Origin: Elusimicrobia bacterium RIFOXYA2_FULL_39_19
GTDB taxonomy: Bacteria > Elusimicrobiota > Endomicrobiia > CG1-02-37-114 > XYA2-FULL-39-19
Length of the DNA stretch: 43,961 nucleotides
Assembly: GCA_001800285.1 (NCBI GenBank)
Contig: MGVC01000057.1
Coordinates: forward strand, 1 to 43,961
Direction: 5' to 3'
Below are positions 1 through 43,961 of the stretch, piece by piece. The position numbers were made by a program, and so were the translations under genes. Position 1 is the first letter of the stretch, and every line of letters starts with the position of its first letter. The notes below the pieces were generated by a model that made no database searches, was not told where the DNA came from, and saw nothing but the letters and a program-made list of their open reading frames with translations.

Positions 1-202
1 TATCCAGTATCATTTTATAAAAGGAAGAAACTGGATAGACATGGATTTCCGCGAAGGGTATTAAAAGATTATAACACAACTCAAAGGCTGTTATTTCTTT
101 TTTAGGGTTATAATGCACAATCAAATCAAAATACTTATCCTGAAACCATCTTCTGAATGCTTCACCCGGTATCTGCCTGACTGACTTTATTTCTTTTAAC
201 AT
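1..202 (-). CDS. Conserved hypothetical protein, 3' end outside window
   Basis: An open minus-strand frame starts at the ATG at 200-202 and runs off the left edge without a stop, giving 67 residues. It begins MLKEIKSVRQIPGEAFRRWF and continues with DKYFDLIVHYNPKKEITAFEL. This resembles small conserved proteins of unknown function that share an IPGE..RRWF..YFDLIVW-type opening; the family match is from memory and the function is unknown. It lies downstream of the secreted protein gene at 302-1216, separated by about 100 bp with a hairpin. No clear Shine-Dalgarno sequence is visible. Confidence 0.6.
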   Translation of the reverse strand, partial: MLKEIKSVRQIPGEAFRRWFQDKYFDLIVHYNPKKEITAFELCYNLLIPFAEIHVYPVSSFYKMILD

Positions 203-267
203 AAATTTATTTTTTTGTTGACCCTACGGTCAGCGCCCGTGGAATTCTACTGCCGTTTAAAATACTC

Positions 268-302
268 AAAACTCAATGTTTCTACTACGATACTTGAGTT
301 TT
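268..302 (-). terminator. Possible weak terminator hairpin
   Basis: A perfect 9-bp inverted repeat (AAAACTCAA / TTGAGTTTT) with a 17-nt loop overlaps the stop codon of the gene at 302-1216. Read on the minus strand it is followed by an AT-rich stretch, not a clean T-run. A second small hairpin, TGACC-ctac-GGTCA, lies near 219-232. It could end transcription of the secreted-protein gene, but the long loop makes this weak. Confidence 0.3.
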
Positions 303-1216
303 TAGTTTATTATGAAAGAAAACTTTTGTATTAAATTCCCATATTTATCGATTACTTCTACTGTCCAATCTCCTGCCCATACAGGTTCAATGATTTTAGA
401 ACTCCAAGTACGATGTCTAATATATTCTACTTTTAGAGGAACTTCTGCCACTTTTTTATTTTTGTAATACCAAACATGTTTAATTATCGTAGGTTTTTCT
501 GTGCCATAAATATTTGTCCAGAAATAGACCTTACCAATGTTAGCCTTAAATTCTTTATTGGGTTTAACTGGGAGTAAATTGTCGATACTTTCACAAAAAG
601 AAGTTTCTGTTATTTGAGTTTTCCTAATTTCTTTCAAACCATTTTTAATATGACTTAACTGACCTTCTATTTCTATGTTGACTTTCTCAATATAAATGGC
701 AGCAGTTAATGGTTCTGAATGCGGCGATACTTTTGTATACAAGAAGTTGCCGCTTATGTTTGGTGTGCCTGACACGACCTCTTCTTTATATCCCAACCAA
801 TCATGCTCCTTTGTAGTGCCAAGCAGAGTCCAGTCTGATCCATTTGTTGACAAATTTATATCAATTGCTACAACACCTGTTTGACCACTAGCTTTTCCTG
901 CAAAAATAACCTTAAATGAATTTAACGATGAAATTGTTATTGTATTACAAAAAACGACATAGGAATGGTCTGCGTTTGTAGCATAACCAATCGTTGGACA
1001 TTCAAATAGGGTTGTTTTATGAGCTGTGTATAAATCCGAAGATCCTATATAATAACCATCACCATAATTATCCCATGGTTTATTAATTGAACGTACATGA
1101 CCTTCATTTAATAAGGTTATTGAGTTATTTGGCAAGAATTGTTTTTTGGTATTTTCAGATAATGCTAATTGCTGCATCAAAATTAATAATAAAATTAAAG
1201 TAATAGTTTTTTTCAT
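302..1216 (-). CDS. Secreted protein with C-terminal DUF2914 domain
   Basis: This 304-residue protein starts with a signal peptide (MKKTITLILLLILMQQLALS), so it is exported. The last 70 or so residues contain HVWYYKNKKVAEVPL, RTWSSK and WAGDWTVEVIDKYGNLI, the typical pattern of DUF2914, a domain of unknown function usually found at the C-terminus of periplasmic or membrane proteins. The middle region (about 35-190) resembles no family I can name; its Ser/Thr/Asn-rich strands and STNGSDW suggest a beta-sandwich, which is inference. The gene stands alone and has its own promoter at 1239-1267. That promoter region is shared with the unrelated lipoprotein gene at 32637, which suggests co-regulation. 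Confidence 0.7.
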   Translation of the reverse strand: MKKTITLILLLILMQQLALSENTKKQFLPNNSITLLNEGHVRSINKPWDNYGDGYYIGSSDLYTAHKTTLFECPTIGYATNADHSYVVFCNTITISSLNSFKVIFAGKASGQTGVVAIDINLSTNGSDWTLLGTTKEHDWLGYKEEVVSGTPNISGNFLYTKVSPHSEPLTAAIYIEKVNIEIEGQLSHIKNGLKEIRKTQITETSFCESIDNLLPVKPNKEFKANIGKVYFWTNIYGTEKPTIIKHVWYYKNKKVAEVPLKVEYIRHRTWSSKIIEPVWAGDWTVEVIDKYGNLIQKFSFIIN

Positions 1217-1238
1217 TTTTTTGGAGTCAACACTTTCT

Positions 1239-1267
1239 ACAATATCCTTTAGTTTGAAAATTCACAA
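1239..1267 (-). promoter_or_regulatory. Sigma-70-like promoter, near-duplicate of the one at 33190
   Basis: On the minus strand, TTGTGA (-35, at 1262-1267) is followed by a 17-bp spacer and TATTGT (-10, at 1239-1244), about 23 bp before the start codon of the DUF2914 gene. The 32 bp at 1228-1259 match 33179-33210 with two mismatches. There the same -10 lies 17 bp from TTGAGA. Conservation in front of two unrelated genes supports a real promoter. Confidence 0.55.
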
Positions 1268-1290
1268 AATTAGATTGAAATTACCTAATT

Positions 1291-1498
1291 TTTGAAAAAA
1301 TAGTTTGAAACGGCACTGTTGATTTAGTTAAAATCAAGGCAAAAACGGGGAATTAAGCCCATCCTGTCTGAACCCTTTATGGGTGAGTTTGATACTTCGA
1401 CTCACGCTCAGTATATTTTCCATTTTATGGGCTTCCTGTTTTTGACGCGTATTTTAACGTGAAAAATCAACAAAAAAAGTGAAAACTATTTTCTCAAA
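1291..1498. repeat. 208-bp nested fold-back element
   Basis: Five nested inverted repeats fold this segment onto itself: TTTGAAAAAATAGTTT (1291-1306) against 1483-1498 with 15 of 16 matching; TGTTGATTT (1317) against AAATCAACA (1464); GTTAAAAT against ATTTTAAC; AAAAAC against GTTTTT; and AAGCCCAT against ATGGGCTT. The tip carries GTGAGT/ACTCAC. No credible coding frame is present. It fills the first part of the 687-bp gap between the genes at 302 and 1904. Confidence 0.7.
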
Positions 1499-1511
1499 GA
1501 TCTTCTATTAT

Positions 1512-1884
1512 GGATTCCCGATGTTTTCCTTTTACTATATGATGTCGGGACGCTGCCTGCAGTCCCGATCAGAATCATTCGGGAATGACTGCTTTTTGCA
1601 AATCCTTACTAATATTCTGCTTTTAACAAATATTTTCAGAAGCGATGGGACGTTCCCGAAAAAAACCTCCCAGAGGCGGCTTAGCAATTACGAAGCCCTT
1701 GCTTTATCTTTTCATAAGAGGTGGCAAGGACGCTACCCTCGGCCGATGGTAGAGCGAGCTGCGAGCGAGCGTTTTTTGTCCGCCATGCGAAGAATGGCGA
1801 GACCTCGGCTGATACTGCAAGCCGGGAAAAGAATGTCCCTGAGCGAATCCCTGAGCTTTTTTTATTGCCGCATAGTAATGCGGC
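1512..1884. repeat. Fold-back repeat family 2, diverged copy
   Basis: This gap segment shares modules with the copies at 22880 and 33247: a GGCGGC...GCAATTACG block near 1674-1693, the CCTTGC...GCAAGG hairpin (about 1697-1730) followed by GACGCTACC, and an AGAGCGAGC...GAGCGAGCG block followed by a T-run (about 1750-1778). Extra hairpins are ATTCCCGATG/CATTCGGGAAT, GTCGGGAC/GTCCCGAT (about 1545-1568) and GCCGCAT-agta-ATGCGGC (1867-1884). It lies just downstream of the AlbA_2 gene. A long plus-strand frame across it is an artefact of its GC-rich palindromes. Confidence 0.6.
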
Positions 1885-1903
1885 CGCTACATAAAAAGAA
1901 CCT

Positions 1904-3241
1904 TTACTTCTTTACTTCCCAGCGGCCACCTTTATCCGGTCCAACCCTGCGAATCACTCTATCTGTTTTAAGTTTATTTAAATTCCATTCAATGCCGCGG
2001 CGGGTTAACCCGGTTTTGTCCATAAGCTCTTTTTGAGTAATCCGTGAATTAGCTGCCAGTAAACCCATTATCTTCTCCCTGGTTTTCTCCACAGTTTTCT
2101 CCACAGTTTTCTCCACAGTTTTCTGTGTAGTTTCTTCAGGCCGGTAAAAAGTAACCACAAAACCGCTTTTATTTTTTGTAAAAGAAACTTTTACCTTTGC
2201 AGCTTTGCATTCCCGGGCTATCCGGCGCAAGCCGGAACCCCACTTTTCCACATCCTCAGAACGAAACAACGTTTCTGCCACCAAAGGATTGCGGGGCATA
2301 CTGGCTTCTGTGCCTTTTATAAAATCTTCGGGTGAATATTCATAAGGGAACTGGCCCGGATTAAATATTTCTATCCTGTCTTTATAAATTGCCACCTCAT
2401 TGTTCTTTGGATTTGTAAAATCCCGGTGGCAAAGTGAATTAATAATAGCTTCTCTAAGAGCGCGCACAGGAATTTCCGGTATTTCAATTCTCCTGCTTCC
2501 GGAAAGGTCTGCCCGCCAGTTAATATGTTCCTTTACATATATCTCGCTTTTTTCAATAAGATTGAAAAGATTTCCTCTGAAACTTTGAATATCCAGAAAG
2601 GTTATTTTATCTTTTCCGGCAAAAACGGCCGCCTGCACCTCAATGCGGTTATCTTTACAGAAAAGCGCATACCCCGCATTTAAAAGCCTTGTTCCTTTTA
2701 TAAGATTAAGCTTTTTCAGCACATTTTTAGCTGAATCAAAAGCAAAACCTATACGCCCTGCCTCACGGCCCCTTTTTACAAATTCGCGGATAGTTGAGAT
2801 ATCTGCCTTTGCAATTGGAGCCTCAGAGACTTCCGTACCCCAGGAATACACATAATGATTTTTCTTTTCAACAAGCCGGCGCAACTCAGATACAGAAAGC
2901 TTTCTATCTTCATCACCCATGCGCAAATAGAATCTGCCGTAGGCAGCATATAGCTGGTCCTGACCGGCAAAATTAACCGCTATACATTCTTTACCGGCAA
3001 TCTTCTGTTTAGTTATTTCCGGAAATATCTTTGGTTCTATGTGGTCACTAATGGCTTTGGAAATATCCCTGATAGTTGATTTGCCTATACCTTGCCCAAC
3101 CACTACACCGTTATCAGCAATTCCAAAATATATTGTACCCTTGCCGTGCTGATTAAGCATCGCGCACATAGATACAATGGCTTCTTTTAGTTCAGAAGTG
3201 GATTTTTTGAGTTCAATTAATTCAGATTCTATGAATTTCAT
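1904..3241 (-). CDS. AlbA_2 / RecG-like ATP-binding transcriptional regulator
   Basis: This 445-residue protein has the layout of the group often annotated as 'ATP-dependent DNA helicase RecG-related' or 'divergent AAA-4': an N-terminal AlbA_2 (Schlafen-type) domain (about 1-120; ESELIELKKS, GTIYFGIADNGVVVGQG), a middle RecG-associated ATP-binding region (about 220-370; REAIINSLCHRDF, NPLVAETLFRSEDVEKWGSGLRRI) and a C-terminal winged helix (about 395-440; ITQKELMDKTGLTRRGIEWNLNKL). It has no helicase motifs, so a regulatory role is more likely than RecG activity. A linker of repeated TVEK units joins the last two parts. Such genes are common in accessory DNA. The target is unknown. The ATG start lies 6 bp after the radical SAM gene's stop. 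Confidence 0.8.
   Translation of the reverse strand: MKFIESELIELKKSTSELKEAIVSMCAMLNQHGKGTIYFGIADNGVVVGQGIGKSTIRDISKAISDHIEPKIFPEITKQKIAGKECIAVNFAGQDQLYAAYGRFYLRMGDEDRKLSVSELRRLVEKKNHYVYSWGTEVSEAPIAKADISTIREFVKRGREAGRIGFAFDSAKNVLKKLNLIKGTRLLNAGYALFCKDNRIEVQAAVFAGKDKITFLDIQSFRGNLFNLIEKSEIYVKEHINWRADLSGSRRIEIPEIPVRALREAIINSLCHRDFTNPKNNEVAIYKDRIEIFNPGQFPYEYSPEDFIKGTEASMPRNPLVAETLFRSEDVEKWGSGLRRIARECKAAKVKVSFTKNKSGFVVTFYRPEETTQKTVEKTVEKTVEKTREKIMGLLAANSRITQKELMDKTGLTRRGIEWNLNKLKTDRVIRRVGPDKGGRWEVKK
2089..2124. repeat. 12-bp tandem repeat inside the AlbA_2 gene
   Basis: Three exact copies of CCACAGTTTTCT lie head to tail, with a diverged unit on each side. On the coding strand they encode TVEK repeated in a charged linker between the ATPase-like region and the winged helix. 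Units of 12 bp keep the frame, so copy number could vary without destroying the protein. Confidence 0.9.
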
Positions 3242-3247
3242 GGTTTG

Positions 3248-4681
3248 CTACTTCTTTCCTAATAAATACGAAATAAAGTTTTTGGCACCGCGGAACTTGC
3301 GGTATAAATCTGACGGGCTGGATGTTTTTAGCAGAAACTTTACCATATATGAAGGGCGGAAATAAAAACTCTTTAGCCCAGCATCAACCAGCTTATCTAT
3401 CTGCTCTCTGCTCATCCCGGGATATTCCACCACCCCCGCCTGCTCCCCTTCCTGCAAATAATCAGACCACTTTTTTGACTTCAGCCAGCCGTTCTCTTCA
3501 CACAACTTAAAATACTTTGTACCCGGAAAAGGCACCGCGCCGGAAAACTGTATAGTATCCAGCCCCAGATTTAACCCGAAGCCTACCGTCTGCTTTGCCG
3601 TTTCCAGCGTTTCACCGGGCAACCCTATCACAAAACAGCCGTGCACCTGCAGTTTTGCCTGTTTTGCCAGCGCCATAAAATTGCGCGACTGCGTAATAGT
3701 AATATTTTTATGCATCTTATTTAACAGGTCCTGCACGCCGGACTCAAAACCAACCAGCAATAACCTGCAGCCCGCTTTTTTCATAATCTTAAACATCTCT
3801 GCATCTGCCGTATCTACCCGCGCATTTACAGAAAACCTTATTTTCAGGTTTCTGCGCATAATCTCTTCACAGATTTCTATGGCGCGGGCTTTATTTACCG
3901 TAAAAGTATCATCTTCAAAGAAAAATTCCCCGCCTTTTAACACCTGCGGGCAAAGTTTAATGTCATGCTCAATCTCATCTACCACATTTTTGGCAGACCT
4001 GAACCGGAACTTATACCCGTGCATAGTCTGGGGCCACAGGCAGAAAATACAGGCGTTCGGACAGCCCCTGCCGGAAATAATATCAATATACGGGTAAAGT
4101 TTGCCCCCGTCAAAATATTTCATCAAATCCAGCTGGTGCCAGGCAGGAAACGGCAGGCTGTCTAAATTTTCTATTAAAGGCCGGGCCGGGGTGCGGACAG
4201 GTTTGCCTTCCTTTATATATACAATGCCTTTAACTTCGCTTAAGTTTGGGTAGCTGTTTACTATATCTAAAACGGTATTATCATACTCGCCTATTACTGC
4301 CACATCTACCAAACCATTGGCTTCCAGCAGGGTTTCTTCCGGCAGGGCGGATATATGCGGGCCTACCATAATTACTTTTGCGTTGGAGTTTGCTTTTATT
4401 ATCTTTGCGCAGTCAATATCTGAGTAAACTGAAGGGGTGGTAGAATCTAAGACTACAAAATGCGGGTTTTCTTTTTTTGCCAGCTCTGCTATCTTATCTT
4501 TTTCCCACTCCATAGCGGGAAAATCATAAAGTTTTGCTTCGTGGCCGGCTTTTTCTAAAACAGCTGTGGCGTATGCCAGCCAGTCCGGAGCACGCAGTAC
4601 GCGCCCTCTGGTGCGGGCGGCCCAGCGCTGGGTTCGGCAAAACCCCGGGACAAACGGTTCGTTGATAAGAAGTATTTTCAT
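3248..4681 (-). CDS. B12-binding domain radical SAM protein
   Basis: This 477-residue protein has an N-terminal cobalamin-binding-type domain (about 1-150; KILLINEP at the start, VIMVGPHISALPEETL) and a radical SAM core with the CxxxCxxC cluster motif in GRGCPNACIFCLW (about 207-219). Motifs such as EFFFEDDTFTVN and GCFVIGLPGET fit the BchE/HpnJ-like group of anaerobic cyclases and methyltransferases. The substrate cannot be told from sequence. It lies downstream of two GT2 genes, so a role in modifying a lipid or envelope glycan is possible but unproven. The ATG at 4681 follows a block of short repeats with no strong ribosome binding site. Confidence 0.8.
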   Translation of the reverse strand: MKILLINEPFVPGFCRTQRWAARTRGRVLRAPDWLAYATAVLEKAGHEAKLYDFPAMEWEKDKIAELAKKENPHFVVLDSTTPSVYSDIDCAKIIKANSNAKVIMVGPHISALPEETLLEANGLVDVAVIGEYDNTVLDIVNSYPNLSEVKGIVYIKEGKPVRTPARPLIENLDSLPFPAWHQLDLMKYFDGGKLYPYIDIISGRGCPNACIFCLWPQTMHGYKFRFRSAKNVVDEIEHDIKLCPQVLKGGEFFFEDDTFTVNKARAIEICEEIMRRNLKIRFSVNARVDTADAEMFKIMKKAGCRLLLVGFESGVQDLLNKMHKNITITQSRNFMALAKQAKLQVHGCFVIGLPGETLETAKQTVGFGLNLGLDTIQFSGAVPFPGTKYFKLCEENGWLKSKKWSDYLQEGEQAGVVEYPGMSREQIDKLVDAGLKSFYFRPSYMVKFLLKTSSPSDLYRKFRGAKNFISYLLGKK

Positions 4682-4755
4682 ATTTTATTCACAGATGGGC
4701 GCTGAATTTCTAAAAAACCCACTGATTTTCACTGAAAAAATTGAATTATGCTGGA

Positions 4756-4834
4756 TTTTTCTGTGCTACTCTGCGTCTTCTTTCTCTGCGCTCATCTGTG
4801 TTCTTTTTCACTCTGTGCTACTCTGCGTTCTTCA
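4756..4834. repeat. CTGYGCTAATCTGYGT-type short repeats (family 3)
   Basis: Three degenerate units of about 22-27 bp follow the pattern T-run, CTGTGCTACTCTGCGT, T-run. The same unit occurs at 9053-9104 and 39186-39330. Here the block begins at the stop codon of the GT2 gene and ends near the start of the radical SAM gene. Confidence 0.7.
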
Positions 4835-5989
4835 TTTATATTTAATCTGCAGCATGCTTGAGAGAAATGCAGAAAATATTGTTTGTATGCCAAGAGTTAT
4901 AAAAACCAGCGATAAAAGCGTAGTTTTTAACTGTGCCCATTTGGCGGCGGCAGGCACTATGGCGCCAAAACCAAACCCGCCCTGAACCCAAACCGTAAGT
5001 ACATAAACACCAATCCCTAAACCTGTCAGAAGAAAAATTCCTCCAAGCAGCATAGATCTTTCAAGAGAAAATTTTGTAATCAGCATTGTTGTGAAACTGC
5101 TTTCTTCCAAACCTATCTGGTGCGCATAAATTTTTGCGGTTATTCCTATATTAAAAATCTGCCAGCCAAGAATCATTAATAATCCTGAAAACATCATTAC
5201 GTGTATATCATAGGTTCTTCCGGCCAGGTAAATGGGCCCGAAAAGCAGTTTAATGCTTGCTATAGTGCCTATTAAAAACATCAGCGCTCCGGGAAGAAGA
5301 AAAAGATTGTTGGGGCTGTATAAAAGCATAAAGCGCATATGCCTCCAGGCGTCCCGTAATGATGATAATTTTGATTCGCCTTTGCGCGGATAGTAAGTAA
5401 TGGTAACTTCTGTGATTTTTAGTTTCTTTTTCATTGAATGGATTACCATTTCGCTGGCAAATTCCATACCCGTAGTGTGCAGATTCATTTTTTTGTAGGC
5501 ATCTTTTGTAAATGCGCGTAACCCGCAGTGCGAATCGCTTACCGTGCCGCCAAAAAACAGCCTGAGCATGCCGGACAAAATGGGGTTTCCTATATATCTA
5601 TGTGACCAGGTCATGGCGCCGGGCAAAATTTCGCCTTTAAAACGCGAACCCATTACCAAATCATAACCGAGTTTTAAAAATTTTATAAATTTAGGCATTT
5701 CCAGGTAATCATAGGTATCATCTGCATCACCCATAACAATATAATAGCCTTTTGATTCTTCAATACCGCGCCTTAATGCACTGCCGTAACCTTTTTCTTC
5801 CTCTTTTACTACTCTGGCGCCCAATGCCAATGAAATTTCCACAGATTTATCGGTAGACCCGTTATCCACCACTATCACTTCACCTTCCATTTTGCATTCT
5901 TCAAAAGCTTTTTTGCTTTTTTCAATACAGGCGCCGATAGTTTCTTCTTCATTTAAGCACGGCAGTACTACTGAAATTTCTACATTCAT
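4832..5989 (-). CDS. GT2 glycosyltransferase with C-terminal membrane domain (DPM1/DPG-like)
   Basis: This 385-residue protein has a GT-A fold domain (about 1-230) with SVVLPCLNEEETI, VVDNGSTDKS and MGDADDTYDY, the last holding the metal-binding acidic motif. About four hydrophobic segments follow (about 238-380). The layout fits enzymes that move a sugar from a nucleotide donor to a polyprenyl phosphate in the inner membrane. A strong GAGGAG ribosome binding site lies 6 bp before the ATG. A second GT2 gene lies 21 bp upstream, so the two are probably co-transcribed. The stop codon lies at the edge of a family 3 repeat. Acceptor and sugar are unknown. Confidence 0.8.
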   Translation of the reverse strand: MNVEISVVLPCLNEEETIGACIEKSKKAFEECKMEGEVIVVDNGSTDKSVEISLALGARVVKEEEKGYGSALRRGIEESKGYYIVMGDADDTYDYLEMPKFIKFLKLGYDLVMGSRFKGEILPGAMTWSHRYIGNPILSGMLRLFFGGTVSDSHCGLRAFTKDAYKKMNLHTTGMEFASEMVIHSMKKKLKITEVTITYYPRKGESKLSSLRDAWRHMRFMLLYSPNNLFLLPGALMFLIGTIASIKLLFGPIYLAGRTYDIHVMMFSGLLMILGWQIFNIGITAKIYAHQIGLEESSFTTMLITKFSLERSMLLGGIFLLTGLGIGVYVLTVWVQGGFGFGAIVPAAAKWAQLKTTLLSLVFITLGIQTIFSAFLSSMLQIKYK

Positions 5990-6010
5990 TGTGACTCCTC
6001 GTTAATATAC

Positions 6011-6706
6011 TTAGTTTGTAAATTTATATTTTAAAATGGTTAATACGCCTTTTACCGCATCTTTCCAGCCAATTTTTTTGCCTTCTTCCAGCTTACGGGG
6101 CCGGTAACTGATGGGAATTTCTACAACCTTGAAATTTAATTTTTTAAGTTTTATGCTTATTTCCGCTTCCATTTCAAAACCTGTGCTGATAATGCCGAGT
6201 TTATTAAACACATCTTTTTTAATCAGCTTGTAGCAGGTATAAGTATCCGTATATTTAGTACCATGAATCAGATTGGTAAGCCCGGTTAAAAACTTGTTTC
6301 CCAGCAAAAACCTTTTATAAATGTTCGGGTTGGCCTGCAGAAACCTGGAACCGAATACCGCGGATACTTCCGGGTCATCAAAACCTTTTAAAAGTACGGG
6401 TATTTCGTTTGAATCATATTCGCTGTCTGCATCCTGAATGCAGACAATGTCACCTGCGGCATTTTTCAGGCCGGTTTGTATAGCGCCGCCTTTGCCCTGG
6501 TTTTTTTCATGAAATAGGATTTTAATTGACGGTTCACCATTTACTTTTTCCAATTTACGGTTTTTCAACATTTCCCTGGTGCCGTCTTTTGAGCCGTCAT
6601 CTACCACTATTATTTCCTTATCAACAGGCAAACCGGAAAGTTTTTCTAAAACTTCCTTAATAGTTTTTATTTCGTTATAAACCGGTACAATAATTGATAG
6701 TTTCAT
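6011..6706 (-). CDS. GT2 glycosyltransferase (dolichol-phosphate mannosyltransferase-like)
   Basis: This 231-residue soluble GT2 enzyme has SIIVPVYNEIKTIKEV, IIVVDDGSKDGTRE and IQDADSEYD in family positions and the later TDTYTCYKLIKKDVF stretch typical of DPM1-like proteins. It has no membrane segments, so it probably acts at the cytoplasmic face on a polyprenyl-phosphate acceptor. A GGAAG ribosome binding site lies just before the ATG. It may form a pair with the adjacent membrane-anchored GT2. About 300 bp upstream to hemW is filled by a family 1 fold-back repeat. Confidence 0.8.
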   Translation of the reverse strand: MKLSIIVPVYNEIKTIKEVLEKLSGLPVDKEIIVVDDGSKDGTREMLKNRKLEKVNGEPSIKILFHEKNQGKGGAIQTGLKNAAGDIVCIQDADSEYDSNEIPVLLKGFDDPEVSAVFGSRFLQANPNIYKRFLLGNKFLTGLTNLIHGTKYTDTYTCYKLIKKDVFNKLGIISTGFEMEAEISIKLKKLNFKVVEIPISYRPRKLEEGKKIGWKDAVKGVLTILKYKFTN

Positions 6707-6739
6707 TTTTCTTCCCGTTCCCTTTTAAACAGTTATATC

Positions 6740-7001
6740 AAAATTGATAATTTACAATTAAAATAATTGAAAAACATTTTCTAAGTGAGCCTAAGCGATA
6801 CAAATTGTTTGGTTTTCAGAAATGAGTTGCCGGGGCTCCTCCGCTGTAAGCGGGAATTAGGAGAACATGGCGAGGCATATCCTCTTTAGTGTCTGCTGGT
6901 AGATTACAGGATAATCTAGCAGACCTCGTTTATGAATAAGCAATTTGTGCTTGAGCGTTAAGCGAACAAGAAAATCGTTTTTCATATTATTTTTGACATT
7001 A
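6740..7001 (+). repeat. Fold-back repeat family 1, copy A (candidate structured RNA)
   Basis: This 262-bp segment is nearly identical to 25037-25299. The core (6768-6984) begins TGAAAAAC and ends GTTTTTCA. It folds into an outer stem (TGAAAAAC/GTTTTTCA, ATTTTCT/AGAAAAT), a second stem (ACAAATTGTTT/AAGCAATTTGT), a closing stem (CGGGG/CCTCG) and three internal hairpins: CTCCT-CCGCT-gta-AGCGG-gaatt-AGGAG, ACAT..GAGG-catat-CCTC..GTGT, and CTGC..TAGATTA-cagga-TAATCTA-GCAG. Most differences from copy B keep the pairing. The plus strand is given because all single-sided changes give G-U pairs only on that strand. It lies between hemW and a GT2 gene. Confidence 0.75.
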
Positions 7002-7007
7002 CCACAT

Positions 7008-8096
7008 TTATACAAAGTCTGCCAGAATAGTGTTTGACACAAACAGCGCTTTCTGTGTCAGAAACATCCTGTTATCCGCTATTTCAAGAAAACCGTCATT
7101 TTTATATTTAGTAATAATATCGGTATATTTACTCTCAATTTGCTGCGTCAGCTCTATACCTCTGCGCATGCGCAGTCCCAACATAACGGTTTCACCCAGT
7201 TTGCTTTCTTCATCAAGTGATTCCGATTCTTCTACTAAACTTTTTTTGCCGGCATCTTTTAAATATGCGCCTAAGTCCGCCACATTTTTAGACCGCACAC
7301 CGTTTATGTATGATACTGCTGAAGCACCTATTCCAATATATTCTTTGTTTCCCCAGTAAATTTTATTATGCACGCATTCACGGCCGGATAAAGCAAAGTT
7401 TGAAATCTCATAGTGGCCGTAGCCGTTTGCGGGCAGGTATTCGGAAGTGAATTTATACATATCAGAAGCAATATTTTCATCTACACTGACATTATTATAA
7501 TCAAACATAGTACCTTTTGCCGGTGTTAAACAGTATGCAGAAATATGTTCCGGTTTTAAAGCAACTGTTTTTTGCAGAGTATTCTGCCACTGTGCTAAAC
7601 CTTGCCCGGGAAGGCCGTAAATAAGGTCAATGTTAATATTGTTTATCCCAAGCATTCTTGCCTGTGTATACTTATCAAGGAATTCTTCGCTTGAATGTAT
7701 GCGGCCTAAATCCTTAAGATATTTATTGTCAAAACACTGCAGGCCTATGCTTAAACGGATAGCTTCAGAAAATAGTTCTTGTAGAATTGATAGTTTTTCT
7801 CTATCCAGGCTTTCCGGATTGGCTTCAAAGGTCATTTCTTTTAAATTAGTCAGGTCAAAGTTGTTTTTAATTATGTTTAATAAGCGCCTTAACTGTTGCG
7901 GTGAAAGAATAGACGGTGTGCCGCCGCCGATAAAAACAGTGGTTAGTGGGTAGTGGTTAGTGGTTAGCAAATAAATCTCACGTTCTAAAGCATCAATATA
8001 TTCCGGCATTAAAGCTTCTCGGCCGGAAAAGGACGTGAAATCACAGTAGTGGCATTTTTTTTTGCAGAATGGAATGTGGATGTATAAACTTTTCAT
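7008..8096 (-). CDS. hemW: HemW-like heme chaperone (radical SAM)
   Basis: This 362-residue radical SAM protein starts MKSLYIHIPFCKKKCHYCDF. The CxxxCxxC plus further cysteine, FIGGGTPS and INIDLIYGLPGQ are typical of the HemW family, formerly misnamed as oxygen-independent coproporphyrinogen oxidase (HemN). HemW delivers heme to membrane respiratory enzymes. The ATG at 8096 is preferred over an in-frame TTG three codons upstream because the family begins at this sequence; no ribosome binding site supports either. Residues near 50-60 (LTTNHYPLTT) come from a 7-bp tandem repeat, see 7939. The gene follows lepB with a gap of about 120 bp. Confidence 0.88.
   Translation of the reverse strand: MKSLYIHIPFCKKKCHYCDFTSFSGREALMPEYIDALEREIYLLTTNHYPLTTVFIGGGTPSILSPQQLRRLLNIIKNNFDLTNLKEMTFEANPESLDREKLSILQELFSEAIRLSIGLQCFDNKYLKDLGRIHSSEEFLDKYTQARMLGINNINIDLIYGLPGQGLAQWQNTLQKTVALKPEHISAYCLTPAKGTMFDYNNVSVDENIASDMYKFTSEYLPANGYGHYEISNFALSGRECVHNKIYWGNKEYIGIGASAVSYINGVRSKNVADLGAYLKDAGKKSLVEESESLDEESKLGETVMLGLRMRRGIELTQQIESKYTDIITKYKNDGFLEIADNRMFLTQKALFVSNTILADFV
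7939..7966. repeat. 7-bp tandem repeat within hemW
   Basis: Four units (GTGGTTA, GTGGGTA, GTGGTTA, GTGGTTA) lie in the hemW reading frame, just before the FIGGGTPS motif. On the coding strand they read as CTAACCACTAACCAC-type repeats, a kind often seen between genes. Similar degenerate heptamers occur in the gap at 8105-8125. Confidence 0.85.
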
Positions 8097-8130
8097 ATTT
8101 AACAATAGTGCTTAGTGTTTACGTGATTAA

Positions 8131-8218
8131 GTCCGTCTTTCAGATTCAGACGGGACCCCGCCAATTTTCGCATGACGGGTGGTTAGTAAAACCGTTAATA
8201 TTATTTACCGCTTTACTA
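8131..8218. other. Two inverted repeats between lepB and hemW
   Basis: GTCCGTC (8131) pairs with GACGGGAC (ending 8156) with one bulged G, and TAGTAAA (8184) pairs with TTTACTA (8212-8218), the latter overlapping the lepB stop codon. Neither is followed by a T-run on the minus strand, so they are not convincing terminators. Confidence 0.4.
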
Positions 8219-8983
8219 CTTTATCAGGCCGATTCTTGTAAGCGGCCAAAACTTAACCAGTGCCTGGCCTTTTAAGTTTTTATGAGGCATCGGGCCCCAG
8301 AAACGCGAATCAAAGGACCTGTCGCGGTTATCACCCATAACAAAATAACAGCCTTCGGGCACTTTTACAGGCCCAAAATTATCCTGAATAGGCATAGAAA
8401 CAAAACTGCCCTGTTCCCAGGATTTCTGATAATCTGCCTGCGAATTAAACATTTTTACCTTTGGCTGCATATAACCCGGTACTTCAAAAACTACGTAGGG
8501 TTCTGCAATCGGCTGGCCGTTTAAAAACACTTTTTTGTTTTTTATTTCTATGGTGTCTCCGGCAAGGCCGATAGCTCTTTTTACAAAATCCTTGGTAACA
8601 CCTTTTGCTTTCTCTTCAGCGCTAAGAGCAGCTTGCGGGCATTTGAAAATTACCACATCACCTCTGCGCACTTTTCTGAAAGGCAGAATTTTTTTACCTT
8701 CTACAAAAGGTATGTGAATACCGTAAATGAATTTGTTAGCAAACAGGCGGTCACCCTCAAAAAGTGTGTTGTGCATGCTTCCGGAAGGAATTTGAAAAGC
8801 CTGGATGATAAAAAACATTATAACAGATGCAAAAAGCACGGCTGACCAGATAGTATCTACCCATTCAAGTATAAACAAATATACCTTTGAATTAACCAGC
8901 TTTTCATTTTTTTTCTTGAGGTGGTGCATAATCTGCGAAACAATAAGAAAAATTATGCCCGCTATAAACAATTTTGTTTCCAT
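8216..8983 (-). CDS. lepB: Signal peptidase I
   Basis: This 255-residue enzyme removes signal peptides from exported proteins at the periplasmic face. Two hydrophobic segments (about 5-20 and 45-63) precede the catalytic serine in IPSGSMHNTLFEGD (Ser69). The catalytic lysine is in DFVKRAIGLAGD (Lys135), and the conserved MGDNRDRSFDSRFWG box is near the C-terminus. All three are in the order and spacing of family S26A. It lies downstream of lepA, as in the classic lepA-lepB pair of proteobacteria. The ATG at 8983 follows a T-rich spacer and a family 3 repeat; the ribosome binding site is weak. Confidence 0.95.
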   Translation of the reverse strand: METKLFIAGIIFLIVSQIMHHLKKKNEKLVNSKVYLFILEWVDTIWSAVLFASVIMFFIIQAFQIPSGSMHNTLFEGDRLFANKFIYGIHIPFVEGKKILPFRKVRRGDVVIFKCPQAALSAEEKAKGVTKDFVKRAIGLAGDTIEIKNKKVFLNGQPIAEPYVVFEVPGYMQPKVKMFNSQADYQKSWEQGSFVSMPIQDNFGPVKVPEGCYFVMGDNRDRSFDSRFWGPMPHKNLKGQALVKFWPLTRIGLIK

Positions 8984-9052
8984 TTACTCCCCCGCTGTGT
9001 TTTTTTTGTGTTTGTTTTTGTTTTTTTAATTCCGTATTTCTTTGTGTAATTT

Positions 9053-9104
9053 TTCCCTCTGTGCTAATCAGTGTTCCTTTTTCTCTCAGCGCTAATCAGT
9101 GTGT
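9053..9104. repeat. CTGYGCTAATCTGYGT-type short repeats (family 3)
   Basis: Two units (CTCTGTGCTAATCAGTGT and CTCAGCGCTAATCAGTGT, each followed by T-rich sequence) lie between the lepA stop and the lepB start. They match the repeats at 4756 and 39186. A low-complexity GT/T-rich stretch at 8999-9030 follows. Confidence 0.65.
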
Positions 9105-10895
9105 TTAATCCTGAATTTTCAGCAATGCAAGAAATGTTTCCTGCGGTATTTCCACCCTGCCGAACTGCTTCATTTTCTTTTTGCCTTCTTTCTGTCTTTC
9201 CAGCAGTTTGCGTTTTCGTGAAATATCCCCGCCGTAACATTTTGCGGTAACATCTTTTCTTAAAGCCCGTATGTCATCGCGCGCCACTATGCGGTTATCA
9301 GCTTTTACCTGCAGGGGTATCTGAAACATCTGCCTGGGAATTGTGGAACGCAGTTTTTCTATCAGTCTATTGGCTACTTTTTCTATGTTTTGTGTATGAA
9401 CAATATAAGAAAAAGCATCAACTACTTCAGAGTTTATTAAAACATCAAGTTTCATCAGGTCGCCCTGCTTGTAGCCTATGTGTTCATAATCGAATGATGC
9501 ATATCCCTTGGACACTGATTTAAGCATGTCATAAAACCCCACAATAATTTCTGCCAGCGGAAGTTCAAAAGTCATTACGGATTTAAACGCTTCCAGCTGG
9601 CGGATTTCCAGCACTTTTCCGCGGTTGCCCTTACAAAGCTCAACTACGTTGCTGGCAAATTCCGTGGGAGTTACTATGGTGGCTTTTACATAAGGCTCTT
9701 CAATGTATTCAATTTCAAAATACGGCGGAAATTTTGCCGGGTTATCCATTTCAATCATGGGAGAACCGTTTTTTAGTTTTAATTTATAGTTAACGTTTGG
9801 CGAAGTGATAAGTATGTTTGCGTTGAATTCCCTTTCCAGCCGTTCCTTTACTATTTCCAGGTGTAGCGAACCTAAAAACCCGCAGTGAAACCCGGGGCCC
9901 AACGCGCTGGAGCTGACATTTTTATAAATAAGCGATGCGTCTGTAAGGCGCAGTTTTTCAAGCGCCAGGCGCAGTTCATCATACCCGGCAGGGCTTATGG
10001 GAAAAATACCCGCAAATACAAACGGTTTTGATTCCAGCCATTCACTTAATACTTTTTCCTGGGTCTTTCCGACTTCAGAAAGCGTGTCGCCTATTTTAAC
10101 ATCGTGTATATCTTTTATGTTGGCAACTATATAGCCCACTTCTCCGCCGGATAAACTTTCTGTGGGAATCATTTTAAGCGATATTACGCCGGTTTCAAGG
10201 ACCTCGTAGATTTTGTTGTTTGAAAGAAATACTATTTTCATGCCGGGCTTTATACTGCCGTTAAAAACACGCACGTAAATTACTACACCCCGGTAAGAAT
10301 CATAGTAGGAATCAAAAACTACAGCTTTCAGGTCTGCATTTACATCACCAACCGGCGGAGGAATTCTCTGCACGATGGCTTCTAATACATCAACAATGCC
10401 TATACCGCTTTTTGCGCTGAGCTTTACTACATCTTCTGCAATGTCCAGTATTTCCATTATCTGCATTTCTGCGCCGGCTATATCAGCGGTGGGCAGGTCA
10501 ATTTTATTTATGGCCGGAATAATTACCAGATTATGTTTTTTTGCAGTAAGGGTGTTTGCCAGCGTCTGGGCCTCTACGCCCTGGGATGCGTCTACCAGCA
10601 GAACAGCGCCTTCGGAAGCAATAAGGGCGCGGGATACTTCGTAGGAAAAATCTACGTGGCCGGGCGTGTCAATTAAATTCAAAATATAATCATTGCCGTC
10701 TTTTGAATGATAATCTATCTTTACGGTTTTTGAGCGAATAGTGATGCCTCTTTCGCGCTCCAGGTCCATGCTGTCAAGCATCTGGGGCTTGGACTGGTCA
10801 TACCCCGAAGTTTTTGTGAATTCAAGAATTCTGTCGGCCAGCGTGCTTTTTCCGTGGTCAATGTGCGCAATTATGCAGAAATTTCTAATTCTCAT
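9105..10895 (-). CDS. lepA: Elongation factor 4 (LepA), ribosomal back-translocase GTPase
   Basis: The protein has all G-domain motifs: AHIDHGKSTL (G1), RERGITI (G2), DTPGHVDF (G3), NKIDLP (G4). EF-G-like domains and the LepA-specific C-terminus (MKQFGRVEIPQETFLALL) follow. The ATG at 10895 is preferred: it gives 596 residues, the usual length, and is preceded by an AGGGAA ribosome binding site. A GTG seven codons upstream overlaps the ptsI stop and would add MITGNLI, which the family lacks. EF4 acts on stalled or mistranslocated ribosomes. The gene is tightly linked to ptsI upstream. Confidence 0.96.
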   Translation of the reverse strand: MRIRNFCIIAHIDHGKSTLADRILEFTKTSGYDQSKPQMLDSMDLERERGITIRSKTVKIDYHSKDGNDYILNLIDTPGHVDFSYEVSRALIASEGAVLLVDASQGVEAQTLANTLTAKKHNLVIIPAINKIDLPTADIAGAEMQIMEILDIAEDVVKLSAKSGIGIVDVLEAIVQRIPPPVGDVNADLKAVVFDSYYDSYRGVVIYVRVFNGSIKPGMKIVFLSNNKIYEVLETGVISLKMIPTESLSGGEVGYIVANIKDIHDVKIGDTLSEVGKTQEKVLSEWLESKPFVFAGIFPISPAGYDELRLALEKLRLTDASLIYKNVSSSALGPGFHCGFLGSLHLEIVKERLEREFNANILITSPNVNYKLKLKNGSPMIEMDNPAKFPPYFEIEYIEEPYVKATIVTPTEFASNVVELCKGNRGKVLEIRQLEAFKSVMTFELPLAEIIVGFYDMLKSVSKGYASFDYEHIGYKQGDLMKLDVLINSEVVDAFSYIVHTQNIEKVANRLIEKLRSTIPRQMFQIPLQVKADNRIVARDDIRALRKDVTAKCYGGDISRKRKLLERQKEGKKKMKQFGRVEIPQETFLALLKIQD

Positions 10896-10912
10896 TATTA
10901 AGTTCCCTGTTA

Positions 10913-12658
10913 TCACACCAGCTGGCTTTTTCTTATGACATTTAAAATAGAATCTTTATCATTATTGTTTAATACTTCTCTGGCTAAATCCTTTGCTTCT
11001 TCAATAGATATGTTTCTGATAACTTTTTTTATTCTCGGTACGGCGCTGGGAGGGACGCTGAATTCATCAAGCCCCATGCCCAAAAGCACACTAGTAAAGG
11101 AGATATCTGCCGCCATTTCACCGCACATGCCTACCCATTTGCCCGCATTGTGGCCTGCGTCAATAATGTGTTTGAGCAGCCTTAATACCGACAAATGCAG
11201 GGGTTCGTACATATACGCAACAGTTTCGTTCATTCTGTCTATGGCAAAAGTGTATTGTATAAGGTCATTGGTTCCTATGGAAAGGAAATCTGCTTCTTTT
11301 GCAATAATATCCGACGTCAGGGCTGCTGAAGGAATTTCTATCATGGCGCCCACTTCAATTTTTTCATCAAACTCAACATTTCTTGTTCTTAATTCCTGTT
11401 TTGCAGTTTCAAGCAGCCTCTTTGCCATTTGAAATTCGCTTACACTGGAAATCATAGGAAACATGATTTTAACTTTACCTTCTTTTGAAGCTCTGAGGAT
11501 GGCTCTTAACTGGGTTTTAAACATTTCCGGATATTTTAAACACAATCTGATAGCGCGCAATCCCAGAAAAGGGTTACTTTCCGGGTTAAAACCTTCCAGG
11601 CCCAGATGCATAACTTTGTCTCCGCCTAAATCCAGGGTTCTTATTATTACAGAGTAAGGAAGCATTTTATGTACTATGTCGCGGCATACTTCATACTGCT
11701 CATCTTCCGTAGGCATTCTGTTTTCCCTTAAAAATATAAACTCAGTTCTAAACAGACCTATGCCTTCTGCTCCGGAATTTATAATAGCTTTCATCTCTTC
11801 CGGAGTATCAATATTGCAGGCCAGCGTTACGCGGTGACCGTCTTTGGTCTGTGCAGGCAGGTCTCTTAATTTTTGCAGTTCTTTTTTTTCATTAATCTGT
11901 ATATCACATTCGCGCCGGTAATTTTCCAGGGTCTGTTCATCAGGATTAATAATTACTATGCCCTGGTTGCCGTCGACAATAATGACATCTTCGTGATTGG
12001 TTACTCCGGTTATATTTTTTAAACCCACTACTGCAGGAATGTCCAGGTCCTGGGCAAAAAGCGCTATATGCGAGGTCCTGCCGCCAACATCTGTTACAAA
12101 ACCGGCTACCATTCTTTCTTTTAATTTCACGGTGTCTGACGGCCCGAGGTTATGAGATACTACAATAGCATCGTTAGGTGCATCGGTAATAGATCTGCGC
12201 TTATTGCTGGTAAGCTGGCGCATAATCCTTTTTCCTATTTCCTGAATGTCATTTTTTCTTTCACGGAAATACTCATCATCTATCTTTTCAAAGGAAAGCA
12301 CTACTTTTTCTATGGTGGTCCAGAGGGCATATTCCGCGTTTACGTTTTCTTCTACTATCTTTCTTATCACATCACGGTCTAATAGCGGATCTTCAAGCAT
12401 AAGTATATGGGCGTCTGCCAGCAGGGTGTGCGCTTTCCCGAATATTTTTATAATTTCTTTTTTTGCGTTAATAAGTTCTTCCTTAACTTTACTGACGGCA
12501 ATTTTAAACCGCTCGGTTTCTTTTTTAATATTTTGTTTCTGTATTTTCTTTGGAACAATACAGTATTCTTCTTCTTCAATTAAGTATATCTTGCCGATAG
12601 CTATGCCGCTGGAAGCAATAACACCTTTAAACACGTCGGTTTTCACTTTTTGTTCCAT
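10913..12658 (-). CDS. ptsI: PTS enzyme I (phosphoenolpyruvate-protein phosphotransferase)
   Basis: This 581-residue protein transfers phosphate from PEP to HPr. The phosphorylated histidine is His197 in GGRTSHIALFAQDLDIPAVVG. The PEP-binding barrel shows GAEGIGLFRTEFIFL, SNPFLGLRAIRLCL, FLSIGTNDLIQYTFAIDR and the catalytic cysteine in GKWVGMCGEMAAD. A GAGGT ribosome binding site lies before the ATG. It follows ptsH by 41 bp. All key residues are present, so it should be active. Confidence 0.97.
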   Translation of the reverse strand: MEQKVKTDVFKGVIASSGIAIGKIYLIEEEEYCIVPKKIQKQNIKKETERFKIAVSKVKEELINAKKEIIKIFGKAHTLLADAHILMLEDPLLDRDVIRKIVEENVNAEYALWTTIEKVVLSFEKIDDEYFRERKNDIQEIGKRIMRQLTSNKRRSITDAPNDAIVVSHNLGPSDTVKLKERMVAGFVTDVGGRTSHIALFAQDLDIPAVVGLKNITGVTNHEDVIIVDGNQGIVIINPDEQTLENYRRECDIQINEKKELQKLRDLPAQTKDGHRVTLACNIDTPEEMKAIINSGAEGIGLFRTEFIFLRENRMPTEDEQYEVCRDIVHKMLPYSVIIRTLDLGGDKVMHLGLEGFNPESNPFLGLRAIRLCLKYPEMFKTQLRAILRASKEGKVKIMFPMISSVSEFQMAKRLLETAKQELRTRNVEFDEKIEVGAMIEIPSAALTSDIIAKEADFLSIGTNDLIQYTFAIDRMNETVAYMYEPLHLSVLRLLKHIIDAGHNAGKWVGMCGEMAADISFTSVLLGMGLDEFSVPPSAVPRIKKVIRNISIEEAKDLAREVLNNNDKDSILNVIRKSQLV

Positions 12659-12699
12659 AAATACCTCTTTATCGGGTTATTTTAAAAAATTGCAATTAA

Positions 12700-12966
12700 T
12701 TAGGCCTCACTGAATTTACTGTCCACAAGTTCGGTTACTTTATTCAGCAGGTCCTGTTCATCTTCACCGTTTGCCACTATGCGTATTTCACAGCCGAATT
12801 CCGCGGCCAGGGTCATAAGGCCCATAATGCTTTTTCCGTCAACTTCCTGATCGCCTTTGAAAACTTTTATTTCTGATTTATACTTTGACGTTAACTGCAC
12901 CAGCATGGCCGCGGGCCGGGCATGCAAACCCAACCGGTTTTTCATAATAAGCATTTTTTCTATCAT
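12700..12966 (-). CDS. ptsH: PTS phosphocarrier protein HPr
   Basis: This 88-residue protein has the His15 site (RLGLHARPAA) that carries phosphate from enzyme I to the IIA proteins and the Ser46 site (GKSIMGLM) used by HPr kinase. Both being present, next to hprK in the same operon, supports Ser46 control here. Its ATG overlaps the IID stop by 4 bp (ATGA), which indicates translational coupling. Confidence 0.96.
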   Translation of the reverse strand: MIEKMLIMKNRLGLHARPAAMLVQLTSKYKSEIKVFKGDQEVDGKSIMGLMTLAAEFGCEIRIVANGEDEQDLLNKVTELVDSKFSEA

Positions 12967-13742
12967 GGTTTTATTCCTATCAGTGAAACTATAATGGTAA
13001 TTGTTATAAAACCGTAAAATATTTTTGTTGACGATATGCCCCGGCGGTATAAAAGCAGTCCGCTGAAAAGAAGTGCCAGAAATATCAGTTTTTCAACAGC
13101 GGTATAGGAATGCGCCAAAAAATAATCCAGCGCTATTACTGTAACCGTTATAAGGCTTAATATTCTCACAAGAATTATGGATTTCTGCGCTTTTAGTGAT
13201 TGAATAAATAATACCACCTTACTGCCGGCAGTGTAGGCTTCCTGCAGGCATTTATACCTTATAATCAGGTGCAGGGCGTTATATACAACAAGAAACCCGG
13301 CTGTAATTATCCAGGCCGCTGTAAGAGAAACTTTTTCATCAAAAGCCAGGATAGGAAACATTGCCAGCAAACAGCATAACGGGCGCCAGCCAGCCCAGAA
13401 AAAAGTGTCTCCCAGTGCAGCTACGGGACAGGCCATATTTATTTTCACATTACTTATTTCTTTTCTTGTTTTTTCTTTGTCTGCTTCGTTTTGGTTTTGC
13501 ACTGCTTTTTCTTCAAGCATCAGGACCATGCCCAAAATAACACCTACTACATAGGGGTGAGTGTTAAAAAAATCCAGATGTTCCCTGACTATGGGTTTTC
13601 TTTTATCCGGGTCGGAATATATTTTTCTTAAAGAAGGCAGTATGGAATATACAAAACCCACATTTTGCATTCTTTCATAGTTCCACACACACTGCAAAAG
13701 AAACGACCTTAAAAATGTTTTTAGTATGTCAGCATTTTTCAT
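12963..13742 (-). CDS. PTS system mannose-family IID component
   Basis: This 259-residue protein begins like IID subunits (FLRSFLLQCVWNYERMQNVGF, FFNTHPYVVGVILGMVLMLEE) and has ACPVAALGDTFFWAGWRPL, the conserved GDxxFW region. Several hydrophobic segments follow (about 125-255). IID pairs with IIC in the inner membrane to bring in a hexose or amino sugar. It is at the short end of the family, mostly at the C-terminus. The start overlaps the IIC gene by 14 bp. The sugar is not known. Confidence 0.92.
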   Translation of the reverse strand: MKNADILKTFLRSFLLQCVWNYERMQNVGFVYSILPSLRKIYSDPDKRKPIVREHLDFFNTHPYVVGVILGMVLMLEEKAVQNQNEADKEKTRKEISNVKINMACPVAALGDTFFWAGWRPLCCLLAMFPILAFDEKVSLTAAWIITAGFLVVYNALHLIIRYKCLQEAYTAGSKVVLFIQSLKAQKSIILVRILSLITVTVIALDYFLAHSYTAVEKLIFLALLFSGLLLYRRGISSTKIFYGFITITIIVSLIGIKP

Positions 13743-14349
13743 ATTTTCTTCTTAAGAAAAAATTATAAGCTATGGAAAAACCGATTACCGGTAGAAACTT
13801 TATTGAATAACCAAGCCCGATTTTTAATGAAACAGGCATATACTTATCAACCAACATAAACATTTCCCTGCCGAAATAAAGGAAAATCACAAAAAATGCA
13901 AAGGCTTTGAGCGCCGTAAAAAACAGTATGCCGTAACTGTAATACATTACTGCGTTTTCGTTTCCTTTATCTACTGCCTTGTCAATAATTCTTGATACTT
14001 TGGAATTAAACTGCCTGTTTAGTACATCCAGCCTTCTGTATAAGTAGCCGAAAGGCACGGAAAGAGCCACGGCTGTTACTATCATATAGTTTTCTGTTCT
14101 ACCGCTATAGGAAATACACCAGTAAGATGATAAAATTGAACTGGCCAGCAATTCCGGCGCTACAAAAGTGCCGATAGGAAAAGTATCTATCCAGATAAGT
14201 TCAAAAATTACACCGATAATCAGCCCGGTTTTTATGTCACCTAAAACAGTGCCTACTATGATACCGCCGATAAACGGCCTGGAAATCATAAAGTTTCCGA
14301 TTAAATTATCCAGAGACAAAAAAGCTGCTATTGCTGAAATTAAAAACAT
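13729..14349 (-). CDS. PTS system mannose/sorbose-family IIC component
   Basis: This 206-residue integral membrane protein has features of IIC-Man/Sor: SRPFIGGIIVGTVLGDIKTGLIIGVIFELIWIDTFPIGTFVAPE near the N-terminus and six or so hydrophobic segments. It forms the sugar channel with IID. It is clearly shorter than typical IIC-Man proteins (about 250-270 residues), so transport capacity cannot be assumed. The ATG lies 2 bp after the GH57 stop and the end overlaps IID by 14 bp. Confidence 0.88.
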   Translation of the reverse strand: MFLISAIAAFLSLDNLIGNFMISRPFIGGIIVGTVLGDIKTGLIIGVIFELIWIDTFPIGTFVAPELLASSILSSYWCISYSGRTENYMIVTAVALSVPFGYLYRRLDVLNRQFNSKVSRIIDKAVDKGNENAVMYYSYGILFFTALKAFAFFVIFLYFGREMFMLVDKYMPVSLKIGLGYSIKFLPVIGFSIAYNFFLRRKYEKC

Positions 14350-14351
14350 AT

Positions 14352-16460
14352 TTATTCTATCACGCCTATTTGAATTGTTATGTGCAGTTTTTGTTTTTGA
14401 CCGGGCTTAAGTTCCAGTTTCCATAAAGGCGCAACAGTTGTGCCCTGATAGGTCCTTTCAAAACCCGCTTCTGAAAGAGATACGGTTTCAACCGGGAAAA
14501 CCCATAATTGCGTATCATTCTCAAATTTAACTTCTACTTTAAGTTTCTGGGGTTCATCAACGCGCACCCATTCTTTGACAGTTTTGTTCATTGTATCTTC
14601 CGTCCGGCTTCCAAGAAAACTAAAATTTAATTCCGGGACAAAGTTAAGACTGACCGTATCCGTATCATTATTTATGACCGTATATGTTATTTCGGCCTCC
14701 GGAGCGACGGAAAGCTTTACTTCTTTTTCTATTCTTATCTTATACTGCCTGTCACCTGCCCAAACAACCCCGTTTCTGGCTAATTTAAAAGAATTATTAT
14801 GTTCCTGAAAATCATAAATGCCGAAAACAAAATCTCCCTGTTCACCGTATTTGCATTTACTGAAATTTTCATAGCTTGTATCCGGATGAATGAAGTGGTC
14901 TATCAGGCTGACTTTTCTGTACCAATCATAATTAAGGTAATGGTCCAGATTTTCTTCTTTCACTTCTACCAGGTCATGAATTGTTTTTACTGCACCAGGA
15001 TTAAGAGGGCCCCTGGCAATAAATTCTACCAGCTTGCGGTGATAAGCTTCTTTTTTGCGCGAAAGAGTATTAAGAATATTCGTATTGGCTTTCTTTATAT
15101 CCCATTCAAAAATGGTGCCGCCGCATTGAGGCATAAAATAAAGGTTCTGGGATTCGGTTTCTACCAGTACTTCATTGTTGCCATCCTTGTCAAAGTCTGT
15201 TTTAAGGGCTTTTTTTGCTTTCTTTTCTTTTTTATTGAGTTCATCTATGATATTTTCCGAGGCTATAAGTTTTTCATAAATTGCTTTTCTTAAATGCGGC
15301 AGGTACAATCCGCCGAAAACCCCATGCCAGTAAGCGCAGTTGCACTGGCCTTCATAAAGCAGATCAAGCGCTTTGGCAAGCTGTGCGGTAATATTTGGGT
15401 CTCTGGTTTCTTTACTTGAAGAAATTTCACTTCTGTAGGCATTTATTTTTTCACTGACATAAAGCATTTTTTTGTGCATATTGTTTGATTCAGGATATTT
15501 AGTGAAAAAATTTCTCCACATGCCTCCGCGGATGAATTTTTTTATTCTTTCACTGTTATTCATATGGTCTGTTTCTTTAATGGTATCTTCCAGCTCTTCC
15601 TGCATTTTTTGCGGATAGGCCCACTCTGTCATTTCAAAGTAACTTGCCGTAGGAATATAAGCCCTTCCCTTTGACGGGTATTTTTCCAGGTATTCGCTGA
15701 AAGTAAGGGTATTTATCCAGTCTGAATTTTCTTCAACGGCCTTTAAAAAATTTTCCAGCCAGAGGTCTTCATAAACATGTTTGTACGTTTTCGGCCACAT
15801 ACCGAATTTTTCACCGTCATCTATCATCACCAGAGCTGTGCCTTCATTTTCCGTAGCTGACTGCCTGAAAAACTCTATGGTTTCAGACACAGTTTTAAAC
15901 GGAATATAATACCTTAACTGCTGGTTAATAGAAAAAAGTTTTAAGGTGTACCCCTGTTCTTCAGTAATATAATAACCTGTTCTTTCTTCTGCATTAAGAC
16001 CGCTTGAAAGAAGATGGTAATCATCTACAATGGTATATTTAATTCCAGCCAGGGAAAACGGTTTTGGCAAATGCGGTTCCCAAACACGTTCCGCCAGCCA
16101 CATACCCTGGGGTTTTGAATCAAATTCGTTTTTCAGGTATTCTGTCATTTTTTTAATCTGGCCTATTTTGTCCCGGTCCTGCAGGGATGGCATAATAGGC
16201 TCATAATAACCGCCGGCTATAAGTTCTACCTGGCCGCGGTCTTTCATCTTTTTTACAATATCTATGTATTCCGGGTTATGTTCCCTGAAATAATCCCACA
16301 AAATTCCGGAACAATGAAGGGACCATTTTATTTTTGGGTGCCGCCACATCAGCTGGACAAACGGTTTATAGGCGCATTCATAGCCGTGATCCAGCACTTC
16401 CTTGAAATTTCCTACAGGCTGGTGGTTATGAATTCCGAAAATAAAATTTATTTTTTTCAT
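14352..16460 (-). CDS. GH57 4-alpha-glucanotransferase / alpha-amylase
   Basis: This 702-residue protein starts with GH57 motif 1 (FGIHNHQPVGNF). It has the nucleophile region WLAERVWEPHLP (Glu near 123) and the acid/base region LVMIDDGEKFGMWP (Asp near 215). A C-terminal beta-rich half (about 390-700; ETESQNLYFMPQCGGTIFEWDI) matches the DUF1925/DUF1926 layout of Thermococcus-type 4-alpha-glucanotransferases. No signal peptide is present, so it acts in the cytoplasm on glycogen or maltodextrin. Its place between PTS IIB and IIC, 2 bp before IIC, is unusual and implies joint expression with the PTS. Confidence 0.9.
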   Translation of the reverse strand: MKKINFIFGIHNHQPVGNFKEVLDHGYECAYKPFVQLMWRHPKIKWSLHCSGILWDYFREHNPEYIDIVKKMKDRGQVELIAGGYYEPIMPSLQDRDKIGQIKKMTEYLKNEFDSKPQGMWLAERVWEPHLPKPFSLAGIKYTIVDDYHLLSSGLNAEERTGYYITEEQGYTLKLFSINQQLRYYIPFKTVSETIEFFRQSATENEGTALVMIDDGEKFGMWPKTYKHVYEDLWLENFLKAVEENSDWINTLTFSEYLEKYPSKGRAYIPTASYFEMTEWAYPQKMQEELEDTIKETDHMNNSERIKKFIRGGMWRNFFTKYPESNNMHKKMLYVSEKINAYRSEISSSKETRDPNITAQLAKALDLLYEGQCNCAYWHGVFGGLYLPHLRKAIYEKLIASENIIDELNKKEKKAKKALKTDFDKDGNNEVLVETESQNLYFMPQCGGTIFEWDIKKANTNILNTLSRKKEAYHRKLVEFIARGPLNPGAVKTIHDLVEVKEENLDHYLNYDWYRKVSLIDHFIHPDTSYENFSKCKYGEQGDFVFGIYDFQEHNNSFKLARNGVVWAGDRQYKIRIEKEVKLSVAPEAEITYTVINNDTDTVSLNFVPELNFSFLGSRTEDTMNKTVKEWVRVDEPQKLKVEVKFENDTQLWVFPVETVSLSEAGFERTYQGTTVAPLWKLELKPGQKQKLHITIQIGVIE

Positions 16461-16484
16461 GATTTTTCCCCGAATTGTTATTTA

Positions 16485-16970
16485 TTAATAACTTGCTTTT
16501 ATCAGGTCAATTACATTAAGCCGGTCATCTTTAGGCAGTGCCCGGCTTTCCAGCTCAATATTAAAACCGGCTATTTCCCTTAAAACCGAAACATCATTAT
16601 CATCAAGGGATAAACCTTTTAAAATCTGTTTTTTGCCGGGAGAATAATGCAGCCCCCCTACGTTCACGCTGGATACTTTCAGGCCGTTTTTTAGCATTTT
16701 CAATAAATCTGCCGGCCTGGATAACAATATTAATAATTTCTGTTTGCTGAATTTATTGTTTTTAAACTGCTCTATGGCTGAATCTACAGATAAACATTCT
16801 ATGGAAACATCCGGCGGCACCGATAGACTGTAAAGAGTTCTCTGCATATCATCTTTTGCAACATCGTCATTTACTACAACTATAGTATCGGCGTCAATAA
16901 CTCTCAACCAGCCTTCTACTACCTGGCCGTGAACCAGCCTGTCGTCTATCCTTACCAGCGCTATGGCCAT
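16485..16970 (-). CDS. PTS system mannose/sorbose-family IIB component
   Basis: This 161-residue cytoplasmic protein carries the IIB-Man phosphorylation histidine at His14 in VRIDDRLVHGQVVEGW. VNDDVAKDDMQRTL and the C-terminal LDDNDVSVLREIAGFNIELESRALP also fit. It receives phosphate from IIA and passes it to the incoming sugar. It starts 10 bp after the IIA stop; the GH57 gene follows 24 bp downstream. Confidence 0.94.
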   Translation of the reverse strand: MAIALVRIDDRLVHGQVVEGWLRVIDADTIVVVNDDVAKDDMQRTLYSLSVPPDVSIECLSVDSAIEQFKNNKFSKQKLLILLSRPADLLKMLKNGLKVSSVNVGGLHYSPGKKQILKGLSLDDNDVSVLREIAGFNIELESRALPKDDRLNVIDLIKASY

Positions 16971-16980
16971 AAACTATTTC

Positions 16981-17388
16981 CTATTTGAGCCTGCTTAAAA
17001 ACATTTTTTTAACATCCGCTATGTTTTTCTGCCCTGTTTCCAGGGCTTTTTTGGAAACTTCATTCAAACTCAGTTTTTCCCTGTACATAAGCGCAGTAAT
17101 AACCATATAAAGATTTACACCGCTTATAATTTCAATATTATATTTATTTACAAAAGGCAGGCAGATATTGCACGGAGTGCCGCCGAGCATATCCGTAAAA
17201 ACGAGAATGCCTTCCGGTGTTTTTATTTCTTCCAGCAGAGCTCCTAATTTGTCCCTTAAATGCTCCTGAGACTCGTTTGCGGGAAGCTGAAAAGCGCGAA
17301 CCTGATCCTGCGCTCCTACAATAAGGTCAGCCGTCCTCAATAATTCTTCGCCTAAATTTCCGTGGGCAATTATGAGTATTCCTATCAT
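16981..17388 (-). CDS. PTS system mannose-family IIA component
   Basis: This 135-residue IIA-Man domain has the phosphorylated His9 in GILIIAHGNLGEELL and the FTDMLGGTPCN motif near residue 65. It passes phosphate from HPr to IIB. Its ATG overlaps the hprK stop by 4 bp. In delta-proteobacteria the same hprK-IIA arrangement often lacks a transporter; here IIB, IIC and IID are also present. Confidence 0.95.
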   Translation of the reverse strand: MIGILIIAHGNLGEELLRTADLIVGAQDQVRAFQLPANESQEHLRDKLGALLEEIKTPEGILVFTDMLGGTPCNICLPFVNKYNIEIISGVNLYMVITALMYREKLSLNEVSKKALETGQKNIADVKKMFLSRLK

Positions 17389-18338
17389 AACCCTTGTTTT
17401 CCTGATGTCATTTCTTCAATCAGTTTTTCGTTTAAAATTTTTGCGCTGTAATGGCCTTTCTGTTTCAACCGCTGATTTAAGGCGGCAATTTCTATCAACA
17501 CTGCCAGATTTCTGCCGGGTTTTACGGGAAGGGCAACTTCCGGCACCTTGGTAAAAATTATGTCTGTTGTTTTGTCATCAATGCCCAGGCGGTCATACTC
17601 TTTGACTGAATTCCACTCCTCCAGTTTTATCACTAGTTCAATTTTTGTGGCATCAAGAATTGCACCAGTGCCGAAAATTGATTTTATATCTATAATCCCT
17701 ATGCCCCTGACTTCAATATGATGGCTTATTATTTTTTCTCCTGAACCTATCAGCACATTCCCGGGACGCAGCTTTACGGTTACTACATCATCGGCAACAA
17801 ACATGTGCCCCCTTTTTATCAGTTCCAGGGCGCACTCTGACTTGCCTATACCTGATTCGCCGGTAATCAAAACACCCAGCCCGTAAACCTCTACCAGCAC
17901 ACCGTGCATTTTTACCATGGGCGCATAGTATTCTTCAAGCGCAGTAACTGCCATTTTGTGAAACTTGGAGGTTTTCAGTGTTGTTTTAAGCACGGGTATT
18001 GAATGTTTGCCCGTACTTTCCAGCAGTTCTCTGAAAGGTTTAATGTTCCCGGTTACAACCACGCAAGGCAGGGTTTTAGAAAACCGCTTAAATATTGCCT
18101 CAAACAAAACTTTTCTTTTTTGAGGGGCTGTTTTTTCAAGGAACGAATGTTCTGCCGTGCCGTACAACTGCACCTGGTCTCCCGGAAAATGCTTCAGGTG
18201 CCCGGCCAGAGAGAGCCCGAGCCGGTTGACCTCCGGGGTTTTTATATCACGCTGCAGCCATTTTTCACCGCAGGTAATGCTTAAAAAAAGGCTGTTGTTC
18301 CTGTAATCCAGTAAATCATTTACGCGGTAATTTTTCAT
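17385..18338 (-). CDS. hprK: HPr kinase/phosphorylase
   Basis: This 317-residue protein has an N-terminal domain (about 1-130) and a C-terminal kinase domain with Walker A GESGIGKSECALELIKRGH (from about 160), VADDVVTVK and the HprK signature region (EVRGIGIIDIKSIFG). It phosphorylates and dephosphorylates Ser46 of HPr in response to metabolic state. The cognate Ser46 is present in ptsH of the same operon. ptsN lies 14 bp upstream. No rapZ gene lies beside it, unlike in many proteobacteria. Confidence 0.95.
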   Translation of the reverse strand: MKNYRVNDLLDYRNNSLFLSITCGEKWLQRDIKTPEVNRLGLSLAGHLKHFPGDQVQLYGTAEHSFLEKTAPQKRKVLFEAIFKRFSKTLPCVVVTGNIKPFRELLESTGKHSIPVLKTTLKTSKFHKMAVTALEEYYAPMVKMHGVLVEVYGLGVLITGESGIGKSECALELIKRGHMFVADDVVTVKLRPGNVLIGSGEKIISHHIEVRGIGIIDIKSIFGTGAILDATKIELVIKLEEWNSVKEYDRLGIDDKTTDIIFTKVPEVALPVKPGRNLAVLIEIAALNQRLKQKGHYSAKILNEKLIEEMTSGKQGL

Positions 18339-18352
18339 TTACGTGTTTTGGT

Positions 18353-18814
18353 TTAATACTCATCTTCCTGTTGTACAATTTTCAACACTTCTTCTTTGGT
18401 TCTGGCATCCAGCAGGGCCTGCCTGAAAAACTTATCCTTAAACAACCGGGATACTTTTGCCAACGCCCTTAAATGCTGGCCGCCCGAATCCGGCGGAGAC
18501 AAAAGAAGAAATATTATATGCACCGGTTCGCCGTCAAGAGATTCAAATTCCACGCCTTGTTTTGAAAGGCCTATAGCTCCTACAAGTTCTCCCACTGCAT
18601 CTGTTCTCCCGTGAGGAATTGCAACACCCTGCCCTACTCCTGTAGTGCCGAGTTTTTCTCTTTCAAGGACAGATGTGATAGCTTTTGGCGTATCTTTCAC
18701 TTTTTTCTCTTTTGAAAGACATTCCACCAGCTCCGTAATCACACCTTTTTTGTCCCTGGACTGCACATCAAGCACAATGGCTTTTGGGTAAAGAAACTCA
18801 AAAATCTTAATCAA
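18353..18814 (-). CDS. ptsN: PTS IIA component, fructose/nitrogen type
   Basis: This 153-residue protein is a PTS EIIA type 2 domain with the phosphorylated His68 in GVGQGVAIPHGRTDAV. SKQGVEFESLDGEPVHIIFLLLSPP matches the family. Position next to hpf and lpt genes, as in proteobacteria, supports the regulatory IIA-Ntr role over fructose uptake. No IIB or IIC of the fructose type is nearby. Spacing to hpf is 61 bp. Confidence 0.9.
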   Translation of the reverse strand: MIKIFEFLYPKAIVLDVQSRDKKGVITELVECLSKEKKVKDTPKAITSVLEREKLGTTGVGQGVAIPHGRTDAVGELVGAIGLSKQGVEFESLDGEPVHIIFLLLSPPDSGGQHLRALAKVSRLFKDKFFRQALLDARTKEEVLKIVQQEDEY

Positions 18815-18875
18815 ATTAGTCTTCCTCCTTCTTTATCTTTGGTAAATTTTTTGTTTCCTGTCATTAGATACGCGC

Positions 18876-19394
18876 TTAATAATCCAATTCAATAAGCCCG
18901 GTTGACCCGTTTACTCTTTTGTAGGTAACATTGAGTTTATTGGTAAAAGTGTTGATAAAAACATAGAAACTTGAACTCTGCGATTCCATTTCTTTTACCG
19001 CCTGTTTTGGCGTTGACATTTTTGGCTCATACTGCCTGACAACGGTAAATATTTCTTCTTCCTTATGGAATTCTTCCTCTTCGGTTCTTTTGCCAGCTGC
19101 TTTTGTATGATGTTTTTTCAGAATCTCTTTATGTTTGCTTATCTGCCTTTCAACTTTATCCAAAGCCAGGTCAACGGCCGCATAAAGGTCGCGGTCTGTT
19201 GCTGTGGCCTTAAAAATGTGGCCTTCTATGTGAATTTTTAATTCCGCAATATGCCTGTACTTTTCTACTTCAAGCTTTACCTGCACATTAATAATTTTGT
19301 CCAGGTAGCGCGATAAGCGTTCAATTTTCTTGGTTACATAATCTTTCAGCGCTTCTGTCTGTTTAACGTTTCTTCCTGTTATGTTTATCTGCAT
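18876..19394 (-). CDS. hpf: Ribosome hibernation promoting factor, long form
   Basis: This 172-residue protein has the N-terminal HPF/YfiA ribosome-binding domain (about 1-100; INITGRNVKQTEALKDYVTKKIERL, ATATDRDLYAAVDLALDKVERQI). A short linker and the C-terminal dimerisation domain of long HPF (about 120-172; FYVFINTFTNKLNVTYKRVNG) follow. The long form dimerises 70S ribosomes into 100S particles in starved cells. A strong GGAGGAG ribosome binding site precedes the ATG. It lies between lptB and ptsN. In proteobacteria rpoN usually separates lptB and hpf; it is absent here. Confidence 0.93.
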   Translation of the reverse strand: MQINITGRNVKQTEALKDYVTKKIERLSRYLDKIINVQVKLEVEKYRHIAELKIHIEGHIFKATATDRDLYAAVDLALDKVERQISKHKEILKKHHTKAAGKRTEEEEFHKEEEIFTVVRQYEPKMSTPKQAVKEMESQSSSFYVFINTFTNKLNVTYKRVNGSTGLIELDY

Positions 19395-19419
19395 TTTTAC
19401 TCCTCCTTAAATAATATTT

Positions 19420-20163
19420 TTATTGAATTTCATTGCCGCGGAACGTATTGAATTTTTCTCCTAAATAGACCCTCCTTGCTTCTGCGTTTTCAAGAAGGCT
19501 TTTTGCGTCGCCTTCAAGAAGTATCTTGCCGTCATAAATTATATAAGCGCGGTCAATAATTTCAAGAGTTTCCCTTACATTATGATCCGTTATAAGAATG
19601 CCTATGTTTTTTGCTTTGAGTATTTTTATCATGTGCTGTATTTCGTTTACGGTTATAGGGTCTATGCCCACAAAAGGTTCATCAAGCATAAGAAAAACAG
19701 GGTTAATAAGCAGTGCCCGGGCTATCTCTGTGCGCCTTTTTTCTCCCCCGGAAAGAGAGTAGGCTTTCTGGTTCCTTAATTTATCCAGCCCAAATTCCTG
19801 AATGGAGTGTTCAATTTTTTCTTTTTTTTCCTTTTCAGGTATTTTCAAATATTCCGCTATGGCAAGCAGATTTTCTTCCACCGTTAGTTTTTTAAATATT
19901 GACGGTTCCTGCGGCAGATAGGAAATGCCGGATTGCGCCCTTTTAAACATAGGCATGCCGGTAACATTTTTATCACCAAGATAAACACTGCCGGAATCCA
20001 TCAACAGAGAACCTACAATCATTTTAAATATGGTGGTTTTCCCGGCGCCATTTGGGCCCAGGAGGCCCACTATTTCTCCCCTGTTTACTTCCAGGGATAC
20101 ATCGTTTACGGCTTTTTTGCCTTTTTTAAAACTTTTTACCAGACTAACGGATCTTAATTTCAT
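19420..20163 (-). CDS. lptB: LPS export ABC transporter ATPase
   Basis: This 247-residue ABC ATPase has Walker A (GLLGPNGAGKTTIFKMIVG), the LptB-type Q-loop region SYLPQEPSIFKKLTVEENL, signature LSGGEKRRTEIARAL and Walker B VFLMLDEPFVGIDP. LptB powers extraction of LPS from the inner membrane together with LptFG, which are not in the window. Its ATG overlaps the lptA stop by 4 bp. Confidence 0.96.
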   Translation of the reverse strand: MKLRSVSLVKSFKKGKKAVNDVSLEVNRGEIVGLLGPNGAGKTTIFKMIVGSLLMDSGSVYLGDKNVTGMPMFKRAQSGISYLPQEPSIFKKLTVEENLLAIAEYLKIPEKEKKEKIEHSIQEFGLDKLRNQKAYSLSGGEKRRTEIARALLINPVFLMLDEPFVGIDPITVNEIQHMIKILKAKNIGILITDHNVRETLEIIDRAYIIYDGKILLEGDAKSLLENAEARRVYLGEKFNTFRGNEIQ

Positions 20164-20831
20164 TTTACTTCCCGGTTTGTATTTTTTGTAATCTTTGAAA
20201 TAACGTTATTTTCAAATATAAGTTTTCTTTCATCCTGAAAAAGGGTAATGGTATCAGCGGTGAAGTTTCCCAGGTAGCCATTTGCATAATTCACAACAGG
20301 CCTTATGCCGTTAACCGTAAAAAAATACATTTTATTTTCATTCTGAAGAAATTCCGCCTGCTGGGCTTCTGCGGTGCTCTTTTCAAAACTCATTGTTACA
20401 TTTTCATAGAACTTTATGGCTTTTCTGGCATCATCCAGAAATACTCTGCTGCTTTTTATATTTATCTGCTTGCCTGAACTGCTGGTGTAAACCGTGTAAG
20501 CATTGCCCCAGAAAAACATTTCATTGGTGTTTATATCAAGTTTTCCGGATTCCGTATTTATTTTTACCGTATCTGTGTTGTCTGTAACATAATAGCCCTG
20601 CACGTTACCGGATAAATCAACGATCTTGAGTTTATCATCCTTAACTGCATTGTCAGCAGTTAGAATTTTATTGCCGAAAACCATCTTCACGTTTCCGGTA
20701 AAGATTACTTTTTCTTCAAACTTTTTAAATTCCACCCTGTTGGAAGTAATCCTGGGCTCCGCGCCGCTTACAATGCCTGAGGAAACGAAACATAAAAACG
20801 TCAAATAACAAAATATTTTAATTTGCTTCAC
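20160..20831 (-). CDS. lptA: LPS transport periplasmic protein LptA (OstA-like)
   Basis: This 223-residue protein has a signal peptide (KIFCYLTFLCFVSSGIVSGA) and an OstA-like beta-jellyroll region with repeating strand units (RVEFKKFEEKVIFTGNVKM, ILTADNAV, SRVFLDDARKAIKFYENVTM). LptA bridges the periplasm and carries LPS to the outer membrane. It is coupled by 4-bp overlaps to both lptC and lptB, which supports the assignment despite low sequence conservation in the family. Confidence 0.88.
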   Translation of the reverse strand: MKQIKIFCYLTFLCFVSSGIVSGAEPRITSNRVEFKKFEEKVIFTGNVKMVFGNKILTADNAVKDDKLKIVDLSGNVQGYYVTDNTDTVKINTESGKLDINTNEMFFWGNAYTVYTSSSGKQINIKSSRVFLDDARKAIKFYENVTMSFEKSTAEAQQAEFLQNENKMYFFTVNGIRPVVNYANGYLGNFTADTITLFQDERKLIFENNVISKITKNTNREVK

Positions 20832-21358
20832 TTGCTTTCCTTAACATCAACCGTATTTTCTTTTATGATAACAGATGAAAAATCCGGTGTGGCTTCAAAA
20901 CCGCTGCCTTCTATTACTGAATCTTTCCTTGTGAGTTTCACGTAGGAATCACCGTAAATCAGTTTTGTTTGCGCTTTATAATAAAGGTCCGTGCTTTCAA
21001 GCAGGCCGTCAACCGTGCTTTTCATTGTTGTTCTGCCTTTTGTGTAAAAATCATTTTTTGAAGTATCCATTCTGCCGGCATCAGCTTTTAAAACGGATTT
21101 TATGGTAATACCGTCTTTATCGTAGAAATCTACAGTAAAAGCCTTTAATTGCACATTTTTCTGTGAATCGTTTATCACGGCTTCGGCTGATTTCAGCGTC
21201 CATTGCTTCACTCCCTTTTCAGATTCAAATGCAACAAAATCTTTCAATATCTGCTCTGAACCGCTTTTTTTGCCCATGACCGCATTATTGTCCACGCAAG
21301 CCGTACAAACAACCGGAAATAAAAATAACAGAAATAATTTTATGTTTTTAATCTTCAC
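20828..21358 (-). CDS. lptC: LPS export protein LptC
   Basis: This 176-residue protein has a short N-terminal hydrophobic segment ending in a lipobox-like VVCTAC, so it may be a lipoprotein instead of using the usual single-pass anchor. The rest is beta-rich with LptC features (GVKQWTLKSAEAVINDSQKNVQLKAFTVDFYDKDG, SVLKADAGRMDT, YGDSYVKLTRKDSVIEGSGFEA). LptC hands LPS from LptBFG to LptA. It overlaps lptA by 4 bp. Confidence 0.86.
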   Translation of the reverse strand: MKIKNIKLFLLFLFPVVCTACVDNNAVMGKKSGSEQILKDFVAFESEKGVKQWTLKSAEAVINDSQKNVQLKAFTVDFYDKDGITIKSVLKADAGRMDTSKNDFYTKGRTTMKSTVDGLLESTDLYYKAQTKLIYGDSYVKLTRKDSVIEGSGFEATPDFSSVIIKENTVDVKESK

Positions 21359-21375
21359 TATTTTGCTCCGGGCTT

Positions 21376-22272
21376 TTAGTTATTCCATCTTTTGTGAAAC
21401 CAGACCCACTGGTCAGGATACTTTCTAATATATTCTTCCGTTATATCCGAAAACTTTTGTGTATTCTGCAGTATATCTTCCTGTTCATTGCCGGTTTTAA
21501 TAAGTTCTACCTTTTTTGATACTTCAACGGTAAAGGTATCATCTTTTTCCCTTACTATAAAAACTGCCAGCACCGGCGCGCCGGTTTTTAAAGCCAGAGA
21601 TGCCAGGCCGGAAGGCGTGAAGGCCTTTTTGCCGAAAAAGTTTATATCTACACCCGGCACGGACTTTATATTTTGGTCAACCAGCATGGCAAGACACTGG
21701 TTTTTCTTTAATGCCCTTATTATGCCCAGAGAAGAATCGCCTTCACCTCTTTTAATAATTTTCATACCCATGGACTCGCGGGAACGTATAAGCATTTCAT
21801 CAAGTTTTTCTATATAAAGTTTTTTGGCAATCACGTTCATGGGAATACCCGCATAGGCAAGCACAACGCCCAGCAGTTCCCAGTTTGAAAAATGCGCGGC
21901 TATCATCAGCACGCCTTTTTTCCTGCTGAAAGCTTCATCAAAGTTTTCTTTGCCTTTAATCTGTGAAATCCTGGTAATATTTTCCGGCGTAAGTTTACGG
22001 AATGCAAGAAACTCAAAAAAGTTCTTGCCCTGGTTGATAAAGATTCTTTTTGTCAAGGAGCGTATTTCTATCTCTGTTTTTTCAGGAAAAATGCTTTTCA
22101 GGTTTGTGTAGGCTACTTTTCTGTAACGCCCTACTATTAAAAATGCCAGGTGGCCGGCACAGGCGCCTATTTTCTGCGCCATTTTAAATGACATCAAACC
22201 AGCTGCGTTCCAGAATATAACAACAAGCCAGTAATAAACTTTTCTTCTAAATGGAAGTTTCTGCTCTGCCAT
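21376..22272 (-). CDS. Lipid A biosynthesis acyltransferase (LpxL/HtrB family)
   Basis: This 298-residue protein has one N-terminal membrane segment (about 10-40) and the family catalytic motif HFSNWE (about 123-128). SSLGIIRALKKNQCLAMLVDQN, the SGLASLALKTGAPVLAVFIVRE region and a C-terminal WVWFHKRW also fit. These enzymes add secondary acyl chains to Kdo-lipid IVA at the inner membrane. Whether it acts as LpxL or LpxM cannot be told. It starts 2 bp after the kdsC stop and is followed by lptC. Confidence 0.9.
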   Translation of the reverse strand: MAEQKLPFRRKVYYWLVVIFWNAAGLMSFKMAQKIGACAGHLAFLIVGRYRKVAYTNLKSIFPEKTEIEIRSLTKRIFINQGKNFFEFLAFRKLTPENITRISQIKGKENFDEAFSRKKGVLMIAAHFSNWELLGVVLAYAGIPMNVIAKKLYIEKLDEMLIRSRESMGMKIIKRGEGDSSLGIIRALKKNQCLAMLVDQNIKSVPGVDINFFGKKAFTPSGLASLALKTGAPVLAVFIVREKDDTFTVEVSKKVELIKTGNEQEDILQNTQKFSDITEEYIRKYPDQWVWFHKRWNN

Positions 22273-22274
22273 AG

Positions 22275-22808
22275 TTATTTATCAAATATTTTTAATACTC
22301 GGTCATATTCACCGCGGGCCTGCAGCACTATTTCTACAACTTCACGGAAAACTCCGTACCCGCCGTTATATTTGCTTATATAATCAACTACTTTTAATAC
22401 TTCAGGGACTGCGTCTTTAGGAGCTACAGATAAACCGGCCCGCTTTAAAACAGGCAGGTCCAGCCAGTCATCACCCAGATAAGCTACTTCTTCCGATTTA
22501 TATTTTCCGTCTTTAAGTATTTCTTCAAACGGCACAAGCTTATCGCCAATGCCCTGGTAAAAATATTTTATTTTAAGCTCTTTTGCCCTTATTGCTACCT
22601 GTTTTGACGCTCTGCCGGTTATCCAGGCCAGGTCTATGTTAATCCCGCTTCTTCTAAGAATTGCATAAGCCATTCTGTCTTTTATGTCCCAGAACTTTAT
22701 TTCTTCGCCGGATTCAAGAACTATAAGTTCCCCTCTTGTGAGAACTCCATCTAAATCCATTGCTATAAGTCTGATGTTCTTTGCTTTTTTCAATATGTTT
22801 TTGTTCAT
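22275..22808 (-). CDS. kdsC: 3-deoxy-D-manno-octulosonate 8-phosphate phosphatase
   Basis: This 177-residue HAD-family protein has the nucleophile motif AMDLDGVLTRG, then KFWDIKDRMA, WITGRASKQV and YLGDDWLDLPVLKRAGL. The C-terminal sequence NGGYGVFREVVEIVL is typical of KdsC. It removes phosphate from Kdo-8-phosphate. It heads the tightly packed run that continues with the acyltransferase and lpt genes. kdsD lies upstream but is separated by 218 bp containing a fold-back repeat. Confidence 0.95.
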   Translation of the reverse strand: MNKNILKKAKNIRLIAMDLDGVLTRGELIVLESGEEIKFWDIKDRMAYAILRRSGINIDLAWITGRASKQVAIRAKELKIKYFYQGIGDKLVPFEEILKDGKYKSEEVAYLGDDWLDLPVLKRAGLSVAPKDAVPEVLKVVDYISKYNGGYGVFREVVEIVLQARGEYDRVLKIFDK

Positions 22809-22859
22809 ACGCCCGCCTCTACATTTAAAACGATATTTGAAAAATCATTTATTAAGCGA

Positions 22860-22997
22860 CTCATTTTTTTATCATTAAAATGAGCGAAGAAATATGCTTG
22901 TAGAAAACCTCTGGCGGCGACCTGTGCAATTACGGAGCCGCCAGTAGAGTGAGCTACAAAGCGAACGTTTTTTGGAAAGCATATTTCTGAGCTTCAT
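22860..22997. repeat. Fold-back repeat family 2, short copy
   Basis: Perfect 11-bp terminal inverted repeats (GAAATATGCTT / AAGCATATTTC) enclose an 8-bp hairpin CTGGCGGC/GCCGCCAG and the block GAGTGAGCTACAAAGCGAAC. In the copy at 33247 the termini are GAAACATGCTT/AAGCATGTTTC, a compensatory change. A separate perfect palindrome, CTCATTTT/AAAATGAG, lies at 22860-22884. It fills the gap between kdsD and kdsC. Confidence 0.75.
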
Positions 22998-23026
22998 GTT
23001 TTTCAAAGGAAACGTTCCTGAGCAGC

Positions 23027-24007
23027 CTATTTTATCCCTGCAACTATCAAATCTCTTTCATCTATAATGCCTATGGGTTTGCCGGCTTTATCAATAACCG
23101 GCAGATTGTCGCAGTTATACCGGTTCATAATTTCTACAGCATCTACCGCAAGTTTATTTGCAGTAATGCATTTCGGATTTTTAGTCATAACTTCCGAAAT
23201 TCTGCGGTCCAGCAGATTTCTGTCATTCTGCAGGTTTCTTCTTAAATCGCCGTCCGTAAAATAACCGGTAAGTTTGCCTTTTGCATTAACTATGCTTACC
23301 GCGCCCAGCTTTGTCTGCGTCATTACCTTTAAGGCATCTTTAACTTTCAGGTTTTCTGCTATTACCGGGTTTTCTTTACCTGTATGCATAAGCTTTTCAA
23401 CTTTAAGAGTAAGCTTGCTTCCCAGATTTCCGCCCGGATGAAACTTTGCAAAATCTTCTTTTTTAAATCCGCGCATTTTCGCGGCAGAAAGAGCTAACGC
23501 ATCTCCCATAGCCAGCATGGCGGTAGTTGATGCCGTAGGCACCAGGTTATACGGGCAGGCTTCTTTTTTCACGGGTGTGTAAAGCACGTAGTCCGCAAAT
23601 TTTGTAATAAAAGAATTCACCCTGCCTGTAATAGAAATTATTTTTAAGCCCATGGTTTTGATGTAGGGAAGGATTTTTTTTACTTCCTCAGATTCGCCGG
23701 AATAGGAAAGCGCAATTACCAGGTCTATCTTAGTCATCATGCCCATATCGCCATGTACAATTTCCGCAGGGTGCACAAATATGGAAGGAATGCCCAATGA
23801 CGAAAAAGTTGCAGCTATCTTTCTGCCGATAAGACCTGATTTACCCATGCCGGTCACAACAACCCTGCCGGACTTTGAAGAAACAGAATTTATCAGCAAA
23901 ACTGAATTAAAAAAATCATTATTAAGGCTGTTTATCTGTTCTTTGACTGCCTGAGACTCAACTTCAAAAATTGTTTTTGCAAATTTAATTACGCTTTCTT
24001 TGTTCAT
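23027..24007 (-). CDS. kdsD: Arabinose-5-phosphate isomerase
   Basis: This 326-residue protein has an N-terminal SIS sugar isomerase domain (about 1-190; VVVTGMGKSGLIGRKIAATFSSLG, FVHPAEIVHGDMGM, SYSGESEE) and two C-terminal CBS domains (about 205-326). This is the KdsD/KpsF layout. It makes arabinose-5-phosphate from ribulose-5-phosphate, the first step to Kdo. All other Kdo synthesis genes are in this window. The zinc-ribbon gene lies 4 bp upstream. Confidence 0.95.
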   Translation of the reverse strand: MNKESVIKFAKTIFEVESQAVKEQINSLNNDFFNSVLLINSVSSKSGRVVVTGMGKSGLIGRKIAATFSSLGIPSIFVHPAEIVHGDMGMMTKIDLVIALSYSGESEEVKKILPYIKTMGLKIISITGRVNSFITKFADYVLYTPVKKEACPYNLVPTASTTAMLAMGDALALSAAKMRGFKKEDFAKFHPGGNLGSKLTLKVEKLMHTGKENPVIAENLKVKDALKVMTQTKLGAVSIVNAKGKLTGYFTDGDLRRNLQNDRNLLDRRISEVMTKNPKCITANKLAVDAVEIMNRYNCDNLPVIDKAGKPIGIIDERDLIVAGIK

Positions 24008-24011
24008 TTTA

Positions 24012-24257
24012 TTATTTCGTTTCCTGTACCGATTTTAACCACGGGGTAATATCTTTGGGCAGTTTTCTCATGTAAGGTTTAAAAAGGGCGTTAAGAGAAA
24101 AAAACAAAATTATCAGCACGCCGAAAATAATCCCCAAAGTTTTTGCATGCCACTGCCAATTGGGCGTCCAGACCGGCTTAAGAGCCAGCGACGTGCCGCA
24201 CTTTTTGCATACTTTTGCTTCTTCTTTGTTTTCTACGTTGCATTTTGGGCATTTCAT
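24012..24257 (-). CDS. Small zinc-ribbon membrane protein
   Basis: This 81-residue protein starts with a zinc ribbon (CPKCNVENKEEAKVCKKCG, two CxxC pairs), followed by one membrane segment (about 40-60; LGIIFGVLIILFFSLNALF) and a short tail. A GGAGG ribosome binding site lies before the ATG. The function is unknown. It is only 4 bp upstream of kdsD and so likely co-expressed. Similar small proteins are common in poorly characterised phyla. Confidence 0.75.
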   Translation of the reverse strand: MKCPKCNVENKEEAKVCKKCGTSLALKPVWTPNWQWHAKTLGIIFGVLIILFFSLNALFKPYMRKLPKDITPWLKSVQETK

Positions 24258-24312
24258 CTAAAAATTCCTCCAGAACTTTTGACCCGGATGTTGTATTTTC
24301 GTATTTTGTAAG

Positions 24313-24346
24313 GTACAAAAAAGAAAACAATCAGGGTTAATTGTTT
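24313..24346 (-). terminator. Possible terminator after the transaldolase gene
   Basis: On the minus strand AAACAAT and ATTGTTT form a 7-bp stem with an 8-nt loop that begins at the transaldolase stop codon and is followed by TCTTTTTT. The stem is AT-rich and so weak, but the T-run is in the right place. Confidence 0.4.
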
Positions 24347-25004
24347 ATTTTGTTTTTGCTTTTTCCCAGTCTTCTATAAACTTCTTTATGCCGGCATCGG
24401 TAAGGTCATGTCTGAGCAGTTCATTTACCAGTTTAAACGGAATAGTTACAGAATGTGCGCCGTGTTTTGCGGAACCTAAAATGTGGTTGTTGTTTCTAAT
24501 GGAAGCAACTATTACTTTGGTTTTAAACCCGTAATTTTTATAGATACCCATTATCTCGCCGATTAAATCAACACCGTTCTGGCCAATATCATCAAGACGG
24601 CCTACAAACGGGCAGATATAATTTGCGCCTGCCACTGCTGCGCTTACCGCTTGCAATGGAGAAAAAACCAGGGTCAGGGCAGTTTTAATTTTTTTCTTCT
24701 TTAACGCACTTACGGCTTTTATGCCGTCAGGCGACATGGCTATTTTGGCAACTATCTGAGGGGAAATTTTTGCAAATTCCAGCGCTTCTTTCATAATTCC
24801 GTCATATTCCGGGCTTATCGGCTCTGCCAGTACGTCTACACCTTTTGCCGCTTTGCAGATTTCAGCCAGCAGTTTTTTCTGGGCGCTTAATTCCGATACT
24901 TTTTTTGACATCAGTGACGGGTTTGTGGTAATACCGCCAAGCAGACCCATTTCCCTTATCTGATTTATTTCCGCTACATCTACTGAATCTAAAAATATTT
25001 TCAT
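24345..25004 (-). CDS. Transaldolase / fructose-6-phosphate aldolase family protein
   Basis: This 219-residue protein belongs to the small transaldolase group (TalC/FSA-like): KIFLDSVDVAEINQIREMG, GGITTNPSLMSKK, PQIVAKIAMSPDGIKAV, and TALTLVFSPLQAVSAAVAGANYICPFVGRLDDIG. It would exchange three-carbon units between sugar phosphates such as sedoheptulose-7-phosphate and fructose-6-phosphate. Transaldolase and aldolase activities cannot be separated by eye. An AGGAGG ribosome binding site precedes the start. Its place among Kdo and heptose genes suggests supply of pentose and heptose phosphates, which is inference. Confidence 0.9.
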   Translation of the reverse strand: MKIFLDSVDVAEINQIREMGLLGGITTNPSLMSKKVSELSAQKKLLAEICKAAKGVDVLAEPISPEYDGIMKEALEFAKISPQIVAKIAMSPDGIKAVSALKKKKIKTALTLVFSPLQAVSAAVAGANYICPFVGRLDDIGQNGVDLIGEIMGIYKNYGFKTKVIVASIRNNNHILGSAKHGAHSVTIPFKLVNELLRHDLTDAGIKKFIEDWEKAKTK

Positions 25005-25036
25005 CCTCTTCCTCCTGTTAAATTATTTGTAATATT

Positions 25037-25299
25037 AAAATTGATGATTTACAATTAAAAATAATTGAAAAATATTTTCTATGTGAGCCTAAGCGATACA
25101 AATTACTTGATTTTCATAAATGAGTAGCCGAGGCTCCTCCGCTGTAAAGCGGGAATTAGGAGAACACGGCGAGGCATATCCTCTTTAGTGTCTGCTGGGA
25201 GATTACAGGATAATCTAGCAGACCTCGTTTATGAATAAGTAATTTGTGTTTGAGCGTTAAGCGAACAAGAAAATTGTTTTTCATGTTATTTTGACATTA
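25037..25299 (+). repeat. Fold-back repeat family 1, copy B (candidate structured RNA)
   Basis: This is the second copy of the element at 6740, with about 18 differences over some 263 bp. The core is 25066-25283. The second stem is perfect here (ACAAATTACTT/AAGTAATTTGT) where copy A has ACAAATTGTTT/AAGCAATTTGT, so one pair has changed on both sides. Stem changes CGAGG against CGGGG (both facing CCTCG) and ACAC against ACAT (both facing GTGT) also keep pairing. It fills the gap between the transaldolase start and the kdsA end. Confidence 0.75.
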
Positions 25300-25307
25300 T
25301 TAATTAT

Positions 25308-26132
25308 TTATTTTCTTCTTACAATTTCGTTTATTGCTTTTGCTTTTATAAGCAGTCTTTCAAGTTTATCCAAAGCCAGCATGCTTACCGCGTCACAAAG
25401 CGCTTTTGCAGGTTCCGGGTGAACTTCCAGAAATAACCCGTCACAACCGGCGCCTACAGAAGCCAGGGTAAGCGGATAAATAAACTGAGACTGCCCGCCC
25501 TTTGCGTCTTTTGAAGGCGGCCCGGGCATGCGCACCATGTGCGTTACATCCGCAAAAACCGGATAACCCAGCTCCTGCATAATAGAGTAAGAGCGCATAT
25601 CGCACACCAGGTTGTTATAACCGAATATGGCGCCTCTTTCCGTTAAAAATATTTTTTCATTTCCGGTAGATTTCGCTTTTTCGCATATTTTTTTCATATC
25701 CCAGGGGGCCAGAAACTGGCCTTTTTTGATATTAATTATTCTTTTTGTTTTTGCGGCTTCTACCACCATATCCGTCTGCGGAGAAAGATAGGCCGGTATC
25801 TGAAGTATATCCAGCACTTCTGCGGCATAAGGAATTTCGTTTCTGCAGTGCACATCGGATACTACGGGTATATGAAGTTCTTTTTTAATTTTTGCCAGAA
25901 TGGCCAGGCCTTTTTTTAAACCGGGACCCCGGTAAAAATCTACAGCGCCGCGGTTTGATTTATCGTAGGAAGATTTGAAGATGTAGGGGATTTTTAGTTT
26001 ATCGGTTATTTTTTTTACTTTCTCTGCTACCGTAATAGTAAGTTTTTCGCCTTCAATCACACATGGCCCTGCAATAAGCACCAATGGATTGTTGCCGCCA
26101 ATTTTAATCTTTCCAAGTTCAATTACTTTCAT
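25308..26132 (-). CDS. kdsA: 3-deoxy-8-phosphooctulonate synthase
   Basis: This 274-residue DAHP-synthase-type barrel condenses arabinose-5-phosphate with PEP to Kdo-8-phosphate. Visible motifs are LIAGPCVIEGE, FKSSYDKSNRGAVDFYRGPG, VVSDVHCRNEIPYAAEVLDILQIPAYL and MPGPPSKDAKGGQSQFIYPLT. The cysteine in AGPCVIE (Cys24) suggests the metal-dependent class. The start overlaps kdsB by 4 bp, so the order is rfaE1-kdsB-kdsA in one operon. Confidence 0.96.
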   Translation of the reverse strand: MKVIELGKIKIGGNNPLVLIAGPCVIEGEKLTITVAEKVKKITDKLKIPYIFKSSYDKSNRGAVDFYRGPGLKKGLAILAKIKKELHIPVVSDVHCRNEIPYAAEVLDILQIPAYLSPQTDMVVEAAKTKRIINIKKGQFLAPWDMKKICEKAKSTGNEKIFLTERGAIFGYNNLVCDMRSYSIMQELGYPVFADVTHMVRMPGPPSKDAKGGQSQFIYPLTLASVGAGCDGLFLEVHPEPAKALCDAVSMLALDKLERLLIKAKAINEIVRRK

Positions 26133-26887
26133 AGCCTTTCACCTTTCATTTTTATAATTTTTTCTACAGCTTTTATATCTTCCGGCCTGTCTACCGGCAC
26201 AGAATTTTCTTTTTTTACTATAACTACTTTTATTTTATAGCCGTTTTCCAGGATTCTCAGCTGTTCCAGCTTTTCTGTGTTTTCAAGACTGCTTTCTTTA
26301 AGCTTTACAAACTTTTTTAAGAAATCACTTTTGTAAACGTACAGACCGATATGTTTGTAATAAAGGCCTGCTTTGCTTTTTTCATAGCGGGTACTGTTTG
26401 GTATTATTGAACGGGAAAAGTAAAGGGCATAATGGTTTTTATCAAAAACAACTTTTGCGCTGTTTGTGTCTGAAAGGTTTTCTGTTTCATCTACAAGGCA
26501 TACCGGAGTAGACACTACAGCCTGTGTGTCTTTTAAAATTCCTTTGATAGTATTTGAAATTATGTCCGGTGAAATAAGAGGTTCATCTCCCTGAAGGTTT
26601 ATTACAATGGAGCATTTAATGTTTCTTACTGCCTGGGCAATCCGGTCCGTGCCTGATTTGCACTCCGGTGAAGTCATAACAGCTTTTGCGCCGAAACTTA
26701 CAGCTTTATCAAATATCCTTTTATCATCAGTGGCTATTATTACTTCATCAATCAGTTTTACTTTTTTTGCTCTTTCCCAAACCCTTTGTATCATAGGTTT
26801 ACCGCAGATTAATGCCAGCGGTTTGCCGGGAAACCTGGTAGATTCATATCTGGCGGGTATTACACAGATTATTCTGCTTATCTTCAT
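26129..26887 (-). CDS. kdsB: CMP-Kdo synthetase (3-deoxy-manno-octulosonate cytidylyltransferase)
   Basis: This 252-residue nucleotidyltransferase activates Kdo with CTP. It has VIPARYESTRFPGKPLALICGKPMIQRVWERA at the N-terminus, then VIIATDD, MTSPECKSGTDRIAQAV and VINLQGDEPLI, and YSRSIIP-type residues (FSRSIIPNSTRY). All are standard for KdsB. It overlaps kdsA and rfaE1 by 4 bp on either side. Confidence 0.96.
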   Translation of the reverse strand: MKISRIICVIPARYESTRFPGKPLALICGKPMIQRVWERAKKVKLIDEVIIATDDKRIFDKAVSFGAKAVMTSPECKSGTDRIAQAVRNIKCSIVINLQGDEPLISPDIISNTIKGILKDTQAVVSTPVCLVDETENLSDTNSAKVVFDKNHYALYFSRSIIPNSTRYEKSKAGLYYKHIGLYVYKSDFLKKFVKLKESSLENTEKLEQLRILENGYKIKVVIVKKENSVPVDRPEDIKAVEKIIKMKGERL

Positions 26888-27870
26888 ATAGTTCTGCTTA
26901 TGGATTTTTTAAGTTCATCTACAGTTACCGTTGCCGTACCCAGCTTTGCCACCACTAAACCTGCGGCATAATTGGCTATTTCTGCTGATTCTTTCAGCGG
27001 TGCTCCGGCTGATAGGCACAGAGTTAGCACGGATATTACGGTATCACCCGCGCCTGTAACGTCAAATACTTCTTTGGCTCTGGTAGGGATAAACACGGGT
27101 TGTTTTGATTTCTCAAAAATTGCCATGCCTTTTTCTCCAAGAGTGATAATTACGGAAGTGCTGTTTAATGCTTTTAAGATTTTATTGCCGAGATCGGTTA
27201 TTTCTTTTTCGGTGGATATTCTTTTAGGAAGCCTCATGCCCTGCATGGCTTCATTGAGGTTCGGTGTGATGCAGGTAACTTTTTTGTAGTTTAAGAAATG
27301 CTCTATTTTCGGGTCAACGGTAATAGGCAGTGATTTTGCCCGCGCCAGGTCTATGGTTTTGGATAATAAAGCTGAGGTGATTACGCCCTTGCCGTAATCT
27401 GAAATCATTACAGCATCCATTTCAGGCATAACGCGCTCTATATAGTTTAGGGCTTTTGTAAGAGCTGCAACGGATATTTTTTCCCGGCTTTCCTTGTCAA
27501 ATCTGACAATCTGCTGATGGCTTGCCATTACGCGGGTTTTAATGGTAGTGGGCCTTTCAATATCTGTAAACACTCCGTCAATATTAATGTTAAGTTCTTT
27601 GAGTTTTGATGACAGGCTTTCAGCGGAACTATCCGCCCCGATAATGCCTACCAGGTGCGCATTACCGCCAAGAGTACTGATGTTATTTGCCACGTTGCCG
27701 GCACCGCCGGGCATAAAAGTTTCTTTTATTATATCCACTACCGGCACAGGGGCTTCCGGAGAAATCCTGGTAACACTGCCGTAAAGGAATTTATCCAGTA
27801 TCAGGTCCCCTACAATTAAGATGTTTTTCTTTAAAAACTTATCAATATACTGATTATACTTGCTTTTCAT
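26884..27870 (-). CDS. rfaE1: D-beta-D-heptose 7-phosphate kinase (RfaE domain I)
   Basis: This 328-residue PfkB-family kinase has ILIVGDLILDKFLYGSVTRISPEAPVPV and the C-terminal DVTGAGDTVISVLTLCLSAG signature with the catalytic Asp. It matches the kinase half of HldE; the adenylyltransferase half is absent, so nucleotide activation needs a separate RfaE2 gene outside the window. An AGAGGT ribosome binding site precedes the ATG, and TATAAT-like sequences lie 20-35 bp upstream. It is the first gene of the rfaE1-kdsB-kdsA operon. Confidence 0.93.
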   Translation of the reverse strand: MKSKYNQYIDKFLKKNILIVGDLILDKFLYGSVTRISPEAPVPVVDIIKETFMPGGAGNVANNISTLGGNAHLVGIIGADSSAESLSSKLKELNINIDGVFTDIERPTTIKTRVMASHQQIVRFDKESREKISVAALTKALNYIERVMPEMDAVMISDYGKGVITSALLSKTIDLARAKSLPITVDPKIEHFLNYKKVTCITPNLNEAMQGMRLPKRISTEKEITDLGNKILKALNSTSVIITLGEKGMAIFEKSKQPVFIPTRAKEVFDVTGAGDTVISVLTLCLSAGAPLKESAEIANYAAGLVVAKLGTATVTVDELKKSISRTI

Positions 27871-28060
27871 AACAGTTACCTCTATTATAAATTCATTATA
27901 TTGGGGTTTGCCCGGGCCAAAGATGTGAAATACCTCGATATTTTATAATATTTTTCGGGATTTTACAATTATTTATTAATAATTATAATTATAAGGCGCC
28001 TGACAAGCTGAAGCGGGGTTAAATACAGGAAAAGGTAAGCTTTTGAGGCTGGTATGGAAC
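27871..28060. other. AT-rich gap upstream of rfaE1
   Basis: This 190-bp gap holds TATAAT-like hexamers near 27886-27901 on the minus strand and a very AT-rich palindromic stretch (about 27967-27993). No convincing -35 at standard spacing was found. It probably contains the promoter of the rfaE1 operon and the 3' end of the DUF3108 transcript. Confidence 0.3.
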
Positions 28061-28855
28061 TCAATTAATCTTTTTCAATTCGGCTGATATAGAACCGACA
28101 AATATCTTTGAACGCATAAGGACAGGTATTCTTCTTTTATCCGTTGTCATCCAGATCCACAGCCTTCCTTTAGCGCGGAAAAGCCCGGAATCTCCAACTA
28201 AAAACGGCTCAAGTTTGAAACATTCAAAATTTCCCGCCGGAACATGGACTTTTTCTTTTTTGTAAACCACTATTTTAAGCGGGTAACTTTTGTCTCCGCT
28301 CTGGGCATTTATATAATATTCTTTCCCCGGTTCAAGCTCCAGCGTGCGCAAAAAATAAAGCGCGGATAAAACATCCTGCGTAAATTCAGGAATGTCCCCT
28401 TCTTTTTTAACGGAATCTTTTCCCTGTACATGTTCATTTAAATCAAATCTGCCCGCTATTTGGTCAAAGGTTGTTATTTCTTCGCGGATATAGGACCCTT
28501 CATGCTGGTGTTTTTCATACTTCAGCGAACATACGCTTTCCACATCTATCCAGGATTCATCTTTATTTCTTACTTTATAAAAAACATCAAAAAAAGGCAG
28601 CGATTTGGATTCTGTAACCAGGTGATAAGCCTGCCTGCCGTTAACTGTTTCAATATTTTCAATTTTCATTGATGCTTGACCCGCTTCCAGCAGGCCCCAG
28701 CTGATCTGAAATTCAAGTTTTTCACCCAAAGCAAAAGCATCATTGGTTACTTTCCGCCACTGAAACTTTCTGGCGCTTGTGCCGGCCGGATCCTGCGCCT
28801 GCACGAAAGCGGATGTATTTAGCACTAACAATGCGCAAAAAATATACTTTTTCAT
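28061..28855 (-). CDS. Exported DUF3108 family protein
   Basis: This 264-residue protein has a signal peptide (KKYIFCALLVLNTSAFVQAQ). Its body begins AFALGEKLEFQISWGLLEAGQASM and contains FFDVFYKVRNKDESWID, FTQDVLSALYFLRTLELEPGKEY and VPAGNFECFKLEPFL, the DUF3108 pattern. The domain forms a beta-barrel-like fold in the periplasm and its function is not established; it often sits near envelope genes. Its ATG overlaps the gmhB stop by 4 bp, so it ends the operon GT4-deacetylase-lpxK-gmhB-DUF3108. Confidence 0.8.
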   Translation of the reverse strand: MKKYIFCALLVLNTSAFVQAQDPAGTSARKFQWRKVTNDAFALGEKLEFQISWGLLEAGQASMKIENIETVNGRQAYHLVTESKSLPFFDVFYKVRNKDESWIDVESVCSLKYEKHQHEGSYIREEITTFDQIAGRFDLNEHVQGKDSVKKEGDIPEFTQDVLSALYFLRTLELEPGKEYYINAQSGDKSYPLKIVVYKKEKVHVPAGNFECFKLEPFLVGDSGLFRAKGRLWIWMTTDKRRIPVLMRSKIFVGSISAELKKIN

Positions 28856-29583
28856 TTGGGGTTTGCTGGTTTATTAGGGTTTTTGTGAAATTTTCTGAAT
28901 TTTGAAAAACGTTTCCTGTTTTTGTTTTGTGATGAATTGTTTTGAATTGATTGATTTATATTATTTCTGTTTTTATTGTTGAAATTTGCCGGTTTATTTT
29001 GAACAATTGCAATGTTTGCTTCCTGTACATTCTGATTTTTTGGAATTTTTGAGCCGGTTTCTATTATCCATTTTGCCGCGTCATATAGATCTTTTGCCAC
29101 ATAATCCGGTACGGGTTCCTGTTTTTCGTTTTTGCCGTGGCCGGTAAGCACCAGAATGCCTTTACCGCCGAATTTTCCGGCAAATAAGACATCGCTTATT
29201 TTATCGCCGATACAGAAACTATTCGTCAAATCTATGCCGCTTTTTTTTGATGCTTTTAATGCCATGCCGATATTCGGTTTCCGGCAATGGCAGTTATCCT
29301 GCGGGTGGTGCGGGCAATAATGTATATCATCAATTTTTATTCCGTTTAATGACAGCACACCGACTAATTTGTCATGAATGGCATTCATCTGCTCAACCGT
29401 AACCATTTTTTTTGCAATTCCTGACTGGTTTGTAACCACTATGAGTTTATAGCCGCCGCGCTGAAGCATTTTCAATGCCGGAATAGCGCCTTCTATAAAC
29501 TCCAGGCCTTCGGGGTCATTAAGATAATGTTTATCTTCAATTATTGTACCGTCTCTGTCAAGAAATACCGCGATATTTTTCAT
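28852..29583 (-). CDS. gmhB: D-glycero-D-manno-heptose 1,7-bisphosphate phosphatase with Asn/Lys-rich tail
   Basis: Residues 1-180 are a HAD IIIA phosphatase: FLDRDGTIIEDKHYL with Asp9 and Asp11, VVTNQSGIAKKMV, the zinc-binding loop YCPHHPQDNCHCRKP, and FCIGDKISDVLFAGKFGGKGI. This matches GmhB of heptose synthesis. After about residue 190 there is a 50-residue low-complexity tail rich in Asn, Lys, Arg and Gln, absent from typical GmhB (about 180-190 residues). The tail is basic and probably disordered. HisB-N-type phosphatases are related, but the LPS neighbours favour GmhB. It follows lpxK by 22 bp. Confidence 0.88.
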   Translation of the reverse strand: MKNIAVFLDRDGTIIEDKHYLNDPEGLEFIEGAIPALKMLQRGGYKLIVVTNQSGIAKKMVTVEQMNAIHDKLVGVLSLNGIKIDDIHYCPHHPQDNCHCRKPNIGMALKASKKSGIDLTNSFCIGDKISDVLFAGKFGGKGILVLTGHGKNEKQEPVPDYVAKDLYDAAKWIIETGSKIPKNQNVQEANIAIVQNKPANFNNKNRNNINQSIQNNSSQNKNRKRFSKFRKFHKNPNKPANPK

Positions 29584-29605
29584 TTTTTCCTTTTATTTCC
29601 GGGCC

Positions 29606-30649
29606 TTACACTTTGAAAACAAAGTTTTCAAATGTCTTTTTTTCTTCTATTTCAAGCTCTATTTTTAAAAAGTGCATATTCAAGTCCGTTAAATTCATTT
29701 TACGCATTACAGCTTCTATTTTTACCGCATCTTTCTGGGTAGTAAATATTACTTCTTTCTTTTCTGAGAGTTTTGTTATATCGGATTCCTTATACCAGTA
29801 ATGATCCGGGAACCTGATTGTATCAACTATATCAATTCCAAGCGACTGCAGGGTTTTTTCAAAAGACAGCGGATTACCTATACTTGAAAGCGCTATGGCT
29901 TTTTTATTTTCAAATCCGTTTGGCGCGGTTTTTTCACGGGAAATTATTTTTTCAAATCCTGCAGGTTTATGATAAGCCCGCACAATGGGTGAAAACTGAT
30001 TATACTTTCTTATTTTGTTAGTGATATAATCAATTTTTTCTTTATGCACCAACCCGGAATTAGTCAGCAATATCACAGAAGCCCTGCATAAACAACTTAA
30101 CGGCTCCCTTAAACGGCCCAGCGGAAGCAGAAACCCTCCGCCAAACGGTTTAAGACAGTCTATTAGTACTATATCCAGATCCCTATGAAGTTTCCAGTGC
30201 GAAAAACCATCATCAAGAATTAAAAGATCAGCATTAAAATTTTCAACAGCGTATTTTCCGGCTTCATACCGGCTTTTGCAGACAATTACCGGTACACCTT
30301 TCAGGCTTTCTGCCAGCAAATACGGTTCGTCACCGGATTCGGTTATCTGCGCAAGCAGTTTTTCTTTATCTGAAACCACCAGCAGGTCCGGGCCGGCGCT
30401 TTTTCTTTTATAACCCCTGCTTAATACCGCTACATTGCGGCCTTTTTCCTGAAACATTTTAGCCAGCAGTATAACAGCCGGTGATTTACCCGTACCGCCG
30501 GTTGTAATATTCCCGGCACAGATTACTTTTTTAGGCAGGTACTTTTTATTTTTTAAAGAACTGTTATATTTTAATTTTACGGCAATTCCATAAATTACCG
30601 ACAATAACCATAACACGGGGGAAAATATTACTTTTATCAATATAACCAT
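29606..30649 (-). CDS. lpxK: Tetraacyldisaccharide 4'-kinase
   Basis: This 347-residue membrane-associated kinase phosphorylates the lipid A precursor at the 4' position. It has an N-terminal hydrophobic segment, the P-loop region AGNITTGGTGKSPAVILLA, LSRGYKRKSAG, GDEPYLLA and the family motif LDDGFSHWKLHRDLDIVLID. Length and motif order are normal. It begins 7 bp after the deacetylase stop. Confidence 0.95.
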   Translation of the reverse strand: MVILIKVIFSPVLWLLSVIYGIAVKLKYNSSLKNKKYLPKKVICAGNITTGGTGKSPAVILLAKMFQEKGRNVAVLSRGYKRKSAGPDLLVVSDKEKLLAQITESGDEPYLLAESLKGVPVIVCKSRYEAGKYAVENFNADLLILDDGFSHWKLHRDLDIVLIDCLKPFGGGFLLPLGRLREPLSCLCRASVILLTNSGLVHKEKIDYITNKIRKYNQFSPIVRAYHKPAGFEKIISREKTAPNGFENKKAIALSSIGNPLSFEKTLQSLGIDIVDTIRFPDHYWYKESDITKLSEKKEVIFTTQKDAVKIEAVMRKMNLTDLNMHFLKIELEIEEKKTFENFVFKV

Positions 30650-30656
30650 TTATTTT

Positions 30657-31436
30657 TTAAACACCTAAAAATATTTTTAAAAAGAACCATTTTAAATCCC
30701 AGTAATTAATGAAAGAAAATGACTCCACACCTTTCCATTCAACCCGCGGAATTTCATAAACATCTGTTCTTTTAATTATTAAACCTGAATGCGTGGTGCA
30801 GGCTCCAATGTAACCGGCTTTTTTTGCCATATTTTTTACATCATCATCAAACCTGCCCATAGGATAGCAAAACATATTTACTTTTTTTTCTGTTAGTTTT
30901 TCCAAGGATTTTTTTGACTCGCAGAGTTCATACTTTAAATCCTGATATCTTAATGAAGCCACATTTTTATGGTTCATTGTATGGCTTCCTATAGACCAAT
31001 ATTTGGATATTTCTTTTATTTCTTTTGATGACATTCGTGCTTCAGGATAGGTGCGTTCATGAGCCAGGGTTTTGCCTATCTCGTTTACAGCCACAAAAAC
31101 AGTAGCCGTAAAACCGTATTTGTTTAAAATGGGCAGCGCTCTTTTGAAATTATTTTTGTAGCCGTCATCAAAAGTAATCACAAACGTTTTTTTTGGCGGA
31201 GTAACATTCTGCCTCAGGGCTTCAATCATTTCTTCAAAAGAAATAGTCCTGTAACCGCGCAGTTTAAGGTATTTCATCTGCAAATCAAACATAAACGGCT
31301 GAATGTATACTGACCTCAGCCCGGATTTATAACCGTCAACATTGTGATAATAAAGAACAAAGGATTTTTTTGACAAATCCCTGGCGGCAAAAACACCGGC
31401 AATTACAATTAAAACAATAATTAATAGTTTTTTCAT
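30657..31436 (-). CDS. Polysaccharide deacetylase (NodB domain)
   Basis: This 259-residue protein has an N-terminal signal or anchor segment (KKLLIIVLIVIAGVFAA), then a NodB domain with TFDDGYKNNFKRALPILNKYGFTATVFV and the zinc ligands in SHTMNH, then MFCYPMGRFDD. It should remove acetyl or similar groups from a sugar at or outside the inner membrane. The gene lies between a GT4 and lpxK, which suggests an LPS or exported glycan substrate, but this is inferred. The motif set is complete. Confidence 0.88.
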   Translation of the reverse strand: MKKLLIIVLIVIAGVFAARDLSKKSFVLYYHNVDGYKSGLRSVYIQPFMFDLQMKYLKLRGYRTISFEEMIEALRQNVTPPKKTFVITFDDGYKNNFKRALPILNKYGFTATVFVAVNEIGKTLAHERTYPEARMSSKEIKEISKYWSIGSHTMNHKNVASLRYQDLKYELCESKKSLEKLTEKKVNMFCYPMGRFDDDVKNMAKKAGYIGACTTHSGLIIKRTDVYEIPRVEWKGVESFSFINYWDLKWFFLKIFLGV

Positions 31437-31445
31437 AACACCTTC

Positions 31446-32525
31446 TTATACTTTATTATATGCTTCAAGGGTTTTTTTTATCATAGTTTCTGCGGAAAAT
31501 TTTTCCAGCACAAGTTTCCTGCCGTTTGCGCCCAGCTCTTTTAAGTTCAATGAAAGAATTTTTAGTATCCCCTGCGCCAGCTCCGGTCCAGTGCAGGAAT
31601 TTACCAGCACGCCGTCATATCCATCTATCACTACTTCCGGCACTCCGCCGGTATTTACGCCTACCACAGGTTTTCCTGCAGAAAGCGACTCAAGAATGCA
31701 CATGCCCAGGCCCTCGTTATAAGAAGGCATAACAGTAAAATCCAGACCGGACAAAATTGCCGGTATATCGCTTCTGAAACCCGTAAAAATAACATTTTTG
31801 CTGATATTCAAACCGTCTGCCTGCGCTTTTATTTCTGCCTCCATTTTTCCGGTTCCTGTTATGATAAATTTAATATTCGGATATTTTGCAATTACTTCCG
31901 GAATTGCCTGCATTAAATATTTATGGCCTTTGGTTTTATCCATCCGGGTTACAACACCCGCTGTTATTTCATCTTTTATACCGAATTCTTTTTTAATCTT
32001 TTGGGTTTCCTGCGCTGACACATTAAACTCATCCATATTCATACCGTCAACAATAATGTCTACTTTAGCTGCATTAAGCGCAAAATCCCCTACCAGGTCT
32101 GTTTTAATCTGCTGGGAAACAGTAATAATCCTGCCTGCCAGCGCATACATAGTGCGGTTTAATATTTTCTTTAATGCATTTTTTCTAAAAGCCACATTTC
32201 TGGTAAAAACTACCTTTATTTTCAGCAGTTTTCCCGCCAGCCCGCCGGTTCTGTAAAACACGGAGGAGTGGACATCCAGCAGTTCTATGTTATGTTTCCT
32301 AAGTATATGCAGAATTTTAAAAAAACTTATAAAACCCATACCGCCGATAGGCATAAAAGTATATACCGGCATTCCTTCTGCTTTAAGCTTTTTCCCCAGC
32401 AAAGCACTGGGCGGGCAGGCAACTACTACATTATGCCCGAGCTTTTTAAGGCCGCGGGCTGTAAGAAACGCCCTTTTAGCCCCGCCGGTCCAGTGTTTTG
32501 ACCCTTCAAGAATTAAAATATTCAT
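31446..32525 (-). CDS. GT4 family glycosyltransferase
   Basis: This 359-residue GT-B enzyme starts with NILILEGSKHWTGGAKRAFL (donor/acceptor domain with GGA loop), has AGVVTRMDKTKGHKYLMQAI at the second domain, and ends with MPSYNEGLGMCILESLSAGKPVVGVNTGGVPEVV, the EX7E-type GT4 motif. It likely adds a sugar to the LPS core or a similar glycan from a nucleotide sugar. The exact sugar is unknown. It is the first gene of the operon leading to lpxK and gmhB. Confidence 0.88.
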   Translation of the reverse strand: MNILILEGSKHWTGGAKRAFLTARGLKKLGHNVVVACPPSALLGKKLKAEGMPVYTFMPIGGMGFISFFKILHILRKHNIELLDVHSSVFYRTGGLAGKLLKIKVVFTRNVAFRKNALKKILNRTMYALAGRIITVSQQIKTDLVGDFALNAAKVDIIVDGMNMDEFNVSAQETQKIKKEFGIKDEITAGVVTRMDKTKGHKYLMQAIPEVIAKYPNIKFIITGTGKMEAEIKAQADGLNISKNVIFTGFRSDIPAILSGLDFTVMPSYNEGLGMCILESLSAGKPVVGVNTGGVPEVVIDGYDGVLVNSCTGPELAQGILKILSLNLKELGANGRKLVLEKFSAETMIKKTLEAYNKV

Positions 32526-32593
32526 AAATTTTATTTTCTAACAACATCTGTCACTTCTCAAACCATATCTTAACTTCCTGGCAATTTCTATAA

Positions 32594-32630
32594 AACTAAT
32601 GGTCAAGAATTCTACTACAAACAATTAGTT
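32594..32630 (-). terminator. Possible weak terminator hairpin
   Basis: AACTAAT (32594-32600) pairs with ATTAGTT (32624-32630) around a 23-nt loop, just after the stop of the lipoprotein gene. The loop contains TTCTACTAC, as does the loop of the hairpin at 268-302 that follows the DUF2914 gene. On the plus strand it is followed by AATTTTTT. Confidence 0.3.
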
Positions 32631-32636
32631 AATTTT

Positions 32637-33167
32637 TTACTCATTTTTATATAAAGAAATAGTGCCTAGGTCTATACATTTATAGCTTTTTTTATAAATA
32701 CTATTCTCGCCTTTGAATGTATATGCCGAGGTTATTATCTCATCAGTTAGCTTTAAGTTTTTAATTTTGTACTGTAATATTAGTTCTTTGTATTTATCCT
32801 TTTTATAAGCAATCGAAATAAATTCTAAAAATTGTTTTGAAGTGGACTTTAAAATAGGGAAAAATACAGCCCCTCCAAAAAGATGTTTATACTCAACTAC
32901 AAAATTTCCATCCAAATCAGTTATTGTAGTGCCTTTGTGTATACGATAATTTACCTCTTCACTATAAGAAGCATTGGGTCTTACTATATCGCTATAAGAA
33001 TTGATGTTACCTGCTGCTCCGTAAAGTTTTACACCTTCAATACCTGCTTTGCTTTTACTGTCAACCACACGACCTTTGATTTTATAAAAGGTAGTACCAT
33101 CGACAACTCCAAAACACCCTGGTAAAAAAAATAATAATCCCACAATAAAAATGTGTTTTATTTTCAT
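32637..33167 (-). CDS. Lipoprotein of unknown function
   Basis: This 176-residue protein begins MKIKHIFIVGLLFFLPGC, a lipoprotein signal with cysteine at residue 18. The ATG at 33167 is chosen because an upstream in-frame TTG at 33218 overlaps the -35 of the promoter and would bury the signal peptide. The region KIKGRVVDSKSKAGIEGVKLYG followed by TTITDLDGNFVVEYKH resembles carboxypeptidase regulatory-like or Cna-B folds. The function is unknown. It sits between the envelope operons and has a family 2 repeat just upstream. It shares its promoter with the DUF2914 gene at 302-1216. Confidence 0.75.
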   Translation of the reverse strand: MKIKHIFIVGLLFFLPGCFGVVDGTTFYKIKGRVVDSKSKAGIEGVKLYGAAGNINSYSDIVRPNASYSEEVNYRIHKGTTITDLDGNFVVEYKHLFGGAVFFPILKSTSKQFLEFISIAYKKDKYKELILQYKIKNLKLTDEIITSAYTFKGENSIYKKSYKCIDLGTISLYKNE

Positions 33168-33189
33168 TTTATTTAATACAACATTATCT

Positions 33190-33218
33190 ACAATATCCTT
33201 TAGTTTGAAATCTCTCAA
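33190..33218 (-). promoter_or_regulatory. Sigma-70-like promoter, near-duplicate of the one at 1239
   Basis: On the minus strand TTGAGA (33213-33218), a 17-bp spacer and TATTGT (33190-33195) lie about 23 bp before the lipoprotein ATG. The 32 bp at 33179-33210 match the promoter region of the DUF2914 gene with two mismatches, while the coding regions are unrelated. Confidence 0.55.
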
Positions 33219-33246
33219 GATTACTTACAAAAACTGGACAAGCTAT

Positions 33247-33437
33247 GAAACATGCTTGGAGAAAACCTTGCCGAGAGGCATCCCGATATCAACTAATAAA
33301 AGGAAATTATCGGGACAAAGACGACTTTCGCAAACTTGGAGCCCTTGCTTTTCTTTTTATAAGCGGTGGCAAGGACGCTACCCGCAGTCACCAATAGAGT
33401 GAGCCGCAAAGCGAACGTTTTTCGGAAAGCATGTTTC
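33247..33437. repeat. Fold-back repeat family 2, best-preserved copy
   Basis: Perfect 11-bp terminal inverted repeats (GAAACATGCTT / AAGCATGTTTC) bound a 191-bp element. Inside are TCCCGATA/TATCGGGA (33281-33315), the CCTTGC...GCAAGG hairpin followed by GACGCTACCCGCAG, and GAGTGAGCCGCAAAGCGAAC before a T-run. The 349-bp gap between the lipoprotein start and the O-antigen ligase gene contains this element, the promoter and no gene. Confidence 0.8.
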
Positions 33438-33516
33438 TGAGCATTAAAAACAGTTTTTCAAAGAAAATCTATATTCCCGCACAAATCTATATCGATTTCA
33501 CTACTTTGCTTTCTAA

Positions 33517-34767
33517 TCAATTTGATGCAGTGCTTTGCTCACTTGAATATTTATTGGCGGCTAAATACACTATCATCCCACAGGCAATGTAGAAAAAGTA
33601 AATAGTGTTGCCGCGCAGGTTGTAATCTACTAAACCGTGCACTAAAAAATCTATCACGGTGCCCATACAGCCGGCACACAACCCGGCAGAAAACGGGTCT
33701 GTAATGTTTTTAAGGTTTTTTATGCCGTAAATTAGCACACTGCCGGAAAAAACCAGAAATAAACCCAGCGCTATCAGCCCGGCCTCTGCCCAAAGGCCCA
33801 GATAAGTGTTATGGTAGTGAAAAAAAATCCTTCTTTTTATATCTTCACCGGTTTTCATATCTTCCGGCAGGCTTTTATAAAAAACTTCTGAAAAGGTTTC
33901 CGGCCCGGTGCCAAAAAATGGTTTTTTAAGTATTGTTTCTACGGCAGTTTTCCAGATTAGTTTTCTTTCGGGCTCAGTGTTGGGATTGAATGATTTTATT
34001 ATTCTGTGCCTGGTAGCAGGTACTGCCATTATAAGAATTGCCAGAATTATAGGAAAAATTATAAACTTTTTGCTTTTTATCAGCCCGATAACGGTAAGCG
34101 CTGCGCTTAGGCCTATCCAGGCGCCGCGGGTAAAGGTAACGGCAAGGCAAAATGTAAGAATAAGCGAAACAGCCATATAAAATATTTTCCCTTTTGCATC
34201 TTTAAGGCTTAAACCTATAAAAAATGTTATAGGTATTATCATTCCCAGAATACCACCTAAGGAATTTGGGTGGTCCCAGGTGCCGTAAGCCCGCTTAAAA
34301 GCTAAAGGATACTCATACATACGTATGATTATTTGCTTTGTGTCTGCATAATTTAAAAATGTGGCGCCGGTAAAATACTGCAGTATGGCATAACAGGCCT
34401 CCAGTACTGCAAATATACTGAGAATTTTTATAAAGTGTTCTTTTTTTCCGTTTTCCCAGTCAAAACTTGCCACAGCAAAAAATAAACCAAATTCACCCAG
34501 AGCTTTCAGTGTGCGGTCCAGACTTTTGTAAACATTTATTGAAAGCAGGCTTGAAACAAAAAAAACCGCACAAAAGGTTATCAGTGTCCTTTGAGAAAAA
34601 TTCAAATATCCTGTCTTCCACAAAAACTTTCTGTAGTAAATTATTCCCAGCATCCAACCCAGCAGTATTAATAAAGCGCCGGCAGACTGCCCGGACATGG
34701 TAAAACCAACGGTTGCCGCAAAAATAATAAATCCGTAATAAATTAATTTTTCTGCTGTTTTTTTCAT
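33517..34767 (-). CDS. O-antigen ligase family membrane protein
   Basis: This protein of about 416 residues has ten or more hydrophobic segments and the large periplasmic loop of the Wzy/WaaL group (PF04932): FKRAYGTWDHPNSLGGILGMIIP, RGAWIGLSAAL and FFGTGPETFSEVF. It probably joins O-antigen or another glycan to lipid A-core, or polymerises it. The ATG at 34767 is chosen because it overlaps the upstream stop as ATGA and yields the MKKTAEKLIYYGF start; an in-frame extension would add 18 residues read inside the heptosyltransferase gene. It is the last gene of the heptosyltransferase operon. Confidence 0.85.
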   Translation of the reverse strand: MKKTAEKLIYYGFIIFAATVGFTMSGQSAGALLILLGWMLGIIYYRKFLWKTGYLNFSQRTLITFCAVFFVSSLLSINVYKSLDRTLKALGEFGLFFAVASFDWENGKKEHFIKILSIFAVLEACYAILQYFTGATFLNYADTKQIIIRMYEYPLAFKRAYGTWDHPNSLGGILGMIIPITFFIGLSLKDAKGKIFYMAVSLILTFCLAVTFTRGAWIGLSAALTVIGLIKSKKFIIFPIILAILIMAVPATRHRIIKSFNPNTEPERKLIWKTAVETILKKPFFGTGPETFSEVFYKSLPEDMKTGEDIKRRIFFHYHNTYLGLWAEAGLIALGLFLVFSGSVLIYGIKNLKNITDPFSAGLCAGCMGTVIDFLVHGLVDYNLRGNTIYFFYIACGMIVYLAANKYSSEQSTASN

Positions 34768-35792
34768 ATTAACTCGCAAACTAATTTCTCTATTTCTTCG
34801 GGTTTTATGCTGTTTATACATTCAAGCGTTGTGCATTCATGCGATTTCCTTAAAGTGCACGGGGAACAGCCGGGGTTTTTCCAGATATGCCTTATATTTT
34901 CTTTAACCGGCAGAGCCTCGCCCGGGTCTGTAGGGCCGAAAAATACTGCCACAGGCACGCCCATGGTATAGGCCACGTGCATACCGCCGGTGTCACCGCT
35001 TATATATACATCCATTTGTTTTAGGCAGGCGGCAAAACCATTTAAATCTGTTTTATCAATGAGATTAAGAACCTTATCTTTGCTTTTAACTGTTGCAAGT
35101 ATTTTTTCACCGCGCCAGATATCATTTTTTGAACCAAATAGCACTACGCCATAATTGTTTTTTGATACCAGCAGGTCAATAAGCGCAGATAGTTTATCTA
35201 CCGGCAGGCATTTTTCTTTTTCCTGCGTGCCTGGGCCTACGCCGATAATTTTTGAAAACTTGCTTTTAAACCCGCCTAATAAACTACTGGCAATTTTTAT
35301 ATCTTCATTGTTTATCCAAAGCTCAGTGCTTCTGTCTTTTACTTCCACACCCAGCACTTCAATAATTTTTACGGCGCGGTCCAGGCGGTACTCTCTGCCG
35401 GTTTCTTTAAGACAGTGGGTAAGTAAAAAACCGCGTTTGTCATAGTTATAGCCGGCGCGGTATTTTATACCCGCCAGCCAGGCTATAAGTGCGGCATTAA
35501 AATTTCCTGAAAGAAGAATTGCCAGGTCATAGTTTTCCTGTTTTATTTTTTTGACCATGCTGAGATTATTTTTTAATGATTTATCTCTTGAATCAAATTC
35601 TATTATTTCATCTGCATAAGGGCAGTTTTTCAGCATGCCTTTTGTCCAGTTTCTTACCAAGGCTGTTATTTTGGCATCCGGAAAAGCTTTTTTTAGTTCA
35701 CGGTAAACAGGCGTAGCGGTAATAAAGTCCCCCACCCAGTCCGGGCCCCTGACTAAAATCTTTTTTATTTCACTGCGTGCTAACTTTTTCAT
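34764..35792 (-). CDS. waaF: Lipopolysaccharide heptosyltransferase II
   Basis: This 342-residue GT9 protein has KILVRGPDWVGDFITATPVYRELKKAFPDAKI, LAGIKYRAGYNYDKRGFLLTH, GVGPGTQEKEKCLPV and the ADP-heptose-binding C-terminal region SGDTGGMHVAYTMGVPVAVFFGPTDPGEALP, all typical of WaaF. It adds the second heptose to the LPS inner core. It is coupled by 4-bp overlaps to both neighbours. Confidence 0.9.
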   Translation of the reverse strand: MKKLARSEIKKILVRGPDWVGDFITATPVYRELKKAFPDAKITALVRNWTKGMLKNCPYADEIIEFDSRDKSLKNNLSMVKKIKQENYDLAILLSGNFNAALIAWLAGIKYRAGYNYDKRGFLLTHCLKETGREYRLDRAVKIIEVLGVEVKDRSTELWINNEDIKIASSLLGGFKSKFSKIIGVGPGTQEKEKCLPVDKLSALIDLLVSKNNYGVVLFGSKNDIWRGEKILATVKSKDKVLNLIDKTDLNGFAACLKQMDVYISGDTGGMHVAYTMGVPVAVFFGPTDPGEALPVKENIRHIWKNPGCSPCTLRKSHECTTLECINSIKPEEIEKLVCELI

Positions 35793-36802
35793 TTTTTCAG
35801 GTATTTACCGCAGGCTTCAAAAACTTTCTGCGGGCTTATTTCCTTCATGCATTTGTTATCTTTGCAGGTTGATTTGATACCGCACGGCCAGCAAGGAAGT
35901 TTATTTAATATGACAGTATTTTGTTTTCCGTACGGGCCTACCTGCGCCGGGTCTGTAGCGCCGTATAAACCGATTACAGGAATATTTAATGCTGAAGCAA
36001 CGTGAATAAGCGCAGTATCGTTGCCTACAACTAATTTGCAAAGCGAGGTTACCGCACAGGCTGTTCTGAGGTCTGTTTTACCGGTTAAATCTATAAATGC
36101 ACATTTCAATCTGTTTGTAATTCTTCTTACAATATCCCCTTCTTCTTTCATGGCAAGAAATACGGGAATGATATTATATTCTGCATTACAACGGTTTATA
36201 AGTTCTGAAAAATGCTCTAAAGGCCACATTTTATGCAAGCCCCGGGTAGTTACTACAAATAATACCGGTATTTTATCTCCGGCAATCTTTGCAGCAGCCA
36301 TCAGTTGCTGTGCCTGACTGGTTTCCTGCGATGTCAGTTTTATCCACGGCAGAAAATCTGCAGGCACGGAACTGGTTTGCGCCAGATATTTTACTATTTC
36401 ATAATTCCGGTCAACGGCATGCATGGCAGGGTCAAATTTGCCGATAGGTTTTTCAAAAAGCCATGCCAGTTCCCTTACCAGACTTACTGCAAGGCGTGTT
36501 TTGCCTTTGCTTAAGCGGGTGATAATGGCAGTTCTCATAAGCGCCTGTAAATCTATTACCAGGTCAAACTGTTCGGCACGGATTTCTTTGATTACTCTTT
36601 TGTATTCTTTAAACCCGCCCTGGCGGTTCCACAAAATAAGCTTATCTACCACAGGCGTGTTGTGAAGCACTTTTTCAAACTTGCCAAAAACCAGCCAGTA
36701 AATTTTGGCTTCCGGGTAAAGGTTTTTCAGGCCGTAAGCCGCCGGCAGAGAGTGTATAATGTCACCTATGCCGGATGGTTTGATAATTAGTATTTTTTTC
36801 AT
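35789..36802 (-). CDS. GT9 heptosyltransferase (WaaC-like)
   Basis: This 337-residue protein starts MKKILIIKPSGIGDIIHSLPAAYGLKNLYPEAKI and has VVGNDTALIHVASALNIPVIGLYGATDPAQVGPYG plus the closing KLPCWPCGIKSTCKDNKCM. It is a second family 9 enzyme, most likely heptosyltransferase I (WaaC) or III. The ATG at 36802 is preferred over one 14 codons upstream because the family begins with KILIIKPSGIGD. It heads the GT9-waaF-ligase operon. Confidence 0.85.
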   Translation of the reverse strand: MKKILIIKPSGIGDIIHSLPAAYGLKNLYPEAKIYWLVFGKFEKVLHNTPVVDKLILWNRQGGFKEYKRVIKEIRAEQFDLVIDLQALMRTAIITRLSKGKTRLAVSLVRELAWLFEKPIGKFDPAMHAVDRNYEIVKYLAQTSSVPADFLPWIKLTSQETSQAQQLMAAAKIAGDKIPVLFVVTTRGLHKMWPLEHFSELINRCNAEYNIIPVFLAMKEEGDIVRRITNRLKCAFIDLTGKTDLRTACAVTSLCKLVVGNDTALIHVASALNIPVIGLYGATDPAQVGPYGKQNTVILNKLPCWPCGIKSTCKDNKCMKEISPQKVFEACGKYLKK

Positions 36803-36913
36803 TTTAAATTTATTGCCTCTACAAAACCGCCGATAAATCGGCAACTGTTAATTTACTCTTCACCCTTCACTCTTTACTCTTAACTCCTCACATTTGCTTT
36901 CTCTTTTATCATA

Positions 36914-36931
36914 GGTAGCAAATGCGCTACC
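36914..36931. repeat. Hairpin with family 2 fragment
   Basis: GGTAGC-aaatgc-GCTACC forms a perfect 6-bp hairpin between the GT9 start and the waaA end. The sequence CGCTACCCGCAG at its right side is shared with the family 2 copy at 33247. Degenerate ACTCTTTACTCTTAACTC units lie at about 36856-36890. It might serve as a terminator for waaA, but there is no T-run. Confidence 0.45.
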
Positions 36932-36971
36932 CGCAGCTTTTTACTGGCTTTTTACGTTTAGAGTTTATTTT

Positions 36972-38252
36972 TTAATTTTTCAAAAACTGTTCTATCTTAT
37001 CTACCGTTCTGGCGGTAACACCCTGCAGTTTGCCTATTGAATTTTTTGCGTTTACCGGGTACTGCTCATATTTTAACGGACTGCTGAAATAGTCAATAAC
37101 AGTTTTTTTCATTTGTTCGGCATCCTGCACTCTAATGGCGGCGTAATTGGCCACCAGCATTTGCGCCGGTTCTTTAAAACTTTCAGTGTGCGGGCCAAAT
37201 AACACCATCTTGCCCAGGCTTGCCGGTTCTATCATATTCTGCCCGCCAAGAGGTATTAAACTGCCGCCTACAAATACAATGTCCGCCACAAAATAGGCTT
37301 TCATAAGTTCGCCATAGGTATCTATAAGCAGGCACTGAAAATCTTTCATCTCGGAGTTCAGGGTTTTTCTTACGTGCAGAATATTTCTTTCATCCATTAG
37401 CTGTTCTGCCAGTTCCAGCCGGTCTAAATGCCTGGGTGAAAAAATCAATTTCACGTCTTTATGCTTTTTCAGTATGTCCACATATGCGTCAATCACCAGT
37501 TCTTCTTCACCTTCTCTGATACTGCCTGCAACGAAAATCCTGTCAGCACCGGAAAACCCGAAATACTCTTTTTCAACGGAATATTTTTTTATGTTATCTG
37601 AAACTATAATGTCATATTTGATGTTCCCCATAATATTCACTTTTGAAGCGTCCGCGCCCAGCATGATAATCCTGTCATAGTCATACTGTTCTCTCATTAA
37701 AAACAAATCCACCCGGCGGACAATTCTTTTAATTATAAAACGGTAAACTTTATAAAGGGCAAAGGTTCTGTCTGATATTCTGCCGTTTATGGTAATTATT
37801 TTAGCGTTTAATTTATCAGCGTATTTAATAAGGTTGGGCCATAGCTCTGTTTCTACAAGGATAAGCATTTCCGGAGATACTCTTTTCATGGCTCTTTTTA
37901 CAAGGAAGGCAATGTCCATAGGTACAAAAATTACTTTTGTTGCTTCCGGCACGGAATTTACCGCTACTTTAAAACCTGATACGGTAACTACGGAAAGTAT
38001 TACTTTATACTGGGGCATTCTTTTGCAAAATTCACTGATAAATAAGGATGCTACTTTTACTTCACCTACCGAAGCGCAGTGTATCCAGGCGTACCTGCCC
38101 TGAGGCAGCGGGCCTAAAAAGCCCAGCCGGTAAAGCCACTGTCCGCGGTTTTTTTTGGTAAGCAGCTGCACCAGAATAAAGGGTATAAACAGTAAAAAAG
38201 CACAGGTAGTAATAACGTTGTATATGAAAAGCATATAGATATTATATAACAT
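36972..38252 (-). CDS. waaA: 3-deoxy-D-manno-octulosonic acid transferase
   Basis: This 426-residue GT30 enzyme adds Kdo to lipid IVA at the inner membrane. It has an N-terminal membrane anchor (about 8-28), YAWIHCASVGEVKVASLFI with the catalytic acid, MLILVETELWPNLIKYA and the C-terminal VFVGGSLIPLGGQNMIEPASLGKMVLFGPHTESF. Start choice is uncertain between 38252 and 38234; neither has a clear ribosome binding site, and 38252 follows a TATAAT-containing AT-rich stretch. The number of Kdo units added cannot be inferred. Confidence 0.95.
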   Translation of the reverse strand: MLYNIYMLFIYNVITTCAFLLFIPFILVQLLTKKNRGQWLYRLGFLGPLPQGRYAWIHCASVGEVKVASLFISEFCKRMPQYKVILSVVTVSGFKVAVNSVPEATKVIFVPMDIAFLVKRAMKRVSPEMLILVETELWPNLIKYADKLNAKIITINGRISDRTFALYKVYRFIIKRIVRRVDLFLMREQYDYDRIIMLGADASKVNIMGNIKYDIIVSDNIKKYSVEKEYFGFSGADRIFVAGSIREGEEELVIDAYVDILKKHKDVKLIFSPRHLDRLELAEQLMDERNILHVRKTLNSEMKDFQCLLIDTYGELMKAYFVADIVFVGGSLIPLGGQNMIEPASLGKMVLFGPHTESFKEPAQMLVANYAAIRVQDAEQMKKTVIDYFSSPLKYEQYPVNAKNSIGKLQGVTARTVDKIEQFLKN

Positions 38253-38284
38253 TTTTATTAAAACATTTAAAATATTTTAAAGAT

Positions 38285-39184
38285 TTAAAGCGAGGCGTCG
38301 TATTTTATCAAAAGGCGGTACGGATGGTAGGATAACTTTGATTTGCGCAGGCCCGCGTTGCCCAGGTCCTGCTCCCAGTTGGAATATTTGTAACCGGCGA
38401 CTGTTTTTAAACATAATTGCTGTGAAAGCGCCTGGTAAATTCCGCGATATTCCGTATTGGCTTTCTGAATGTGGATTACCGCCGTTTCAGCATTGAGCTG
38501 TTCGGCCACGCCAAATGCCTGCACTTTCCCGTCAATTTTTATTACCGCGCCGAAAAGCCCCAGCAGGTCCACATTTTCCAGCATTTCCAGTATGGCAATA
38601 TTTTCCATTTCCAATGATTTGAAAAACATGCACTTTTTTATGTTGCACCACTTTTCCTGCAGTTCCAGGCACTGGGCCAGCAGTTCTTTTGTTAAAACTA
38701 AAAACTCGTATTTATAATCTTTGTAAAAACTGTTTGCAAAATTTCTTTTTGACTGATGAAGAGAACCTTTCATGTCGGCAAGTTCAGAAACTTTATAAAT
38801 ATAATCAGCATCATCTCTTTTTTCTGTAATAGTCAGCCCGGTTTTCTGCATTTCTTTTGCCAAACCTTCCGGCACGCTGGTAAAAATACCGGTGCCGTAT
38901 TTTTCTTTCAGAAAAGACAGGCATTTTTTAAATAAATCGGGCGTGATATTTTTACCAATAGGCGGCAGGAAAAACGCAGGCAGGTCAATTTTTTGCGGAG
39001 GCACTGAATGGATTAATATATTTTCTTCAAGTTTTGAAACGTGGTAATTAAGCGAAGTTCTGTAACCCCAGAGAGTGCCGCTGGTAAGGTCTGAAATTTC
39101 AGGCGGGTTCTCTTTCAGGGCTTCTTTTATTTCTTTTATGTTTTCTTTGCTTACTGCAGTAAATTCCGGAAATTTCGGTATCAT
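38285..39184 (-). CDS. DUF2156 (GNAT-fold, phosphatidylglycerol lysyltransferase C-terminal-like) protein
   Basis: This 299-residue soluble protein starts PKFPEFTAVSKENIKEIKEAL and has the DUF2156 pattern: TSGTLWGYRTSLNYHVSKLEENILIH, KRDDADYIYKVSELADMKGSLHQSKRNFANSF, NWEQDLGNAGLRKSKLSYHPYRLL. This is the tandem GNAT-like fold that in MprF moves aminoacyl groups to lipids; the membrane flippase part of MprF is absent. It may aminoacylate an envelope molecule, which is inference. It lies 32 bp upstream of waaA and downstream of an ABC exporter pair. Confidence 0.82.
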   Translation of the reverse strand: MIPKFPEFTAVSKENIKEIKEALKENPPEISDLTSGTLWGYRTSLNYHVSKLEENILIHSVPPQKIDLPAFFLPPIGKNITPDLFKKCLSFLKEKYGTGIFTSVPEGLAKEMQKTGLTITEKRDDADYIYKVSELADMKGSLHQSKRNFANSFYKDYKYEFLVLTKELLAQCLELQEKWCNIKKCMFFKSLEMENIAILEMLENVDLLGLFGAVIKIDGKVQAFGVAEQLNAETAVIHIQKANTEYRGIYQALSQQLCLKTVAGYKYSNWEQDLGNAGLRKSKLSYHPYRLLIKYDASL

Positions 39185-39185
39185 T

Positions 39186-39330
39186 TTTTCTGTACTCGTC
39201 TGTTTCTTTTTCAGCGCTAATCTGCGTTTTTTTTCTGCGCTAATCTGCGTCTTTTACTCTGTGCTTTTCTGTGGGTTTTCTCATTCAGTGCTAATCTGTG
39301 TCTTTTATTCTGCGCTCAGCTGCGTTCTTC
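39186..39330. repeat. CTGYGCTAATCTGYGT-type short repeats (family 3), longest block
   Basis: About six degenerate units of 22-25 bp follow the pattern T-run plus CTGCGCTAATCTGCGTC. The block fills the whole gap between the ABC permease stop and the DUF2156 start. The same unit occurs at 4756 and 9053. Confidence 0.75.
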
Positions 39331-40090
39331 ATTCAGATAGTTTTAGGATCATACCCGTCCGGCGGGCTCTTTCAAAAGAATAATTTATAAGATAAAACAA
39401 AATAATCACATAAACAAAAGATAAAACAAAACCTTTCAATAATGAATGTGAAAAAAGCGGCGCAAAACCGTAAGCTGACCTGTAATATTCAAGAAAATAT
39501 GTCAAAGGAATAAACTCAGAAAGTTTTAAGAATATTTTCGGCAGGAAATTTACCGGATAATAGATACCGCAAATCAGCATAAGCATGGTAGCCAGGGACC
39601 AAGCCGTTACTTCCACTCTCTGCCCGTAAAGCAGTACCAGCAGGCACACCAGCATACCTATAACCAGGGCGTTTACATATAAACCTAGCATAAACATGAA
39701 AGTTATCATTGGCGGAGGAAGCACAAAATCAAACGCATAAACTGAAAAAACCGCCATTATTACAAACACCATAGTCCCGCGCACAATTCCCAGAATCCAG
39801 GAACCCAGGATATAATCATAATGGGCAACCGGTGCCAGAAAAGTATGTTTAATGCTTTTTGACCAGATATCATAAAGCAGGCTGTAAGATACATCCAGCT
39901 GGGTAACCTGCAATACCCCGGCAGTAATTGCGCCCGTAAGTATGAAAGACGCATAATTTTCCTGCAAACCCAGAAAGTTGCTCATCAACCCCACTGAAAG
40001 CAGGCCGATAACCGGCCAGAAAAGCAGTTCCATAAACGCAAAAAAGTTTCTGAAAGAAAAAATAAAGTTTCTGTATGTAAATGCAAACAT
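39329..40090 (-). CDS. ABC-2 type transporter permease
   Basis: This 253-residue protein has six hydrophobic segments and ABC-2 family features (FRNFFAFMELLFWPVIGLLSVGLMSNFLG, LMLICGIYYPVNFLPKIFLKLSEFIPLTYFLEYYRSAYG). The ATG at 40090, 4 bp after the ATPase stop, is chosen; an upstream in-frame start would add 22 residues inside the ATPase gene. It works with the adjacent ATPase as an exporter of unknown substrate. Its stop codon (TGA in GAATGAAGAACGCAG) lies at the start of the family 3 repeat. Confidence 0.87.
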   Translation of the reverse strand: MFAFTYRNFIFSFRNFFAFMELLFWPVIGLLSVGLMSNFLGLQENYASFILTGAITAGVLQVTQLDVSYSLLYDIWSKSIKHTFLAPVAHYDYILGSWILGIVRGTMVFVIMAVFSVYAFDFVLPPPMITFMFMLGLYVNALVIGMLVCLLVLLYGQRVEVTAWSLATMLMLICGIYYPVNFLPKIFLKLSEFIPLTYFLEYYRSAYGFAPLFSHSLLKGFVLSFVYVIILFYLINYSFERARRTGMILKLSE

Positions 40091-40094
40091 TCTG

Positions 40095-40844
40095 TTAAGC
40101 GAGTTCAAGGAAAAATCCCTCCAAATCTTTGCTGTTGGTAAGAGACAGCAGTTCATCGCGCGTGCCCAGCGCTTTTATCTGCCCATCTTTTATAAACGCT
40201 ATTCTTTCGCAGAGTTCTTCCGCTTCCTTCATATAATGCGTGGTTATAAGTATGGTGATTTCTCTTTCTTTGTGCAGATTCAAAATAATTTTCCGTATTT
40301 TTGATGCAATATCCGGGTCCAGCCCGATAGTCGGCTCATCAAGAAAAAGTATTTCAGGATTATTGATTAAAGATTTTGCCAGAGAAAGCCGCTGTTTGCT
40401 TCCGGTAGAAAGTTCGTCATAGCGGGTTTTTCTGAATTTTTCCAGCTCAAACATGGCTATGTATTTATCGGCAGTTTCCCTGCTTTGCTTGAATGACTGG
40501 CCGTAAAGCATAGCATAAAATTTCAATATTTCCTGTACATTTAAGCTCCAGGGAAAATTGGGGTTTCCGGAACACATGTTTAACTTATTTTTAAGTTCAT
40601 TATTGGCATGGCTGGTTAATTCTTTTCCCAGAATAAATACTTTTCCCTTATCCTGTAAAAGTTGAGTGGAGAGAATATTTAAAAAAGTAGTTTTCCCGGC
40701 GCCATTTGGGCCTAAAATACCAAATATTTCGCCTTTTTTTACGGAAAGTGATATTCCCCGGAGGGCCTGTGTGTGCCTTTTTATAAAAAATCCTGAATGA
40801 AATGTTTTATGAATGTTTTCTGTAATTATGCCGAAATTTTCCAT
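40095..40844 (-). CDS. ABC transporter ATPase (DrrA-like)
   Basis: This 249-residue ATPase has Walker A GILGPNGAGKTTFLNILS, signature LSTGSKQRLSLAKSL, Walker B ILFLDEPTIGLDPDIA and the switch His in ITILITTHYMKEAEELCERIAF. It resembles exporters of drugs, lipids or polysaccharides. It pairs with the permease 4 bp downstream and heads the set followed by DUF2156 and waaA. An inverted repeat at 40873-40907 overlaps its likely promoter, which suggests repressor control. No strong ribosome binding site is evident. Confidence 0.9.
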   Translation of the reverse strand: MENFGIITENIHKTFHSGFFIKRHTQALRGISLSVKKGEIFGILGPNGAGKTTFLNILSTQLLQDKGKVFILGKELTSHANNELKNKLNMCSGNPNFPWSLNVQEILKFYAMLYGQSFKQSRETADKYIAMFELEKFRKTRYDELSTGSKQRLSLAKSLINNPEILFLDEPTIGLDPDIASKIRKIILNLHKEREITILITTHYMKEAEELCERIAFIKDGQIKALGTRDELLSLTNSKDLEGFFLELA

Positions 40845-40872
40845 TTTTAATCCATTAAATAATACCTTTCAT

Positions 40873-40907
40873 TTCTGACAATACAATTATATCATTATTT
40901 GTCAGAA
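40873..40907 (-). promoter_or_regulatory. Candidate operator overlapping the ABC exporter promoter
   Basis: TTCTGACAA (40873-40881) and TTGTCAGAA (40899-40907) form a perfect 9-bp inverted repeat with a 17-bp centre. Inside the centre, on the minus strand, lies TGATATAAT (40886-40894), an extended -10 promoter element 42 bp before the ATPase ATG. The layout fits a dimeric repressor site covering a promoter, between two divergent genes. Confidence 0.5.
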
Positions 40908-40912
40908 AATAC

Positions 40913-40941
40913 TTGCAAAAAGAGGGTTAATTTTGTAATAT
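40913..40941 (+). promoter_or_regulatory. Sigma-70-like promoter for the plus-strand operon
   Basis: TTGCAA (40913-40918), a 17-bp spacer and TAATAT (40936-40941) lie about 40 bp before the start of the cupin gene. It is 6 bp from the inverted repeat at 40873-40907, so one regulator could control both directions. Confidence 0.5.
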
Positions 40942-40981
40942 AAATCTTGTTTGCAACTTATATTCATAGAAAGGCACTTAG

Positions 40982-41398
40982 TTGGACACTAAAGTTCTTC
41001 AAATAAGAAAATATAAAAGCAAAGGCTTCAGGCCGCTTATAGATTTTGAAAATTGGCGTGTAGCAATGCTAAATCCGTGCAAGGACGTTTCCTACGGTAC
41101 CTTAAAAGCCCTGGAACGCCACATGAAAACGGATGAAGTTTTTGTACTACTTTCAGGCAAGGCTGTTTTGCTTTGCGGTGGCGGAGACAAGGTCCCGGCA
41201 GAAGACCTTAACCCGGTAGTAATGAAACCTAAAACCGTGTACAATTTTCCAAAAGCCTGCTGGCACAGTATAATAATGAAAAAAAGAGCCAAAATTTTGA
41301 TAGTTGAAAACACGGGCACCGGACAAAATAATACCGAATATTCAAAATTCACTGAGAACCAAATTGGAAAATTGCAGCGTTTCAGAAATTACAAATAA
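40982..41398 (+). CDS. Cupin-fold protein
   Basis: This 138-residue protein has a single cupin-like core (about 45-115): LKALERHMKTDEVFVLLSGKAVLL, VVMKPKTVYNFPKACWHSIIM, AKILIVENTGTG. The HxxTDEVF and WHSIIM stretches match the two cupin motifs with likely metal-binding His and Glu. The TTG at 40982 is used because AAAGG lies about 8 bp before it; a downstream ATG would cut off conserved residues. Such proteins often bind or isomerise sugars, but the ligand is unknown. It starts a three-gene plus-strand operon. Confidence 0.72.
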   Translation: MDTKVLQIRKYKSKGFRPLIDFENWRVAMLNPCKDVSYGTLKALERHMKTDEVFVLLSGKAVLLCGGGDKVPAEDLNPVVMKPKTVYNFPKACWHSIIMKKRAKILIVENTGTGQNNTEYSKFTENQIGKLQRFRNYK

Positions 41399-41405
41399 AG
41401 TAATT

Positions 41406-41774
41406 ATGGTAAACGAAAAATTCCCGTCATTAAACGAACTCACGTTTGACGAAATTAACGCAATCCTTGAACATAAATGGTACCTTAGCGAAAGGGCCGG
41501 GCATGATGTGGGCATGGAATTCGCCAGAAATGATTTCTTTTCAAACCATTCCAGGAAATGGCGTGTTCAGAAAATGAAAGAAGATTTTGTAGCACAGAAA
41601 GCAGAAATTTTGAAACACAAATGGTACTTAAGCGAAAAACACGGTTATGATGTAGGTATTGAAAAAGCAGCCTTTGACTGGATAAAATGCGGTTTTGCGC
41701 AACACTGGCGCACATGCTCAGGTCCCTATCATGGCAGAATTGATAATAAATTTTGTAAATGTAAAGATGAATAA
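41406..41774 (+). CDS. Protein with duplicated HKWYLSE..DVGxE motif
   Basis: This 122-residue protein contains the same motif twice: HKWYLSERAGHDVGMEFA (residues 23-40) and HKWYLSEKHGYDVGIEKA (71-88), 48 residues apart, each followed by a tryptophan-containing helix. The motif resembles one I recall in DUF4032 proteins and short conserved proteins of unknown function. The ATG at 41406 is chosen because it follows the cupin stop by 7 bp; the longer frame reads through the cupin gene. It has a Cys-rich end (CSGPYHGRIDNKFCKCKDE). It overlaps the next gene by 8 bp. The function is unknown. Confidence 0.7.
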   Translation: MVNEKFPSLNELTFDEINAILEHKWYLSERAGHDVGMEFARNDFFSNHSRKWRVQKMKEDFVAQKAEILKHKWYLSEKHGYDVGIEKAAFDWIKCGFAQHWRTCSGPYHGRIDNKFCKCKDE

Positions 41775-42825
41775 TAAATTAATTCCTGTTGTTTTAACCA
41801 TCCTTTTAAGCCTTTCCCCCGTTTTAAACTCAAAAAACAAAGATAAAGAACAAATTCAGTCTGCTGAATATATCCCCGCGATTGTAGAAAAAACACCCAT
41901 TGTACCGCCTGTATACATTTCTGAGCTTCCTAACATAAATGATTATGACATTTTTGCGAACTCCGGCTGGGACGGCAACTGGTATGTAGGTTATAACGTT
42001 TGCTGGATTGAAAAATTCAATATTGTTCCGCCAAGCCCAACCGGCACTTACAGAAAAGCATTTATAGGCGCCAAACTGGGCAGAGCCAAAACCATGTCTG
42101 TTAAAGATAAATCCAGCTGGGAAAAAGAACCTATCCCCGGTGACATATACATAGGAATAGCGCCTTCCCCTGCCTGGAAATCAACATCACGTTTTTTTCT
42201 TGTATCTTGCACAGATATTCCTCTTGAAGGAGATATGGTAAACGCTCAGGAAGGTTCCGGTGAAGCGCGCTGGTACTGGGTAGAGGTACCGATGGAGATG
42301 GTAAATCTTGAAGGGCCTAATTACGTTGCCTTGTGGTCGCCCAACGATTACTTTATATCACGTGATACAGCGCCTATACTTTGCGGAGGGTGGGGCGCCA
42401 GGGGCGCAGAAGCCAACACCTGGCTCAATAACGAAATTCAGGGTGCACCGCCAATTGATCCAGATGATTCTTTAAAAACGGCTATTTCTGTTTTTGAACC
42501 TGCCATTGCCATGAAACTTACTCCCTCTGATACGGAACAGGATATTGTCGTGCAGTTATTTGATATAAAAGAAGGAAAAAAAGGCACGCAAAATAAAACT
42601 ATTATTGCTTCTATTTCAGGAGACAGTATAGAAAGAGCCTGGATTGAATACGCAAAACATGACCTGCAGTACACAAAAACAGGCAAGTTTTTATATAATC
42701 CGCCATGGAATTTTACCTTAAACCCTAATTTACTGCCGAAAGAAAGATTGTTTATCAGAATTACTGCGCAAGATACCTGGGGAAACCGCGGTTACAGCCA
42801 GCCTCTTGAAATGGAAGTAAAATAA
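41767..42825 (+). CDS. Secreted protein of unknown function
   Basis: This 352-residue protein starts MNNKLIPVVLTILLSLSPV, a signal peptide, and is otherwise soluble. The ATG at 41767 overlaps the previous stop, and upstream in-frame codons lie inside the previous gene. The body has DGNWYVGYNVCWIEKFN, FIGAKLGRAKTM, PGDIYIGIAPSPAW, YVALWSPNDYFISRDTAPILCGGWG and a C-terminal Ig/Fn3-like stretch (about 260-352) ending RITAQDTWGNRGYSQPLEM. I do not recognise the family. Placement after the cupin and the HKWYLSE protein suggests one unit. The protein is Trp- and Pro-rich, which fits a carbohydrate- or surface-binding role, but that is speculation. Confidence 0.7.
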   Translation: MNNKLIPVVLTILLSLSPVLNSKNKDKEQIQSAEYIPAIVEKTPIVPPVYISELPNINDYDIFANSGWDGNWYVGYNVCWIEKFNIVPPSPTGTYRKAFIGAKLGRAKTMSVKDKSSWEKEPIPGDIYIGIAPSPAWKSTSRFFLVSCTDIPLEGDMVNAQEGSGEARWYWVEVPMEMVNLEGPNYVALWSPNDYFISRDTAPILCGGWGARGAEANTWLNNEIQGAPPIDPDDSLKTAISVFEPAIAMKLTPSDTEQDIVVQLFDIKEGKKGTQNKTIIASISGDSIERAWIEYAKHDLQYTKTGKFLYNPPWNFTLNPNLLPKERLFIRITAQDTWGNRGYSQPLEMEVK

Positions 42826-42890
42826 ATTTCTTTTCTGCTTTTTAAATTCACCAATCTGTCCTATTTGAACCAACCCTGAGTAAAGCCGAA

Positions 42891-43238
42891 CGGGTCATCT
42901 CCGAAAAGACCCGGAGCCCTTGCTATCCCTTTTACCAACGGTTGCAAGGACGCTACCTGCAGATCCATTATTGTCTTTGTTTTTCTTTGAAACGATTTAT
43001 TCACTTACCGGGAGGTATCCCGATGTCAAATGGCAAAAGGAAATCATCGGGACAGTTGATGTTTTTCCTTTGGACCGTTGAAAGAAAACGAGATTTTCAA
43101 AACTCCTCTCCCGCTATGGCGGGATCGTCAAACAGTTGAAAATCTTTTAGTTTTTTTTCAACTAAAACATCACTATGAGTAATGTGCTTGCTTCATCTTA
43201 TAAAAGGGAATGCAAGCAATCTCGTTCAAAATCGTTTC
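42891..43238. repeat. Composite fold-back repeat, family 2 modules
   Basis: This region fills most of the 485-bp gap. It has CGGGTC/GACCCG, the CCTTGC...GCAAGG hairpin followed by GACGCTACC, a 249-bp fold-back bounded by TGAAACGATTT (42988-42998) and AAATCGTTTCA (43228-43238), TCCCGATG/CATCGGGA (43018-43052), GATGTTTT/AAAACATC, CCCGC-tatg-GCGGG, GTTGAAAA/TTTTCAAC, AACGAGATT/AATCTCGTT and GCTTGC/GCAAGC. Some stems exclude each other. No gene is present. Confidence 0.7.
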
Positions 43239-43310
43239 ATTTGCTTTTCTAAATTCAAAGAATAAATTTTCAATTAACACCATATTTTAACTTTGTTCCT
43301 GACACCTATT

Positions 43311-43820
43311 TTAATTTGAATTTGGACAAAAACTTTTTAAATATTCTCCAGTGGTGCCTTGTCTTTGATAAGCCTGAAGAGCTGATGTTGTTGAAAATGT
43401 TTTAACATATATTCTATAACTCATTTGCGTACCGTTAGATAATTTTAATGCTGTAGCGGGAGATGTGGCAGGATTTGTATTTGTGTATGAAGACATTAAT
43501 GCAATAGTTTGTAAATTTGGATAAAATTCATATAAATGTAATTCATATGCTCCGCTTAAAGGAAGAGGTATAATTTCTTGTGGGTATGGGGTATATGCAT
43601 AAACTTCAACTATTTGTTTTGATAAATCTGTTATTACTGGACACGAAACAGAATAGGGATTACTTGTTGGTGTTCCGCTATAAAGTTGCGTAGAAATTAA
43701 TCCTGATGAACCCGTAGTGCCGGTATCACCCTTTGCACCATTGTCTCCCTTAGGGCCTTTTAAAGCATCACAACTTACCAACATAAAACACAACAAAACA
43801 AAACTAAACATTTTTCTCAT
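43311..43820 (-). CDS. Collagen-like lipoprotein
   Basis: This 169-residue protein starts MRKMFSFVLLCFMLVSC, a lipoprotein signal with cysteine at residue 17. A short collagen-like Gly-X-Y run follows (GPKGDNGAKGDTGTTGSSG, six triplets) and then a 125-residue beta-rich domain of unknown type. Short collagen stalks on bacterial lipoproteins often trimerise a surface domain. A strong AAGGGGG ribosome binding site precedes the ATG, with a GCCTTT/AAAGGC hairpin just upstream. It is unrelated to its neighbours and probably accessory. The function is unknown. Confidence 0.7.
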   Translation of the reverse strand: MRKMFSFVLLCFMLVSCDALKGPKGDNGAKGDTGTTGSSGLISTQLYSGTPTSNPYSVSCPVITDLSKQIVEVYAYTPYPQEIIPLPLSGAYELHLYEFYPNLQTIALMSSYTNTNPATSPATALKLSNGTQMSYRIYVKTFSTTSALQAYQRQGTTGEYLKSFCPNSN

Positions 43821-43831
43821 GCTTCCCCCTT

Positions 43832-43849
43832 GCCTTTAATAAAAAAGGC
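43832..43849 (-). promoter_or_regulatory. Hairpin in the leader of the collagen-like lipoprotein gene
   Basis: GCCTTT and AAAGGC form a perfect 6-bp stem with a 6-nt loop, ending 2 bp before the ribosome binding site. It could affect translation. No clear promoter was found between here and the window edge. Confidence 0.3.
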
Positions 43850-43940
43850 GATAATCTATCCCTAGTCACGCGGGTCTCCCAATCTATGGGGAAATTGTGG
43901 ATAACTTCTATAATTTACGGGACAATAATTGCTATAATTT

Positions 43941-43961
43941 GTCATTGCGAACGTTAGTGAA
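43941..43961. repeat. Start of a GTCATTGCGAACG-type dispersed repeat, cut by the window edge
   Basis: The last 21 bp begin GTCATTGCGAACGTTAG, which resembles the widespread bacterial intergenic repeat TCATTGCGAGCGAAGCGAAGC. Only its first part is in the window, so the identification is tentative. Confidence 0.3.

Follow-up and report, generated by a model that had tools for sequence, protein, structure and literature searches.

A mobile, MITE-like repeat in Elusimicrobiota with a conserved fold on the strand antisense to its neighbouring genes

Two repeats of about 260 bp in a 43,961-nucleotide stretch of DNA from Elusimicrobia bacterium RIFOXYA2_FULL_39_19 (contig MGVC01000057.1, called the window throughout) are copies of a mobile, MITE-like element and not a stationary RNA gene. 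We put at roughly one in two the probability that this is a non-autonomous element in which the fold of the antisense strand is under selection and serves a mobility enzyme as folded single-stranded DNA.

The repeats (6740-7001 and 25037-25299) had been singled out in a sequence-only reading, which proposed a structured RNA. They are real and 93% identical, and each fills a gap of roughly 300 bp that separates genes on the minus strand, as had been stated (Table 1). The proposed check for further copies by covariance model was run and led to a total of 14 copies with heavy covariation: nine in the 3.09-Mb host genome (G000; seven by DNA search, nine after covariance models), two in a genome of the same family (G002) and three in a genome of the same order (G003). 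No copy was found outside these three genomes in a 341-genome sample of the phylum and a 394-genome sample of relatives. One exact pattern match was obtained in a collection of named genomes, in Elusimicrobia bacterium CG1_02_37_114, where the flanks are the same as in one G003 copy; phages, plasmids, viral contigs and E. coli genomes gave no match. A search of the window and seven loci against Rfam yielded no family at gathering score (best weak match E 2.9), in line with the earlier remark that no named RNA family with such a form was known. The basic element is about 190 bp long and reaches about 260 bp in copies A to C (A and B being those of the window), which carry a nested hairpin; the overall range is 150-260 bp. 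It contains no gene, and its ends are complementary in all 14 copies, forming terminal inverted repeats.

Evidence for mobility came from the insertion sites and from the nested hairpin. Copy C splits the hisA-hisI junction between the two halves of a 13-bp direct repeat, which includes the hisA stop codon; joining its flanks restores a normal tight hisA-hisI junction, and in the relative G001 this junction is empty of the element. Copy K (G002) lies between lpdA and lipB, a junction which is 1 nt wide in G000 and is occupied by a different palindrome in G001. Thus copy C shows both target duplication and an empty site, which together with multiple copies, terminal inverted repeats and the lack of a gene are features of bacterial MITEs, while copy K shows the occupied/empty contrast only. 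The target repeat is significant by itself in copy C alone. Copies A, B and C carry the same 50-bp hairpin at the same insertion point and the other copies lack it, so that they descend from one ancestor that already carried the insert and spread afterwards; in copy D a different hairpin is inserted elsewhere. A search with one exact end pattern revealed no autonomous or larger element with the same ends.

Table 1. Coordinates of the two window copies, their neighbouring genes and the parts of the fold.
Feature	Copy A	Copy B	Strand	Remarks
Element	6738..7003	25029..25301	+ (structured strand)	A between HemN-like and glycosyltransferase genes; B between DAHP-synthetase-family and transaldolase-family genes
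Neighbouring genes	HemN-like gene ends 7008; glycosyltransferase gene starts 6706	DAHP-synthetase-family gene ends 25308; transaldolase-family gene starts 25004	minus	
Outer stem P1, 5' arm	6769..6781	25067-25079	+	
Outer stem P1, 3' arm	6970..6983	25269-25282	+	
Tandem-G.A internal loop, 5' side	6785..6798	25083-25096	+	GTGAGCCTAAGCGA
Tandem-G.A internal loop, 3' side	6952..6967	25251-25266	+	TGAGCGTTAAGCGAAC
Stem P2	5' arm 6800..6811, pairs with 6938-6948	25098-25109, pairs with 25237-25247	+	Site of the G-C to A-T double change
Stem P3	AAATGAG 6820..6826, pairs with CTCGTTT 6925-6931	25118-25124, pairs with 25224-25230	+	
Apical domain	6829..6874	25127-25173	+	GCCG stem, GGG/AACA internal loop, variable hairpin
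Nested 50-bp hairpin insertion	6875..6924	25174-25223	+	Also in copy C; other 11 copies without
Possible target repeat, left	ACAGTTATA 6729..6737	AATTATTT 25021..25028	+	Not significant alone
Possible target repeat, right	ACATTTATA 7004-7012	25302-25309		Not significant alone; in B takes in part of the stop codon

The fold was assessed on an alignment of the 14 cores from which nested inserts had been removed, with the structure drawn by hand; this structure was relied on because mismatch counts from self-alignment were noisy. In it, 92% of 630 alignment cells pair and 27 of the 49 pairs have changed on both sides, a level reached by none of 500 shuffles. When the partners were slid by 1-3 columns as a control, pairing dropped to 36-43%, and a model-fitted alignment agreed (37 of 60 pairs). 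Copies A and B also fold far more stably than their shuffles (plus-strand z -6.5 and -8.7). By themselves these two copies are weak evidence for a conserved fold; 14 copies are strong evidence. The double change from G-C to A-T in the ACAAATTR stem was confirmed, as were single-sided changes that preserve a plus-strand G-U pair, for example at columns 64-149 and 89-126. In the multibranch structure first proposed, some of the core pairings differ from the 14-copy consensus, and the second and third internal hairpins are no part of the conserved fold since they are the nested 50-bp insertion restricted to copies A to C.

The outer stem differs greatly in sequence between subfamilies and keeps its complementarity, and conservation within the element resides in the inner loops. 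There, GUGAGC-NUAA-GCGA faces UGAGC-GUUAA-GCGAAC and forms two tandem G.A modules, whose G.A columns 22-177 and 23-176 are retained in 13 of 14 copies and whose Watson-Crick neighbours covary (G-C to A-U at columns 24-175 and C-G to U-A at columns 32-167, each in four copies). A third G.A module is present in copies H, M, N and P, where the remaining copies have normal pairs. The apex is laid out as CCG-GGG-[variable hairpin]-AACA-CGG-nGAG. In our proposal, the preserved fold comprises the outer stem, an internal loop with the two tandem G.A modules, a pair of inner stems and the apical GGG/AACA domain. An ordinary MITE, with a DDE transposase that binds the terminal repeats as double-stranded DNA and an inner fold that is incidental, would explain the terminal inverted repeats and the 13-bp target repeat; however, subfamilies with unrelated outer-stem sequences show covariation with one another in their inner stems, and conservation peaks in the inner loops, the opposite of what recognition of the ends predicts, which makes this explanation quite improbable.

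The strand that carries the conserved fold, called plus, is the more stable one in all 14 cores, with RNA as well as with DNA parameters. G-U cells outnumber A-C cells by 33 to 13, but 11 of the 33 stem from one conserved U.G pair and the count is 22 to 13 once this pair is left out, so that the strand argument from G-U pairs is only moderate. Five wobbles out of five on the plus strand had been offered as strand evidence in the window copies; this argument is weaker than had been supposed. The conserved G.A tandems, which are C.U on the other strand, are the better argument. Of the proposal of a structured RNA antisense to the genes, the structured plus strand is supported, while RNA is one of two candidate forms of it, the observations fitting folded RNA and folded DNA alike: the repeats are mobile insertions with the conserved strand antisense to host operons, and the fold may act as single-stranded DNA.

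The strongest competing explanation is a structured antisense RNA with its own promoter, perhaps bound by protein, that would be the functional product, with the mobile element as its carrier. Covariation, G-U pairs and tandem G.A pairs are all very apt for RNA, and RNA folding prefers the plus strand by about 15 kcal/mol on average. Against this, scans of the copies for promoters and terminators gave nothing convincing, the promoter-like and terminator-like sites being at most moderately above chance and different from copy to copy; the flanks are short, with the right end abutting a convergent stop codon; and no reverse transcriptase able to spread an RNA was found (no PF00078 match in the host genome, which is 98% complete). 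We consider an RNA product unlikely.

In 13 of the 14 copies the right-hand neighbour is encoded on the minus strand and its stop codon adjoins the element, usually no more than about 20 nt away (two-sided binomial p ~0.002 for the orientation; the exception is copy M), and the insertion sites lie mostly inside operons. The operon's mRNA thus corresponds to the minus strand, and the conserved fold is carried by the strand not represented in the operon's transcript. This speaks against a simple mRNA element and favours either DNA or an antisense RNA transcribed from a promoter of its own. The least probable explanation is an element that acts in cis within the operon message, in which the sense (minus) strand would fold between cistrons and alter mRNA stability or termination: the location just past stop codons within operons, the good folding of the minus strand and the precedents of ERIC and YPAL, both proposed to act in this way, agree with it, but on the message the G.A tandems would read C.U, and in 14 of 14 copies it is the message strand that folds less well.

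Our preferred reading, a folded single DNA strand, has precedents, since REPs, IS200/IS605 elements and integron attC sites are folded single strands recognised by an enzyme. Under it, the non-autonomous element would insert at gene ends and duplicate its target as a short direct repeat, selection would preserve the fold of the strand antisense to the neighbouring gene, and a putative mobility enzyme would recognise this strand as folded single-stranded DNA; the orientation bias could reflect either transcription-coupled targeting or counterselection of insertions in the sense orientation.

As to the enzyme, the host genome carries REP-associated tyrosine transposases (RAYT), a type of enzyme with folded single strands as its substrate. 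Two genes, L034 (G000:C25:11379) and L035 (G000:C60:27158), score above the cut-off of NCBIfam NF047646 and are flanked by GTAG-footed hairpins; GTAGGGCGGGCTC..GAGCACGCC is a common REP of this genome. Three further Y1 transposase genes (L031, L032 and L033) encode about 335 aa and have GGGGACGT..ACGTCCCC flanking ends, and L031, the one scanned, has a C-terminal DnaA-like helix-turn-helix domain. The hairpins flanking the five Y1 transposase genes examined are of other kinds and never the element studied here. Tyrosine (HUH) transposases are not known to form target repeats, and copy C thus points to another enzyme. An origin from a retron or group II intron was rejected for want of a reverse transcriptase match in the host genome.

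Among known kinds, the nearest by description is YPAL (Yersinia palindromic sequence, RU-2), which reportedly tends to lie just downstream of stop codons, as does the present element in 13 of 14 copies. YPAL is a short non-coding mobile palindrome of intergenic regions with known empty and filled sites and target repeats of variable length (3-26 bp), and it is co-transcribed with upstream genes (PMC2229807). In contrast, the host here is a far relative of Yersinia, the element measures 150-260 bp with nested modules, and it has conserved tandem-G.A loops and a GGG/AACA apex, an outer stem free in sequence and a near-fixed antisense orientation. ERIC and NEMIS/Correia are intergenic MITEs that form long hairpins, and the effect of ERIC on mRNA depends on orientation; TA termini are typical of them, whereas none were seen here, and the element has no match in E. 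coli genomes, which carry ERIC. REPs are 20-40 bp long, bear a GTAG tag and lie downstream of genes (PMC3733652). The element resembles them as a palindrome downstream of genes in a genome with RAYT genes, and its apex layout is reminiscent of the local REP, GTAG-GGCG-GG-CUC..GAG-CA-CGCC, but it is much longer (150-260 bp), with GTAG in copies B, E, I and J, GTGG in K, M, N and P and neither in the rest. Membership in the REP/RAYT system was rejected, as the tag is partial and the RAYT genes are not flanked by the element. Integron attC sites are palindromes that directly follow a stop codon and are active as the folded antisense strand. The element shares with them the position and the conserved folded antisense strand; unlike attC, its copies are scattered in operons and not in cassette arrays, and copy C has a target repeat. 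By reading, the end boxes RYYYAAC/GTTRRRY (R''/R') are absent: an internal GTTAAGC fits, its partner GCCTAAG fails to, and both lie away from the ends. The general kind of element is known, and we came across no account of this particular family, of the fold it adopts or of its one-way orientation; the YPAL (PMC2229807) and REP (PMC3733652) descriptions mention no conserved G.A modules, sequence-free outer stem or fixed antisense orientation.

At least two other repeat families of the host genome have the G.A module in common with the element. The pattern TGAGC-N(2-8)-AAGCGAAC occurs 14 times in this genome and the reversed pattern not at all; nine of these matches, two of them in the window, belong to another palindromic element, family 2, whose right-hand neighbour is a minus-strand gene in nine of nine cases (simple ORF calls). 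Family 2 is palindromic, 200-400 bp long, with a GTGAGC-CGCAAA-GCGAAC hairpin and TTGAAAAACAGTTTT ends (window 22809-23026 and 33219-33516; L066, L068, L073-L076 and L078). At L075 (G000:C74 ~18.6-20.7 kb) a DUF1016_N gene separates two family-2 elements at a distance of about 1 kb from each other, and the first of these elements has a Xer-like tyrosine recombinase gene at its side. A third palindromic family has an unrelated core, GATTTTCAACTGTTTGACGA[hairpin]GAGGAGTTTTGAAAATC (window 42826-43310, minus; L132 3319-3402 and 12782-12868; L138 2578-2757; L099 ~2841-3015), and is also what occupies the G001 lpdA-lipB junction; in two of its copies GAGCGA-type G.A tandems lie immediately inside the outer stem. 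A stricter scan of palindromic gaps returned nine, and in co-directional cases the G.A module was antisense in 19 against 3, a set that includes known copies.

Palindromes are also inserted into palindromes in this genome. The nested hairpin, GTGTCTGNTGG..GATTACAGGATAATCTA..CAGAC, occurs as well within GTAGGGATTGTTCTCCGAACAATCC hairpins, in some places as 50-bp tandem copies (G000 C53:3386, C69:161-298, C69:11767-11904, C43, C54, C31, C35, C6, C25 and C36). Hairpins of another family of about 50 bp (window 1513, 1693, 33338, 36887 and 42913), in which the stem arms vary yet stay complementary around a constant loop with a CGCTACCCGCAG-like tail, are frequently inserted into family-2 elements.

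Tentatively, the element and the families that share its tandem-G.A module, with unrelated cores, could together form a new mobile-element class of this bacterial order; one protein might recognise the module on the folded antisense strand and direct one-way insertion at transcribed gene ends.

The element cautions that 'RNA candidates' with several covarying copies may turn out to be mobile DNA. As a rule, short palindromic repeats are regarded as debris recognised by its ends, whereas a free outer stem and an inner fold with non-canonical loops conserved across an order are signs of a structure-recognising molecule. With the element antisense and just past stop codons, a link between transcription and insertion can be put to the test.
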